Below are positions 1 to 53,658 of a DNA stretch of 53,658 bases, in pieces. Made by a program: the position numbers and the translations under genes. Within the stretch, counting starts at the first letter, position 1. Each line of letters opens with the position of its first letter. The notes under the pieces are model-generated. The model saw only the letters and a program-made list of their open reading frames with translations, made no database searches and was not told the origin of the DNA. Source of the DNA: Enorma phocaeensis (GTDB lineage: Bacteria > Actinomycetota > Coriobacteriia > Coriobacteriales > Coriobacteriaceae); assembly GCF_016901575.1 (NCBI RefSeq), contig NZ_JACJKQ010000016.1:1-53658 (forward strand), read 5' to 3'.

Positions 1-19
1 AGATGTGTATAAGAGACAG
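1..19 (+). other. Tn5/Nextera mosaic-end adapter (not native DNA)
   Basis: The first 19 bases read AGATGTGTATAAGAGACAG, which is exactly the hyperactive Tn5 mosaic end used in tagmentation libraries. It sits at the very edge of the contig and interrupts the biotin-carrier gene that continues from the right. This is untrimmed adapter, not a biological transposon end. Confidence 0.97.
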
Positions 20-100
20 GGCCGGAGCCGGGGCCCCGATCTCCTCCATCTCCACAAGATACTGGGTCCCGTCGATTGAGATCTTGAATTTACGCAGCAT
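20..100 (-). CDS. Biotin/lipoyl carrier subunit of a decarboxylase, N-terminal fragment
   Basis: Only the first 27 codons are present, starting at the ATG whose complement lies at 98-100. The peptide begins MLRKFKISIDGTQYLVEMEE, followed by an Ala/Pro-rich segment. This is the usual start of gamma subunits of glutaconyl-, methylmalonyl- or oxaloacetate-decarboxylases, which carry biotin on a C-terminal Lys in an AMKM motif. That motif would lie beyond the adapter and cannot be seen. The start overlaps the 3' end of the upstream gene by 11 bases, so the two are translationally coupled. Pyruvate/acyl-CoA carboxylase carrier proteins are an alternative. Confidence 0.75.
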
Positions 101-479
101 GGGTGTTCTCCGTCACTTTCTTTCGATAGATGCGTTTTACGGTAAACGAGCTTTTATCAAGCGCCCCGGCTCCCAGGGCCGTAGCGATGCAGGCCACGCG
201 GGTGTATTCGGGGTTCGCCATGCTCACGCGGCGCAGCACCAGGTTGCTCTCGGTGTGCTCGCCGGCGGCGATGGCGGCGGCGATGATGCAGGCCACCTTG
301 TGCCCTTCGGGATCGACGGGGAGGTATGCGGGTAGTTCCTCCCAATCGGCAGCGGGGTAGCCGGGCGCGATCATCTCTACCTGCGGCGCCGAAGCGGTGC
401 GCGCGGGACCCGCCCGCCTGCTTCCACGTCGCCTTGCCATGCGCGAGAAGCGCTCGCGCAACCAGGAGCGAAATCCCAT
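90..479 (-). CDS. Small OadG/MmdD-like decarboxylase subunit
   Basis: This 129-residue basic protein has an Arg-rich N-terminus (about 1-30) and a Pro-rich linker. It then has two similar segments, VACIIAAAIAAGE (about 62-75) and VACIATALGAGA (about 95-106), the second followed by SFTVKRIYRKK. The Ala-rich helix plus a basic V-R/K-R-I tail is typical of the soluble C-terminal part of OadG/MmdD/GcdD small subunits of Na+-pumping biotin decarboxylases. No membrane helix is visible, unlike classical OadG. The ATG at 479 has a GAGAGG ribosome site, and the gene overlaps the biotin carrier by 11 bases. The family call rests on pattern and neighbour. Confidence 0.55.
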   Translation of the reverse strand: MGFRSWLRERFSRMARRRGSRRAGPARTASAPQVEMIAPGYPAADWEELPAYLPVDPEGHKVACIIAAAIAAGEHTESNLVLRRVSMANPEYTRVACIATALGAGALDKSSFTVKRIYRKKVTENTHAA

Positions 480-664
480 AGACCGTCCTCTCCCGCGCGC
501 ACGAGGGTGTCAATCGTTTGGTGAATGGGCGACACCCCGGGGGCGCGAATTACAGTAATGATGATTGTATAGAGAATTTGAAGATATGCGAAGGGGTGAA
601 AATCAATTAACGGACAGCTTGCCCGGCGTGAACAAAGGCATGCGTACATGGAGGGTTGGTGTCG

Positions 665-683
665 GTATGCAGCCTGTGCATAC
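665..683. promoter_or_regulatory. Perfect inverted repeat upstream of superoxide reductase
   Basis: GTATGCA and TGCATAC form 7-base arms around a 5-base loop, about 80 bases before the superoxide reductase start. A second, weaker dyad of TCCCCT and AGGGGA lies just downstream, around 693-711. Either could be an operator or a leader hairpin; no regulator can be named from sequence alone. The rest of 480-760 shows no gene. Confidence 0.35.
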
Positions 684-760
684 CCGGGATTATCCCCTAT
701 AGGCGAGGGGAATACTAAGCGGTACGCGAGTGGTTCACACGTATATCGAAAGGATATGAC

Positions 761-1123
761 ATGGCAACATTCTTTAAGGATTCAACCGGCAAGCTCTTCG
801 TCGCGCTCAGCGCCGATGCGGCGGCTCCCGAGGGCTTCGAGGCGCTCGAGGCCAACTCGGTCGACGCCGCGCAGGAGAAGCATGTGCCCGTGGTAGACGT
901 CCAGCGCGACGGGCACGTGATCCATGTAACGGTCGGCGAGGTCGAGCATCCCATGCTCGAGGAGCACTATATCGAGTGGATCGCGCTTGAGGCCGATGGA
1001 CGCCTCGAGGTGCATGACCTCAAGCCCGGGCAGACCCCTGCCACCTTCTTTGCCGGCGGCATGAAGTCCGGCACCGTCTACGCCTACTGCAACCTGCACG
1101 GCCTGTGGAAGAAGGCCTTCTAG
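761..1123 (+). CDS. Superoxide reductase (desulfoferrodoxin family) with Cys-free N-terminal domain
   Basis: The enzyme reduces superoxide to peroxide in the cytoplasm without making oxygen, a usual defence of anaerobes. All ligands of the catalytic Fe(His)4Cys centre are visible in 120 residues: His41 in EKHVPVV, His63 in HPM, His69 in HYIEW, and Cys110 plus His113 in the YCNLHGLWK motif. Residues 1-30 keep the length and position of the desulforedoxin domain but contain none of its four Cys residues, so centre I cannot form. The protein is therefore a one-iron enzyme with a relic N-terminal domain. The ATG at 761 follows AAAGGATATGAC. It stands alone between a minus-strand operon and the NadE-like gene. 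Confidence 0.92.
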   Translation: MATFFKDSTGKLFVALSADAAAPEGFEALEANSVDAAQEKHVPVVDVQRDGHVIHVTVGEVEHPMLEEHYIEWIALEADGRLEVHDLKPGQTPATFFAGGMKSGTVYAYCNLHGLWKKAF

Positions 1124-1241
1124 TCCGTCGCCCCGCGCGGCGCACGACGCTCGGCAGTGCGGTCTCGTTATCGACGTTTTACATCAAATCCGCAGCTCTA
1201 CGCACCGGGTGGCCCCCGGATGGAGTAAAGTGGAATGACGA

Positions 1242-1269
1242 GGGGTCGCCTTCGGGCGGCCCCTTTTCT
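1242..1269 (+). terminator. Intrinsic terminator between the SOR and nadE-like genes
   Basis: GGGG-t-CGCC, a TTCG loop, and GGCG-g-CCCC are followed directly by TTTTCT. It ends about 25 bases before the next start codon, so it could terminate the superoxide reductase mRNA or act as an attenuator in the leader of the next gene. Confidence 0.7.
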
Positions 1270-1294
1270 GAGGTAAGAAAGGAAGGTGGCTCGG

Positions 1295-3295
1295 GTGAAC
1301 ATCGCGCTCGCGCAGATCGATATGCGCCTTGGCGACATCGAGGGCATCTGCGCGCGGGTCGAGAGCCAGGCGGTACTCGCCAAGGAGAGAGGCGCCGACC
1401 TCTTGTGCGTTCCCGCGCCGCTGATGGCGGGAGTCGTGCCCGGAGGGCTCATCGAGGCGTCCAACTACGAGAACGACCTGGTGCGCAGCCTCGAGCGGCT
1501 GGCCGCCCGTCTGAAGGAGCTCGAGGTCGTGGCGCTCGTGCCCGCCGTGGTCTCCTATGGCGGAGCGCCGCTCTTCGAGGTGTTCGTGCTCGATCGCGGA
1601 CGGGCGGTCCCGGCGCGGACCATGCTGGCGCTTCGTCGCGAGCGGACCGGCGACGACCTTTGGGCGCCGCCGGTGTTCGACGTGGCGGGCGTGCGCGTCG
1701 CGGTGACCTTCGACGCCCTGCGCGACCTCGAGGAGCTGCCCCGAGGCTGCGACCTCATGGTGTACTTCCAGGCAAACGCCTTTGACGTTCACGACGAGGC
1801 GTCGAGCGCCGTGGCATCGGTTGCCGACGGGCATTTTCGTCGCGAGGTGGCGCGGGCGGGGCTTTGGCTTGCATGCATGGCGCCCGTGGGCGCCTTTGAC
1901 GACGCGGTGTACACCGGCGGATCGTTTGTGATGGACGACGCCGGGCGCGTGGTCGCCCAGGCCCCGTGCTTCGAGGAGTCCCTGCTCGTCCAAGAGGTGC
2001 GCCGCGGCATGCAGCTGCCCTGCATCGAGCAGCACGAGCTGCCGCAGTACCGGCGTGAGGAATGGCTGTGGGAGGCGCTCGTGATAGCGGTTCGCGACAC
2101 GGCGCTCGCCCGCGGGAGCCGTCGCGCGGCCCTGCTGCTCTCGGGAGACCTTCAGTCGTCGCTTGCGGCGGCGCTCTGCGTCGACGCGCTGGGGCCTCGT
2201 AACGTGGTGGGGCTTGTGGTCGAGCGCTCCGAGGTGTATACGCCGTCGCAGGAGGTCGCCGAGCGCGAGCGCATGGAACTCGTCCGCACCCTCGCGTCGA
2301 ACCTCAACATCCGCCTCGTCGAGCACGAGGCGCCCGAGGTCTCCGCCATCGTCGACCGCGTCCCCACGTTTGCCGAGGGCCCTCAGCTGCGCGAGCAGGC
2401 GGAGGGCATGCTCTTGCGCGACCTCGCGCGGATAGAGCACGCGGTGCCGGTGAGCTCCATCACGAAGACCGACGCCGCGCTTTCGGCTCCGGCCCTCGCG
2501 GCCTCGTTCCAGGGGGTGATGGCTCCCTTCGGCGACGTATACCTCTCGGCGCTCGAGTTCCTGGCGCGCATGCGCAACGGCGCCGGGACGGCGGTGCCCA
2601 CGCGTCTGGTGACATTGAACGCGGTGGAGCGCTCCCTCTCCGAGGCGCTTGCGCGCGCCATGCGCGACGACTGGGAGAAGACCGACTGGGCAGACCATAT
2701 CGCCCGGGTGCTGGCCAAGCTCGAGCCGAGCCAGGTCGACGGCATCCTCGAGGCGCACGTGGACCGAAACCTCCCGTTCGAGGAGCTTCCGACGATCGAC
2801 GCCAACCGCGAGGCGGCTGCCTTGCTGTTGGTTCTGGTGAGGCACGGCGAGTATGCGCGGCGCATGCTGCCCGAGTGCCCCATCGTCTCGGGCCGCTCGT
2901 TCTCCGAGCGCATGTGGCCCGCGTCGCTCGCGTGGTCCGACCTGGGGCGACACGGCGAGGAGCATCGCGGCGTCGCAGAGCTCGCGCGAGAGGAGCTCGA
3001 CCGGGCGGAGCAGCGGGGAGACGAGTACGGCGAGCGGGTCCGCGGAGAGGTCATGGGACTTATCGGCGGCTTGCTGGGCATCACGCCCGAGCAGCTCGAG
3101 CATCTGCAGTCCGAGGAGGGGCAGCGCAAGATTCGCGAGAACCTGCAGCGCTTCGAGGGACAGGTTCAGGAAGCGATCAGCCGCATGATCGAGAGCTCTT
3201 CCCAGGAGGGGCCCTCTGACGAGCACGTCGTCGGGCCCATGGGGCCCGGCCCTGTCCATCCGGACCGCAATTTCCCCTTTTTCTCGCAGAACTAG
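1295..3295 (+). CDS. NadE-like protein (nitrilase + NAD synthetase fold), catalytically degenerate
   Basis: This 666-residue protein has the layout of glutamine-dependent NAD+ synthetase: a nitrilase-like amidase domain (about 1-245) and a PP-loop NAD synthetase domain (about 265-550), then an acidic, glutamine-rich extension (about 560-666). Active-site positions are changed. The amidase Glu is Ala41 (context VPAPLMAG), the ICED cysteine region reads TFDA (Phe139), and the PP-loop SGGxDSS reads SGDLQSS at 283-289. The segment ITKTDAALS still resembles the NKTE region, so descent from NadE is clear. Activity as an NAD synthetase is unlikely; a scaffolding or regulatory role is a guess. GTG 1295 is preferred to GTG 1286 because AGGAAG ends at 1285. 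A true nadE should exist elsewhere. Confidence 0.75.
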   Translation: MNIALAQIDMRLGDIEGICARVESQAVLAKERGADLLCVPAPLMAGVVPGGLIEASNYENDLVRSLERLAARLKELEVVALVPAVVSYGGAPLFEVFVLDRGRAVPARTMLALRRERTGDDLWAPPVFDVAGVRVAVTFDALRDLEELPRGCDLMVYFQANAFDVHDEASSAVASVADGHFRREVARAGLWLACMAPVGAFDDAVYTGGSFVMDDAGRVVAQAPCFEESLLVQEVRRGMQLPCIEQHELPQYRREEWLWEALVIAVRDTALARGSRRAALLLSGDLQSSLAAALCVDALGPRNVVGLVVERSEVYTPSQEVAERERMELVRTLASNLNIRLVEHEAPEVSAIVDRVPTFAEGPQLREQAEGMLLRDLARIEHAVPVSSITKTDAALSAPALAASFQGVMAPFGDVYLSALEFLARMRNGAGTAVPTRLVTLNAVERSLSEALARAMRDDWEKTDWADHIARVLAKLEPSQVDGILEAHVDRNLPFEELPTIDANREAAALLLVLVRHGEYARRMLPECPIVSGRSFSERMWPASLAWSDLGRHGEEHRGVAELAREELDRAEQRGDEYGERVRGEVMGLIGGLLGITPEQLEHLQSEEGQRKIRENLQRFEGQVQEAISRMIESSSQEGPSDEHVVGPMGPGPVHPDRNFPFFSQN

Positions 3296-3316
3296 TCGCG
3301 ACGGCGGCCGTCATGC

Positions 3317-3335
3317 TATAGTAGAACAAGTGTTC
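3317..3335 (+). promoter_or_regulatory. ruvCAB promoter -10 and LexA (SOS) box
   Basis: TATAGT at 3317-3322 is a good -10, and GAAC-AAGT-GTTC at 3324-3335 follows at once. The latter matches the Gram-positive/actinobacterial LexA consensus GAAC-R-N-R-Y-GTTC at every fixed position. It lies 47 bases before the ruvC start, where bound LexA would block the transcription start. The -35 is weak. Confidence 0.75.
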
Positions 3336-3381
3336 GAATTGCGTGGAGGCCGCCGCGCCCTTGTGTGGAGGGAGGGCTAGC

Positions 3382-3906
3382 ATGATCATCTTGGGGCTCG
3401 ACCCCGGCTTGGCGAATACCGGCTGGGGCATTGTGGAGGAGCGTCGGGGAGACTGCCGCTGCCGGGCATACGGGTGCATCCACACCACCACCGACCAGGA
3501 GCTCGCCCCTCGCCTCCGTCATATCGTCGACGAGCTTGCCGAGGTCGCGCGCCGCTATCACCCCGATGCCGCAGCCATCGAGAGCATCTTCTTTGGCGCC
3601 AATACCCGCTCCGCCATACCGACGGCCCACGCCCGCGGCGCCGCCCTGGTCGCCTGCTCGCTCGCAGGGCTCGAAGTGGGGGAATATACGCCTATGCAGA
3701 TCAAGCAGGACGTGGTGGGCACCGGCGCGGCCGATAAGCGTCAGGTTATATATATGGTGCGAAACCTCTTGCGCCTCGATCACGATCCAAGGCCGGACCA
3801 TGCGGCAGACGCCCTCGCCTGCGCGATCTGCCATGCTCACCGCTGCGCCACGGCAGAGCTCACCCACGGTCGTTACGTACAAGAGAAAGGGAACCCCTAC
3901 TCATGA
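3382..3906 (+). CDS. ruvC: Holliday junction resolvase RuvC
   Basis: RuvC is a dimeric endonuclease that cuts Holliday junctions after RuvAB branch migration. The 174-residue product starts MIILGLDPGLANTGWG with catalytic Asp7. It has Glu67 in IESIFF, and a C-terminal DHAADAL segment (about 139-145) that supplies the last acidic/His residues. Length is normal for the family. The ATG at 3382 is chosen over an upstream GTG because GGAGGGAGGG lies just before it and the LDPG motif starts at residue 6. It overlaps ruvA by ATGA. The promoter carries an SOS box, so the operon is probably induced by DNA damage. Confidence 0.97.
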   Translation: MIILGLDPGLANTGWGIVEERRGDCRCRAYGCIHTTTDQELAPRLRHIVDELAEVARRYHPDAAAIESIFFGANTRSAIPTAHARGAALVACSLAGLEVGEYTPMQIKQDVVGTGAADKRQVIYMVRNLLRLDHDPRPDHAADALACAICHAHRCATAELTHGRYVQEKGNPYS

Positions 3907-4520
3907 TCGCTCAGTTGCGTGGAACACTGATAGAGGCAACCATGTCTGCCGCGGTGATAGACGTCGGGGGCGTGGGGTACGAGGTCGGCATCTCCGCCAC
4001 GACGGCGGCCGGACTGCCTCCCGCGGGAGACGAGGTGCGCCTCTACACGCGCATGCGCATCTCCAACGACGCCGTCGCGCTGTTCGGCTTTCTCACCGCA
4101 TCCGAGCGCATGGTGTTCGACCGCCTCATCTCGGTATCGAGCGTGGGCCCGCGGCTGGCGCTGTCGGTGCTCTCGAAGTTCTCGGTCGAGCAACTGTATA
4201 CCGTCGTGCTCTCCGAGGACGCCAAGGCCATGGCAACGGTGCCCGGCGTGGGGAAAAAGACCGCGCAGCGCCTCATCCTCGAGCTCAAGGGAACCTTTGC
4301 AAAGGAGCGCGGCCTCGTGGGGGCCGACCTCCCCGCCGCAGGGCAGCTTCCCATAGGCGCTCCCGACCGGGGCGTGCTCGAAGACGCGCGCGAGGCCCTG
4401 CTTTCCATGGGCTTCAGCCCGCAGGAGACCGACCTTGCGCTTGAGGGGTATGATGGCCGTGACATGAGGGTCGAGGACGTCCTCGCCGCAGCCCTCAAGC
4501 GACTGGGAATGGGTGCATGA
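3903..4520 (+). CDS. ruvA: Holliday junction branch migration protein RuvA
   Basis: RuvA binds four-way junctions as a tetramer and loads the RuvB motor. The 205-residue protein starts [12 protein letters not shown], with the N-terminal OB fold (about 1-65). Helix-hairpin-helix segments follow, including [14 protein letters not shown] and [18 protein letters not shown] (roughly 75-135). A linker leads to the C-terminal three-helix domain that contacts RuvB (about 155-205, ending LAAALKRLG). The start overlaps the ruvC stop, and the stop overlaps the ruvB start (ATGA), so translation is coupled through the operon. Confidence 0.97.
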
Positions 4521-5599
4521 TGTGGGAAGCCGATGACTCGCGTGACCTGTGGGACGACGTGCCGCAGCGTTCCGCCGGCGCCGCGCAGGGCGTTCGCGGC
4601 GATCGCTTCGTGACGGGCAGCCTCACGAGCGACGACTTGGACGTCGAGCGCTCCTTGCGCCCACAGAAGCTCGACGACTACTGCGGACAGGACCATATCA
4701 AGGAGAGCCTGCGGATCTTGATCGAGGCGGCGCAGAGCCGCGGCGAATGCTTGGACCATGTGATCTTCTCGGGCCCTCCGGGACTGGGCAAGACCACGTT
4801 GGCGACGGTGGTCGCCAACGAGCTGGGGTCGCAGATCAAGACGACCTCCGGCCCCGCCATCGCCCGCACGGGGGACCTCGCCGCGATCCTGACCAATCTT
4901 CAGCCTGGAGACGTGCTCTTCATCGACGAGATCCATCGCCTCAATCATTCGGTCGAAGAGGTGCTCTATCCTGCGATGGAGGACTTCGCGCTCGACATCG
5001 TGATCGGAAAGGGGCCGGCGGCGCGCTCCATCCGCCTGGAGATCCCGCACTTCACGCTCGTCGGGGCGACCACGCGCTCGGGCATGCTCACAGGGCCGCT
5101 GCGCGACCGCTTCGGCATCTCGTTCAGGCTCGATTATTATTCGGTGCGCGACCTCGCGCAGATCGTGGTGCGTTCGGCGACCATCCTCAACGTGGCGATC
5201 GACCAGGATTCTGCCGAAGAGATCGCCTCGCGCTCGCGCGGCACGCCGCGTCTGGCCAACCGTCTGCTCAAACGTGTCCGGGACTATGCCCAGGTGCGTG
5301 GCGGGGGAGACATCGACCTGCCCATCACGCGCGAGGCGCTCGAGTTCTTCGAGATCGACGAGCTGGGCTTGGACTGGATGGACATCCGGATCTTGGAGAC
5401 GCTTGCGCGCACCTTCCGGGGTCGCGCGGTGGGTCTCTCGACGCTTGCGAGCGCCGTTGGCGAGGACCCCGCGACGCTCGAGGACGTCTATGAGCCCTAC
5501 CTGCTCCAGCGCGGTCTCATGGTGCGCACCAAGCATGGCCGCATGGCGACGCTAGCCGCCTATGACCATCTCGGCATGGAGCCTCCTGCAAACCTGTAG
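4517..5599 (+). CDS. ruvB: Holliday junction helicase motor RuvB
   Basis: RuvB is the hexameric AAA+ ATPase that drives branch migration with RuvA. In the 360-residue protein the Walker [10 protein letters not shown] lies at 86-94 and Walker B is FIDEIHRL. A sensor region GATTRSG and the arginine finger context LRDRFGI are visible. The winged-helix C-terminal domain covers about 285-355, with [15 protein letters not shown]. The N-terminal 35 residues before [14 protein letters not shown] are an acidic, variable extension common in actinobacteria. It is the last gene of the SOS operon and is followed by a long hairpin at 5629-5670. Confidence 0.97.
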
Positions 5600-5628
5600 C
5601 GGCTCTCGCGCCCGCCGCATGACGTCAG

Positions 5629-5670
5629 GCAAAAGGGCCTGCCCCGCATGTGCGGGACAGGCCCTTTTGC
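5629..5670. terminator. Long bidirectional terminator after ruvB
   Basis: GCAAAAGGGCCTG pairs perfectly with CAGGCCCTTTTGC. An inner CCCGCA/TGCGGG stem continues after a single mismatch and leaves almost no loop. The A-run on the left and T-run on the right let it work for both ruvCAB (plus) and the DUF2442 gene (minus). Confidence 0.9.
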
Positions 5671-5684
5671 GCTGCGATGGATGC

Positions 5685-5879
5685 TCAGGGTGCAACGCAG
5701 TTCTCATAAAGCTCTTCCGGTGCTATATCGACTCCACATTGCCAAACTGCTGTGAAGCCATCTGAGCGAACTGCGGCAAACTCTGAAGGGTTGGAGAGCT
5801 TGGCGAACACGCCCTTTCCAATAAGCGGTGACATGTCATATATTCCGTGGCGCCCATCTTGGAACTCAAGGTAGAGCAT
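5685..5879 (-). CDS. DUF2442 domain protein
   Basis: The 64-residue protein has the DUF2442 pattern throughout: LEFQDGRHGIYDMSPLIGKG, then VFAKLSNPSEFAAVR, then a G-T/A-VW segment and a final APEELYEN. Members are small single-domain proteins, often beside toxin-antitoxin DUF4160 genes, and their function is not established. No DUF4160 partner is present here. The first beta-strand is shorter than usual, and no better in-frame start is visible upstream, so the start is uncertain. It lies 23 bases downstream of the cold-shock gene on the same strand and may be read from the same promoter. Confidence 0.8.
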   Translation of the reverse strand: MLYLEFQDGRHGIYDMSPLIGKGVFAKLSNPSEFAAVRSDGFTAVWQCGVDIAPEELYENCVAP

Positions 5880-5902
5880 ACCCCGTCTGACATGGCGGCC
5901 CT

Positions 5903-6130
5903 TTATCCAACCTTGCGCACGTTGAGAGCCTGGGTCTCTCCAGGCTTCTTGCCGGGGCCCACCTCGAACTCTACGCGGTCGCCTTCATCAAGCGACTTGT
6001 AGCCGTCCATCTGGATTGCGCTGAAGTGCACGAACACGTCGGAGTGCGAGCCCTCGACAGGGGAGTCGGGGGTAATGAAGCCATAGCCCTTCTCCTTGAA
6101 GAAGGACTTCTTTACCGTTCCGGTTGCCAT
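5903..6130 (-). CDS. Cold-shock domain protein (Csp family)
   Basis: This small cytoplasmic RNA/ssDNA-binding protein has 75 residues and forms a single cold-shock OB fold. The RNP1-like KGYGFITPD and RNP2-like DVFVHFSAI are both intact, separated by an insertion VEGSHS. The ATG at 6130 gives the standard [15 protein letters not shown] start and is preceded by GAAAGGTCGATGT; a longer reading from 6202 lacks a ribosome site. The 215-base gap to the divergent dipeptidase gene (6131-6345) would hold both promoters and a long csp leader, but I cannot assign a clear -35/-10 pair. Confidence 0.93.
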
Positions 6131-6345
6131 ACATCGACCTTTCGTTCGGTACCCACATGGGCGTTTGGCGCATGTCGCGGTCGCGGCATACTGGTTGAGC
6201 ATGGTACCCCTAAGAGCACTCTCTCATGCGGGCTATCAACATATAAAAACAATTGGTTTCAGGCGAACATCCTCGCGTCGCGTCGAGACGTCCCGCGCGT
6301 GCTACCCTGTGGAAGGCATGACACCTAATCGCAGGGAGGAACTCC

Positions 6346-7893
6346 ATGGCTTGCACCACTATATTGATTGGCAAGGCGGCGAGCTACGACGGCTCGACCA
6401 TCATCGCGCGCAACGAGGACTCGCCGAACGGGCAGTTCGAGCCCAAGCGCATGCATGTGGTGAGCCGCGACGAGCAGCCCCGCGTCTACAAGAGCGTCGA
6501 GTCTCATCTCACCATCGAGCTGCCTGACAGCCCCATGCGCTACACCTCGGTGCCCGACGCCTTGCCCGGCCACGGCGTGTGGGCGGCGGCGGGTTTCAAC
6601 GAGGCCAACGTCGCCATGACCGCTACCGAGACCATCACGTCGAACGAGCGCGTGCTCGGCGCGGACCCGCTCGTGGCATACCGGCCCGCCGTCGGCGTCG
6701 AGGGCGAAGACGGCTATCTCCCCGAGGTGCCCGGCGGCATAGGCGAGGAGGACATGGTGACCCTCGTCTTGCCGTACATCGCCAGCGCTCGCGACGGCGT
6801 GCGTCGCCTGGGCGAACTGCTCGAGCGGTTTGGCACCTACGAGATGAACGGCATCGCATTTTCCGATGTTGACGAGATCTGGTGGCTTGAGACCGTGGGC
6901 GGCCACCACTGGATCGCCAAGCGCGTGCCCGATGACGCCTATGTCACGATGCCCAACCAGCTCGGTATCGACTCGTTTGACCTTGCGGACGCCGAGGGAG
7001 AGCAGCGAGAGCACATGGCGAGCGCGGACCTTCGCGCATGGATGGCCGAGAACCACCTGGATCTCACCCTCTCTTCGTCGCAGGTCGGCTTCTCGGCGAA
7101 AGGGGCGTCCGAGGGGTCTTCGGTCTTCAACCCGCGCGACGCGTTTGGCTCGCACAGCGATTCCGACCACGTCTACAACACGCCCCGTGCGTGGTATATG
7201 CAGCGCTGCCTAAACCCGAGCGACCGCTGGGACGGACCCGCCGCCCCGCTGCGTCCGGAGTCCGACAACATTCCCTGGTCGCGCACGCCCGAGCGCAAGC
7301 TCACCATCGAGGACGTGAAATACGTGCTCTCCGCCCATTTCCAAGGCACGCCGTACGACCCGTATGGAAAGGCCGGCACCGACGCCACCCGCGCCATGTA
7401 TCGACCCATCGGCATCAATCGCAACGGCCAGCTTGCCGTCCTGCAGATTCGCCCGTATCGCCCCGAGGCATCGCGCACGGTTCAATGGATGGCGTTCGGC
7501 TCCAACCCGTTCAACGCGCTCGTCCCCTTCTATGGCAACGTCGACGCGGCGCCCGAGTATCTGGCCAACACCACCGCGCGCGTGACCACCGAGAGCTTCT
7601 ACTGGGCAAACCGCGTGATCGCCGCCCTCGCAGACGCCCGCTTCCATGAGAACTCGGCGGCGGTCGAGCGCTATCAGGAGAAGGTCGGCTCGCTTGGCCA
7701 CCAGATGCTCCGCGAGACCGACGCCGAGGTGGCAGGTCTTCCCGCCGCGGAGGTCCCCGCTGTGCTCGAGCAGGCAAACGACCGCATGGCGGCGGACCTC
7801 AAGCGCGAGACCGAGGACCTGCTGGGGCGCGTGCTCTACACCACGAGCTGCGCCATGAAGAACGGCTTCGCGATGTCGGACAACGAGCGCTAG
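6346..7893 (+). CDS. C69-family dipeptidase
   Basis: This 515-residue N-terminal nucleophile hydrolase cleaves dipeptides. The start MACTTILIGKAASYDGSTII places the nucleophilic Cys at position 3, and the ARNEDS motif that follows is diagnostic of family C69 (PepD-like). Conserved later segments include AAGFNEANVAMTATETI, WWLETVGGHHWIAKRVPDD and SRTVQWMAFG. No signal peptide is visible, so it should act in the cytoplasm on imported peptides. The ATG follows CAGGGAGGAACTCC. It appears to be a single-gene unit ending in a GC-rich hairpin at 7902-7927. Confidence 0.93.
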   Translation: MACTTILIGKAASYDGSTIIARNEDSPNGQFEPKRMHVVSRDEQPRVYKSVESHLTIELPDSPMRYTSVPDALPGHGVWAAAGFNEANVAMTATETITSNERVLGADPLVAYRPAVGVEGEDGYLPEVPGGIGEEDMVTLVLPYIASARDGVRRLGELLERFGTYEMNGIAFSDVDEIWWLETVGGHHWIAKRVPDDAYVTMPNQLGIDSFDLADAEGEQREHMASADLRAWMAENHLDLTLSSSQVGFSAKGASEGSSVFNPRDAFGSHSDSDHVYNTPRAWYMQRCLNPSDRWDGPAAPLRPESDNIPWSRTPERKLTIEDVKYVLSAHFQGTPYDPYGKAGTDATRAMYRPIGINRNGQLAVLQIRPYRPEASRTVQWMAFGSNPFNALVPFYGNVDAAPEYLANTTARVTTESFYWANRVIAALADARFHENSAAVERYQEKVGSLGHQMLRETDAEVAGLPAAEVPAVLEQANDRMAADLKRETEDLLGRVLYTTSCAMKNGFAMSDNER

Positions 7894-7901
7894 GGCTATC
7901 G

Positions 7902-7927
7902 GGCTCCCGTCTCCCGGGACGGGAGCC
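7902..7927 (+). terminator. Hairpin after the C69 dipeptidase
   Basis: GGCTCCCGTC and GACGGGAGCC form a perfect 10-base stem with a 6-base loop, 9 bases after the stop codon. There is no T-run, so it may need Rho or act as a 3' stabiliser. Confidence 0.65.
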
Positions 7928-8053
7928 GCTCCCGCTCGGGCCCGCCGCCGGTGCCTACCGTTTGCGGCAGCTCGTTATGGGCGTGCGCAATGGGGTACAA
8001 GAAGTGAAATGCAGCCGTCCCTGCCGGCAGCCCCGGCAGATGAAGGAGACATC

Positions 8054-8518
8054 ATGGCCACCACCTTTGAAGATCTCGTCAACAATATGGTGAACATCGG
8101 TATCGGCATGGCTGCCACGGCGGCAGAGAAGGGCAAGGAGGTCCTCGACGACCTGAACGCCAAGGGCGAGCAGGTCCGCAGCGAGAAGCCCTCGTCTGAC
8201 TTTGCCCGCTCCATGTCCGATGTGTTCGTGCAGGCGGGCGGCGCCTTTAGCGACGTCACCGACCGTTTGAGCTCGCAGGGCTCGAGCGTCGCCGAGCGCG
8301 TGCTCGACGAGCTGATCTTGGCCCGAGTGCGCATGCTCACCATGTCTGAGCGCACGGAGTTTTTGGCGCACGTGCGCGACCTGGTCGATTCGGTGGACGA
8401 TGCCACGGTGACGGTGGAGGTCGAGTCGGTCGAAGAGGAGCCTGACGCCGGCGCGGACGCCCCCGTCGACGAGGCGGCAGATGCCGACGAGGCCGCCGCA
8501 GACGGTAAGGACGCATAG
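8054..8518 (+). CDS. Phasin-like protein
   Basis: The 154-residue protein begins with a helical segment, FEDLVNNMVNIGIGMAATAAEKGKEVLDDLNAKGEQ, resembling small phasin-family proteins. These are often encoded just before UbiB/AarF kinases in Gram-positive anaerobes, where no polyhydroxyalkanoate synthase need be present. A second helical region (about 75-115) is followed by a low-complexity acidic Ala/Asp/Glu tail (about 125-154). It has no signal peptide. The ATG follows GAAGGAGACATC. Only 4 bases separate its stop from ubiB, so the two form an operon. A granule or membrane-surface coat role in support of the kinase is a guess. Confidence 0.6.
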   Translation: MATTFEDLVNNMVNIGIGMAATAAEKGKEVLDDLNAKGEQVRSEKPSSDFARSMSDVFVQAGGAFSDVTDRLSSQGSSVAERVLDELILARVRMLTMSERTEFLAHVRDLVDSVDDATVTVEVESVEEEPDAGADAPVDEAADADEAAADGKDA

Positions 8519-8522
8519 ATAT

Positions 8523-10295
8523 ATGACGAAAGACGCCGGCAAAGCTGAGGCCCACCACGAGCCGCTGATTCCCGAGGAGCCCGGCTTCGTCGAGGAAGAG
8601 CCCCTCATTCCTTCTCGCTCGGCTCGTCGTCGCGAGCGCGCCGCCGACGAGTTCCCTGAAGAGCCCGAAGTGATGGCGGATACAGAGAAGTATCAGCTCA
8701 GCTTTGCCGGCCGTCGCAAGCGTATCGCCGAGATCTTCCGGCTGGCACGCAAGTACGAGGTGTGGAACAACATCACCCCCGTGCGCCTGCGGTGCCTGCT
8801 CGAGGAGCTCGGCCCCATGTTCGTGAAGATGGGCCAAATTCTGGCGAACCGCTCGGAGATCTTGCCGCAGCGGTTTTGCGACGAGCTTCGTCGCCTCCGC
8901 ACCGATGTCGAGCCCGTCCCGTATTCGGTGGTCCTCGAGTGCCTCGAGGCCGAGTACGGCTTGAAGCTCGGCGAGATCTTCGATGCGATCGACCCCAACC
9001 CGCTCGGCTCGGCTTCGCTCGCGCAGGTGCATCGCGCTCGCCTGGTGAGCGGGGAGGACGTCGCGGTGAAGATCCAGCGTCCCGGCGCGCAGCAGGTCAT
9101 GGCGCAGGACATCGACATCATGCGCTCCCTTGCCCGCCATGTGTCGCGCTTCTTCAAGACCGACCAGATCGTCGACCTGCGCGACGTGGTCGAGGAGCTT
9201 TGGCAGTCCTTCCGCGAAGAGACCAACTTCCTTATGGAGGCGCGCAACCTCGACGAGTTCCACTCCTTTCACGCGAGCTCTCACGGCATCTCGTGTCCAA
9301 AGTCCTACCTCGATCTGTGCACCGAGCACATCGTGGTCATGGACTACATCGACGGCATCTCGATCGCCGAGCCCCAACGCTTGGTGCGCCAGGGCTACAC
9401 CTTGCGCGAGATCGGCTCGCGCATCGTCGACGACTACGCGACCCAGGTACTCGACGACGGCTTCTTCCACGCCGACCCGCATGCCGGCAACATCATCCTG
9501 TCGGACGGGGTCATCTACTTCATCGACCTCGGGATGGTGGGGCGCATGTCCAGCCATGACCGCGGGGTGGTGAAGGAGATCATCTTCGCCGTCGCGCAAA
9601 ACGACGTGCCGCGCCTCAAGGACGCCTTCATGCGCTTCGCGATCTCTCGCGGCGACACCTCGCAGATCGACCACACGGCGTTTCTCACCGACCTCGACTA
9701 TATCGTGCAGGACTTCGGAGGCAGGGACCTGGCCGACCTGGACATCGGGCGCTTCTTGACCTCCCTGATCAACCTGGCGCGTAAAAACGACATCGAGCTG
9801 CCCAGCGTGGTCACGATGTTCGCGCGCGGCATGGTGACGCTCGAGGGGCTGCTCTCCGAGTACATGCCCGACGTGAACATGGTCCAGATCATCTCCGACC
9901 ACATCGCGAACGAGACGAGCTCGTTCGAGCGCGTCGAGAAGGCGGCGCAGGAGCTGCTCATGGGAACGGGCCGTGCGGTGAAGGGGTCGCTCGAGGCGGC
10001 GGAGTACCTGGGCCTCGCCTCGCGCATGCTCACCCGCGGGCAGCTCAAGGTGAACACCGAGCTCATGGGGTCCGAGGAGGTGCTGCGACACGTGGGCGGC
10101 ATCGTGGACCGCGCCTCCATGGCGATCGTGATCGCAGGCCTCTTCATCGGCTCGTCGGTGGTGTACTACGCAAAGATCGAGCCGGTGATCTTCGGGATCC
10201 CGGTGATCGGCTTTTTGGGATATCTGTCAGCCTTGGTGCTCGCGCTCATGCTGGGGCGCGAGATCTGGCGAAACTCCCACGGCAGGCGCCGCTAG
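8523..10295 (+). CDS. UbiB/AarF (ABC1) family atypical kinase
   Basis: This 590-residue member of the protein-kinase-like UbiB family has the diagnostic KxGQ motif (FVKMGQILANR). It also has the Ala-rich nucleotide loop replacement GSASLAQVHRA, the VAIK-like Lys in VAVKIQRPG, the catalytic loop HADPHAGNI and the metal-binding IDLGMVG. Two hydrophobic helices close to the C-terminus (about 535-580) anchor it in the membrane. UbiB proteins support quinone or isoprenoid-lipid metabolism by ATPase activity; the substrate here is unknown. The acidic N-terminal stretch (about 1-55) is not part of the family core. It forms an operon with the phasin-like gene. Confidence 0.9.
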   Translation: MTKDAGKAEAHHEPLIPEEPGFVEEEPLIPSRSARRRERAADEFPEEPEVMADTEKYQLSFAGRRKRIAEIFRLARKYEVWNNITPVRLRCLLEELGPMFVKMGQILANRSEILPQRFCDELRRLRTDVEPVPYSVVLECLEAEYGLKLGEIFDAIDPNPLGSASLAQVHRARLVSGEDVAVKIQRPGAQQVMAQDIDIMRSLARHVSRFFKTDQIVDLRDVVEELWQSFREETNFLMEARNLDEFHSFHASSHGISCPKSYLDLCTEHIVVMDYIDGISIAEPQRLVRQGYTLREIGSRIVDDYATQVLDDGFFHADPHAGNIILSDGVIYFIDLGMVGRMSSHDRGVVKEIIFAVAQNDVPRLKDAFMRFAISRGDTSQIDHTAFLTDLDYIVQDFGGRDLADLDIGRFLTSLINLARKNDIELPSVVTMFARGMVTLEGLLSEYMPDVNMVQIISDHIANETSSFERVEKAAQELLMGTGRAVKGSLEAAEYLGLASRMLTRGQLKVNTELMGSEEVLRHVGGIVDRASMAIVIAGLFIGSSVVYYAKIEPVIFGIPVIGFLGYLSALVLALMLGREIWRNSHGRRR

Positions 10296-10329
10296 CCAGC
10301 CTGGCCGCGGCGGCCATGCGCCGGCGAAT

Positions 10330-10926
10330 CTAGGCGGGGTTTACGATCTGGATGTTGGAGAAGGCCTTCGTCGCGGGGTCATAGTCAAAGACGAGGATGC
10401 AGCAGTTGCCCAAAAAGACGTCCTGCGGGCAGGTGGCGCGGGACTCCCAGGCGAGCTTGAACTGCGTGATGATCGCCCCGTGGGAGACGGCGAGCACGTT
10501 GTCGCCGGGATGGGCGTCCATGGCGCGGGTCAGCGTCTCGACGATGCGCGAGCGCGCCTCTAGCTCGTAGTCGCCACCGACCTCGACAAGCTCGTCATGG
10601 GGGTTCCACGGCGTGATGGGCATGGCGTCTTGCGGCCCCGCCTCGTAGATGCCGTAGCATCGCTCGATAAGGCCCGGCTCGTCGGCGCGGGGGACGCCCG
10701 AGTAACGCGGGTTGTGCCCGATCACGATGTCGAGGGTGTCGTGCGCACGCCCCAGCGGGGATGAGCAGAGGTATCCGACCTCGACCTCATGCTCGGCATA
10801 CCAGCGGGCGGCCGCGACGGCCTGGTCGCGTCCCGCCTGGGTGAGCGGCGAGTCGCAGTGTCCTTGCACGAGCTTCAAGACGTTGAATTCGGTTTGTCCG
10901 TGGCGCATGAGGTAAAGACGAGGCAT
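10330..10926 (-). CDS. Histidine phosphatase family protein
   Basis: The 198-residue protein has the phosphoglycerate-mutase-like fold: LMRHGQTEFN with the phosphorylated His near residue 9, CSSPLGRAHDT, an IERCYGIYEAG acid segment (position of the catalytic Glu), and SHGAIITQF with the second His. Substrates in this family range from phosphoglycerate to cobalamin phosphate and cannot be told from sequence. The ATG follows GGAGACCCC. It is convergent with ubiB. The gap contains only a short GGCC-type stem. Confidence 0.88.
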   Translation of the reverse strand: MPRLYLMRHGQTEFNVLKLVQGHCDSPLTQAGRDQAVAAARWYAEHEVEVGYLCSSPLGRAHDTLDIVIGHNPRYSGVPRADEPGLIERCYGIYEAGPQDAMPITPWNPHDELVEVGGDYELEARSRIVETLTRAMDAHPGDNVLAVSHGAIITQFKLAWESRATCPQDVFLGNCCILVFDYDPATKAFSNIQIVNPA

Positions 10927-11041
10927 GGGGTCTCCTGGCGAAGGTGGCGGGGCGGTGGGACGAGTCGGTGCGAGGACCCCGGCGGCTGCCCTTCACGATG
11001 GCTGCGGGGCGGTCGCCGGGCGCTTCGGCCCAAGGAGGATG

Positions 11042-11593
11042 TTACAGCAGCTTCTCGTAGGCGATGCGCACGATGTCGGTTTCGGCGTCGCCCTTTGTGG
11101 AGAGCTTGAAGGCGCTGAGCTCGCTAAACCCCTGCTTGGCAAGGAAGCTGCGCATTGCAAGGTTGCCGGGATGCGTGTCGATGCGTATGCTCGAGCGGCC
11201 GGCGCGGCGGGCGAGGTCCTCGGCGGATGCAAACAAGAACGCCATGACGCCACGCTTGAGCGCGGCCTCGGCGGTGGCACATCGATGGATCGCGGCATAG
11301 GGGACCGGCTCCTCGGAAGGGTTCGCGGTGAGCCAGTCGATGCCCGAGGCGGCGTAGTCGCGGTCCAGGTCGAGCCTCAGGGCGAGGGCGCCCACGAGCT
11401 CTCCGGCGGCCGTGGCGGCGACGTGGCAGGCGCCGAGCGCGATGTCCTGCTCGACCGATGCGAGGTCGGGGTATCCGTGTTGCCACTGCTCGATGCCAAA
11501 CCGGGCTATCGAGCGCTTGCCGTCGTCGAGTATCTCCATCACGCGGGTCGCCTCAGAAGCGGTCGCGCGGCGCATGGTGAGCGTGTCTTCCAT
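11042..11593 (-). CDS. GNAT family N-acetyltransferase
   Basis: The 183-residue protein has a GNAT layout: an N-terminal RRATASEATRVMEILDDGKRSIA segment, the GELVGALALRLD strand, a VPYAAIHRCATAEAALKRGVMAFLF acetyl-CoA region with a weak R/Q-x-x-G-x-G/A equivalent, IRIDTHPGNLAMRSFLAKQGF, and a C-terminal YEKLL. The THPGN/FLAKQGF part is typical of small-molecule acetyltransferases. The acceptor is unknown. It lies 115 bases upstream of the phosphatase gene on the same strand and 230 bases downstream of the methionyl-tRNA synthetase. Confidence 0.85.
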   Translation of the reverse strand: MEDTLTMRRATASEATRVMEILDDGKRSIARFGIEQWQHGYPDLASVEQDIALGACHVAATAAGELVGALALRLDLDRDYAASGIDWLTANPSEEPVPYAAIHRCATAEAALKRGVMAFLFASAEDLARRAGRSSIRIDTHPGNLAMRSFLAKQGFSELSAFKLSTKGDAETDIVRIAYEKLL

Positions 11594-11751
11594 GGAGAAC
11601 CCTTTCTATCTTGGGGAGCGTTGCTCCAGCTGTTTGCACGGACCACCGATTATGCCCCTTGCAGACGTTCCCGATGCGCAGCCGGGCGTCTCCGCCAATC
11701 CTCGACAAACGGGTGCTTGTTGCCAGCGGGCTGCCCGTGCGGGCGAAACGA

Positions 11752-11778
11752 AGAGAGCCCCGGCAGGCGGGGCTCTCT
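11752..11778 (-). terminator. Terminator of the methionyl-tRNA synthetase gene
   Basis: AGAGAGCCCCG and CGGGGCTCTCT form an 11-base perfect stem with a 5-base loop, 46 bases beyond the stop codon. On the minus strand it is followed by TTCGTTTCG, a modest T-rich run. Confidence 0.75.
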
Positions 11779-11824
11779 GGTAGCCGATGGCTGCAGGCGC
11801 GGGGCGCGCGCCGGGGCCTCGTCC

Positions 11825-13891
11825 CTAGAACGAGAAGAAGTCGAAGCGCGGCGGCAGCGCGACGACCTGGTGCGCGCCGGCCTTTTCGCCAAGCGACGCC
11901 AAGAGCTCGTCGGTGGTGTCGAAGACGTGCTCCCACGAGAAGAAGACGGCGGGGTCGATGGCGAAGTGCTCGCAGATGAGCTCGCACCCGCGCGGCACGA
12001 CGCCGTGCATGAGGACCGTCGCCACGCGCAGCTCGAAGAATGCGTCCACAAGGGCCTGGCGCATGAGGTCGTCGCCGGCGGCTTGGTCGTCTGCCTGCGC
12101 GGCCTTCGCCGCCTTGCTGGCATCGCTCCAGCGCTTGTTGGCGGCGCGCAGGAAGGTGTCGCATACGCCGAGGGCGCGATGCAACTCGAAGGTGTGCATG
12201 TACCGCTCAAAGGCAAGGACGGCCTGCTCGGCGGCATCGCGTGCGGCGGGGCTGGGATCGCCTGCGGGGATGCACCCCGTGCGCACCGACGAAGGGTCCC
12301 CGTCCTTGACGGCGACGCCGTAGAAGCACGAGCGTGCCAGGCGGTTGAACACGCCGGTAAGCAGCGTCCCCTCCTTCTGCACGGGGTCGATCACGCGCTT
12401 GTCGTCGCGGGCGAGCAACGGGCTTCCGTCGGGGTTCTTGCCGGTCTCGCGCGTGTCGTAGGCCTTCGGGGAGAAGCTCACGGGCTTTTCGCCCAGGCCG
12501 AGCGACAGGAAGTGGGCGCGCAGCTGCTCGGCGCTGTAGTGATCGAGCAGTTCGCTTGCGGGCGGCGGCGGGGTTTGCGAGCTGGAGCTCGCCTTCTTGC
12601 CCATGTAGAGCACGTGGTAGTTCGCGACCAGGGTGCTCTGCTGCATGTTGCAGCCGAGCGCTTCCCACATGGCGGTCTGCGCCACGCCGTAGAAATAGAT
12701 GTTGTCCTGGCCGATGAACTGGTAGGCATGGGCCTCGTCGCTGCACCACCAGTCGTGCCAGTCGAGGCTCGCGTAGCGGTCGCCGCGTCCGGTGCGCTTC
12801 GCCTCGGCGAGCGCGGTGCGCGTGAAGCTGATGGGCGCCCAGAGGCTCTCGGGCCATACCCAGCAGGTGAGGCCGGAGCATCCGCACTCGTCGGTGACGG
12901 GCACGCCCCATTCGATGTTGCCCGTGATGCGGAACGGAACGAGCGCCTTGCCCGAACGGAAGCGAACCCCGCCCTGGTTGAGGACCTCGTGTGCCTCGTC
13001 GCGCTCGAGCCAGCTGGGGAAGGTCACCGTGAAGGAGCTCTTGTTGCCCTCGGGCTCTGCGACGACGTGCTCGGGAAGCTGGTCCTCGATGGCATCGAAG
13101 GCCTCGCGGAACTTGTTTTGAATGTAGAGCTGCGGCGGGTTGAGCCACTCCTCGAGGGTCTTCACCACCACGGGGCGCACCGTCTCGTCGTCCTCGAGCT
13201 TGCTGGTGTAGTCCTTGAGGAAGTCGAGGTAGGCGGGCAGGTCGAAGTAGATGTTGTCGACCGGGCGCAGCTCGGGCGTCTCGCCGGTGAGGGCGCTCTT
13301 GGGGGCGATGAGCTCTTCGGGCTCAAACTGATGGCCCAGGTCGCACTCGTCGGCATAGGCCTTCTCGGACTTGCAGCCCTGGATGGGGCAGCGGCCCAGC
13401 ACCTGGCGGCCGTTCAAGAACTGGCCGGCGACCGGGTCGAAGAACTGCTTGGTGGCACGCTTCTGCAGCACGCCGCGCTCCTTCAGGCGCATGATGACCT
13501 CGTCGGTCATCTGCTCGTGCACGTGGACGGCGGGCTCGAGCGCGCTGCCGCCGAAGAAGTCGGGCTCGATGTCGTAGCCGGCGAGCGTCGATGCCTGGCG
13601 CTCGTGGTTCTCCTCGACGTAGTCGGAGATGTGCTTCTCGTAGCCCTTCTCGTCGCGGAGCTTGCGATAGCTCTCCATGATGGGGGAGCCGTAGCAGTCG
13701 GTGCCCGAGACGAACAGGACGTTCTCGGCGCCCAGACGGTCGCGCAGGAAGCGCGCGTAGAAGTCCGCCGGGACAAACACGCCGCCCACATGTCCGAAAT
13801 GCAGGTTCTTGTTGCCATAGGGCATGCCCGCCGTGACGACGGCGCGCTTGGGCCAGCTGGGGCGGGATGCTCGGCTGAGCTTCTGAGCCAT
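11825..13891 (-). CDS. Methionyl-tRNA synthetase-like class I synthetase with unusual KMSKS loop
   Basis: The 688-residue protein charges tRNA, most likely with methionine. The class I HIGH motif reads HFGHVGG, inside AGMPYGNKNLHFGHVGG. A Cys/His zinc-binding insertion is visible in RCPIQGCKSEKAY...CDLGHQF, and NQGGVRFRSG with CSGLTCWVWPESLW belongs to the catalytic domain. The KMSKS loop is replaced by GKKASSSSQTPPPP near residue 431. I recognise this variant from a group of anaerobe proteins annotated as class I tRNA ligases or MetRS. Residues about 490-650 form the helical anticodon-binding domain. No C-terminal dimerisation EMAP domain is present. ATG 13891 follows AAGGGAGTGTTCCT. Confidence 0.85.
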   Translation of the reverse strand: MAQKLSRASRPSWPKRAVVTAGMPYGNKNLHFGHVGGVFVPADFYARFLRDRLGAENVLFVSGTDCYGSPIMESYRKLRDEKGYEKHISDYVEENHERQASTLAGYDIEPDFFGGSALEPAVHVHEQMTDEVIMRLKERGVLQKRATKQFFDPVAGQFLNGRQVLGRCPIQGCKSEKAYADECDLGHQFEPEELIAPKSALTGETPELRPVDNIYFDLPAYLDFLKDYTSKLEDDETVRPVVVKTLEEWLNPPQLYIQNKFREAFDAIEDQLPEHVVAEPEGNKSSFTVTFPSWLERDEAHEVLNQGGVRFRSGKALVPFRITGNIEWGVPVTDECGCSGLTCWVWPESLWAPISFTRTALAEAKRTGRGDRYASLDWHDWWCSDEAHAYQFIGQDNIYFYGVAQTAMWEALGCNMQQSTLVANYHVLYMGKKASSSSQTPPPPASELLDHYSAEQLRAHFLSLGLGEKPVSFSPKAYDTRETGKNPDGSPLLARDDKRVIDPVQKEGTLLTGVFNRLARSCFYGVAVKDGDPSSVRTGCIPAGDPSPAARDAAEQAVLAFERYMHTFELHRALGVCDTFLRAANKRWSDASKAAKAAQADDQAAGDDLMRQALVDAFFELRVATVLMHGVVPRGCELICEHFAIDPAVFFSWEHVFDTTDELLASLGEKAGAHQVVALPPRFDFFSF

Positions 13892-13989
13892 AGGAACACT
13901 CCCTTGGTAGCGGGTTGATAGTGATGGATGCAAGATGGCAGGCCCACATTATCGCACATGGACGCATGAATGCGTGTATCCTTGGTCGC

Positions 13990-14742
13990 ATGAGAAAACG
14001 AAGCGACATACACACCTTCGAAGACGAGGCGTTCATAAAGCGGATCTCCATTATGTCGGCATGGGCGTTTCTTGCGGGCGTGCTCGCCACGCTACTGCTC
14101 GCCGCCGCGCTCGCCGCGTGTGCGCCGCAGCGCTTCGATGCCTGGCTGACGGGCTTGTTCGTCGACGACGGAGAGGGCTTCGTCGGGTTTCTGAAGTGGT
14201 TCGGCTGGACGGCCGTGGCGGTGGTCCTGTCGCTCGTCGTGCACGAGCTGGTACACGGGGCGCTCTTCAAGGCGTTCGCTCCGCGCGGCGCCCGCGTGAC
14301 CTTCGGCGCAAACTGGGAGAAGGGCATGCTGTACGCCAGCGCCGAGGGCATCGTCTATTCCCGCGGGCATTACATGGCGGTCGCGCTCGCCCCGACGTTT
14401 CTGGTGACGTCGCTCGTGGTCGCGGCGGGCTTCGCCTGCGGCTGCCCCGTCGCGGGGGCCTTCGCGGCGACGCTGCATCTTTCGGGCTGCACGGGCGACT
14501 GGGGCTATGTGCGCGAGATGCTGCGTGACCCCGGCATCCGCTGGTGCGAGGACACGTCGTGGGGCGTGTGCTTTTACGGCGAAGGGGGTGCTGAGGACGC
14601 CGCCGGCAAAGGCGATGCCGGATTGCAGGGCGGCGCCGAGGAGCTCGATGACGGGTGCGCGCCGGCTCCCGCAAAAGGACGGGAGGACGCGTCCCAGGCG
14701 CCCGCCCCCGACGAGCGCATGGAGTCGGAGGCGCGGCCATGA
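13990..14742 (+). CDS. DUF3267 family putative membrane metalloprotease
   Basis: The 250-residue membrane protein has hydrophobic segments at about 18-42, 66-84, 128-150 and 155-165. The zinc motif HELVH lies at 85-89 (SLVVHELVHGALFKAF), as in DUF3267 proteins, which resemble site-2 zinc proteases. The segment TFGANWEKGMLYASAEG fits the family. The last 55 residues are a hydrophilic tail that the family lacks. The substrate is unknown. The ATG at 13990 has only a weak ribosome site; in-frame ATGs at 13966 and 13915 are possible but no better. Its stop overlaps the start of queH, so the two are coupled. Confidence 0.78.
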   Translation: MRKRSDIHTFEDEAFIKRISIMSAWAFLAGVLATLLLAAALAACAPQRFDAWLTGLFVDDGEGFVGFLKWFGWTAVAVVLSLVVHELVHGALFKAFAPRGARVTFGANWEKGMLYASAEGIVYSRGHYMAVALAPTFLVTSLVVAAGFACGCPVAGAFAATLHLSGCTGDWGYVREMLRDPGIRWCEDTSWGVCFYGEGGAEDAAGKGDAGLQGGAEELDDGCAPAPAKGREDASQAPAPDERMESEARP

Positions 14743-15371
14743 CGCGGTTGCTGCTGCACGCATGCTGCGCCCCGTGCTCGCTCGAGCCGCTGCGCATGCT
14801 TCGCGAGGAGGGGTTCGAGCCCACCATCTGCTGGTGCAACCCCAACATCCAGCCCGCCGAGGAGCACGACCGGCGTCTCGAGGAGCTCAGGCGCTACTGC
14901 GAGGCGACCGAGACCCCGCTCATCGAGGCGGCCGAAGACTATGCTCGCTGGGAGCGCGGGGTAGCGCCGATCGGCGCGCTCTCGCGCGAGCGCCGCTGCC
15001 GCGCGTGCTACGCGCTGCGCCTCGCCGAGGCGTGCCGCGTCGCCGAGCGCGAGGGGTTCGAGCACATAGCGACGACGCTCGCGGTATCTCCCTACCAGCT
15101 CTTTGACGTCTGCAACGAGGTCCTGGCGCAGCTCGCCCGCGCCCATGGCCTCGTGCCGGTCATCCGCGACTTTCGCCCGTGGTATCCCGAGGCCACGCGC
15201 CGGTCGCGCGAGCTGGGCATGTACCGGCAGAACTATTGCGGCTGCCGCTTTTCGGCTGCCGAGGCGGTGCTTGACCGGGCGCATCTGCGCGACGAGCGTC
15301 GCCGGGCAAAAGAGGCCGTCCGCAAGGGAGCTGCAGACAAAGGGGGCTGTGGCGCGGCGGGCTGCGTCTAG
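14739..15371 (+). CDS. queH: Epoxyqueuosine reductase QueH
   Basis: QueH reduces epoxyqueuosine in tRNA to queuosine, the last step of the pathway, without needing cobalamin. The 210-residue protein starts MTRLLLHACCAPCSLEPL with the paired Cys of DUF208/QueH, followed by CWCNPNIQP. Later Cys include RRCRACYALRLAEA and MYRQNYCGCRFS; together they would bind the iron-sulfur cluster and second metal. TTLAVSPYQ is also typical. The ATG overlaps the stop of the DUF3267 gene. queA (16058) and tgt (23073) lie nearby but in other transcription units. Confidence 0.95.
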   Translation: MTRLLLHACCAPCSLEPLRMLREEGFEPTICWCNPNIQPAEEHDRRLEELRRYCEATETPLIEAAEDYARWERGVAPIGALSRERRCRACYALRLAEACRVAEREGFEHIATTLAVSPYQLFDVCNEVLAQLARAHGLVPVIRDFRPWYPEATRRSRELGMYRQNYCGCRFSAAEAVLDRAHLRDERRRAKEAVRKGAADKGGCGAAGCV

Positions 15372-15450
15372 GGTGCGGCCCGCCGCGCCCGCGCCGCGGC
15401 GTGAGGCGACCAGGCCGCTCGAAGAGCGTAAGCGGATGGGGAGGACCATG

Positions 15451-15933
15451 ATGGGTTTCCGGTTTGCAGAGCGCGGAGACGTCGCGCTGATCTTGACGTT
15501 CATCAAAGAGCTCGCCGACTACGAGCACATGCTCGACCAGGTTGTCGCCGACGAGCAGACGCTTGAAGAATGGCTGTTCGACCGCAGGTCGGCCGAGGTG
15601 CTCTTCGCGCTATCCGGCGATGGGGAGGAGGTCGGCTTCGCCCTGTTCTTCCACAACTTCTCGACCTTTTTGGGACGAGCCGGGGTGTACCTGGAGGACC
15701 TGTACGTGCGTCCGGAGCATCGTGGGAAGGGGTACGGGCGCGGCCTGATCGTCGAGCTCGCAAACATCGCCCGTGAGCGTGGCTGCGGAAGGCTCGAGTG
15801 GTGGTGTCTGGACTGGAACGAGCCGAGCATCGCGTTCTATCGCTCGCTGGGCGCCGAGCCGATGGACGATTGGACCGTATACCGAATCGCAGGAGAGGCC
15901 TTGGAGGGGCTCGCCGAACAAGGCGGCCGGTAG
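15451..15933 (+). CDS. GNAT family N-acetyltransferase (diamine-acetyltransferase-like)
   Basis: The 160-residue protein starts MGFRFAERGDVALILTFIKELADYEHM and has the acetyl-CoA binding YLEDLYVRPEHRGKGYGRGLI motif (about 85-105). LEWWCLDWNEPSIAFYRSLGAEPMDDWTVYRI follows. These features are close to the spermidine/spermine (SSAT-like) and thialysine acetyltransferase group, so a polyamine or amino-acid amine acceptor is likely but unproven. Three in-frame ATGs lie at 15436, 15448 and 15451; the last has the best spacing from GGGGAGG. It is 79 bases downstream of queH. Confidence 0.9.
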   Translation: MGFRFAERGDVALILTFIKELADYEHMLDQVVADEQTLEEWLFDRRSAEVLFALSGDGEEVGFALFFHNFSTFLGRAGVYLEDLYVRPEHRGKGYGRGLIVELANIARERGCGRLEWWCLDWNEPSIAFYRSLGAEPMDDWTVYRIAGEALEGLAEQGGR

Positions 15934-16057
15934 GCCTGCGGGCCGTGCGTGAAGAAGTTTGTGAGGGCGCTCGACAAGAGGGACCTGCGGACACGTTGCG
16001 CTAGGATGGGACTGTTTGAGCTATCGCCGCTCCGGCGGCTTTGTGAAAGAGGATGGA

Positions 16058-17284
16058 ATGCGTACCGACGACTTTGACTACGACCTGCCCGACGAGCTGA
16101 TCGCCCAGGCACCTGCTGAGCCGCGCGACTCCTGCCGCCTGCTCGTGCTGCATCGAGGCGATGAGACGGGCTCCGCTGCCGCGGAAGGGCGCCCCCTTGC
16201 TCACGGCGGTTCGGTCGAGCATCGCCATTTCTACGACATCGCGGAATATCTGGAGCCGGGCGACCTGCTCGTCGCGAACAAGACGCGCGTGATGCCGGCG
16301 CGCCTCGTGGGCCACAAGGCGCATACGGGCGGCGTCGCCGAGACGCTTTTGCTCAAGCGTCGCGAAGACGTCGACGCAATGGGGCACGTGTGGGAGTGCC
16401 TGGTCAATCCGGGGCGTCGCCTCAAGCCGGGGGCGGTTATCGAGTATCGTGCGGGCGGGCTGCACGCGCCCGAGTCCTCGCCTGTCGTGCTGACGGGCGA
16501 GGTCGTGGATTTTGTGCCCGAGAGCAGGGGAGGGCGCCTGGTGCGCTTCGAGCCGCACGGCAACGGCGCCGACGGGTCGCCACGGACCCTTGACGAGGCG
16601 ATCCACGCTGCCGGCCACGTGCCACTGCCGCCCTACATCACCCAGTACGAGGGCGATCCCGAGAAGTACCAGACCGTCTATGCCATGAAGGAGGAGCACT
16701 CCGCCGCGGCGCCCACGGCGGGCCTGCACTTCACCCCCGAGCTCATCGCCTCGCTCGAGGCCAAGGGCGTGGGCTTCGTGACGGTCGAGCTCGAGGTGGG
16801 CATCGACACCTTCCGTCTCGTGGAGGAAGACGACCCCACCCAGCACGTCATGCATACGGAGCGCTATCACGTGTCCGCCGAGGTGATCGAGGCGGTGCAC
16901 GCCACCAAGGCTGCTGGCCACCGCGTGGTCGCCGTGGGCACCACGGCGGTGCGCTCGCTCGAGAGCGCGTGGGACTCCGAGGCCCCGGCAAGCGATCCGG
17001 CGGTTGTGGCGCGCAGGTTTGAGGACGCTTCCGATTCTGCGAAGGTGACCGGGCGCGGCGACATCGTGGCGCGTGAGAACGCGACCACCAACCTCTATCT
17101 CATGCCGGGCTCGACCTATCACGTGGTCGATGCACTCATCACCAACTTCCATGTGCCGCGCTCGACGCTGATGATGCTCGTCTCGGCGTTTGCCACGCGC
17201 GACCAGATCATGGACGCCTATGCGCAGGCGGTCGAGGAGCGATATCGGTTCCTCTCGTTCGGCGACGCGATGCTGATCCTGTAG
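16058..17284 (+). CDS. queA: S-adenosylmethionine:tRNA ribosyltransferase-isomerase QueA
   Basis: QueA moves the ribosyl part of SAM onto preQ1-modified tRNA and gives epoxyqueuosine. The 408-residue protein has family landmarks throughout: MRTDDFDYDLPDELIAQAPAEPRDSCRLLVL, a GDLLVANKTRVMPARL segment, GHVPLPPYI, EEHSAAAPTAGLHFT, VGTTAVRSLES and a closing NFHVPRSTLMMLVSAF. The ATG at 16058 follows AGAGGATGG. The enzyme works after Tgt and before QueH, both encoded in this window. It is probably its own transcription unit, with the PAP2 gene 92 bases downstream. Confidence 0.97.
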   Translation: MRTDDFDYDLPDELIAQAPAEPRDSCRLLVLHRGDETGSAAAEGRPLAHGGSVEHRHFYDIAEYLEPGDLLVANKTRVMPARLVGHKAHTGGVAETLLLKRREDVDAMGHVWECLVNPGRRLKPGAVIEYRAGGLHAPESSPVVLTGEVVDFVPESRGGRLVRFEPHGNGADGSPRTLDEAIHAAGHVPLPPYITQYEGDPEKYQTVYAMKEEHSAAAPTAGLHFTPELIASLEAKGVGFVTVELEVGIDTFRLVEEDDPTQHVMHTERYHVSAEVIEAVHATKAAGHRVVAVGTTAVRSLESAWDSEAPASDPAVVARRFEDASDSAKVTGRGDIVARENATTNLYLMPGSTYHVVDALITNFHVPRSTLMMLVSAFATRDQIMDAYAQAVEERYRFLSFGDAMLIL

Positions 17285-17376
17285 GACGGCCGTCTTTTCG
17301 GTGCTTGAACGTGCGGCGGCGCGGCGCGTCCGTCTCGACGCGCCGCATCGCGCCTCGAGGGAAATGGGACAGGGAC

Positions 17377-18078
17377 GTGGCTTCTCTTATCGATGACATG
17401 AAGGGCCTGCTGGTGCGCAACCGCCGCCTGATTATCGTGGCGGTGTGCGCCGCGGTCTTTTTAGGACTCGCGCACGAGGTGCTCGAAGGCGAGATGCTCA
17501 AGCTCGACGAGGCCGCCTACTGGCTGGTGGTCGAGCGCCTGCGGGCGCCGTGGCTCACGCCCGTCATGGAGGCGTTCTCCGCTCTGGCGTCGCCGGTCAT
17601 CTTGGTGACGCTGCTGCTCATGGTGGTTGCCTTTGCGCCTGGCCGCAGGCCGGGGGCGTGCTGCGCGCTCAACCTGGTGTTGGTGGTGGCGCTCAACCAG
17701 ATTCTCAAGCAGGTGGTTCAGCGTCCCCGTCCGGAGGGCTTCCGTCTTGCCGAGGTGTCCGGCTTCAGCTTCCCTTCGGGCCACTCCATGGTCGCCATGG
17801 CGTTCTTCGGCCTGCTTGTATGGATGGTTTGGCGCTACGAGCGCGACCGCGCGGTGCGGCTGGGCTGCGTCGCGGCATTCTCCGCCCTTGCCGTTGCAGT
17901 GGGGATCAGCCGCGTGTATCTGGGCGTTCACTATGCCTCGGATGTCATCGCTGGCTTTTGCGTGAGCATCGTCTGGCTTGCCCTCTACACCAGGCTGGTC
18001 GCCCCGTTGCTTCTGAGGGACGATCCGTCCGCTGCGGGGCACGCGGGCGCGACCGCGGACGCGCCTGACGCGAGGTAG
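17377..18078 (+). CDS. PAP2-family membrane phosphatase
   Basis: The 233-residue membrane protein has about five to six hydrophobic helices. The three-part phosphatase signature is complete: KQVVQRPRP, FPSGHSMVAM and SRVYLGVHYASD. Members dephosphorylate undecaprenyl pyrophosphate or phosphatidic acid at the outer face of the membrane; a role in cell-wall lipid recycling is likely. The start is uncertain. GTG 17377 gives a short N-terminus close to the first helix; ATG 17398 is an alternative, and earlier GTGs would add an Arg-rich extension. It is convergent with the coiled-coil gene. Confidence 0.88.
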   Translation: MASLIDDMKGLLVRNRRLIIVAVCAAVFLGLAHEVLEGEMLKLDEAAYWLVVERLRAPWLTPVMEAFSALASPVILVTLLLMVVAFAPGRRPGACCALNLVLVVALNQILKQVVQRPRPEGFRLAEVSGFSFPSGHSMVAMAFFGLLVWMVWRYERDRAVRLGCVAAFSALAVAVGISRVYLGVHYASDVIAGFCVSIVWLALYTRLVAPLLLRDDPSAAGHAGATADAPDAR

Positions 18079-18121
18079 GCCTCGGCGGCCGGAGCTGCCG
18101 TTCTCTTGCGGGCCATGTAGA

Positions 18122-18196
18122 TACATCGGGCTTCGGGTCCAGGGCGAGCGGTGCCTCTGCGGGGTACCGCCGAGCCTGAGTCCGAAGCCCGATGTA
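18122..18196. terminator. Long inverted repeat between convergent genes
   Basis: TACATCGGGCTTCGG (18122-18136) and CCGAAGCCCGATGTA (18182-18196) are perfect 15-base arms. A second GCGG/CCGC stem lies inside the 45-base loop. The position between a plus-strand and a minus-strand gene fits a bidirectional terminator, though it has no T-run. Confidence 0.65.
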
Positions 18197-18227
18197 GGAC
18201 GAGTCTGTGCGGGCGGCGCGCCCGCCG

Positions 18228-19982
18228 CTAGCTCAACACAAGCCAGAGCACGACGATGAGCACGATCGCGGCGGCGATGGCTGCGATGACCGCGATGAAG
18301 CGCAGGCGTGAGGAGCGGGTTTGCTCGCGCACGTCCTGTTCTGCCGCGGCGAGCTGTTCGACCTCGCCCGCTTGCTCTGCGCGCTCTGCGCGATCCGCCT
18401 CAAGGCGTCCGGCGATGGCCTCGGTCACGTCGGGGTGTGCGTGGATGTCCTCGGCCTCGTCGATAAGGAGCTGCGCCTCGACGCCCTCGTCGCGAGCATC
18501 GGTGGCAGCCTGCTCCTGCTCGTGGCGCTCCTTTTCTTGTTCGGAAATCTGTTCGCGCAGGGCGCGCTGGCGCTCGCTTGCCTCTTTTTTGGCCGTCTCG
18601 TAGGCGTCGCGGGCGTCGTCGGCGTCTTCGCGAATCTTCTCGAAGTCCTTCTTTGCGGCGTCGATGGGCTTTTTGGCCTCTGCCAGCATGTTCTGGGCGC
18701 TGCGGATCGCCTCGTCGAGCTCGGCGGTGAGCTGGGGGAGGCCGTCGCGCGCCTCGCGCAGCTCATGCATGGCGTCGGAGATCTGCGCCTCAAGCTCGTT
18801 GGCGCGCACGTTGTAGGCGGCGGAGTTGGCAGATGGGTTGCGCTGCACCTCGGCAAACTCTTCGCGCAGGGTCTTGAGGCGCGCCTCGGCGCTCTCGGCT
18901 GCCGTCGTTGCGGCGGCGATGCCGTTCTTCTTGTCCTCCTCTGCCTTGGCGAGGTTGCGCTCGGCGTCATCCAGGCGGCGCTTCAGGCGCGCGCTCGCCT
19001 CACGAGAAGACGCCTCCTTGGCCTCGGCGGCGTCGAGCGTCGCCTTCAGGCGTTTCTCGGTCTGGGCGTCTGCCGCCTTGACCTGCTCGAGCTGGGCCTT
19101 GAGCTTCTCGATGGCGGCATCGATGGTCTTCTGCGCCGCCTCTGCCTTGGCGACGGCTTTGGCCGCCCGCTTCTTGCGGGCGGTTTCCTGCTTGATGATC
19201 TCGTGGTAGCGCCCCGCGACGTCACGGCGATGGGCGAGCTCCTGCTCCTCTTCGGCAATCGTGCGGTCGAGCGCGTCGAGCTGCTCGCGCGCTTCGGCGT
19301 GGGCCTTCTTGGCGGCGTTCATGGCGCGAACCGCTGCCGCGCCTTCCGAGAAGAAGGTGCCCACCGCGTTTGCCGCCTCGGCCGCCGTCGCGGCCACATC
19401 GCGTTCGGGGCGCTGCCCATGCTGGGGGGCGGAGGGGCCTTCCTGGTGGTGCGAGGACGCCTCGATCCCTTCGTGACGGATGACGTCGCTCGCGTCGGCG
19501 CCATGGACCTCTGCTGGGCGGGGCTGCAGCCAGGCCGGCATGCTGCCCGCCGCGGAGGCGTCGCCGCCTGCCGCCTCGCCCTCTTCGGGTCCGTCTTCGC
19601 CTGCGCCCCACGCGTCGTCCGCTGCGTCTTCGGCGCCGGCGGCGACGTCGTCATAGGCGGAGGGGTCCGACGTCGGCAGGGGGTCGGGGGATTGCGCGTC
19701 GACGGGCGACGCGGCCGCGTCGCCCGCGTCCTCTGCCGCTATCTGCTCGATATCGTCCATCTCGGTGATGTCATGGCCGTCGGCGTGGGCGGTCATGGCA
19801 TCCGCGGCCGTCTCGTCCGCGTCCTCAGGCTGGGCCCCGCTCTGCGCGCCGGCGGCCTCGGCGTCCATGTCTTCCCGGAGGCCCGCGCCCTGCCCATCGT
19901 CAAGCCCCGCGTCTCGCAGGGGCATCTCGGTTCCGGCCTCGGCGGAGGCGGGTGTTGTCTGCTCGCGCTTCTCTTCGCCCAT
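18228..19982 (-). CDS. Tail-anchored long coiled-coil protein, function unknown
   Basis: The 584-residue protein has three parts. Residues about 1-185 are acidic low-complexity sequence rich in Ala, Asp, Glu and Pro. Residues about 190-545 are a nearly unbroken charged, Ala-rich coiled coil (for example ARKKRAAKAVAKAEAAQKT). Residues about 560-584 are one hydrophobic helix (IAVIAAIAAAIVLIVVLWLV) with almost nothing after it. With no signal peptide, this predicts a cytoplasmic rod attached to the membrane by its tail. ATG 19982 follows TAGGAGCGTGT and is preferred to ATG 20003, which has no ribosome site. I do not recognise a named family. A cell-shape, division or envelope-spacing role is only a guess. 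Confidence 0.8.
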   Translation of the reverse strand: MGEEKREQTTPASAEAGTEMPLRDAGLDDGQGAGLREDMDAEAAGAQSGAQPEDADETAADAMTAHADGHDITEMDDIEQIAAEDAGDAAASPVDAQSPDPLPTSDPSAYDDVAAGAEDAADDAWGAGEDGPEEGEAAGGDASAAGSMPAWLQPRPAEVHGADASDVIRHEGIEASSHHQEGPSAPQHGQRPERDVAATAAEAANAVGTFFSEGAAAVRAMNAAKKAHAEAREQLDALDRTIAEEEQELAHRRDVAGRYHEIIKQETARKKRAAKAVAKAEAAQKTIDAAIEKLKAQLEQVKAADAQTEKRLKATLDAAEAKEASSREASARLKRRLDDAERNLAKAEEDKKNGIAAATTAAESAEARLKTLREEFAEVQRNPSANSAAYNVRANELEAQISDAMHELREARDGLPQLTAELDEAIRSAQNMLAEAKKPIDAAKKDFEKIREDADDARDAYETAKKEASERQRALREQISEQEKERHEQEQAATDARDEGVEAQLLIDEAEDIHAHPDVTEAIAGRLEADRAERAEQAGEVEQLAAAEQDVREQTRSSRLRFIAVIAAIAAAIVLIVVLWLVLS

Positions 19983-20123
19983 ACACGCTCCTATCGTCTG
20001 CATGCCGTAGCACGCCTCATGTCCTGGTTCCCATGATATAGCCCCGACCGGTCATAGGTGGGGTCACGTCGGGCCGATTGGTGAAAAAGTGCAACCGCTT
20101 TGGAGGTATCGGATGCCGCTGCC

Positions 20124-20154
20124 TTGACCTGAAGCGCGCTCCAAGTTCTATGAT
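20124..20154 (+). promoter_or_regulatory. MerR-type promoter with 19-base spacer
   Basis: TTGACC (20124-20129) and TATGAT (20149-20154) are separated by 19 bases instead of 17. The spacer contains an imperfect dyad centred on AGCGCGCT. An overlong spacer with a central dyad is the hallmark of promoters activated by MerR-family regulators. The aldo/keto reductase start lies 54 bases downstream. No merR gene is visible in the window. Confidence 0.7.
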
Positions 20155-20208
20155 TCTCATCAGGGAAACGACGGGACTGTCTGCCAACCACGGAGGGAAC
20201 GAGGACAC

Positions 20209-21348
20209 ATGCTGTACAAGGATTTCCAAGGGCTCAAGCTCTCGGCGCTCGGCATGGGCGCCATGCGTCTGCCGGTCGTAGGCGGCGACGACACCAAGAT
20301 CGACCAGGGCGCGGTCAACGAGATGGTCGACTATGCCATGGAACAGGGCATCAACTACTACGATACCGCCTGGGGCTATCACGGCGGCAACTCCGAGATC
20401 GCCATCGGTGAGGCGCTCGCCCGCCATCCGCGCGAGTCGTTCTACATCGCCACGAAGTTCCCCGGCTACGACCTCTCCAACATGGACAAGGTCGAGGAGA
20501 TCTTCGAGCGCCAGCTTGAAAAGACGGGCATGGGGTACTTCGACTTCTACCTCATCCACAACGTGTGCGAGATGAACATCGACGAGTATCTGAATCCCGA
20601 GCACGGCATCATGCCGTATCTGCTGGCTCAAAAGGAGGCCGGCCGCATTCGGCACCTGGGCTTTTCCGCCCATGGCGCGATTCCCGTCATGGAGCGCTTC
20701 CTCGAGGCGTACGGCGAGCATATGGAGTTCTGCCAGATCCAGCTCAACTTCCTCGACTGGCAGCTTCAAGATGCCAGGGGCAAGGTCGAGCTCTTGAAGA
20801 AGTGGAATCTTCCCGTGTGGGTCATGGAGCCGGTGCGCGGCGGCAAGCTCGCCCAGATCACCGACGAGGAGGCGGAGCGCCTGCATGCGCTGCGTCCCGA
20901 CGAGTCCACCGTTGCCTGGGCGTTCCGGTTCATCCAGGGCATCCCCGAGGTGTGCGTGACGCTGTCCGGCATGTCCAACTTCGAGCAGCTCAAGGAGAAC
21001 ATCGCGACGTTTAGCGAGGAGAAGCCGCTGAACGACGAAGAGGCCGCGGCGCTCCAGGCGGTTGTCGACGAGATGCTCGGCCGCGGCACCGTGCCGTGCA
21101 CCGCCTGCCACTACTGCACGAGCCATTGCCCGCAGGGGCTCGACATCCCCAAGCTGCTTGAAATGTATAACGAGGCCGTCGTGACGGGCGGCAAGGGCGG
21201 ATTTATCCCCAGCATGTTCGTGGCGACGCTTCCCGAGGACAAGCGTCCCGGCGCCTGCATCGGCTGCGGAAGCTGCGCCGCGGTGTGCCCGCAGCAGATC
21301 GACATCCCCTCCAAGCTGGCAGATTTCGCGGCGAAGCTGGCTGGATAG
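20209..21348 (+). CDS. Aldo/keto reductase with C-terminal 2x[4Fe-4S] ferredoxin domain
   Basis: The 379-residue protein has the AKR barrel (about 1-280) with catalytic tetrad positions visible: Asp in YYDTAWGYHGG with the Tyr after it, Lys in ATKFPGYD, and His in LIHNVCEM. Residues about 295-350 hold two cluster motifs, CTACHYCTSHCP and CIGCGSCAAVCP. This ferredoxin-tailed class occurs widely in anaerobes and presumably couples carbonyl reduction to ferredoxin electrons; substrates are not known. The ATG follows CGGAGGGAACGAGGACAC. It is a single gene behind a MerR-type promoter, suggesting induction by electrophiles, metals or oxidants. Confidence 0.93.
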   Translation: MLYKDFQGLKLSALGMGAMRLPVVGGDDTKIDQGAVNEMVDYAMEQGINYYDTAWGYHGGNSEIAIGEALARHPRESFYIATKFPGYDLSNMDKVEEIFERQLEKTGMGYFDFYLIHNVCEMNIDEYLNPEHGIMPYLLAQKEAGRIRHLGFSAHGAIPVMERFLEAYGEHMEFCQIQLNFLDWQLQDARGKVELLKKWNLPVWVMEPVRGGKLAQITDEEAERLHALRPDESTVAWAFRFIQGIPEVCVTLSGMSNFEQLKENIATFSEEKPLNDEEAAALQAVVDEMLGRGTVPCTACHYCTSHCPQGLDIPKLLEMYNEAVVTGGKGGFIPSMFVATLPEDKRPGACIGCGSCAAVCPQQIDIPSKLADFAAKLAG

Positions 21349-21564
21349 GACGGCCTGCCAGGCGTCGGCCGCCCTCGGGGAGCGGATTTTCCTCGGGGTT
21401 CGCCATAGGGGTCGATCCATGTCGCTTGAGCTCTCGTCTCGTCTTTAGTAAAGCCTGCCGGTGGTCAATCGCGGCCCTCTCTGGGCAGTGGTCGCGCGCA
21501 CGGAGTCGCTCGTGGTCAATTGGTGCGTTCCCTGGGCACGAGGTGAGCGGGGCGGAACCGCGGG

Positions 21565-21725
21565 CGAAAAGTTGGACGCCGGGGGGGGGCGTCCGGGAGG
21601 GAGTCCGCATGTACGACAGGGAGACGGTCGAGCTGGCCCTGATGGCGCTCGGCGAGGGCATGACGCACGCGGAAGCCGCGGAGCTGTGCGGGCGTCGCGT
21701 CGCTGGCATCAAGATGCCTTGTTGA
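21565..21725 (+). pseudogene. Insertion-sequence remnant: truncated transposase N-terminus
   Basis: From ATG 21610 a 38-codon frame reads MYDRETVELALMALGEGMTH and then AEAAELCG. This is the first helix-turn-helix region of an IS3-like transposase orfA, and it stops at the turn before the recognition helix. Just upstream, GGACGCC and GGCGTCC flank a G-run (21574-21594), like the leader of such elements. No downstream transposase, right terminal repeat or target duplication is visible. The flanking stretch 21349-21564 shows no gene. The family name rests on short sequence similarity. Confidence 0.6.
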
Positions 21726-22068
21726 GGCGCGTGCCGATAAGGGGAAACGCTGCGGAGAACGCCACGATGAGCAACGCCGTCGCGGGGCTGAGCAGGCCTT
21801 GTGCCTGAAAGACGCACACGAGGAGGACCATGCAGTAGACGCGATAGCTTGCCGTCCGGTGCCTAATGAGAAACAAGCCGATGGCGGCAGCGGACGAGGT
21901 GCTGGTCTTCAGGCCCGGCTCGGCGAAGCGGAGGATGTCGTCCATGGAATCCAGCTTGTTCGCTTTGACGGCGCGAACATAGCACATCCGTGCGAGGTCC
22001 TCTTGATGCAAGCCTGCTGCCTCGCGGTAGCTCTTGATGCGTTTGCCGATGTCAATCTCGATGCCCAT
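21709..22068 (-). pseudogene. Truncated XRE-family regulator with C-terminal membrane segments
   Basis: The 119-codon frame starts MGIEIDIGKRIKSYREAAGL with a good GGAGGCGACG site before ATG 22068. The helix-turn-helix breaks off after HQEDLARMCYV, where the recognition helix (normally S-R-Q-T-V-S-N-W-E) should follow. It continues into an unrelated linker and two hydrophobic stretches (about 62-80 and 90-108). This looks like an internal deletion of a regulator laid out like the one at 24301-25029. Its 3' end abuts the insertion-sequence remnant. A functional short protein cannot be ruled out. Confidence 0.6.
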
Positions 22069-22174
22069 CGTCGCCTCCGATATGTGCTGTGACGCTACCT
22101 TGAGCGTACCCGAATGGGGGAGAGGAGCGCGTGCGGTCGCGTCAAAAGGCTTTGACATGAGCAAGAAACGCTAC

Positions 22175-22213
22175 GGGGGCGTGCGTAACGTCGTTGAGGA
22201 TTCGCACGCCCCC
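22175..22213 (-). terminator. Terminator of the LUD gene
   Basis: GGGGGCGTGCG and CGCACGCCCCC are perfect 11-base arms with a 17-base loop, about 70 bases past the LUD stop. On the minus strand they are followed by GTAGCGTTTCTTG, a partly T-rich run. Confidence 0.6.
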
Positions 22214-22281
22214 GATGTGGCGTCTGGTTGCTTTGCTTCTGGACGAGGGGTTTCGCGCCCGCCTTTTCTTCGAGGCTCTAT

Positions 22282-22932
22282 CTAGTATCCCAGGTCTTCG
22301 CCGATGAGCACCACGCGGATGCGGCCCTCGTGGCGGGAGTGGCGCGTCACCACGATGTTGCAGCACATGCATTTCGGCGCGTGGCACTCGGCGCATACGC
22401 CGGTGAGGTCGCAGGGGGTCTCGGTGTGCAGGCGGCTTGCGTTGAGCGGGCAGGTGATGGTGCGGATGCGCTTCACGCCTGCGTCGATGTCGGCGACGAG
22501 CTTGTTCATGCCGACGAGCACCACGACGTGCTCGGGCCCGTGCAGCAAGAGCGAGAGGCGGTCGGAGTTGCCGTCGATGTTCACGAGCTCGCCGTTGGTG
22601 GTGAGGGCGTTTGCGCTCATGAAGAACCAGTCGGCGACGTTGCGGTCAAGCCACATCTGGCGCTGCTCCTCGGGGGTGGTCGCCGTTGCGCGGTCGAGCA
22701 TGCGGTAGATTCCGGCGCCATCGAGGGCCGCTTTCATGCCGGTCTCTTTGAAGGTCTCGCTGCCTCCCCACGTGACGGAGTCGCCTTCGTGCATCCATGA
22801 CGTCACGAGCTCGACGGCGTCGGCGCTGGTGGGGCAGAAGTAGCCGTCCATGTTGTGCCGAGCGAGCTTTTTGATGACGCTCTCGGCGGTTGCCTCGTAT
22901 GCGGCGAGGACGCTTGGGGTGGTGGTTGCCAT
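22282..22932 (-). CDS. LUD domain protein (DUF162, LutC-like)
   Basis: The 216-residue protein has the LUD fold signature: SADAVELVTSWMHEGDSVTWGGSETFKETG near residues 36-65, DWFFMSANALTTNGELVNIDGNSDRLS, and HVVVLVGMNKLVADIDAGVKRIRT. A Cys-rich C-terminus (CDLTGVCAECHAPKCMCCNIVV) follows, which occurs in stand-alone LUD proteins of anaerobes. LUD domains work in lactate utilisation complexes; stand-alone members are uncharacterised. ATG 22932 follows GAGGAGAGGAGATACCC. The gene is divergent from tgt across 140 bases. Confidence 0.88.
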   Translation of the reverse strand: MATTTPSVLAAYEATAESVIKKLARHNMDGYFCPTSADAVELVTSWMHEGDSVTWGGSETFKETGMKAALDGAGIYRMLDRATATTPEEQRQMWLDRNVADWFFMSANALTTNGELVNIDGNSDRLSLLLHGPEHVVVLVGMNKLVADIDAGVKRIRTITCPLNASRLHTETPCDLTGVCAECHAPKCMCCNIVVTRHSRHEGRIRVVLIGEDLGY

Positions 22933-23072
22933 GGGTATCTCCTCTCCTCTGGATGGTTTCATGATACTCCGTCGAGGGGGCCGACAGGGCAGGTGGGCCA
23001 CGCTATACTGGTCCGGATACATCGACCGTCGAGGAAGATCGACGAGGCAAGGCAAGACCCGCGAGGAGACCC

Positions 23073-24212
23073 ATGGACCAGAAGCTGTTCCGCTACGACA
23101 TCGTCGCCGAAGACCCTACGACCCACGCCCGCGCCGCCGTGCTGCATACGCCGCACGGCGACATCGAGACCCCCATCTTCATGCCGGTGGGCACCAAGGC
23201 GACGGTCAAGGGCGTCCCGTGGGAGACGGTCAAGGAGCTCGGCGCCCAGATCGTGCTTTCCAACACCTATCATTTGGCGATGCGTCCCGGCGCAGACCTC
23301 ATCGAGGAGATGGGCGGCCTGCATGACTTCATGAACTGGCACGGTCCCATCCTCACCGACTCGGGCGGCTTTCAGGTATTCAGCCACGGCGACGCGGTGA
23401 AGCTCACCGATGACGGCGTCCGTTTCATTGCGACCGACTACGACGGCAGCCACGTGTTCTGGACCCCCGAAGACAACATGGCGATCGCCCAGAAGCTGGG
23501 GAGCGACATCTGCATGCAGCTCGACCAGTGCCCGGGATACCCCGCGACGCGCAAGTTTGTGGAGCGCGCCGTCGAGCTTTCCAGCATGTGGGCGGAGCGC
23601 TGCTATAAGGCGCATACCCGCCCCGACCAGGCACTGTTCGGCATCGTCCAGGGCGGCATGCATCTGGACCTCCGCCTGCGCAGCCTGCGCCATCTCGAGG
23701 AGTGCGGCGATTTCCCGGGGTACGGCATCGGCGGGTACTCGGTGGGCGAGGACCACGAGACCATGTTCGAGACGCTTGCCCCGTTGGCTTCGGAGCACAT
23801 GCCCCGGACCAAGCCCCGCTACCTCATGGGTGTGGGCAATCCCACCACGCTCGTGCGCGGCGTCGCATGCGGCATCGACATGTTTGACTGCGTGCTCCCC
23901 ACGCGTACCGGCCGCATGGGGTCGGCGTTCTCAAGCGAGGGTCGCCTCAACTTCCGCAACGCCAAGTTTGCGCGCGACCCGCGTCCCGTGGACGAGCGCT
24001 GCACCTGCCCGGTCTGCACGGGCGGCTACTCGCGCGCGCACATCCGCCACATGATTACGCAGAAAGAGATGCTCGGCGGCATCCTGCTGTCGATGCATAA
24101 CATCTACTACCTGCTGAACCTTATGAAGGAGGCCCGCCAGGCCATCATCGAGGGCCGCTACGGCGCCTTTGTGAGGGACTGGATGGATTCGCCCGCCGCC
24201 GCCGACTACTAA
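23073..24212 (+). CDS. tgt: Queuine/preQ1 tRNA-guanine transglycosylase Tgt
   Basis: Tgt exchanges guanine-34 of GUN-anticodon tRNAs for preQ1. In 379 residues the base-recognition Asp lies in ILTDSGGFQVFSHG, and the substrate loop reads GGYSVGE. The nucleophilic Asp lies in GIDMFDCVLPTRTGRMG. Zinc is held by CTCPVCTGGYSRAHIRHM. The N-terminus has the normal VLHTPHGDIETPIFMPVGTKATVKG. The ATG follows GCGAGGAGACCC. A TATACT -10-like box lies about 70 bases upstream. It acts before QueA and QueH in the same pathway. Confidence 0.97.
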   Translation: MDQKLFRYDIVAEDPTTHARAAVLHTPHGDIETPIFMPVGTKATVKGVPWETVKELGAQIVLSNTYHLAMRPGADLIEEMGGLHDFMNWHGPILTDSGGFQVFSHGDAVKLTDDGVRFIATDYDGSHVFWTPEDNMAIAQKLGSDICMQLDQCPGYPATRKFVERAVELSSMWAERCYKAHTRPDQALFGIVQGGMHLDLRLRSLRHLEECGDFPGYGIGGYSVGEDHETMFETLAPLASEHMPRTKPRYLMGVGNPTTLVRGVACGIDMFDCVLPTRTGRMGSAFSSEGRLNFRNAKFARDPRPVDERCTCPVCTGGYSRAHIRHMITQKEMLGGILLSMHNIYYLLNLMKEARQAIIEGRYGAFVRDWMDSPAAADY

Positions 24213-24300
24213 TGGGTTGCATGGGGACGGGGTCGTTTCGTCCCACCAATGGATGATGGGCGCGCGCCTGGGAGCCTGCGACAGGGCGCCTGGGCGCGCG

Positions 24301-25029
24301 TCATGCCTCTTTCGCACGAGGGGAGCTGCTGCTGTTTTTTCCATGCTCCCAGGAAAAGGCAATCGCCGCTGGTCCAAGCATGACCGCGGCGCCGAGCAAA
24401 AGCTGGACATTGCTGCTTGCGGCGGCGCCTAAAAGCAGGCCTGCCGCGGAGATGCCGCAGGCGGCTCCGAGCCATAGCGTCCAAAACCAGCGGCAGATGA
24501 ATCGCAGGGCGCGGTCGGCTCGGCTGCCCGGGTGAGCCGACGCAAGGCTTGCGAAGGCAATCATCTGGCGGATGCTGGCAAGGCCTGCCTTGCGCGCGAT
24601 GATGAGAAGCCAAACGGTGCCGATCGCGAAGACCCCCAAGCGAAACGCGGCGAACGGCCTTGTGAAATCCTCGCTTGCCGCCCCGCCGGCAAAGACGGCG
24701 GTCGCGGCATTGATGGCGATGGAGACAAGCTGCGTGCTCAAGAGGATGGCGGCGGCGCAGACAAGCTCGCGGCGCGTGGCGAGCGCGCGATCATGGACGA
24801 CGGCGGCGTCTCCGCCCAAGAGGCTGTCGACCGTCGTGCCGCACGCCTCTGCGATGCGTTTCAAGGCGTATGCGTCGGGCGTGGTGCGCGAACGTTCCCA
24901 ATTGGACACCGTCTGCCTGCTCACGCCGACCAGCCGGGCAAGCGCCTCCTGGCTGAGCCCGGCTGCCGCTCGGCTCTGCTTGATGCGCTCGCCAATGGCC
25001 AACGATGTCTGCGCGCCCTCCGCTCCCAT
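24301..25029 (-). CDS. XRE-family regulator with membrane-embedded C-terminal domain
   Basis: The 242-residue protein carries a complete XRE helix-turn-helix at about 10-65 (IGERIKQSRAAAGLSQEALARLVGVSRQTVSNWERSRTTPD), then a GTTVDSLLGGD end. After a linker it has four hydrophobic helices (about 90-112, 125-148, 180-202 and 205-225). Such membrane-tethered XRE proteins are common in Firmicutes and Coriobacteriia and may sense membrane stress; the targets are unknown. ATG 25029 follows GGGGAGGAGGCTGCC. Upstream, CGTTT and AAACG arms (25101-25121) form a small dyad that could be its operator. It is 133 bases downstream of glgB on the same strand but separated by a terminator. Confidence 0.85.
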   Translation of the reverse strand: MGAEGAQTSLAIGERIKQSRAAAGLSQEALARLVGVSRQTVSNWERSRTTPDAYALKRIAEACGTTVDSLLGGDAAVVHDRALATRRELVCAAAILLSTQLVSIAINAATAVFAGGAASEDFTRPFAAFRLGVFAIGTVWLLIIARKAGLASIRQMIAFASLASAHPGSRADRALRFICRWFWTLWLGAACGISAAGLLLGAAASSNVQLLLGAAVMLGPAAIAFSWEHGKNSSSSPRAKEA

Positions 25030-25131
25030 GGCAGCCTCCTCCCCGCAGGCTTTGGTTGCAGCCATCGTAGCCGAGCGGGGGGAGAAATGTCTGCAAAAAA
25101 CGTTTGACATCAGGCGAAACGGTTCGAAAAA

Positions 25132-25158
25132 GGCGCCTTTGCCCCGCGGGGCGGCGCC
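25132..25158 (-). terminator. Terminator of glgB
   Basis: GGCGCC arms enclose the palindrome GCCCCGCGGGGC. On the minus strand the stem is followed directly by TTTTTCG. It starts 5 bases beyond the glgB stop, so it should cleanly separate glgB from the XRE gene. Confidence 0.8.
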
Positions 25159-25162
25159 GCGG

Positions 25163-27088
25163 CTATCCAAGAAGCACCAGCATGCCTGAGTGGGGTGCGA
25201 GCGTGCAGACGAGAGACGCCCCTTCGGGGCCGGCTTCCAGCGAGCAGCGGGACGTGCCGTCGGGCGTCGCGCCGCCGAAACGCTGCCAGTCGCTATCGAT
25301 CAGCACCCGGCAGGATGCCTCGTCGGCGCCCTTCGCGTCGTCAGATGGAGCGGCGCGCGGCATCGTTTCCGCGGCGTCGGCGCCCAGCGAAACGCGCCAG
25401 CCCGCATGCTCGCGCTCGTCGGCGTTGATGAGGCAGGCGACGCGCTCCACGGAGCCGCCTGCCAGGCTGCCTCGGCGCACGAACGCATAGAGCAGGCGCT
25501 CCTCCTCGTGGCAGTCGAGCCACTCGAATCCATCCCTCTCGAAGTCGCGCTGCCAGAGGGCGGGATGCTCGAGATAGACGTGCGAGAGCTCGGCCATATA
25601 GCGCCGGAACGCATCGTGGACGGGAAAGTCCAGCAGGCACCAGTCCTGCTCGCGCGACTCGTCCCATTCGCGCAGCTGCGCGAACTCGGACCCCATGAAG
25701 AGGAGCTTCTTGCCCGGATGCGCCGCCATGTACAGGTAGAGGCAGCGCGCCTGGGGGAATTTGCCCTCGTAGCCGCCGTGCATCTTTTGGGCGATGGTCG
25801 CCTTGCCGTGCACGTTCTCGTCGTGGGAGAGCGCCAGCAGATGCCGCTCGTTGTAGTAATACATCATCGAGAACGTGAGCTTATGGTAGTTGGCGCGGCG
25901 CTCCGAGGCGGGCATCTGGAAAAACGAAAGCGTGTCGTGCATCCATCCCAGGTCCCATTTATAGTCGAAGCCGAGCCCGCCCGCGTCCACCGCTGCGGTG
26001 ACGCCGGGGTAGGTGGTGGAGTCCTCGGCGATGAGCAGGCGCTCGGGAAAGCGCTCCTTGAGCCCCGCGTTCATGGTCTTCAAGAAGCCGACGGTATTGC
26101 CGTTGACCCCACGCCGCTCATCGCCCTGCCAGTAGATGAGTCGGCTCACGGCGTCCATGCGCAGGCCGTCGAATCCATAGGTCTCCATCCAGAACGCGGC
26201 GGAGGACTGCAGAAAGCTTCGCACTTCGCCGCGCGAGTGCATGAAGTTCATGCTTCCCCATTCGCTCACGCCCACCGCCTCATGCGGGTACTCAAAGAGC
26301 GCCTCGCCGGTGAAGCGGGCGAGGCCGTAGGCGTCGCATGCGAAGTGGACCGGCACGAAGTCCAGGATCACCGCGATGCCTGCTCGATGCAGGGTGTCGA
26401 TGAGCTCCATGAGGTCCGCGGGCGAGCCGTAGCGGCTGGTGGCGGAGAAGAACCCCGTGTCCTGGTAGCCCCAGCTCTCGTCGGCGGGGTGCTCGAGGAT
26501 CGGCATGAATTCCACGGCGTTCATGCCTGCCTGCGTGAGATAGGCTGCGAGCGGCTCGGCGATCTCGCGGTAGGTGGGAAAGCGTTCGGGATCGGTTTCG
26601 CTGCGGCGCCACGAGGCCAGGTGCAGCTCGTAGATGTTGAGCGGACGGTCGTGTCGGAGCGCCTCGCGCCTGCGGCTCGCCCAGCCTCCGTCGTCGCGGC
26701 GCGCGGCGATGGATTCCAGGTCGCAGACGATCGAGCGATGCGCGGGGCGAAGCTCCATGGCAAAGCCAAAGGGGTCGCAATGGTCGGTAAAGGTGGCGCC
26801 CGAGGCGTCGGGGGAGTGATGGATGCGGAGTTCGTAGCGGTCGCCTGCGCGGGCTTCGGCAACGGCGGCATCGAAGAAGTTGCCATCGTAGGCGCGGGCG
26901 CAGGGGATCGCGGCTGCCTGCCCGGCAGGGTCCCCCTCATGGGAGAGCAGTATCTCGACGCCATGGGCGCCGGGGGCAAAGACCCTAAACGCCACGCCGC
27001 CGCCCGGCAACAGGTGGGCTCCCAACATGCCATGCGCATCAAAGGATGTTCCCTGATAGAACGCCTGAAGATCCACGATGCCCTCCAT
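25163..27088 (-). CDS. glgB: 1,4-alpha-glucan branching enzyme GlgB
   Basis: GlgB introduces alpha-1,6 branches during glycogen synthesis. The 641-residue protein has an N-terminal CBM48-like beta domain (about 20-125) and a GH13 barrel. Catalytic motifs are clear: DGLRMDAVSRLIYW (nucleophile Asp), LIAEDST (acid Glu) and LSHDENVHGK, with AVEFMPILEHPADESWGYQ and VPVHFACD as further family marks. The C-terminal beta domain (about 540-641) contains an acidic insertion. ATG 27088 lies directly behind GGGAGGA, closer than usual; GTG 27076, preceded by GGAGGG, is an equally good start. It is a single gene; other glycogen genes are not in the window. Confidence 0.95.
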   Translation of the reverse strand: MEGIVDLQAFYQGTSFDAHGMLGAHLLPGGGVAFRVFAPGAHGVEILLSHEGDPAGQAAAIPCARAYDGNFFDAAVAEARAGDRYELRIHHSPDASGATFTDHCDPFGFAMELRPAHRSIVCDLESIAARRDDGGWASRRREALRHDRPLNIYELHLASWRRSETDPERFPTYREIAEPLAAYLTQAGMNAVEFMPILEHPADESWGYQDTGFFSATSRYGSPADLMELIDTLHRAGIAVILDFVPVHFACDAYGLARFTGEALFEYPHEAVGVSEWGSMNFMHSRGEVRSFLQSSAAFWMETYGFDGLRMDAVSRLIYWQGDERRGVNGNTVGFLKTMNAGLKERFPERLLIAEDSTTYPGVTAAVDAGGLGFDYKWDLGWMHDTLSFFQMPASERRANYHKLTFSMMYYYNERHLLALSHDENVHGKATIAQKMHGGYEGKFPQARCLYLYMAAHPGKKLLFMGSEFAQLREWDESREQDWCLLDFPVHDAFRRYMAELSHVYLEHPALWQRDFERDGFEWLDCHEEERLLYAFVRRGSLAGGSVERVACLINADEREHAGWRVSLGADAAETMPRAAPSDDAKGADEASCRVLIDSDWQRFGGATPDGTSRCSLEAGPEGASLVCTLAPHSGMLVLLG

Positions 27089-27337
27089 TCCTCCCGGCGT
27101 GAGCCAAAATAATAGATAAGCGTCTAATAATGGACTACTATAGAGAATATCAGGGCAGGAGCAGCGCGGGCATCGTCGCTTGGCCGGGGATGTCAAATAC
27201 TGGACGATGCTGCAGAAGTGACTAGCGGACTTGACGGTTCGCCGGCGTGTTGCTGGCGGCATGGCTCATGCAGCCGTCAGGATGGATCGGCGGTCCTCCT
27301 GTCGACAGGCGCGGATACCCACGGAAGGGGGCACCCG

Positions 27338-27874
27338 ATGGATCTGAGAGAGCGTAAGACGCGCCGCAGCATTCGCGAGGCGTTTCTGGAGCTGTTGGAG
27401 ACCAAGCCGCTCGAACGCATCACCGTGAAGGAGCTCGCTGCCCGCGCCGAGATCAGCAAGGCGACGTTCTATCTGCACTATCACAGCGTCTTCGACCTCT
27501 CGGAGGCGCTCCAGCGCGAGCTGGTGGACGACGTGGTGACCCATATCCTTGCCGAATGCGACCCCCTTACAGGGTCGACGGACCTGGTGGTCGAGCTGTT
27601 CGAGGCGTTTGACGAGCGACGCGAGCTCGTCGACCTCCTGTTTTCGCGCAACGGCTCGTTTGCGTTGGCGGCGCGCATCGAGGACGCGATCCGGGAACGC
27701 ATCCTGGAGCAGGAGCCCTCGCTGCGCGACGACGTGCGCTTCAACACGCTTTTGACCTACCAGGTCCAGGGAGGGTATTGGGCCTATTCAACCAATCGCC
27801 GCAAGTTTCAGGCGGCAGACGTGGTCGGCGTCATCGCGGAGGCGTCGAGCGCGGTCACGAGCCTCATGCGATAG
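27338..27874 (+). CDS. TetR/AcrR-family transcriptional regulator
   Basis: The 178-residue protein has a TetR helix-turn-helix at about 8-55: RRSIREAFLELLETKPLERITVKELAARAEISKATFYLHY. The C-terminal ligand domain is short and helical and belongs to no subgroup I can name. The ATG follows GGAAGGGGGCACCCG. It lies 81 bases upstream of the LOG-family gene, with the PARG-like gene beyond; all three point the same way. It may control them, but no shared inverted repeat is obvious. Confidence 0.88.
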   Translation: MDLRERKTRRSIREAFLELLETKPLERITVKELAARAEISKATFYLHYHSVFDLSEALQRELVDDVVTHILAECDPLTGSTDLVVELFEAFDERRELVDLLFSRNGSFALAARIEDAIRERILEQEPSLRDDVRFNTLLTYQVQGGYWAYSTNRRKFQAADVVGVIAEASSAVTSLMR

Positions 27875-27954
27875 CGGGCGGGCTGTACGCGGGTGTCGCT
27901 GGGTACCATGGTTTCGGGGCGATCGCGCCTAAACTCCGAGTAGAGAGGACCGCC

Positions 27955-28839
27955 ATGGCCACAGATATCGACACGCGTGACCACGAGATTGTATCAGGCG
28001 ACGCCGCGCACAACGCGGACGCGGCTTCCGCTCCGAGCACCGAGGGGGAGGCCCGCGTCGAGCAGCCGCGCGCCGACGCCGCCGCTTCGGACGACGATGC
28101 CTGCGACGAGGCGTCGGGGCGCGTGTATCACCGCGGCCCGGTCATCATGCGCGGCAACATGATTCCCACGGACAACACCTACGCGAACCTGCTCGCCCCC
28201 GAGAAGTCGACCGACTGGCTCCACATGGATCCTTGGCGCGTGCTGCGCATCCAGGCGGAGTTTGTAGACGGCTTTGGGGCCCTGGCAGAGATCGGTCCGG
28301 CGGTGGCGATCTTCGGGTCGGCCAGGACCGATCGCCGCGACCCCATGTACAAGGCTGCGCGCCGCTGCGGGCGCATGCTTGCCGAGGCGGGCGTCGCCAC
28401 CATCACGGGCGGCGGTCCGGGCATCATGGAGGCGGCGAACCGCGGCGCCTTCGAGCGCGGAGGCACCTCGGTGGGGCTTGGCATCGAGCTGCCGCACGAG
28501 CAGGGCATCAACCGCTGGGTGAACCTCGGCATGACCTTCAGGTACTTCTTTGTGCGCAAGACCATGTTCGTGAAGTACTCAGAGGGCGCCATCGTGTTCC
28601 CGGGAGGCTTCGGTACGCTCGACGAGATGTTCGAGCTGCTGACGCTCGTACAGACGCACAAGGTTGCCCGCACGCCGGTGGCGCTGGTGGGCCGCGACTA
28701 CTGGGCGGGCCTGTTCGACTGGATCGAGGGCACCCTCAAGGCCGAGGGCATGATCTCCGAGCTCGACCAACAGCTGGTGAAGATCACCGACGACATCGAG
28801 GAGGCGGTGGCGGTGGCGCTGAGCGGCATTCGCAGGTGA
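27955..28839 (+). CDS. LOG family nucleotide 5'-monophosphate nucleosidase-like protein
   Basis: The 294-residue protein has both LOG (lysine decarboxylase-like) signatures: ATITGGGPGIMEAANRGAFE and GAIVFPGGFGTLDEMFELL. The Rossmann segment begins with AVAIFGSARTDRRDPMY near residue 118. Characterised relatives release ribose-5-phosphate from AMP, GMP or cytokinin nucleotides; none is a true decarboxylase. Residues 1-60 are a low-complexity acidic extension. ATG 27955 follows AGAGAGGACCGCC. A PARG-like ADP-ribose-binding protein follows 75 bases downstream, suggesting shared work on adenine nucleotides. Confidence 0.9.
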   Translation: MATDIDTRDHEIVSGDAAHNADAASAPSTEGEARVEQPRADAAASDDDACDEASGRVYHRGPVIMRGNMIPTDNTYANLLAPEKSTDWLHMDPWRVLRIQAEFVDGFGALAEIGPAVAIFGSARTDRRDPMYKAARRCGRMLAEAGVATITGGGPGIMEAANRGAFERGGTSVGLGIELPHEQGINRWVNLGMTFRYFFVRKTMFVKYSEGAIVFPGGFGTLDEMFELLTLVQTHKVARTPVALVGRDYWAGLFDWIEGTLKAEGMISELDQQLVKITDDIEEAVAVALSGIRR

Positions 28840-28914
28840 GAGCTCGACATTGAGATTCTTGGGTCCGATGGGCTAGGATGGATGGCAAGAAAACCTGGCG
28901 AGAAAGGTGACATT

Positions 28915-29856
28915 ATGGCGGAACGTACTGGCGGACGCTCGTTTGGAGGGCGCAGCAATCCGCGGCGCGATGCGCGTCGCGCGGCGGCGGAGCGGCATAC
29001 CGAGGAGGTTGCGCGTCGCTGCGCAAAGGATATCGAGCGCTCGCTTGCCGGTGTCGTGAGCTTCGATGGCTTCCCTGAGGTCGAGGTCGCCGAGCCTGTC
29101 GTGCCTGAGGTCACGGTGGTTGCCGAAGACGCCTCCGCCGCCATTATCGAGAACGGACGAGGGTACGCGCAGTTCTGCGACCTCGCGGTGCTCGACTTCG
29201 CATCGTTCGTGACCCCCGCGGGTGGCTACATTCGCGGCGCATGGGCGCAGGAGCAGGCGCTCTGCGCTGATTCCTACCTGCACAACGTGCTCGACGAGCA
29301 GCGCGACTGGTATGCCGAGAACCGCCACCGCAACATCAACTGCGAGCTGTACCGCAACCGGGCGCTCGTGGTTCCCGCCGTGCGCTTCGAGCGCGACCAC
29401 GTGCACGCCTATGCCGACGTCATCGTCGCCGCGGCGCCCAACGCCAAGAGGGCGCGTGATGAATACCATGTGGACGAGAGCACCCTGCTGGCGGCCATGC
29501 GCGAGCGCATCCGCTTCGTCCTCGCCATCGTCGACAAGCTCGGTCGCGACAAGGTGGTGCTGGGCGCCTACGGCTGCGGCGCGTTTGGCTGGGATGCCGA
29601 GCAGGTCGCCGAGATGATGCGCGAGGAGCTCGCAGGCGGATCCCATGCCGTGAAGCAGGTGATCATCGCCGTGCCCCGAACGCGCTACGACGACAACCTC
29701 GCCAAGTTCGAGCACGCGTTTTCGGCATTTCCCGAGAAGCCCCAGACCAGCTATGCCGAGGCAGCGGCGGCTGCCGCCGAGGAGCGCCGGGCGCAAGAGG
29801 CGGCTGCGGCAAGCGATGACGACGAGGACGAGGACGACTGGCGCAAGTATCTGTGA
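28915..29856 (+). CDS. TIGR02452/PARG-like macrodomain protein with altered catalytic loop
   Basis: The 313-residue protein matches the microbial poly(ADP-ribose) glycohydrolase family. It has an N-terminal RRDARRAAAERHTEEVARR helix, the core LAVLDFASFVTPAGGYIRGA, WAQEQALCADSYLHNVL, a D-V-I-V-A-A-A-P-N strand, and VVLGAYGCGAFGWDAEQVAEMM. The catalytic signature is usually GGG followed by QEE. Here it reads A102-G-G and Q112-E113-Q114, so the second Glu, which is essential for hydrolysis in studied PARGs, is Gln. It may bind ADP-ribose without cleaving it. The C-terminal 35 residues are Ala-rich and acidic. ATG 28915 follows GAAAGGTGACATT. A strong terminator follows. Confidence 0.85.
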   Translation: MAERTGGRSFGGRSNPRRDARRAAAERHTEEVARRCAKDIERSLAGVVSFDGFPEVEVAEPVVPEVTVVAEDASAAIIENGRGYAQFCDLAVLDFASFVTPAGGYIRGAWAQEQALCADSYLHNVLDEQRDWYAENRHRNINCELYRNRALVVPAVRFERDHVHAYADVIVAAAPNAKRARDEYHVDESTLLAAMRERIRFVLAIVDKLGRDKVVLGAYGCGAFGWDAEQVAEMMREELAGGSHAVKQVIIAVPRTRYDDNLAKFEHAFSAFPEKPQTSYAEAAAAAAEERRAQEAAAASDDDEDEDDWRKYL

Positions 29857-29900
29857 CGCAGCCGACGACTCGATCTTCAAGCGCAGGGCGCAGACATGGG

Positions 29901-29935
29901 AAGGGGCCGGCATCCCAGAAGGATGCCGGCCCCTT
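29901..29935 (+). terminator. Strong terminator after the PARG-like gene
   Basis: AAGGGGCCGGCATCC and GGATGCCGGCCCCTT form a perfect 15-base stem with the loop CAGAA. Little T-run follows beyond the TTG. It ends the TetR-LOG-PARG segment and could also stop the convergent HdeD-like transcript. Confidence 0.85.
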
Positions 29936-30001
29936 GTGCATGGATGCGCTTCGCTGGCGGGCGCGTCGTCAGCCGCGCGAGGATCGTGTCCCGATGGGCT
30001 C

Positions 30002-30592
30002 TCAGCGCTCGATCTTCTTGATCGAGACGCCTTCGACGACGAGCGTGATGCCTCCGACGACGAGGTAGGCGGCGATGAGGTAGCTCAGCGCGAGGCTCGT
30101 CGCGAGCGGCATGAAGATGAACGCGATGCCGAGGATGATGTTCAGGATGCCGGTTGCCGTGCTCATGGAAGAGGTCGGAATCTGGTAGAAGCGCATTTGG
30201 CGCGAGAACGAGATCCGCTCGATGCCGGTCATGATGAGCAAGAACGAGAGCAGGTAGACGATGGCCCCTGCCATGACGCTCGCAGGCAGCGCGAGCAGAA
30301 GCACACCGAGCACGGCGTTAAGAATGCCGGTCGCCAGCTGGGCGCCGTTCCGGAAGAACTCGGGCGTCTGTATATACGCTGCGAACTGTCCGATACCGTG
30401 TACGATGAGGACGACTGCAATTGCTGTCTGGATGAAGAGGTAGGTGCCGATGGGCGCCGCAATGGCGGCGACGCCTGCGAGCGCAAGGATGATGCCTAAG
30501 ACGATCATGCCCGCCTTCGCGCGGCCTGCGGTCTTGTTCCAGCGCTCGATATAGTCGTTGACGTAGTCGTGGTTCGAGTCGTACCAGTTCAT
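30002..30592 (-). CDS. HdeD family (DUF308) membrane protein
   Basis: The 196-residue protein has six predicted membrane helices in three pairs, as in HdeD/DUF308: AGMIVLGIILALAGVAAIAA, YLFIQTAIAVVLIVHGIGQF, GILNAVLGVLLLALPASVMAG, VYLLSFLLIMTGIERI, TGILNIILGIAFIFM and LIAAYLVVGGITLVVEG. HdeD of E. coli is linked to acid resistance; general function is unknown. The ATG follows AAGGAGTTCCTT. The leader contains a GCTCCC/GGGAGC dyad (about 30618-30646). It is divergent from the tyrosine phosphatase gene. Confidence 0.9.
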   Translation of the reverse strand: MNWYDSNHDYVNDYIERWNKTAGRAKAGMIVLGIILALAGVAAIAAPIGTYLFIQTAIAVVLIVHGIGQFAAYIQTPEFFRNGAQLATGILNAVLGVLLLALPASVMAGAIVYLLSFLLIMTGIERISFSRQMRFYQIPTSSMSTATGILNIILGIAFIFMPLATSLALSYLIAAYLVVGGITLVVEGVSIKKIER

Positions 30593-30718
30593 AAGGAACT
30601 CCTTACATATAAGAAAGGCTCCCCGACGAAGTGCCTGTCAGGGAGCGCGTTGGTATCTCTCTTCTACCCGTGGCATCTGCCGATAACAGGGTGCGGGCCT
30701 TTTGCCGCAAGTACATAT

Positions 30719-30737
30719 TTTGCACACATTGTGCAAA
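30719..30737. promoter_or_regulatory. Perfect dyad in the hdeD-like/phosphatase intergenic region
   Basis: TTTGCACA, spacer CAT, TGTGCAAA: a 19-base symmetric site near the middle of the 346-base divergent gap (30593-30938). The gap is visibly richer in A and T than its surroundings and holds no gene. The site looks like an operator for a dimeric regulator that could control one or both genes. Confidence 0.55.
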
Positions 30738-30938
30738 GGCTGCGCTTGTTGACGCAATATCAATAACGTAGGCGTGTCCTCACGCTGGCTGATGGCCGTG
30801 CTGGTCTCGTCATAATGCTTGTAGACAACGTGATGGTCATTACCCGCCGCTTACCCGCGACTCACATGTTCCTGTCATAATGGCCGCGAAACCACATAGT
30901 TGCAGAGAGCCCGACGAGCGGGCGGAGAGGGGAGACAT

Positions 30939-31862
30939 ATGGCGGTGGCCAGCGGCAGCGATCATCAGGCGTTTGCGGGGGTGCCTGGAAGCGGGGCAGC
31001 CTCGCAAGAGGTCGAGGAGAGGATCGCCCGTCGCATCGCAGAGATTCGCGCCGACTCCCCCGTTCCGGTGGACCTGCCCGATGCGGTGGGGCCGAAGGGC
31101 CGAGAGACCTATGGCTTGATCGACTTTGCCGGTCTGCCCAATACGCGCGACCTCGGCGGTCTTGTCGGTGCCGACGGTCGCCGCATCAAGCCGGGGCTGT
31201 TGCTGCGCTCCGGAGCGCTTTGCATAGGCGACGCGTCGGATATCGCGCGCCTGCACGACGCCTATCACCTTGGGCTCGTCGTCGATCTGCGGAATGGGCA
31301 CGAGCTTGTGGAGCTGCCGGACCCCATGGAGGCGTTTCCGGAAGCACGCTTCATCCATGCCGACATCCTTGCCCGCAGCGCCGAGGGCATCACGCAGGAG
31401 CAGGGTACGCGGGACAAGATTTCCAGCCAGCGCGCCGAGCTTGACCGCGCGGCCCAGACGGAAGACGACGATTCGTTTATGCGCAAGATGTATAAGTATC
31501 TTCTGTTGAGCGAGTCGGGCCGCAGCGGCTATCGATCGCTGCTGCGCGGCATCATCGACTGCAAAGGCGGCGCGGTGCTCTGGCACTGCCATGTTGGACG
31601 CGACCGCTGCGGCATGGCGTCGGCTCTTGTGGAGACGGTTCTTGGCGTCGGCTGGCAGGACATCGTTTCGGATTATCTCGCGACGAACATCTTCACCGAC
31701 AACGAGTTCACCTATACCTATCCCGCGTCGCTGCGCTACATCGACTCGGCCCGCGAGGGCGTGGAGAGCGAGTGCGGCGGCTTCATGGGATACATCGAAG
31801 ACGTCCTCGGCGTGACTCCGTCAGAAGTCGAGCTTTTGCGGGAGCGGTATCTGGAACCGTAG
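30939..31862 (+). CDS. Tyrosine-protein phosphatase (Y_phosphatase3 type)
   Basis: The 307-residue protein has the layout of bacterial dual-specificity phosphatases related to lipid phosphatase LipA of Listeria: FAGLPNTRDLGG, LLLRSGAL and LVVDLRNGHEL. The P-loop is WHCHVGRDRCG, with nucleophile Cys217 and the Arg six positions later. The Thr that usually ends the loop (DRTG) is Cys here. No signal peptide is seen, so it acts in the cytoplasm on phosphotyrosine or phosphoinositides. ATG 30939 follows GAGAGGGGAGAC. Its stop lies inside a hairpin shared with the convergent yaaA gene. Confidence 0.9.
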   Translation: MAVASGSDHQAFAGVPGSGAASQEVEERIARRIAEIRADSPVPVDLPDAVGPKGRETYGLIDFAGLPNTRDLGGLVGADGRRIKPGLLLRSGALCIGDASDIARLHDAYHLGLVVDLRNGHELVELPDPMEAFPEARFIHADILARSAEGITQEQGTRDKISSQRAELDRAAQTEDDDSFMRKMYKYLLLSESGRSGYRSLLRGIIDCKGGAVLWHCHVGRDRCGMASALVETVLGVGWQDIVSDYLATNIFTDNEFTYTYPASLRYIDSAREGVESECGGFMGYIEDVLGVTPSEVELLRERYLEP

Positions 31863-31880
31863 GTCGTGGGGGCCTACGGT
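31856..31880. terminator. Hairpin carrying the stop codons of two convergent genes
   Basis: ACCGTAGG and CCTACGGT pair perfectly around a 9-base loop. The TAG of the phosphatase gene is in the left arm and the TAG of yaaA in the right arm. It probably serves as a compact bidirectional 3' end. Confidence 0.6.
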
Positions 31881-32707
31881 CGGGCGTGCTTCATGAACAC
31901 GAGCGTTTGGGTCGAGCGCCCCGCGCGGTCGCGACCCTCATGCGAGAGCTCCGGGCAGTAGGCATAGCCGACGTCGAATCGCGTGAGCTCGCATGCGTCT
32001 TTGACCCCGCGCTCCGCCATCCAGCGCACCATCGACCCGCGGGCGATCTTGGATGCCGTGGCGCGCTGCACGGGCTTGTCCCCTCGCAGCTCCTCGCCAA
32101 AGATGCAGGTGGTTGCATGGGAATCGGCTGGAAGGTGGGGAAGGACCGCCTTGGCGTACTCGGCGCTCGCGAGGTTCACCACGCAGACGGGACCGTCGGC
32201 GCATATCGCCCGTGCGAGAAGGTCGCCCCAGAACGCATAGAGGTCCCGCGCGCCGTCGACGGCGAGCTTCGCGCCCATTTCGAGCCGATAGGGCTCCACG
32301 GCGTCGAAGGGGCGCACGCAGCCGTACAGGCCCGAGAGCACCCACAAGTGTTGCTGCAACCATTCAAGCTCGTCACAATCCATGACCTCGGGCGCCATGC
32401 TGCGGAACTGAATGCCCGTGTACGAGAAGATGGCGGGGGAGACGAGGCGCGCCACGCGCGGGTCGTCGAGCTCCTGCTTGTCCGCGACGGGCACGAACGC
32501 GTGCAAGCGCTCAACATTCTCCGCAAGCAGTTTGTCGCTCACCCGCCAGAGTGCTTTGAGGGCGGATGGGCCTTCGCGAAGCTCCAGCGCATGCAGCTCT
32601 TTTATGAGCCGGGCCGTCTTGGCGGGGAAGGGCGAGATACTCTGGGGCAGAAACGTATCGGTGCTGACGGTCATCTGCTTGGCGGGGGAGATGATTGCTT
32701 GGAGCAT
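31874..32707 (-). CDS. yaaA: Peroxide stress protein YaaA (DUF328)
   Basis: The 277-residue protein has YaaA landmarks: SPAKQM at the start, AIFSYTGIQFRSMAPEVMD, LWVLSGLYGCVRPFDAVEPYRLEMG, ARDLYAFWGD and VVNLASAEYAKAV near 178-190. E. coli YaaA lowers free intracellular iron during peroxide stress and binds DNA with a helix-hairpin-helix fold. ATG 32707 follows CCCAAGGAGTCCCGC; longer readings have no ribosome site. It is divergent from the maltodextrin operon across 290 bases. Confidence 0.95.
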   Translation of the reverse strand: MLQAIISPAKQMTVSTDTFLPQSISPFPAKTARLIKELHALELREGPSALKALWRVSDKLLAENVERLHAFVPVADKQELDDPRVARLVSPAIFSYTGIQFRSMAPEVMDCDELEWLQQHLWVLSGLYGCVRPFDAVEPYRLEMGAKLAVDGARDLYAFWGDLLARAICADGPVCVVNLASAEYAKAVLPHLPADSHATTCIFGEELRGDKPVQRATASKIARGSMVRWMAERGVKDACELTRFDVGYAYCPELSHEGRDRAGRSTQTLVFMKHARP

Positions 32708-32935
32708 GCGGGACTCCTTGGGAATGCATGGGCGTGGCTGGCCTGTGGGGCCGATGCCATTGTGCCATGACGGCCCCCCGCGCGCACTGGTTCCCCGGTT
32801 GTGTGGCTTCTGCATGCCGTCCTACCGTTCACCGATGGCGAACGGTGAACGGCGCCTCCTTGTCCGTCAACGGTACGGCGGCGCGCAAAAACAAAATACC
32901 AGCTTGCGCATGGTGGTATAACTTAATCAATGATA

Positions 32936-32966
32936 TGGAAACGTTTACAAATAGAGAACGTTTCCA
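32936..32966 (+). promoter_or_regulatory. Tandem LacI-family operators before the alpha-glucan uptake operon
   Basis: TGGAAACGTTTACA (32936-32949) fits the LacI/CcpA operator consensus TGNAANCGNTNNCA at all ten fixed positions. A second, weaker copy around AGAACGTTTCCA lies at 32955-32966. Together, GGAAACGTT and AACGTTTCC also form a larger dyad. They end 32 bases before the binding-protein start. TATAAC at 32917 is a possible -10 with no clear -35. The LacI regulator of the same operon is the likely ligand-controlled repressor. Confidence 0.75.
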
Positions 32967-32997
32967 ATCCAACAGTTCCGATTAAGGAGGAGTAACC

Positions 32998-34347
32998 ATG
33001 TTGGATAGGCGCCAGTTTGTGACCGCGGGACTCGGAGCGGCTATGGTGGCCGGAATTGCCGGTTTGGCTGGATGCAGCGGTGGCAACTCGGGCGGCGCCG
33101 GTTCTGCAACCGGCGGTGACGATGCCAAGGGCAAGGTTTACTACCTCAACTTCAAGCCTGAGCAGGATACCCAGTGGCAGGAGCTCGCCGAGCTCTACAC
33201 CGAGGAGACGGGCGTGCCCGTGACGGTGAAGACGGCCGCCTCCGGCCAGTATGAGACCACGCTCAAGTCTGAGATGGCCAAATCCGAGGCGCCCACGCTC
33301 TTCCAGGTGAACGGACCCGTGGGCCTGGCTTCGTGGAAAGACTACTGCTACGACCTCGATGATACCGACATCATGGGCGAGCTCACCAAGGACGACTACG
33401 CGCTCAAAGGCGACGACGGCAAGGTCAAGGGTATCGCCTATGTCATCGAGTCCTACGGCATCATCTACAACAAGAAGCTGCTCGAGGAAGCCGGCTACAC
33501 GGCGGATGACATCACGAATTTCGAGAGCCTGAAGAAGGTCGCCGAGGACATCACCTCCCGCAAGGACGAGCTGGGCTTCTCGGCGTTCGGCTCGGCCGGC
33601 ATGGACTCCAGCTCCGACTGGCGCTTCAAGACCCACCTGGCCAACCTGCCCATCTACTACGAATACAAGGCCGACGGCATCGACACCACCGACGCCATCA
33701 AGGGCACCTACCTGCCGCAGTACCGTCAGATCTGGGACCTCTACATCAACAACGCCACCTGCGACCCCGGTCTCCTTTCCACCAAGACCGCCGATGACGC
33801 CACCGCAGAGTTCGTCACGGGCCAGTGCGTGTTCTATCAGAACGGCACCTGGGAGTACGCGAACGTCGCCGAGGTTGGCGACGACAACCTGGGGCTCCTG
33901 CCCATCTACATCGGCGTCGAGGGCGAAGAGGACCAGGGTATCTGCACCGGTTCCGAGAACTACTGGTGCGTGAACAAGAACGCCTCCGAGGACGACATCC
34001 AGGCGACGCTCGACTTCATCAACTGGTGCGTCACGTCTGATACGGGCACCACGGCCATGTGCGGCGCGGATGGCGCAATGCCCTCTGGCGACCCCGGCAT
34101 GGGCTTCGTGATCCCGTTCAAGGATAACCAGCCTTCCGAGAACGTTCTCAACAACCTCGCCGACGAGATCAACGCCGACAAGACGCCTGTTAAGTGGTGC
34201 TTCTCCACCATGCCTTCCGAGGAGTGGAAGAACGGCGTGGGCTCCGCGCTTACCACCTATGCGGCCGATCAGACCGATGCCAACTGGGATGGCGTCGTGA
34301 CCGCGTTTGTTGACGGCTGGGCCTCCGAGGCGGCTGCCGCCAAGTAA
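32998..34347 (+). CDS. Sugar ABC transporter substrate-binding lipoprotein
   Basis: The 449-residue binding protein of the family 1 (MalE-like) group captures oligosaccharides outside the membrane. The N-terminus MLDRRQFVTAGLGAAMVAGIAG leads to a lipobox LAGC with lipidated Cys26. The RRQF at 4-7 resembles a Tat signal, so folded export is possible. A Gly/Ser linker is followed by a typical start, KVYYLNFKPEQDTQWQELA. Aromatic residues suit sugar stacking. Substrate is inferred as maltodextrin from the malQ gene in the operon. The ATG follows TAAGGAGGAGTAACC. The hairpin at 34387-34421 follows and probably keeps its mRNA level above that of the permeases. Confidence 0.92.
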   Translation: MLDRRQFVTAGLGAAMVAGIAGLAGCSGGNSGGAGSATGGDDAKGKVYYLNFKPEQDTQWQELAELYTEETGVPVTVKTAASGQYETTLKSEMAKSEAPTLFQVNGPVGLASWKDYCYDLDDTDIMGELTKDDYALKGDDGKVKGIAYVIESYGIIYNKKLLEEAGYTADDITNFESLKKVAEDITSRKDELGFSAFGSAGMDSSSDWRFKTHLANLPIYYEYKADGIDTTDAIKGTYLPQYRQIWDLYINNATCDPGLLSTKTADDATAEFVTGQCVFYQNGTWEYANVAEVGDDNLGLLPIYIGVEGEEDQGICTGSENYWCVNKNASEDDIQATLDFINWCVTSDTGTTAMCGADGAMPSGDPGMGFVIPFKDNQPSENVLNNLADEINADKTPVKWCFSTMPSEEWKNGVGSALTTYAADQTDANWDGVVTAFVDGWASEAAAAK

Positions 34348-34386
34348 CGCCGCGACCAGACTTGCGCGTTAAACACGTTCTCCTCC

Positions 34387-34421
34387 AGGCGGCGAGTGGG
34401 CGGTATGCCTGCCCGCCGCCT
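34387..34421 (+). other. Intercistronic hairpin between binding protein and permease
   Basis: AGGCGGC and GCCGCCT, plus inner GGGC/GCCC, form a GC-rich stem right after the binding-protein gene and just before the ATATAAAAAGGAGG leader of the first permease. This arrangement usually stabilises or partly terminates the message, so that more binding protein than permease is made. Confidence 0.6.
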
Positions 34422-34445
34422 CTCATATAAAAAGGAGGTAGTCGT

Positions 34446-35288
34446 ATGGAGAAAGCGATCAAGCGTTACTGGCCGGTCTTCATCGTCCCCACGCTTTTGG
34501 CGTTCATCATCGGGTTCATCATTCCGTTCGCGCTGGGCCTTTGGCTCTCGCTTTGCGACTTCACCACAGTCACCGATGCCACGTTTGTGGGATTCACCAA
34601 CTATATTCGCGCATTCGAGGACACCATCTTCCAGCACGCCTTCTGGTTCACGGCGCTCTTCGCGGTGGTCTCGCTCGTGGTGATCAACATCGTGGCGTTT
34701 CTTTTGGCGTTCGCGCTCACGCAGCGCCTGCGCGGCACCAACTTCTTCCGCACGGTGTTCTTCATGCCCAACCTCATCGGCGGCATCGTGCTTGGCTACA
34801 TCTGGCAGCTGATCTTCAACGGCATCCTGCAGCAGTGGAACCAGGCCATCGGCCTCAACGAATGGTACGGCTTCGCAGGGTTGGTGATTCTGGTAGCTTG
34901 GCAGCAGATCGGCTACATGATGATCATCTACATCGCCGGCTTCCAATCCATCCCCGACGACGTCCTTGAGGCGGCGGAGATCGACGGGGCGAACTGGTGG
35001 CAGAAGCTTGTGGGCGTCACCATCCCCATGATGATGTCGTCGATCACCATCTGCATGTTCCTCTCCATCACCAACGGCTTCAAGCTCTTCGACCAGAACC
35101 TCTCGCTCACGGCGGGCGAGCCCTCTAAGCTCTCGGAGCTCTTGGCGCTCAACATCTACAACACGTTCTATGGCCGCACGGGCTGGGAGGGCGTAGGCCA
35201 GGCGAAGGCAGTCATCTTCTGCATCGTTGTTGTGGCGATCGGCCTCATCCAGCTTAAGGTCACGCGTTCGCGGGAGGTGCAGCAGTAA
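34446..35288 (+). CDS. Sugar ABC transporter permease (MalF type)
   Basis: The 280-residue protein has six membrane helices, starting with YWPVFIVPTLLAFIIGFIIPFALGLWLSL. The EAA loop, which contacts the ATPase, reads EAAEIDGANWWQKLVGVTIPMM (about 175-196). The binding-protein-dependent transport signature and the single short periplasmic part are normal for CUT1 sugar permeases. The ATG follows AAAAAGGAGGTAGTCGT. It overlaps the next permease by one base (TAATG). Confidence 0.93.
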   Translation: MEKAIKRYWPVFIVPTLLAFIIGFIIPFALGLWLSLCDFTTVTDATFVGFTNYIRAFEDTIFQHAFWFTALFAVVSLVVINIVAFLLAFALTQRLRGTNFFRTVFFMPNLIGGIVLGYIWQLIFNGILQQWNQAIGLNEWYGFAGLVILVAWQQIGYMMIIYIAGFQSIPDDVLEAAEIDGANWWQKLVGVTIPMMMSSITICMFLSITNGFKLFDQNLSLTAGEPSKLSELLALNIYNTFYGRTGWEGVGQAKAVIFCIVVVAIGLIQLKVTRSREVQQ

Positions 35289-36124
35289 TGGGAAAGAAGA
35301 AGCTCATCCGTGGCGCCGGCACGGGCTTGCTTGCCATCATCTGCGTGGCGTGGATCTTGCCGGTCATCATCGTGCTCTTCAACTCGTTCAAGAGCCGTAC
35401 GTTCATCAGCCTGTTGCCCTTCGAGCTCCCGGATGCCGACACGTTCGTTGGTTTTGAGAACTACCTCTCGGCCATCGACCGGTATGGCTTCTTGGATTCC
35501 GTGGGTTGGACCGTCTTCATCACCGTGGGCTCGGTCTTCGTCATCCTTCTGTGCTGCTCCATGTGCGCTTGGTTTATCACGCGCGTCACCAACGGCTTCA
35601 CCAAGGGCATGTATTTGCTCTGCGCCGTCTCGATGGTCGTGCCGTTCCAGATGGTCATGTTCACGCTCTCGCTGGTGGCCGACCGCCTGGGGCTCGACAC
35701 CCCATGGGGCATTATCATCATCTACCTGGGATTTGGCGCGGGTCTTGCCGTGTTTATGTTCTGCGGCTTTGTGAAGACCATCCCGGTTGAAATCGAGGAG
35801 GCCGCTCTTATCGACGGCTGCTCGCCCTTGCGTGCCTTCTTCTCGGTGGTGGTCCCCATCATGAAGCCCACCTACATCTCGGTGGGAATTCTTGAGGCAA
35901 TGTGGATCTGGAACGACTTCCTGCTGCCCTATCTGGTGCTCGACACCAACGAGTACAAGACCATCTCCATAGTGATTCAGTTTATGAAAGGTTCGTACGG
36001 ACGCGTTGATATGGGCGCTATCATGGCCGCCCTTATCATGGCCGTCATCCCTGTGGTCATCTTCTATCTGGCATGCCAAAAGTACATCATCAAAGGTGTT
36101 GCCGCGGGTGCGGTTAAGGGGTAG
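35288..36124 (+). CDS. Sugar ABC transporter permease (MalG type)
   Basis: The 278-residue protein is the second CUT1 permease, with six helices and the EAA loop EEAALIDGCSPLRAFFSVVVPIMKP (about 172-196). The segment VLFNSFKSRTF near residue 33 is typical of MalG-like proteins, as is IWNDFLLPYLVL. It pairs with the upstream permease to form the membrane channel. Translation is coupled through the TAATG overlap. The LacI gene starts 7 bases after its stop. Confidence 0.93.
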   Translation: MGKKKLIRGAGTGLLAIICVAWILPVIIVLFNSFKSRTFISLLPFELPDADTFVGFENYLSAIDRYGFLDSVGWTVFITVGSVFVILLCCSMCAWFITRVTNGFTKGMYLLCAVSMVVPFQMVMFTLSLVADRLGLDTPWGIIIIYLGFGAGLAVFMFCGFVKTIPVEIEEAALIDGCSPLRAFFSVVVPIMKPTYISVGILEAMWIWNDFLLPYLVLDTNEYKTISIVIQFMKGSYGRVDMGAIMAALIMAVIPVVIFYLACQKYIIKGVAAGAVKG

Positions 36125-36130
36125 CGACCC

Positions 36131-37150
36131 ATGGACATCAGGGATATCGCAGCGTTGTCGGGTTATAGCGTGGGGACCGTCTCGCGGGTGCTGAACGAGC
36201 ACCCCAACGTGAGCGACCGTGCACGCGAGCGCATCCTCGCGGTCATCCGCGACTGCGGCTACGAGCCCAACAGCAATGCACGTTATCTCAAAATGCAGAC
36301 CAAGACCTCTATCGCCGCCTTTGTGAAAGGTACCCACAACCTTCTGTTTGCCGACATCTTGGAGCGCATGCAGACGCTTCTCCTTGAGATGGGCGAAGAG
36401 ATCCACGTGGTCTATATGGACGAGGACGAGAACGAAGTTCAGCGGGCTGTCGCCTATTGCCGCATCCGCCGCCGCAAGGGGCTGATCTTTTTGGGCGGCA
36501 ACCCGTTGTACTTTGCCCGGGGTTTTGGCGAGATCGCCGTGCCCAGCATCTTGGTGAGCGGTTCGGCCGAGGGCCTTGGGTTCACAAACCTCTCGAGCCT
36601 CACCACCGACGACGCCGATGCGGCGGCGACGATCATCGACGAGCTGGTTGATCGAGGCCACACGCGCATCGCCATCATCGGTGGCAATCGCGAGGCGAGC
36701 CAGGTGGGCACGTTGCGTCTGGAAGGGGCTCTGGCGGAGCTGGAGCGGCGCGGCATCGCCTTCGACAGGGAGCTCGACTACGAGCCGTGTCGTTTCTCAA
36801 TGGCGGACGGCTACGACGCGACGGTGCGCGTCCTCATGCGCTCGCGTGGGGTGACGGCCATCTTCGCCTTGGGCGACGTCATCGCCCTCGGTGTCATCCG
36901 GGCGCTTGTCGATGCGGGCCTCTCCGTTCCGGGAGACATGTCGGTGGCGGGTTTCGATGGGGTGGACTCGGGACAGTTCAACGTGCCGCGCCTCACCACC
37001 ATCCGGCAGGACGCCGACCTCTTTGCACGGCGGGGTGTGGAGCTGCTCCTTGAGCACATCGAGCACCCCGAGCTCGATGCGGTGCACGAGGTCGTCCCCT
37101 TCAAGCTGTTTCGTCGGGAGAGCGTGGACAGACCCGCTGTTCACGCGTGA
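36131..37150 (+). CDS. LacI-family transcriptional regulator
   Basis: The 339-residue protein has the LacI helix-turn-helix and hinge at the start: MDIRDIAALSGYSVGTVSRV, then LNEHPNVSDRARERILAVI. A periplasmic-binding-protein-like ligand domain follows, with VNDLVDRGHTRIAIIGG-type (here DELVDRGHTRIAIIGGNRE) and AIFALGDVIALGVIRAL and SVAGFDGVDSG segments. It probably represses the operon at the tandem operators (32936-32966) and is released by a maltodextrin or related sugar. It lies between permease and malQ genes, so the repressor regulates its own synthesis. A ribosome site AAGGGG lies about 10 bases before the ATG. Confidence 0.94.
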   Translation: MDIRDIAALSGYSVGTVSRVLNEHPNVSDRARERILAVIRDCGYEPNSNARYLKMQTKTSIAAFVKGTHNLLFADILERMQTLLLEMGEEIHVVYMDEDENEVQRAVAYCRIRRRKGLIFLGGNPLYFARGFGEIAVPSILVSGSAEGLGFTNLSSLTTDDADAAATIIDELVDRGHTRIAIIGGNREASQVGTLRLEGALAELERRGIAFDRELDYEPCRFSMADGYDATVRVLMRSRGVTAIFALGDVIALGVIRALVDAGLSVPGDMSVAGFDGVDSGQFNVPRLTTIRQDADLFARRGVELLLEHIEHPELDAVHEVVPFKLFRRESVDRPAVHA

Positions 37151-37172
37151 GCGTAAAGATTGGAGCAAAGCT

Positions 37173-38687
37173 ATGCGCGAGGCTGGAGTCCTCATGCCCA
37201 TCACCTCGTTGCCCAGCCCGTACGGCGTGGGCACCATGGGTGCGGCTGCCCGCTCCTTCATCGATTTCCTCAAGGCTTCGGGTGTCTCGGTGTGGCAGAT
37301 GCTGCCCATCGGCCCCACGAGCTACGGAGATTCGCCCTATCAGTCGTTTTCTGCATACGCGGGAAACCCCTATCTCATCGATTTTGACGATCTGGCTGCC
37401 GAGAGCTTGCTCGATCCCGCCGAATACGAGGGGATGTTCTGGGGCGATGACCCAGAGCGGGTTGATTACGGCGCACTCTACGCGATCCGCTGCACGGTGC
37501 TTGCCCGGGCCGTCGAGCGGCTCTGCGCCGAGCGCGGCGAGGCGTTTGCGCACTTCTGCGACACCGAGGCGCCTTGGCTTGATGACTACGCGCTCTTCAT
37601 GACCATCAAGGATCTTGAGGGCGGGCATGCGTTTCAAGAATGGCCGGACGAGCTGCGGCTGCGTCGTGCCGATGCGCTCGATGCGGTGCGCGCCACCGCC
37701 GGTGACACCATCCGCTTCTGGAAAGGCGTGCAGTGCCTTTTCTCCATGCAATGGGAGCGTCTTCACACGTACGCGCGCGAGGCGGGCGTGAAGATCATGG
37801 GGGACTTGCCCATCTACGTGGCGGAGGACAGCGCCGACGCGTGGTCCCGCCCCGAGCAGTTCCAGCTTGACGAGAACCTGCGGCCCACCGAAGTGGCGGG
37901 TTGTCCGCCCGACGGCTTCTCGGCCACAGGTCAGCTGTGGGGAAACCCGCTCTTCAGGTGGGACTACATGGCGTCTGACGGCTATAGCTGGTGGTTTGGG
38001 CGCATCGCCTACCAGCTGCGGCTGTTCGACATCATCCGCATCGACCATTTCCGGGGTTTTGATTCGTATTACGCCATCCCCGCTGGCGCCGCGTCCGCCG
38101 AAGGTGGTCGGTGGCGCGAGGGGCCGGGCATTCGCTTCTTCGAGCTGCTGCGCGAGCGCCTGGGCAGCTGCGACATCGTGGCGGAGGATCTGGGGTTCCT
38201 CACGCCCTCGGTGCACGAGATGCTCGCTGCAAGCGGTTTTCCCGGTATGAAGGTGCTGCAGTTTGCCTTTGATAGCCGCGACGGTGGCGACGAGGCCTAC
38301 CTGCCCTACACCTATTCCAGGAACAGCGTCGCCTATGTGGGCACCCACGACAACGACACCGCCCTGGGCTGGCTCGCGTCGGCCCCGGCGGGCGACGTGG
38401 CGCTGGCGCGGGAGTATCTGCATCTCGACCCTGCCGAGGGCGAGGGATGGGGCATGATGCGCGCCATCTGGGCAAGCGCTTCAGATCTTGCGGTGGTGCA
38501 GATGCAAGACCTGCTGGGCTTGGGCAGCGAGGCGCGCATGAACACACCCTCCACGCTTGGCGGCAACTGGTGCTGGCGGGCTCGCGCCGGCTTCGATAGC
38601 GCCGATCTGGCTCAACGCTTGCATCGGCAACTGGAATTGTACCGGCGTCTTCCCGCTCGGGGCGGCTCCGCAAAAGAAAGGGATTGA
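37173..38687 (+). CDS. malQ: 4-alpha-glucanotransferase MalQ (amylomaltase)
   Basis: MalQ rearranges maltodextrins in the cytoplasm by moving alpha-1,4-glucan chains and releases glucose. The 504-residue GH77 protein opens with REAGVLMPITSLPSPYGVGTMG. It contains QMLPIGPTSYGDSPYQSFSA, KIMGDLPIYVAEDSAD, the nucleophile region IRIDHFRGFDSYYAIP, the acid IVAEDLGFLTPSV and the transition-state loop YVGTHDNDTALGW. ATG 37173 follows TTGGAGCAAAGCT. It starts 22 bases after lacI, and its last codons are close to the ATPase start, so it belongs to the uptake operon. Confidence 0.96.
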   Translation: MREAGVLMPITSLPSPYGVGTMGAAARSFIDFLKASGVSVWQMLPIGPTSYGDSPYQSFSAYAGNPYLIDFDDLAAESLLDPAEYEGMFWGDDPERVDYGALYAIRCTVLARAVERLCAERGEAFAHFCDTEAPWLDDYALFMTIKDLEGGHAFQEWPDELRLRRADALDAVRATAGDTIRFWKGVQCLFSMQWERLHTYAREAGVKIMGDLPIYVAEDSADAWSRPEQFQLDENLRPTEVAGCPPDGFSATGQLWGNPLFRWDYMASDGYSWWFGRIAYQLRLFDIIRIDHFRGFDSYYAIPAGAASAEGGRWREGPGIRFFELLRERLGSCDIVAEDLGFLTPSVHEMLAASGFPGMKVLQFAFDSRDGGDEAYLPYTYSRNSVAYVGTHDNDTALGWLASAPAGDVALAREYLHLDPAEGEGWGMMRAIWASASDLAVVQMQDLLGLGSEARMNTPSTLGGNWCWRARAGFDSADLAQRLHRQLELYRRLPARGGSAKERD

Positions 38688-38692
38688 TTACC

Positions 38693-39877
38693 ATGGCAGA
38701 AGTTCAGCTCAAGCACGTAGAGAAGGTCTACAAGGGTGCCGGCGCCAAGCGTCGCTTCAAAATGAGGCAAGCCGAGAAGAAGAACAACCTCAAGATCACC
38801 GACGAAGGCGTCGTGGCGGTCGAGGACTTCAACCTGGATGTTGCCGACGGCGAGTTCGTGGTGCTCGTGGGCCCCTCCGGCTGCGGCAAGTCGACCACGC
38901 TGCGCATGGTGGCGGGCTTGGAGGAGATCACCCGCGGTGAGGTGTACATCGACGGCAAGCTGGTGAACGACGTGGCGCCCAAGGACCGCGATATCGCCAT
39001 GGTGTTCCAAAACTACGCGCTGTATCCGCACAAGACGGTGCGTGCCAACCTTGAGTTCCCTCTGAAGCTCCGTAAGGTGCCCAAGGAGGAGCGCACCCGC
39101 AAGGTGGAGGAGGTCGCCCGCATCCTGGATATCACCCTGTACCTCGACCGCAAACCCAAGGCGCTCTCGGGCGGTCAGCGGCAGCGCGTGGCGATCGGCC
39201 GCGCCATTGTGCGCGAGCCCAAGGTGCTCCTTATGGACGAGCCGCTCTCAAACCTCGATGCCAAGCTCCGCAACCAGATGCGTGCCGAGCTCATCAAGCT
39301 GCGCAAGAGTGTGGACACCACGTTCATGTACGTCACGCACGACCAGACCGAGGCCATGACGCTCGGCGACCGCATCGTGATCATGAAGGACGGCATGATG
39401 CAGCAGGTGGGCACACCCGAGGAGGTGTACGACCATCCGGCGAACATCTTCGTGGCGGGCTTTATCGGTACGCCACAGATGAACTTCATGGATGCCGAGC
39501 TCAAGCGCGACAGCTCGGGCGCGTATGCGGTTGAGGTCAACGGGGCCACGTTTGTGCCCGCCGCCGCCAAGCAAGAGCAGCTGCGCCGTCGTGGCGTGGG
39601 CCCGCAGAAGGTTACGCTGGGCGTTCGCCCCGAGCACATCCAGCTGCATGCGGACGGTGCGCATACGCTTGAGGGCACCGTCGAGGTGACCGAGCTCATG
39701 GGCAGCGCCCTCCACGTGCACCTTCGTGCGTGCGGACAGGATGTGGTTGTGATCATGCAGGGTACGGGCGACGACACGCTTTCGTTTGGCGTGCACACCG
39801 GCGACAAGGTGCCCTTCACGTTTGGTGGGGGCGCCATCCACCTCTTCGACCCCGAGACGGGGGAGAACCTGGAGTAG
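38693..39877 (+). CDS. Sugar ABC transporter ATPase (MsmK/MsmX/UgpC type)
   Basis: The 394-residue ATPase has Walker A GPSGCGKST, the Q-loop FQNYALYPH, signature LSGGQRQRVAIGRA, Walker B VLLMDEPLSNLDAKLR and the switch His in YVTHDQTEAM. A C-terminal regulatory TOBE domain covers about 245-394. An insertion of about 25 basic residues (GAGAKRRFKMRQAEKKNN) separates the first strand from the rest of the nucleotide domain, longer than usual. It powers the two permeases of the operon and may serve other sugar importers. ATG 38693 follows AAAGAAAGGG; a TTG at 38684 is less likely. Confidence 0.95.
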   Translation: MAEVQLKHVEKVYKGAGAKRRFKMRQAEKKNNLKITDEGVVAVEDFNLDVADGEFVVLVGPSGCGKSTTLRMVAGLEEITRGEVYIDGKLVNDVAPKDRDIAMVFQNYALYPHKTVRANLEFPLKLRKVPKEERTRKVEEVARILDITLYLDRKPKALSGGQRQRVAIGRAIVREPKVLLMDEPLSNLDAKLRNQMRAELIKLRKSVDTTFMYVTHDQTEAMTLGDRIVIMKDGMMQQVGTPEEVYDHPANIFVAGFIGTPQMNFMDAELKRDSSGAYAVEVNGATFVPAAAKQEQLRRRGVGPQKVTLGVRPEHIQLHADGAHTLEGTVEVTELMGSALHVHLRACGQDVVVIMQGTGDDTLSFGVHTGDKVPFTFGGGAIHLFDPETGENLE

Positions 39878-39998
39878 CGCCGGGTGAATGGCGGGGCGGC
39901 ACACGCCGCCTCGCGCTGCGCCTAGGAAGGCGCTCCTACAACTACGGTGTCTCTTGCGCACTCTTTCCGTCACGCAGGGGAGTGCGCACACCACGCAA

Positions 39999-40028
39999 AG
40001 CGGGGCCCCGATGGGGCCCCGCTGATTT
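39999..40028 (+). terminator. Terminator of the alpha-glucan uptake operon
   Basis: AGCGGGGCCCC and GGGGCCCCGCT form a perfect 11-base stem with the loop GAT, followed by GATTTT. It lies about 120 bases after the ATPase stop. The rest of 39878-40148 contains no gene I can support. Confidence 0.88.
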
Positions 40029-40148
40029 TGCCGGAGGACGATGCTCCGGAACGGGCGTGTTGTTGCACGGTGGACCGCCGCGGCGCCACCTGGCATTGGC
40101 GGGCGACGCGTGCGCGGTGGCGTGGTCGGAGTGCGCCAGAAGCTTTGA

Positions 40149-41540
40149 CTACGCGCGCTCGATGAAGGCGCAGTAGCCCTTGTAGGCTTCGTAGACGTCG
40201 GCCTTGTTGGTGACCTCCCACAGCGAGTGCATGGAAAGCACCGCCACGCCGGAGTCGATGACGTCCATGCCGTACTCCGCGAGGATGTAGGCGATCGTTC
40301 CGCCGCCGCCCGCGCCGATGCGGCCGAGCTCGCAGGTCTGGAAGGCGACGCCGGCCTCGTCCATGATGTCGCGGACAAGGGCGAGGTACTCGGCATCGGC
40401 GTCGTTGGAACCCGACTTGCCGCGGGCGCCGGTGTACTTGTTGAAGCACAGGCCGTGGCCCATGATGGCGGCGTTCTTCTTCTCAAAGCGGTCAGCGTAG
40501 AGTTGGTCGAAGCCGGCGGAGACGTCGGAGCTGAGCATGCGCGAGCGTGCCAGGCAGCGGCGGAGGGCCAGCGGGGATTCCTCGCCTGCAAGCGCCATGA
40601 TTTCGGCGACGGTGTTCTCAAAGAAGCGGCTCGTCATGCCCGAGGCTCCCACGGAGCCGATTTCCTCCTTGTCGACGAGCAGGGTGCACGAGGTGCGCTC
40701 GACGCTCTCGACGGCGAGCTGCGCGGCGAGCGAGGTGTAGGCGCACACGCGGTCGTCCTGGCCGTATCCCAAGATCATGGAGCGGTCGAGGCCCATGTCG
40801 CGTGCGGCGCCGGCGGGCACGACCTCGAGCTCGGCGGAGAGGAAGTCCTCCTCCTCGATGCCGTAGCGGTCCTTCAGGATGTCGAGGAGCATCTGCTTTA
40901 CAGGCTCCTTGGGCTCGTCGTCGCCCTCGATCACCACCGGGCGGCCTCCCACGATGAGGTCGAGGTTCTCATGGTCGACGGCCTCGCCGGCGGGCTTTTT
41001 CATCTGGTCGGAAGCGAGGTGGATGAGCAGGTCGGAGATGCAGAAGACCGGGTCGTCCGCAGCTTCGCCCACGCGCACCTCGACCGTGGTGCCGTCCTTC
41101 TTGCAGATGACGCCGTGCAGCGCGAGCGGGGTGGCGACCCAGTGGTAGGCCTTCACGCCGCCGTAGTAGTGCGTGTCGAGGTAGGCCATGTCGCCCGCCT
41201 CATAGAGCGGGTTCTGCTTGAGGTCGAGGCGCGGGGAGTCGATGTGGGCGCCCAGGATGTTCATGCCTTCCTCGAGCGGCGCGGTGCCAAGGTTCACGAG
41301 CATGAGGGTCTTGTTGTGCGAGACGGCGTAGACCTTGTCGCCCGCCTTGAGCGCGCGGCCCTCGGTGCGGACGGTCTCGAGGTCGACATAGCCTGCGGCC
41401 TCGGCGAGCTTGATGCTTGAGGTTACGCATTCGCGCTCGGTCTTGTTTTCGCTGATGAACGTGCGATAGTCGCGGCAAAGCCGCTCGAGCTTCTCGACGT
41501 CGGCGTCGCCATATGCCTTCCATGCGTTCGGACGTTCCAT
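40149..41540 (-). CDS. M18 family aminopeptidase
   Basis: The 463-residue cytoplasmic zinc aminopeptidase removes N-terminal residues, often acidic ones. Metal and catalytic residues are visible in GAHIDSPRLDLKQNPLYE (His and Asp), TLLVDKEEIGSVGASG (Glu pair), a MLSSDVSAGFDQLYADRF segment (Asp) and VLSMHSLWEV (His). The GYGQDDRVCAYTS motif is also typical of M18. The ATG at 41540 follows GAGAAAGGACTCCC. It is a single gene, divergent from the Ogt-acetyltransferase gene and convergent with the uptake operon. Confidence 0.94.
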   Translation of the reverse strand: MERPNAWKAYGDADVEKLERLCRDYRTFISENKTERECVTSSIKLAEAAGYVDLETVRTEGRALKAGDKVYAVSHNKTLMLVNLGTAPLEEGMNILGAHIDSPRLDLKQNPLYEAGDMAYLDTHYYGGVKAYHWVATPLALHGVICKKDGTTVEVRVGEAADDPVFCISDLLIHLASDQMKKPAGEAVDHENLDLIVGGRPVVIEGDDEPKEPVKQMLLDILKDRYGIEEEDFLSAELEVVPAGAARDMGLDRSMILGYGQDDRVCAYTSLAAQLAVESVERTSCTLLVDKEEIGSVGASGMTSRFFENTVAEIMALAGEESPLALRRCLARSRMLSSDVSAGFDQLYADRFEKKNAAIMGHGLCFNKYTGARGKSGSNDADAEYLALVRDIMDEAGVAFQTCELGRIGAGGGGTIAYILAEYGMDVIDSGVAVLSMHSLWEVTNKADVYEAYKGYCAFIERA

Positions 41541-41699
41541 GGGAGTCCTTTCTCACGTGGTTATAGTCACGGATGCCATGGTAGCACGGCGACGTGAAGA
41601 TGCGTTATGCGGCGCAGACGGGTTGCTTGAAGACGCTCCCGCTTGATGCCAAGATAGGCTACATGCCGGAGCTTACGTCTATTGCTGATGGAGGCGCCT

Positions 41700-42632
41700 A
41701 TGCGCTATACCTCGACATATGGCTCGCCGCTGGGCGACATCCTTATGGCAAGCGATGGCCGTGCGCTCACGGGCCTGTGGTTTGTTGGGCAGAAATACGA
41801 GGCCGCGGGTTTAGGTGAGGGCGCATGCGAGGAGCCCGGCCTTCCGGTGTTCCGCGAGGCGTGCTCATGGCTTGACGAGTATTTTGCAGGCGGGCATCCG
41901 GAGGGGCAGCCGGCCCTCTCTCCTTCGGGGACGCCGTTCCAGCGGGCGGTATGGGACGAGCTCGCGCGCATCCCCTATGGAGCTACGGTCTCCTATGGGG
42001 AGGTGGCGTCACGTATCGCGGCACGCCGCGGCTCGCCGACGTCGGCCCGTGCGGTGGGGGCGGCGGTGGGGCGCAATCCCATCTCGATCTTGGTGCCATG
42101 CCACAGGGTGACGGGCACGGGCGGAGCGCTTACGGGGTATGCCGGGGGCCTTTGGCGCAAGCGTGCGCTCTTGGCGCTTGAGGGGCGCGGCATTGTCGTG
42201 GGGGAGGAGCCCGCCGAACGAAGCGAGCAGCTCCTCGTGGGATTGACCGACGTGTGGGAGCGGTCGGTTCGCGCCACGCATGCTTTTCTCGCCGAGGAGG
42301 ACGTCTCTCGTCTGCGCACGATGGTCCCGCAGGCCATCGCGGAGGTTCCGCGCCTGCTGGTCGCGCGCCGCGCGGGCCGCCTCGCGGGGTTTGTCGGCGC
42401 CGACGGGGCGTTTTTGGAGATGCTTTTCGTAGACGCGGCGGACCGCGGCGCGGGCGTAGGGCGCTTGCTGCTCGAGCGGGCGGTCGAGCTTCTGGGCATC
42501 ACCGAGCTCTCGGTCAACGAGCAGAACCCGCAGGCGGTGGGCTTCTACGAGCACATGGGGTTCTCCGTCTTTCGCCGCACGGAGACCGATTCGCAGGGAG
42601 ACCCGTTTCCGCTTCTCTATATGCGCCGGTAG
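41700..42632 (+). CDS. Fusion of methylated-DNA cysteine methyltransferase (Ogt) and GNAT acetyltransferase
   Basis: The 310-residue protein joins two enzymes. Residues about 1-160 are an Ogt-type DNA repair protein with helix-turn-helix FQRAVWDELARIPYGATVSYGEVA and the acceptor Cys134 in ILVPCHRVTG; GYAGGLWRKRALLALE closes the domain. Residues about 168-310 are a GNAT domain with RLLVARRAGRLAGFVG, LFVDAADRGAGVGRLLLERAV (acetyl-CoA loop) and LSVNEQNPQAVGFYEHMGF. No stop or frameshift separates them. The Ogt part removes O6-alkyl groups from guanine; the acetyltransferase substrate is unknown. ATG 41700 follows TGGAGGCGCCT. Confidence 0.93.
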   Translation: MRYTSTYGSPLGDILMASDGRALTGLWFVGQKYEAAGLGEGACEEPGLPVFREACSWLDEYFAGGHPEGQPALSPSGTPFQRAVWDELARIPYGATVSYGEVASRIAARRGSPTSARAVGAAVGRNPISILVPCHRVTGTGGALTGYAGGLWRKRALLALEGRGIVVGEEPAERSEQLLVGLTDVWERSVRATHAFLAEEDVSRLRTMVPQAIAEVPRLLVARRAGRLAGFVGADGAFLEMLFVDAADRGAGVGRLLLERAVELLGITELSVNEQNPQAVGFYEHMGFSVFRRTETDSQGDPFPLLYMRR

Positions 42633-42670
42633 GGGAGACGTTGCGCGCGCTGTGCGAGAAGGAGGGGAGG

Positions 42671-42754
42671 ATCCATGCGCATTGGGAGGAATCCTCGGCG
42701 CGCGTCGCGGCATCGTCCGGGCGAAAGGATGATTCATGCGCATGGGGAGGAATC
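42671..42754 (+). repeat. Pair of 23-base direct repeats in the exporter upstream region
   Basis: The copies at 42671-42693 and 42732-42754 differ at two of 23 positions and start 61 bases apart. Each contains ATGCGCAT-x-GGGAGGAATC. Both open a tiny frame beginning M-R-x-G-R-N (29 and 39 codons); only the second has a ribosome-site-like AAAGGATG. They lie in the 269-base gap (42633-42901) before the ABC exporter. A duplication remnant or short leader peptides are possible. Further on, an AT-rich stretch with TATAGT (42843) may be the exporter promoter. Confidence 0.55.
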
Positions 42755-42901
42755 GCATGGATGAAAGGGGCGCTCGCCCCCCCCTTGATGAGAGCGACAT
42801 CGACATTCTGAATCGACCGACAGAAGTTAGCTATGGCTATGTTATAGTACTTTAACTTTTTGACGCCGGCATGGCGACGCCAAGAGGTTGAGGAGGAAGA
42901 C

Positions 42902-44626
42902 ATGGTCAATGGCCGACTGGTGAGGCTCGGCAGGTCCCAGATGGGCCACGTGCTTGCCCAGGTGGCGTTCCAGTGGATCGCGCTTGCGGCAAACATCGCC
43001 CTTGTGATGGGTGTCGCAGAGCTTGTCCGGGCCTTTGTGGAAGGTCGATTTGGCTCGGAGCACGGGGCTGGGAGCGTCCTGGGGGCGCTCGCCTGCCTGG
43101 CGGTGCGCTTTGCAGCCACGCGCGCGGCGGCAGTCATGGGCAGTCGTTCCAGCAGGGGCATCAAGGACGTCTTGCGGCGCGCGCTGTACGACAAGCTCCT
43201 GGCGCTCGGCCCCTCGTATGCCCAACATATCTCGACCTCTGAGGTGGTGCAGGTCGCGGGAGAAGGGATCGAGCAGGTCGAGACCTATTTCGGGCTCTAC
43301 CTCCCGCAGCTGCTCTACGCGCTCGCCGCGCCGATCACGCTCTTCGCGGTCGTGGCGCCGATGTCGCTGCCGGTCGCGCTGGGTCTGGTCGCCTGCGTGC
43401 CGCTCATCCCCCTCGCCATCGCGGCGGTGCAGGCGATCGCGAAGCGCCTGCTCGCGTCCTATTGGTCGCAGTACGCCGAGCTGGGGGACAGCTTTCTCGA
43501 GAACCTGCAGGGGCTCGGCACCCTTAAGGTCTATGAGGCGGACGGCTTCAAGGCGCAGCAGATGGACGAAGAGGCCGAGGCGTTCCGTCGCGTGACCATG
43601 CGGGTGCTCACGATGCAGCTGAACTCGATCATCGTCATGGATCTCGTCGCCTACGGCGGAGCGGCGTTGGGGATCTTCCTGGCGGTGGGCGAGCTCGCCG
43701 CAGGTCGCCTGGGGCTCTCCGAGGCCTTTGCCATCGTCGTGCTGTCCAGCGAGTTCTTCATTCCCATGCGCACGCTCGGCAGCTATTTCCATACTGCCAT
43801 GAACGGCTCGGCGGCCGCGGACCGCATCTTTGCCATGCTCGATCTGCCCGAGCCAAAGGCGGGCATGCGGCGCCTGCATGGACGGTCCAACCCCATCGAC
43901 GTGCGCGGCCTCTCGTTCTGCTACGTGCCCGGCCGCAGCGTCTTGCGCGACGTCTCGCTCCACATCGAGCCGGGCTCGCTGGTGGGCATCACCGGTGCGT
44001 CCGGTTCGGGCAAGTCCACGCTCGCCGCGATGCTCGCGGGAAGGCTCGAGGGATATTCGGGCTCGGTCGAGATCGGCGGCTGCCAGGTGCGCGACATCGA
44101 TCCTGGGAGCCTCGCCGAGCACGTGGTGGTCGTTCCTACGGCGGGGCATCTGTTTTGCGGCACCCTGCGCGAGAACCTGCTCATGGGAGATTCGCATGCA
44201 ACCGACGAGCGGCTGTATCGAGCCCTTGCCCAGGCGCGGGCAGACGAGTTCGTGCGCGCGGCGGGAGGTCTGGACATGAGGATTGCCGAAGGCGCGCAAA
44301 ACCTTTCGGGCGGGCAGCGCCAGCGGCTCTGCATAGCCCGGGCGCTCCTCACGCGTGCCGAGACCCTCATCTTCGACGAGGCGAGCTCCAACGTCGACGT
44401 CGAGTCGGAAGAGGCCATCGCGGCGCTCGTCCGCGAGCTTGCCGGCGAGCGCACCGTCGTGGTGGTGAGCCACAGGCTCGCGAACCTGGTCCAGGCGGAC
44501 TGCATACATGTATTCGAGGACGGGCGCCTCGTGGAGTCGGGGACGCATGGCGAGCTCGTCGCGGCGGGAGGCCCCTATGAGGGGCTTTGGCGCGCGCAGC
44601 ACGAGTTGGAGGAGGGCGTGCGATGA
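42902..44626 (+). CDS. ABC exporter half-transporter, CydD-like
   Basis: The 574-residue protein fuses a six-helix type IV exporter domain (about 10-310) to an ATPase domain (about 340-574). The membrane part resembles CydD (YLPQLLYALAAPITLF, VPLIPLAIAAVQAIAKRLL). In the ATPase, Walker A is GASGSGKST, the signature LSGGQRQRLCIARA, Walker B LIFDEASSN and the switch His VVVSHRLANL. The Q-loop Gln is replaced: VVVPTAGHLF has Thr where VPQ is expected. CydDC exports thiols or acts in heme homeostasis; cydAB is not present here, so the substrate is open. ATG 42902 follows GAGGAGGAAGAC. It overlaps the partner gene by ATGA. Confidence 0.88.
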   Translation: MVNGRLVRLGRSQMGHVLAQVAFQWIALAANIALVMGVAELVRAFVEGRFGSEHGAGSVLGALACLAVRFAATRAAAVMGSRSSRGIKDVLRRALYDKLLALGPSYAQHISTSEVVQVAGEGIEQVETYFGLYLPQLLYALAAPITLFAVVAPMSLPVALGLVACVPLIPLAIAAVQAIAKRLLASYWSQYAELGDSFLENLQGLGTLKVYEADGFKAQQMDEEAEAFRRVTMRVLTMQLNSIIVMDLVAYGGAALGIFLAVGELAAGRLGLSEAFAIVVLSSEFFIPMRTLGSYFHTAMNGSAAADRIFAMLDLPEPKAGMRRLHGRSNPIDVRGLSFCYVPGRSVLRDVSLHIEPGSLVGITGASGSGKSTLAAMLAGRLEGYSGSVEIGGCQVRDIDPGSLAEHVVVVPTAGHLFCGTLRENLLMGDSHATDERLYRALAQARADEFVRAAGGLDMRIAEGAQNLSGGQRQRLCIARALLTRAETLIFDEASSNVDVESEEAIAALVRELAGERTVVVVSHRLANLVQADCIHVFEDGRLVESGTHGELVAAGGPYEGLWRAQHELEEGVR

Positions 44627-46308
44627 GCCACGCAAAGGTGATGATGCGGCTCTGCGGGCTCGTGGGGCCGCTCTGGGGCGTCATGACGCTCGCCGTCACG
44701 GCAGGGATGGCGGGACACCTCGCCGCCATCGGCGTGCCGGTCGCAGGGATGCTCGCCGTCCTTGCGGCATCGGGCGCCGAGGGCCTGCCGGCCTACGGGG
44801 GTCTCCTCGTCGTGCTCGCGTCGTGTGCCGTCGCGCGCGGAGTCTTGCACTATGTCGAGCAGATTGCGAACCACTACATCGCCTTCAAGCTGCTCGCCCG
44901 CATCCGCCATCGGGTCTTTGCCGCCCTGCGCCGGCTTGCGCCCGCCAAGCTGGCCGGCAAGGGCCGCGGCGACCTCGTCTCCGTCATAACCGGGGATATC
45001 GAGCTCCTCGAGGTCTTCTATGCACACACCATCTCTCCGATAGCGATCGCGGCGGGGGTGAGCGGCGTGGTGCTTGCGCTGCAGGCCGCCATCCATCCCG
45101 TCTTCTGCGCCATGACGCTCGTCGCGTTCCTTGCGGTGGGCGCGGCGATGCCGCTCGTCGCCAACGCGGCGTCGGGGAAAGGCGGGCTGGAGTTCCGAGA
45201 TCGCCTCGGTGCGCTCGACGCCTATCTGCTCGACAGCCTGAGGGGCCTTACCGAGGCCATGCAGTATGGGGTCGCCCGCCTGCGCGGAGAGGAGTTCTTT
45301 CGCCGCAGCGGCGAGCTTGCCGACAGCGAGCGCCGGCTCAAGGCGCGCTCGGGCGTCAACCAGGCCGTGATGTCGGTTGTGGTATGGGTGTTCGACCTCG
45401 TGTTTGCCGTCGTCGGACTGCATCTGCTGCATTTCCAGCAGGTCTCGCTCGCCTCCATGCTGTGCGCCCTGGTGCTGCTCATGAGCTCGTTTGGTCCGGT
45501 GCTTGCGCTGGCGAGCCTGGGTACGGGGCTGCAGCAGACGTTTGCGGCAGGCGAGCGGGTGCTTGCCATCCTCGACGAGGAGCCCGTGGTCGAGCCGGTC
45601 GATGCGGGGCGCGCTCCGGGCGGTTCCGAGGTCGATGTGCGCGACGTCTCCTTTGGCTACGGCGGCACGTCCGTGCTCAGGGGCGTCTCGATCGCGGCGC
45701 GGCCCGGCTCCATCTTGGGCATAGCGGGCAAGAGCGGTTCGGGCAAGTCGACCTTGCTGGCGCTCATCATGCGTTTTTGGGATGTGGACGCCGGGCGGAT
45801 CGAGGTGGGCGGCGTCGACGTGCGGGAGGCGTCTACCCATGCGCTCAGACAGGCGGAGAGCCTTGTCGAGCAGGGCACGCACCTCTTTAACGAAAGCCTG
45901 GCGGACAACATTCGCATCGGCAGGCTGGACGCGACGGACGAGGAGGTCGAGGCAGCCGCTCGGGCGGCACGCATCCATGACGTCATCGTCGGCCTGCCCG
46001 AGGGGTACGACACGCGTGCGGGGGAGCTGGGAGACGTGCTCTCTGCCGGCGAGCGCCAGCGCATCGGGCTCGCTCGCGCCCTGCTGCGCGACGCGCCCGT
46101 CCTGCTGCTCGACGAGCCCACGTCCAACCTCGACAGCCTCAACGAGGCCGCCGTCATGCACGTCCTTGCCGACGAGCGGGGAAGTCGCACGGTGGTGCTG
46201 GTAAGCCATAGGGCAAGCACGCTCGATGTGGCGGACGCCGTCGTCACGCTGGAAGGCGGACGCGTGAGCTCGGGTGCCGAGAGGCGTGCGCCCCGCGCCC
46301 TTTCCTGA
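44623..46308 (+). CDS. ABC exporter half-transporter, CydC-like partner
   Basis: The 561-residue partner has six hydrophobic helices (to about 300) and an ATPase domain with Walker A GKSGSGKST, Q-loop VEQGTHLF and Walker B LLLDEPTSNLD. The switch His lies in VLVSHRAST. Its signature reads LSAGERQR instead of LSGGQ, so the two ATPase sites of the heterodimer are not equivalent. The region GLTEAMQYGVARL and EQIANHYIAFKLLARIRHRVF are CydC-like. Its ATG overlaps the stop of the first half-transporter, which ensures equal synthesis. The DUF454 gene follows after 23 bases. Confidence 0.88.
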   Translation: MSHAKVMMRLCGLVGPLWGVMTLAVTAGMAGHLAAIGVPVAGMLAVLAASGAEGLPAYGGLLVVLASCAVARGVLHYVEQIANHYIAFKLLARIRHRVFAALRRLAPAKLAGKGRGDLVSVITGDIELLEVFYAHTISPIAIAAGVSGVVLALQAAIHPVFCAMTLVAFLAVGAAMPLVANAASGKGGLEFRDRLGALDAYLLDSLRGLTEAMQYGVARLRGEEFFRRSGELADSERRLKARSGVNQAVMSVVVWVFDLVFAVVGLHLLHFQQVSLASMLCALVLLMSSFGPVLALASLGTGLQQTFAAGERVLAILDEEPVVEPVDAGRAPGGSEVDVRDVSFGYGGTSVLRGVSIAARPGSILGIAGKSGSGKSTLLALIMRFWDVDAGRIEVGGVDVREASTHALRQAESLVEQGTHLFNESLADNIRIGRLDATDEEVEAAARAARIHDVIVGLPEGYDTRAGELGDVLSAGERQRIGLARALLRDAPVLLLDEPTSNLDSLNEAAVMHVLADERGSRTVVLVSHRASTLDVADAVVTLEGGRVSSGAERRAPRALS

Positions 46309-46331
46309 TCATCTACGAGAGAGGACTCGCC

Positions 46332-46745
46332 GTGAAGCAGACGTTTCGACGTTCCGTGTTCGAAAAGGTATTGTTCGTGCTCGCGTGGCTGGTGCTGGGG
46401 CTTGCTGCGGCGGGCGTGGTGGTCCCGCTTTTGCCCACCACCCCGTTGGTGCTGCTCGCCTCGGCGCTGTTCGCCCGAAGCAGCCCGCGATTCGACGCAT
46501 GGCTTCGGACCACGCGCCTGTATAAGCGCTATGTGGTGCCGTTTCGCGAGACGGGCGGCATGACCGCGCGCAAGAAGCTGACCATGTGGGGCGTGACCGC
46601 GGCGACCTGTGCGGTAAGCTTCCTTCTGGTGGAATTCGTGCCCGCCCGCGTCATGCTCGCCGCGGTGGTGGTGGGAATGGGCGTCGCGCTCGTGACCAAG
46701 ATCAAGACCATCACGCCCGAGGAGGAGGCGCGCCGTCGGGCATAG
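46332..46745 (+). CDS. DUF454 (YbaN family) inner-membrane protein
   Basis: The 137-residue protein has the YbaN pattern VLFVLAWLVLGLAAAGVVVPLLPTTPLVLLASALFARSSPRFDAWL in its first half. Two further hydrophobic helices lie at about 88-102 and 105-120. Function is not established; the gene often sits near heme or ABC transport genes. The start is GTG with AGAGAGGACTCGCC before it. It lies 23 bases after the ABC exporter pair and is probably cotranscribed with it. Confidence 0.9.
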   Translation: MKQTFRRSVFEKVLFVLAWLVLGLAAAGVVVPLLPTTPLVLLASALFARSSPRFDAWLRTTRLYKRYVVPFRETGGMTARKKLTMWGVTAATCAVSFLLVEFVPARVMLAAVVVGMGVALVTKIKTITPEEEARRRA

Positions 46746-46830
46746 GGGTCCGGCGCCGGCGCGCTCGCCCGCTTTTTGGCGCCCCGCCCAAACCAGGTAG
46801 CAGGATGCACGTTCGTGAAGGAGCCGCTTC

Positions 46831-47184
46831 GTGTCTCGAACACCCGATACGCCAGCCGTTGCCCGTCGCCGCGAACGCGAGCGACGCGTCATCTCGCAGA
46901 TGATCGCCCTCTATTGCCGCAAGCAGCATCGCGGCGAGCCGCGTGACGCCTCGGCGTTCTGCGGTGAGCCGGTGTGCGCCGACTGCGCCGAGCTCGATGC
47001 CTTTGCGGTGCGCAGGACCGAGCGCTGCCCTCATATGGCCACCAAGACGTCGTGCAACAAGTGCTCGACGCACTGCTATCCGCCTGCCATGCAGGAGCGC
47101 ATCCGCGCCGTCATGCGCTTCGCCGGGCCCCGCATGCTCCTCCACCATCCGGTTGCCGCGGTGCGCCACATCCTCGGTCGCTGA
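46831..47184 (+). CDS. Nitrous-oxide-stimulated promoter (NOSP) family protein
   Basis: The 117-residue Cys-rich protein matches the small NOSP family (PF11756 type): ERRVISQMIALYCRKQH, CADCAELDAFAVRRTERCPH, KTSCNKCSTHCYPPAMQERI, RAVMRFAGPRMLLHHPVAAV. Seven Cys after residue 44 could hold an iron-sulfur cluster or zinc. The name comes from an early observation in Pseudomonas; the biochemical function is unknown. The GTG start follows GTGAAGGAGCCGCTTC. Confidence 0.9.
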   Translation: MSRTPDTPAVARRRERERRVISQMIALYCRKQHRGEPRDASAFCGEPVCADCAELDAFAVRRTERCPHMATKTSCNKCSTHCYPPAMQERIRAVMRFAGPRMLLHHPVAAVRHILGR

Positions 47185-47310
47185 TCTCGGGCCCCGTCCC
47201 GCGGCGCTTCGGAAGACCGTTCGGGTGTCTGGCTTACGCCGGCACCGCGCTATGCGAGAATGTGGACGGTTTGTGACAGCGTTTGCCACATCTGGCTGAA
47301 AGGGGTCGCC

Positions 47311-48576
47311 ATGAGCAAACACGAGCGAGAAGTCATCGGGGTCGACGACCGGGTATCGGTCGGTCGCGCCATCCCGCTGGGCATCCAGCACATGATGAGC
47401 ATGTTCGGGTCGACGGTGCTGGTGCCTGTGCTCACCGGCCTCGACCCCAATGTGGCCATCATGTGCTCGGGCATCGGCACCATCTGCTACCTGCTGGTGA
47501 CGGGCAACAAGATTCCGAGCTACCTGGGCAGCTCCTTCGCCTTCATCAGCCCCATCCTCGCCGTGGGGGCGACTCAGGGGCTCGACGCCGCCATGTCGGG
47601 CGTCATCGTGGCGGGCATGGTGTTTCTGGCGGTCGCCGGCATCATCAAGCTGGTGGGAACAGGCTGGCTCGACCGCCTGCTGCCTCCCGTGCTCGTCGCC
47701 TCGGTCATGGTGGTCATCGGCGTCGGCCTCTCCGCCACGGCGGTCGACATGGCGTTCATGCAGGACCTTCCCGACGGCACCTCGGCCTTCTATGGGGTGG
47801 GGGCGGTCGTCGCGGCGGTAACGCTCGTCGCCGCGGTCGTCTTCTCCAGCCTGGGAGGCATCTTCGGGACCATCCCGGTGCTGCTCGCCATCATCGTGGG
47901 CTACGTGGTCTCCATCCCATTGGGGCTCGTGGACTTTGGCCCCGTCGCCGATGCCGCCTGGATCGGGCTGCCCAACGTCTCCGCGCCACGTTTTGACATG
48001 GGTGCCATCGCGCTCGTCGCCCCCGTGGCCGTCGTCGTGGTGATCGAGCATATCGGCCACCTGCTCGCCGTCGGCGAGATCGTGGGCAAGGACTACCGCG
48101 AGATGCTGCCGCGCTCCCTTGCCGGAGACGGCATCTCCACCATGATCTCGGGCTTTCTGGGAGGTCCTCCCACCACCACCTATGCCGAGAACATCGGCGT
48201 CATGAGCGTCACGCGCGTCTATTCGACGCAGATCTTCTGGTATGCGGGCGGCTTCGCTCTCGTGATCGGAGGCTTCTGCCCCAAGCTCGCCGCGCTCATC
48301 CAGTCAATTCCCGGCCCGGTCATGGGCGGCGTCTGCCTGCTGCTGTTCGGCCTCATCGCCTCAAACGGCCTGCGCATGCTCGTATCGAACAAGGTCGATT
48401 TCGACGTCAACCGCAACCTCATGATCGCCTCGGTCGTGATCATCGTGGGCGTGGGCATGGAGACCTCAGGCATCTCCATCCCCATCGGCGACTACACGCT
48501 TCCCGGCATGGCCACCTCGGCGCTCGCGGGCATCGTGCTGAACCTCATCTTGCCGGGGGCGCGTCAGGACTCGTAG
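47311..48576 (+). CDS. Uracil/xanthine permease (NCS2 family, UraA-like)
   Basis: The 421-residue membrane protein has 12 to 14 helices of the NCS2 fold. Diagnostic stretches are LGIQHMMSMFGSTVLVPVLTGLDP near residue 25, a SYLGSSFAFISP segment, VVVIEHIGHLLAVGEIVGKDY with the substrate-binding Glu, and GGPPTTTYAENIGVMSVTRVYS. The QHxxxMF and N-I-G elements favour uracil over xanthine. It is a proton-coupled importer. ATG 47311 follows AAAGGGGTCGCC. Its last 32 bases overlap the 3' end of the convergent kinase gene. Confidence 0.93.
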   Translation: MSKHEREVIGVDDRVSVGRAIPLGIQHMMSMFGSTVLVPVLTGLDPNVAIMCSGIGTICYLLVTGNKIPSYLGSSFAFISPILAVGATQGLDAAMSGVIVAGMVFLAVAGIIKLVGTGWLDRLLPPVLVASVMVVIGVGLSATAVDMAFMQDLPDGTSAFYGVGAVVAAVTLVAAVVFSSLGGIFGTIPVLLAIIVGYVVSIPLGLVDFGPVADAAWIGLPNVSAPRFDMGAIALVAPVAVVVVIEHIGHLLAVGEIVGKDYREMLPRSLAGDGISTMISGFLGGPPTTTYAENIGVMSVTRVYSTQIFWYAGGFALVIGGFCPKLAALIQSIPGPVMGGVCLLLFGLIASNGLRMLVSNKVDFDVNRNLMIASVVIIVGVGMETSGISIPIGDYTLPGMATSALAGIVLNLILPGARQDS

Positions 48577-49078
48577 CGCCAAAGGCGATGCGGCGCGCCA
48601 CCTCGTGAGGGGAGAGGCCGGTGGTGTCGACCATCGGGGCGTCCAGCGACCGATAGCGGGGAAGGTAGGCGAGCGCGCGTGCCGCGGCGTCGGCGTCGCG
48701 CCTGCCTTCCTCGATGTCCCGCTCGACTCGCTCGCGAAGCGCGTCTTCGCTTGCGACGAGCGAGACGTGGCGGACCTGCGCCTCGCAGGCTGCAAGGGGC
48801 AGGCCGTCCAAGACGGCGTCGACGATCGCCTGCTCATGCATGACCCAGCAGAAGACCACGTGCTCATAGGCGCTGCATCGCAAAAAGTTTCCCAGCAGAT
48901 GCCGGATATTGTCGAGCACCATGGCCTTCGTTTCCTCGGTCACCTGGAAGGGGTCTGCCTGCCAGCACCAATCTCCGTCGAGAAAGACCGACCTTGGCAG
49001 CATGCGGTTGAGCTCGCGGCATGCGGTCGTCTTGCCGACGCCCATGGGCCCTCCGATGAGGTATAGCGTCTTCGACAA
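48545..49078 (-). CDS. Small P-loop kinase (AAA_33-like), substrate unknown
   Basis: The 177-residue protein starts, with TTG, L-S-K-T-L-Y-L-I-G-G and then the Walker A GPMGVGKTT (about 9-18). ELNRMLPRSVFLDGDWCWQADPF follows. It also has a LVASEDALRERVERDIEEGRR lid region and YRSLDAPMVDTTGLSPHEVARRI, where D-T-T-G lies near the adenine site. The layout resembles small nucleoside or metabolite kinases; the substrate cannot be named. TTG 49078 is chosen because GAGGAGAGATCA precedes it. The 3' end overlaps uraA by 32 bases. Confidence 0.8.
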   Translation of the reverse strand: MSKTLYLIGGPMGVGKTTACRELNRMLPRSVFLDGDWCWQADPFQVTEETKAMVLDNIRHLLGNFLRCSAYEHVVFCWVMHEQAIVDAVLDGLPLAACEAQVRHVSLVASEDALRERVERDIEEGRRDADAAARALAYLPRYRSLDAPMVDTTGLSPHEVARRIAFGATSPDAPPAR

Positions 49079-49113
49079 TGATCTCTCCTCACATTGTCCG
49101 GGTCGAGCTGCGG

Positions 49114-49650
49114 CTATGCGCGGAGATAGGCGACAACCGGCTCCAGGTTTGCCCGATCGGTGGCATCGAAGCCCTTCTTCATGGCGTCGAGCGCGAACGC
49201 GATGCGCGGGTCGGTCTGTGCCTGCCTTGCCTGCATGCGGAAGAAGGCGCGCATGGCGATCTTGTCGAGCGCACATAGCCGGTCGAAATCAAAGCCGCCT
49301 TGGCAGTAGAAATGCGCGAGGGCCGGATAGCGATCGCGCGGGAAGGTGTGCTCGAACGCCGCGTCGGTCTCGCTTTGCGGCCAGTCGTCGCTCGGCATGG
49401 GGTAGGCGCCTACGCCGACAACAACATAGCGCGCCCCGGGGCGCGCGTCCATGAGGGACTTGAACCACGCGGCGCCCTTGATGCCGCCGGCATGAAACCA
49501 GCTCATGAACACCACGGTGTCCGCGGTCTGTGCGCCTGAATGCGCACGCCTGCTATAGGGGACGGCGTCGATGCCGAGCTCCTCGGCAAGCCAGTGGGCA
49601 TAGGTCTCGGTGAATCCGGTCTGGGAACAATAGACGATGGCGGTGCTCAT
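49114..49650 (-). CDS. Flavodoxin-domain protein
   Basis: The 178-residue protein starts MSTAIVYCSQTGFTETYAHW with the FMN phosphate loop S-Q-T-G-F-T-E. It has TVVFMSWFHAGGIKGAAWF and RYVVVGVGAYPMP, like the Flavodoxin_5 group of stand-alone FMN proteins. It should carry electrons or act as a quinone/thiol reductase in the cytoplasm. The ATG follows AAAGGAGCAGCC and overlaps the TetR stop (ATGA), so the regulator and flavodoxin are coupled. Confidence 0.87.
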   Translation of the reverse strand: MSTAIVYCSQTGFTETYAHWLAEELGIDAVPYSRRAHSGAQTADTVVFMSWFHAGGIKGAAWFKSLMDARPGARYVVVGVGAYPMPSDDWPQSETDAAFEHTFPRDRYPALAHFYCQGGFDFDRLCALDKIAMRAFFRMQARQAQTDPRIAFALDAMKKGFDATDRANLEPVVAYLRA

Positions 49651-50279
49651 GGCTGCTCCTTTGCTCGATGTTGGTCTTGAAAGCTTGCAAGGTGGCGTGC
49701 GATGAAGGTGCGTGCGTCGGGCCAGGTGGTTCCTTCGGCAAGGGCGAGGTAGACTGGTCCGTGGAACTGCCGGGCGGCAAGTTCTGCGTCGCAGGGGGCA
49801 AATGTGCCGGCTTCGATGAGCTGCGAGAATATCGATTGCTGAACCTCGAGCGGCCGCTCGATGAATATGGTGCGATACAGCGCCTCGATGCGCTCGTCCG
49901 CATGGCGCTCCGCCTCGAGAACCTGTCGGAGACACCCGATCTGCCCATCGTTGAAAAACGGCTCGTAGCTTGCGAGCACCACGGCGAGGAGGGACTGGCC
50001 GGTTGCCTCCAGGTAGGCATGGGCGTCGTCATCGGGGTGCACGAGCGCGCTGCGGTCGCGAAGCATGGCCGACAGGCGGTCGAGCTGCCGGGCGACGACG
50101 GCGTCGAACAGCGCCTGCTTGCCAGGAAAGTGATTGTAGAGCGAAGCGTCCCTCATGCCGGATGCGGCGGCGATGTCCTTCATGGTCGTGGCGGCGTAGC
50201 CCTTTTGGGCGAACAGCGCGAGCGCCTGCTCGCAGATAAGCTGCTTGGAGTCGCGTGGCTGTCCTGCCGGCCTTCCCAT
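49647..50279 (-). CDS. TetR/AcrR-family regulator of the flavodoxin gene
   Basis: The 210-residue protein has a TetR DNA-binding domain at about 10-55: DSKQLICEQALALFAQKGYAATTMKDIAAASGMRDASLYNHF. The C-terminal helical ligand domain includes LRQVLEAERHADERIEALYR. ATG 50279 follows GAGGAAAGGACCAGGGGC. A 20-base palindrome lies 30 bases upstream, the likely autorepression site. The flavodoxin gene is in the same transcript, so the pair forms a small sensor-effector unit, perhaps for quinones or oxidants. Confidence 0.92.
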   Translation of the reverse strand: MGRPAGQPRDSKQLICEQALALFAQKGYAATTMKDIAAASGMRDASLYNHFPGKQALFDAVVARQLDRLSAMLRDRSALVHPDDDAHAYLEATGQSLLAVVLASYEPFFNDGQIGCLRQVLEAERHADERIEALYRTIFIERPLEVQQSIFSQLIEAGTFAPCDAELAARQFHGPVYLALAEGTTWPDARTFIARHLASFQDQHRAKEQP

Positions 50280-50308
50280 GCCCCTGGTCCTTTCCTCGTG
50301 GCTCAATA

Positions 50309-50328
50309 AAACTAGCAATTACTAGTTT
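50309..50328. promoter_or_regulatory. TetR-type palindromic operator
   Basis: AAACTAG, spacer CAATTA, CTAGTTT. The symmetry, AT-rich composition and position 30 bases before the regulator start fit autoregulation of the TetR-flavodoxin unit. Confidence 0.72.
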
Positions 50329-50435
50329 ATCGAAAAAGGAGTAGGCGCGCGAGGGGAAACGTCCCTGCGGCATCGTGGACGTCAGGCCCCACCCAGCTCT
50401 TTTCGCCCGTATGGCCGCTGCGCCCCGACATATGG

Positions 50436-50466
50436 TTGACCTATATACATACTAATGCTATGTATA
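50436..50466 (+). promoter_or_regulatory. Promoter and operator of the TetR-MFS regulator
   Basis: TTGACC (50436-50441) and TATGTA (50459-50464) are 17 bases apart. The inverted repeat TATACATA-N7-TATGTATA (50444-50466) covers the spacer and -10, so a bound repressor would block polymerase. A related site precedes the MFS gene at 51351-51373. Confidence 0.8.
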
Positions 50467-50529
50467 AAGCGAGAAGCGGGAGGCCCGTCGCTCCCGCTGG
50501 ACGTGTGGTCGATGCTGGAGGCGGCGATA

Positions 50530-51219
50530 GTGCGCAACAAATATCCCGAAGAGACCGTTCGACGAATCCTCGACGTCGCCGAAGAGCTGTTCATGACAAA
50601 GGGCTATGAACATACCACGATGGCAGACATCGTGAACGGGCTCGGCGGGCTCACCAAGGGCGCGGTCTACCATCACTTCAAGAGCAAGGAAGACATCTAC
50701 GAGGCGGTGTTCGAGCGTGCGAACGCCCCCATGGTCGAGGCATGCGACAAGATCATGCGCGACCGGTCGCTGACGGGCCTGCAGAAGATCAGGGCGCTTG
50801 AGGAGGCTTCTGCCGCCGGTCCGTCCGCCGAGATGTGGGTGGCCATGAAGCCGGACCCGGACCCCATCAAGAACGCCCGCATGCTTGCGCGCGAATACCA
50901 GGATCTGCTGGAGACCGCCCACACCTATATCGAGCCAGCGATTCGCGAGGGCATCGAGGACGGCTCGATCTCTTGCGAGCTGCCGCGCGAGACCGCCGAG
51001 GTTTTGCTGTTGATCGCAAACCTGTGGATGGTGCCGCTGTATAACCCCGTCTCGTCGCCCGAGGAGTTTGCGCGGCGCGTCCGGGTGTTCGAGAGCGTCT
51101 CGCGAGCGCTTGGGGTAGAGCTGACCGATGCGAACGCAGGCGGCCTTGCCGCCATCGAGGACGCATGGAGTCCTTTTGTCGACGGCTCGGAGGAAGGGGA
51201 GGGCCACATCGAGACGTAG
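50530..51219 (+). CDS. TetR/AcrR-family regulator of the MFS exporter
   Basis: The 229-residue protein starts with V/M-R-N-K-Y-P-E-E-T-V-R-R-I-L-D-V-A-E-E-L-F, a standard TetR first helix. FMTKGYEHTTMADIVNGLGG, then LTKGAVYHHFKSKEDIYEAV, complete the DNA-binding domain (about 1-58). The C-terminal domain includes a LLETAHTYIEPAIREGIEDGSI stretch. GTG 50530 is chosen because GGAGG lies 9 bases before it; earlier starts, including ATG 50455, fall inside or upstream of the promoter. It should repress itself and the downstream MFS gene through the matching operators. Confidence 0.9.
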   Translation: MRNKYPEETVRRILDVAEELFMTKGYEHTTMADIVNGLGGLTKGAVYHHFKSKEDIYEAVFERANAPMVEACDKIMRDRSLTGLQKIRALEEASAAGPSAEMWVAMKPDPDPIKNARMLAREYQDLLETAHTYIEPAIREGIEDGSISCELPRETAEVLLLIANLWMVPLYNPVSSPEEFARRVRVFESVSRALGVELTDANAGGLAAIEDAWSPFVDGSEEGEGHIET

Positions 51220-51320
51220 CCGCCCTCACCCTTTGGGCAACCGCGGGGTTGCACGGGAGAATTGCTACCGCTGGTTGGTGGAGGCAACCGCAGGCGGGCA
51301 TGACGATATACCTAAGGGAT

Positions 51321-51342
51321 GGCCGCTCCCGCGGCCTTTCTT
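51321..51342 (+). terminator. Terminator after the TetR gene
   Basis: GGCCGC, loop TCCC, GCGGCC, followed by TTTCTT. It separates the regulator transcript from the MFS promoter. A second small hairpin, GCAACC-GCGG-GGTTGC, lies at 51237-51252. Confidence 0.8.
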
Positions 51343-51350
51343 AGAACATA

Positions 51351-51373
51351 TATACATACCAACCGAATGTATG
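51351..51373 (+). promoter_or_regulatory. Second TetR operator, upstream of the MFS gene
   Basis: TATACATA-N7-AATGTATG has the same left arm as the operator at 50444 and six of eight matching positions in the right arm, with identical spacing. It ends 17 bases before the MFS start codon. Confidence 0.72.
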
Positions 51374-51390
51374 AAAGAGAGGAGCACGAT

Positions 51391-52662
51391 ATGGACGGAC
51401 ATGGGGAGCGGATGGCGGCGGGCGGGGAGGGGGCGCCTCGAGACGGCCGCCTCTTTACGCCGGGGTTTCGCGCGATCGTGGCGTCGCAGGCGTTCTCGTT
51501 GCTTGGCATGGAGATCTTGCAGTTCGTGCTACCGCTCCATCTGCTCAACCTGACGGGTTCGGGGGCGCTGTATGGAGCGGTCGTGGCAGCGGGGTTTGTT
51601 CCCTACACGCTGTTGGCGCCCGTGGGCGGCGTGATCGCCGACCGGACGCGCAAGCGCGGGGTGATGATCGCGCTCGATGCGCTGCTTGCCGCGATGATGG
51701 CGGGATATCTCGCCCTATCTGGTTCTCCGTACCTGGTAGGGGTCACTATTGCCGTGCTTATGGCGGCGTTCGCCTCGCAGGCGCTGTACCAGCCCTGCGT
51801 GCAGTCGGCGATGCCGCACGTGGTGGCTCCCGACCGGCTCGAGCAGGCGGTGGCGGTCACCAATCAGCTGAGCATGGTCACCGGCATAGGCGGCCCGGTG
51901 GTCGGCGGGCTGGTGTTCGGCTTTTTCGGCCTCGCTCCCATCGTGGCGGCATCGGCGGTCTGCTTTGCCGTCTCAAGCGTGCTCACCGCGATGTTCGTAC
52001 GTGTTCCCTATGAGCCGCCGGCGCGCACGGCGGGCCTCGTCGCGACGGTTCGCGGCGACGTCGCCGACGCCCTCGGGTTCTTGCGCTCGCGTCCCGCCAT
52101 GTGGAGCATCATCATGGCGGCGACCTTGGTGAACCTGTTCGGCTCGTCCTTCTTCAACGTGGGATCGCCCTATATCGTGACCGAATCGCTGGGGCTGTCC
52201 AACCAGCTCATGGGATTGCTCCAGGCGGCGCTTGCCTTGGGCGGCCTGGTGGGCGGCATGGCGGTGGCCATGAGGCCGGGACGCTTCGGCATCCGGTCGA
52301 CCCCGCGGCTGCTCATGGCCGTCACCGCCGGTCTCGTTGCGGTCACCGCGGTGCTTCTGCTGCCGGTCGAGCCGCTCGCAACTTATGTCGGGCTTGCCGT
52401 CGCCTATCTGGCGACCATGGCGTGCTGCATGGCGTTTTCGATTGTGGCGACGACGTACCTGCAGGTAGAAAGCCCCGGCACGCTGGTGGGAAAGGTCATG
52501 GCGCTCGCCATGATGCTCGCCAACTTCGCGACGCCTCTGGGCCAGATCGCCTATGGAGCCGTCTTCGACCTCGTCGACCCCTGGATGGTCGCCGCAGTGG
52601 CCGCGGTTGCCTGCGGCATGGTCGCCGCGCGCTCGGGCCGTGCGGGACTGGGGGAGCGGTGA
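51391..52662 (+). CDS. MFS transporter (probable drug/xenobiotic exporter)
   Basis: The 423-residue protein has 12 predicted membrane helices. FRAIVASQAFSLLGMEILQFVLPLHLLNLTG opens helix 1, and the MFS loop 2-3 motif reads GGVIADRTRKRGVMI (about 88-102). PDRLEQAVAVTNQLSMVTGIGGPVVGGLVFG is typical of the group of macrolide- and enterobactin-exporter-like MFS proteins. Substrate is not predictable. ATG 51391 follows AGAGAGGAGCACGAT. With the TetR gene and shared operators this is a classic inducible efflux pair. The stop lies 24 bases from the convergent AraC gene. Confidence 0.9.
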   Translation: MDGHGERMAAGGEGAPRDGRLFTPGFRAIVASQAFSLLGMEILQFVLPLHLLNLTGSGALYGAVVAAGFVPYTLLAPVGGVIADRTRKRGVMIALDALLAAMMAGYLALSGSPYLVGVTIAVLMAAFASQALYQPCVQSAMPHVVAPDRLEQAVAVTNQLSMVTGIGGPVVGGLVFGFFGLAPIVAASAVCFAVSSVLTAMFVRVPYEPPARTAGLVATVRGDVADALGFLRSRPAMWSIIMAATLVNLFGSSFFNVGSPYIVTESLGLSNQLMGLLQAALALGGLVGGMAVAMRPGRFGIRSTPRLLMAVTAGLVAVTAVLLLPVEPLATYVGLAVAYLATMACCMAFSIVATTYLQVESPGTLVGKVMALAMMLANFATPLGQIAYGAVFDLVDPWMVAAVAAVACGMVAARSGRAGLGER

Positions 52663-52685
52663 TCCGGGTCCTTCTGGCCCGTGTC

Positions 52686-53657
52686 CTAGAGGGCGCCCTC
52701 GCGCCACGCGGAAGGCCCCATCCCCATCTCGCGCTTGAAGGCGACGCTGAAGCTCGACGCTCGGGGATAGCCGACCTCGCGGGCGATCTCGGCGATGCTC
52801 AGGCTGCCGATGCCCAGCAGCTCGCGCGCCCGGCGAATGCGGGCGTGGCGGACGAACGCGCCCACGCCCATGCCTGTCTCCTGCTGGAACGCGGCGCAAA
52901 GCCTCGACCGGCTGGTAAGAAGATCGTGCGCGAGCTCGTCAAGGGTCAGCTCATCGGAGAGGTTGTTCTCGACGAGCCGCTTTGCCTCGCGCACCAGCCG
53001 CGCCTGTGCGTGGGTGCCTGCCGCCTGCTCCGCGCGGTCGCGCGCCTCATGCCACGCAAGCGCGAGGGCGAGCGCCCTTCGCACGCTGCGGACGACCGCC
53101 TCGCCCGTGCCGCCCGTCCCGCCTGCGAGCGCCGCCGCCCGGATGGCCCGATCGAGCCGGGGCGTGCCGTCACCCTCGAACGCGCTGCCCGCCTCGCCCA
53201 TGATCTTTCGCGCCTCGAGGCGCTCGCGCTCGCCAAGCCCTGAGATCCATCCGGGCAGCATCATGACCGAGGTCGCGTCTTGCGCGGTTCCCGCGCGCAG
53301 CCAGCAGCAGGTCTGCTCGCCTTCCATACCGAAGGTCACCACGTTGCCGCGCTCCTTGAGGCGGTCGGGTTGCACGACGGGGCAGAGCGGCACGCAGTCG
53401 GCGGCGAGGCTGCTCATGCAAAGGCCTCGGAAGCCCTGCTCGTAAAACCTGACGTCGCGCTTGACGCGTATGCGGTGAGAGGTGATGGCGAAGCAACCGC
53501 CGACGAGGCGCACCGATACCTCGGCGTCGACAAGCTCGTTGGACGCAACGCCTCGGAGGGCGTCCCCGTCGCGGACGAGGGGAACGCCCAGCTGTTCGAC
53601 CTGCGGCTCGAAGGCGGCGGCAAGGGGGTCTCTCATGCGGGGGAGCAGGGGGCTCAC
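52686..53657 (-). CDS. AraC-family transcriptional regulator (start uncertain, window edge)
   Basis: The visible 323 codons end with a complete AraC DNA-binding domain (about 225-320): VENNLSDELTLDELAHDLLTSRSRLCAAF, then GMGVGAFVRHARIRRARELLG and SIAEIAREVGYPRASSFSVAFKREMG. The N-terminal part (about 10-150) is a variable ligand domain of the type seen in iron- or flavin-related regulators, though I cannot name the ligand. A GTG at 53657 and ATG 53636 are possible starts, but neither shows a ribosome site. The gene may begin outside the window. It is convergent with the MFS gene. Confidence 0.85.
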   Translation of the reverse strand: MSPLLPRMRDPLAAAFEPQVEQLGVPLVRDGDALRGVASNELVDAEVSVRLVGGCFAITSHRIRVKRDVRFYEQGFRGLCMSSLAADCVPLCPVVQPDRLKERGNVVTFGMEGEQTCCWLRAGTAQDATSVMMLPGWISGLGERERLEARKIMGEAGSAFEGDGTPRLDRAIRAAALAGGTGGTGEAVVRSVRRALALALAWHEARDRAEQAAGTHAQARLVREAKRLVENNLSDELTLDELAHDLLTSRSRLCAAFQQETGMGVGAFVRHARIRRARELLGIGSLSIAEIAREVGYPRASSFSVAFKREMGMGPSAWREGAL

Positions 53658-53658
53658 G

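Follow-up and report, generated by a model that had tools for sequence, protein, structure and literature searches.

The gene at positions 1295–3295 of a stretch of Enorma phocaeensis DNA encodes an intact two-domain homologue of NAD synthetase (NadE) from which the glutaminase triad and the PP-loop have been lost. As judged from alignments and structural models, the protein appears to be a conserved pseudoenzyme that retained its fold without its catalytic residues, and its last four residues, F-S-x-N-COOH, were the same in every full-length copy collected. Conserved pseudoenzymes as such are already known; what is new is a conserved NadE pseudoenzyme with an invariant FSxN end. No description of the NadE pseudoenzyme, of the NadE-ruvC neighbourhood or of the FSxN motif was found in the open-access literature.

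The window, meaning the whole stretch of DNA that was analysed, is 53,658 nucleotides long (contig NZ_JACJKQ010000016.1), and all of its features described here lie on the forward strand. The frame of the NadE-like gene is open over 666 codons, as the original prediction had it. A GTG at 1286 is an alternative start giving 669 residues; it overlaps the likely ribosome-binding site AGGAAGG (1280–1286, inferred from its spacing of 8 nt to the GTG at 1295), and the start at 1295 is therefore to be preferred. The desulfoferrodoxin gene dfx (761–1123; Pfam PF01880, E = 7.5e-19) is the upstream neighbour in most genomes and is separated from GTG 1295 in the window by 171 bp. Between the two genes a terminator-like hairpin, GGGGTCGCC-TTCG-GGCGGCCCC-TTTT (1240–1267), was read by eye; it was not among the results of a pattern scan. 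Downstream, ruvC (3379–3906, frame from 3379 with an ATG at 3382; Pfam RuvC) is the start of the ruvCAB unit. At the very beginning of the window, positions 3–20 translate as MCIRDR, a string familiar from sequencing-adapter artefacts at contig ends.

NadE fold and loss of the active sites

Two Pfam domains were recognised in the protein, CN_hydrolase (31.6 bits) and NAD_synthase (26.2 bits), both weak but above their cut-offs. The NCBIfam equivalog for NadE, PRK13981/NF010588, matched from end to end (residues 3–545 of the 669-residue form) with 124 bits, about a quarter of the equivalog cut-off of 479 bits. Sequence matches in the PDB were exclusively NAD synthetases. The AlphaFold2 model, based on an alignment of 54 sequences, displayed a confident two-domain NadE fold (mean pLDDT 88.3) and matched the Streptomyces avermitilis NadE 3n05 (Foldseek E = 2.7e-31; VIA-align Z = 32.0 and rmsd 2.8 Å over 480 residues). 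The dead glutaminase (nitrilase-like) domain covers approximately residues 1–240 (1295–2014) and the dead synthetase domain residues 241–551 (2015–2947), the fold match extending up to residue 551.

The active sites were aligned with those of 16 related two-domain NadEs, of which 15 had a complete set of catalytic residues. In the catalytic columns the window protein had Glu replaced by Ala, Lys by Met and Cys by Asp or Phe. The letters given in the original prediction were thus right, with Ala41 for the amidase Glu and Phe139 (in VTFDAL) for the Cys, and the loss of the catalytic Lys, which it did not name, is to be added. Its reading of the PP-loop as SGDLQSS (residues 283–289, 2141–2161), in place of the canonical SGGxDS, was likewise correct. 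Catalytic residues at shifted positions, which would have spoken against the original prediction, were not seen in the alignments with the 16 related NadEs, and this possibility was rejected.

The same losses were found throughout a set of 42 aligned pseudoenzymes, comprising the window protein, 20 further sequences from Coriobacteriaceae and 21 from a sister family, presumably Atopobiaceae. Glutaminase Glu, Lys and Cys as well as the PP-loop were absent from all 42. The residues replacing the catalytic Cys varied (D, T, S, G, Q), and the PP-loops of the relatives were of the types EGDLPSS or DGxLxSx; the second Gly and the catalytic Asp of the loop were also gone. The PP-loop Ser was Asp or Glu in 31 of the 42, mostly Glu or Asp in Coriobacteriaceae (16/21) and mostly Asp in the sister family (15/21). 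When 81 pseudoenzymes were compared with the 15 active relatives, 21 of the 168 columns invariant in the latter were kept at a level of at least 90%, and 81 columns at less than 10%. Some core positions remained invariant or nearly so (Q10, G202, G211, S213, K394, P414 and D417 in the 669-residue numbering), so that some residual pocket function in the dead core is conceivable.

Distribution, phylogeny and selection

The family of the window protein was identified as Coriobacteriaceae because the nearest genome was Collinsella sp. An2, the sole match in a scan of genome contigs with the single protein that catches close relatives only. The pseudoenzyme was present in all 25 sampled genomes of this family. 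In the sister family it was found in 22 of 23 genomes of a first sample and in 115 of 121 genomes of a second (91/92 among those of good quality). In the phylogenetic tree, the pseudoenzymes formed one clade with two subclades that followed the two families with full support (100/100), and the loss of the active sites is therefore most simply placed once, before the family split, and inherited thereafter. The decay is thus old, common to both families and maintained. Divergence was fast, with approximately 30% identity or below between the families. The dN/dS of the gene ranged from 0.03 to 0.37 in 13 pairs, always below 1 and mostly above that of ruvB; the pseudoenzyme is under purifying selection. 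These values, the near-universal occurrence of the paralogue in two families of the Coriobacteriia and the canonical NadE found elsewhere bear out the original prediction that the fold was kept under selection after catalysis was lost.

A NadE with only one dead site was encountered in a third family of the order. In genome G144 the glutaminase of a two-domain NadE of 528 residues (locus L066, 3995–5578, reverse strand) is dead while its synthetase is intact, and the same genome encodes a second, long NadE. Like the pseudoenzymes the 528-residue protein has lost the glutaminase residues and has a similar W-P-x-x-x-x-W-x-D stretch at the end of the core, and in the tree it branches between these and the active NadEs. 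Unlike them, it has an intact PP-loop (SGGIDSA) and TSNKSE motif and neither a tail nor an FSxN end. It is plausibly an intermediate stage of the decay, possibly an ammonia-dependent one.

In the E. phocaeensis genome (G000), a second guaA-like frame was noticed near 6444–6608 of contig 24 (locus L004); it has the ATP-pyrophosphatase part, with an intact PP-loop (LSGGVDSS), and lacks the amidotransferase domain. The full guaA of this genome is on contig 88.

The acidic tail and its invariant end

Active relatives end at about the end of the NadE core, and the pseudoenzymes mostly extend approximately 75–120 residues further. The acidic C-terminal extension described in the original prediction is real, with about 118 residues and a net charge of −11 in the window protein; tails in general carried about −9. 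In the window model the tail was helical from residue 560 to 635 (helices 560–593, 598–605 and 607–635; 2972–3199) and disordered from 637 to 666 (pLDDT <50), the linker of residues 637–662 occupying 3203–3280. The tail was of low confidence also in the AlphaFold2 model of a protein from the sister family. Docking of the tail onto the core was not seen in these monomer models, one for each family.

The last four residues, which had been missed in the original prediction, were F-S-x-N-COOH in 82 of 82 full-length copies, each from its own genome; in the window they are FSQN, encoded by TTC TCG CAG AAC (3281–3292). The tails of the two families had no common sequence except this end. Entropy along the tail was 0 at positions −4, −3 and −1, about 2 bits at −5 and −6, and about 3–3.6 bits at most others. 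The codons of the motif varied (TTC/TTT, TCG/TCC/TCT/TCA/AGC and AAC/AAT), with both serine codon boxes in use, and selection therefore acts on the protein and not on the DNA. FSxN was also kept where the gene was inverted, separated from ruvC by a stretch of approximately 2.2 kb or by 12 kb, placed behind dnaE, or grown to more than 1000 codons. The last case is a very divergent open frame in genome G161 (L180), ending 46 bp upstream of ruvC, whose Asp-rich tail of several hundred residues still ends in NPFSIN. In one copy (L181) the frame is broken near an ambiguous base, and FSDN can be read just downstream in another frame.

FSxN was absent from the active NadEs. A pattern search of five genomes, restricted to TCN serine codons and to L, P, F or S before the Phe, detected it as the terminus of this gene alone among long ORFs; further hits were not ends of long ORFs where they were checked. 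Two candidate explanations of the motif were rejected. A DNA element in front of ruvC, with conservation of the motif as its side effect, is incompatible with the variable synonymous codons and with the persistence of the motif after relocation, and a beta-clamp motif, suggested by QGLF in some tails, is at variance with the lack of conservation of the Gln. FSxN could also be a signal for processing or for degradation, or a site of modification.

Proposed function

On balance, the pseudoenzyme is probably a non-catalytic scaffold of NadE fold that presents a C-terminal docking peptide. Its history may be depicted as follows: In the common ancestor of the two families, in which NAD is made by a different, longer NadE, a glutamine-dependent NAD synthetase would have become redundant. 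The redundant enzyme would have lost both active sites, retained the two-domain fold in the role of a scaffold and been inherited vertically. This scaffold would carry a variable acidic tail with FSxN at its tip as a conserved docking peptide, and, the core being probably oligomeric as in NadE, several flexible tails would be displayed together in a multivalent manner. The tips would then bind a partner protein via the last four residues and, presumably, their free carboxylate. A bolder version, conceivable though we lean against it, is that the end of the dead NAD synthetase is read by an undescribed receptor present in both families, making the protein a lineage-wide hub and FSxN-COOH a new bacterial C-terminal recognition code; the receptor might have its place in replication, in repair or in the oxidative-stress response.

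The tip might instead serve within the protein or its oligomer, as a latch by which the terminal Asn docks in the dead glutaminase pocket of a neighbour, stabilising the oligomer or closing the pocket. With its free carboxylate and side-chain amide, such an Asn would resemble the glutamine amide that the ancestral pocket took as its substrate, and the glutaminase fold persists with G202, G211 and S213 invariant. We regard this as unlikely, however, given the undocked, low-pLDDT tail in the monomer models and the variable residues at the position of the catalytic Cys.

The active NadE

Absence of any other nadE from the genome would have spoken against the original prediction. An intact NadE of 707 residues, with E61, K130, C187 and SGGLDST, was found on contig 15 of the E. 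phocaeensis genome, and an intact NadE of the same long type in 20 further genomes of the two families that were read individually; the pseudoenzyme as sole nadE was accordingly rejected. Elsewhere in the class, relatives have a canonical PRK13981-type NadE scoring above the equivalog cut-off.

Dead paralogues are often regulators of live ones. The pseudoenzyme might thus regulate the active NadE, either in mixed oligomers with it or by titrating away a regulator of NadE, of the PII type or another, and an intact NadE is indeed at hand in these 21 genomes. NadE is under the control of PII signalling in other bacteria, according to one report (PMC7196632). We nevertheless find such regulation improbable: the two genes are unlinked, and mixed oligomers are not expected with an active NadE that belongs to another, long type and is set apart in the tree by a very long branch (2.31 changes per site).

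The ruvCAB neighbourhood

The usual gene order was dfx, the NadE-like gene and ruvC-ruvA-ruvB, with dnaE before dfx or directly upstream of the NadE-like gene in several genomes of the sister family. The position before ruvC noted in the original prediction held in most genomes, and did not in some of the sister family, in which the gene was inverted, 2–12 kb away or on another contig. In three of these genomes the NadE-like gene, preceded by dfx, and ruvCAB were divergent, dfx staying with the NadE-like gene and not with ruvC. Six genomes of the genus g96 (L173–L177 and L183) had approximately 2.2 kb between the NadE-like gene and ruvC, and in another the two were 12 kb apart. In genome G096 the NadE-like gene was located just downstream of dnaE, on a contig other than that of ruvC. 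The 2.2-kb stretch of L173 contained an ORF of 669 residues with a probable membrane segment.

In each of the 42 loci in the first set in which the NadE-like gene adjoins ruvC, the window included, the sequence separating the two genes contained a perfect LexA-type box (GAACN4GTTC; GAACAAGTGTTC at 3324–3335 in the window), located at −18 to −69 relative to the start of ruvC. Upstream of the NadE-like gene itself, none of these loci had an exact box in a range of approximately 250 bp. Given the box's position, an SOS promoter separate from that of the NadE-like gene is very likely for ruvCAB, and SOS co-regulation of the NadE-like gene as the default was rejected.

Together with the rearranged genomes that part the gene from ruvCAB, this also weakens the link to DNA repair that had been drawn from position, by which the pseudoenzyme would be a RuvCAB/SOS accessory acting as an adaptor in the processing of Holliday junctions or the restart of replication. 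Such a role could find support in the fact that ruvC adjoins the gene in the majority of genomes in the two families, in the dnaE neighbour of several sister-family genomes, and in the closed sister-family genome G054, which is without ruvC, a true RuvB (the sole trace is a weak match with 35% identity that is probably RarA) and the NadE-like gene alike; the remaining genomes of this family without ruvC were incomplete. One deletion can explain the co-loss in G054, however, dfx follows the gene when it is inverted, and direct binding of DNA is unlikely for so strongly acidic a protein. We consider the chances of a RuvCAB accessory slim.

Nucleotide sensing and pseudogene decay as unlikely readings

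Sensing of NAD, AMP or ATP by a protein that kept binding without catalysis, another suggestion of the original prediction, is very unlikely and ranks last among the functional options. The NadE-inherited residues K394, P414, D417 and R430 are nearly invariant, as a sensor would have them, but the PP-loop is degraded, and the acidic residue that mostly replaces its phosphate-binding Ser is expected to repel phosphates. That the gene is a decaying pseudogene without function, as the fast divergence between families and the rare broken copy L181 might suggest, is refuted almost beyond doubt by the open frames, the dN/dS well below 1, the near-universal presence and the invariant C-terminus.

Comparison with known systems

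It is unusual for a bacterial pseudoenzyme to be retained throughout entire families. The present one occurs almost universally in two of them, among whose members are common gut genera such as Collinsella. Since both Pfam domains score above cut-off, annotation pipelines are prone to label it NAD synthase, by which metabolic models would be misled. With the invariant FSxN end, the question of the role of a dead NadE is sharpened into that of which protein binds a four-residue tip.

With NadEs of the PRK13981/NF010588 type (3n05, 5kha, 4f4h) the pseudoenzyme has the two-domain architecture and the fold in common; it differs from them in the loss of all catalytic residues, in reaching about a quarter of the cut-off score and in the tail of approximately 75–120 residues with FSxN. 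The long-type, Mycobacterium tuberculosis-like NadE that is the active enzyme here belongs to the same fold class (3dla and 6ofc were among the matches), but is catalytically intact, has another C-terminus, is encoded by an unlinked gene and is located on a distant branch. In design there is a likeness to SSB, in which a folded core is followed by a disordered acidic linker and a short invariant C-terminal tip of the DDDIPF type, and to similar docking peptides. The sequences are unrelated, DDDIPF-type in the one and FSxN in the other, and the core is an OB fold in SSB and a NadE fold in the pseudoenzyme; the arrangement of an acidic disordered linker with an invariant C-terminal peptide is found in both.
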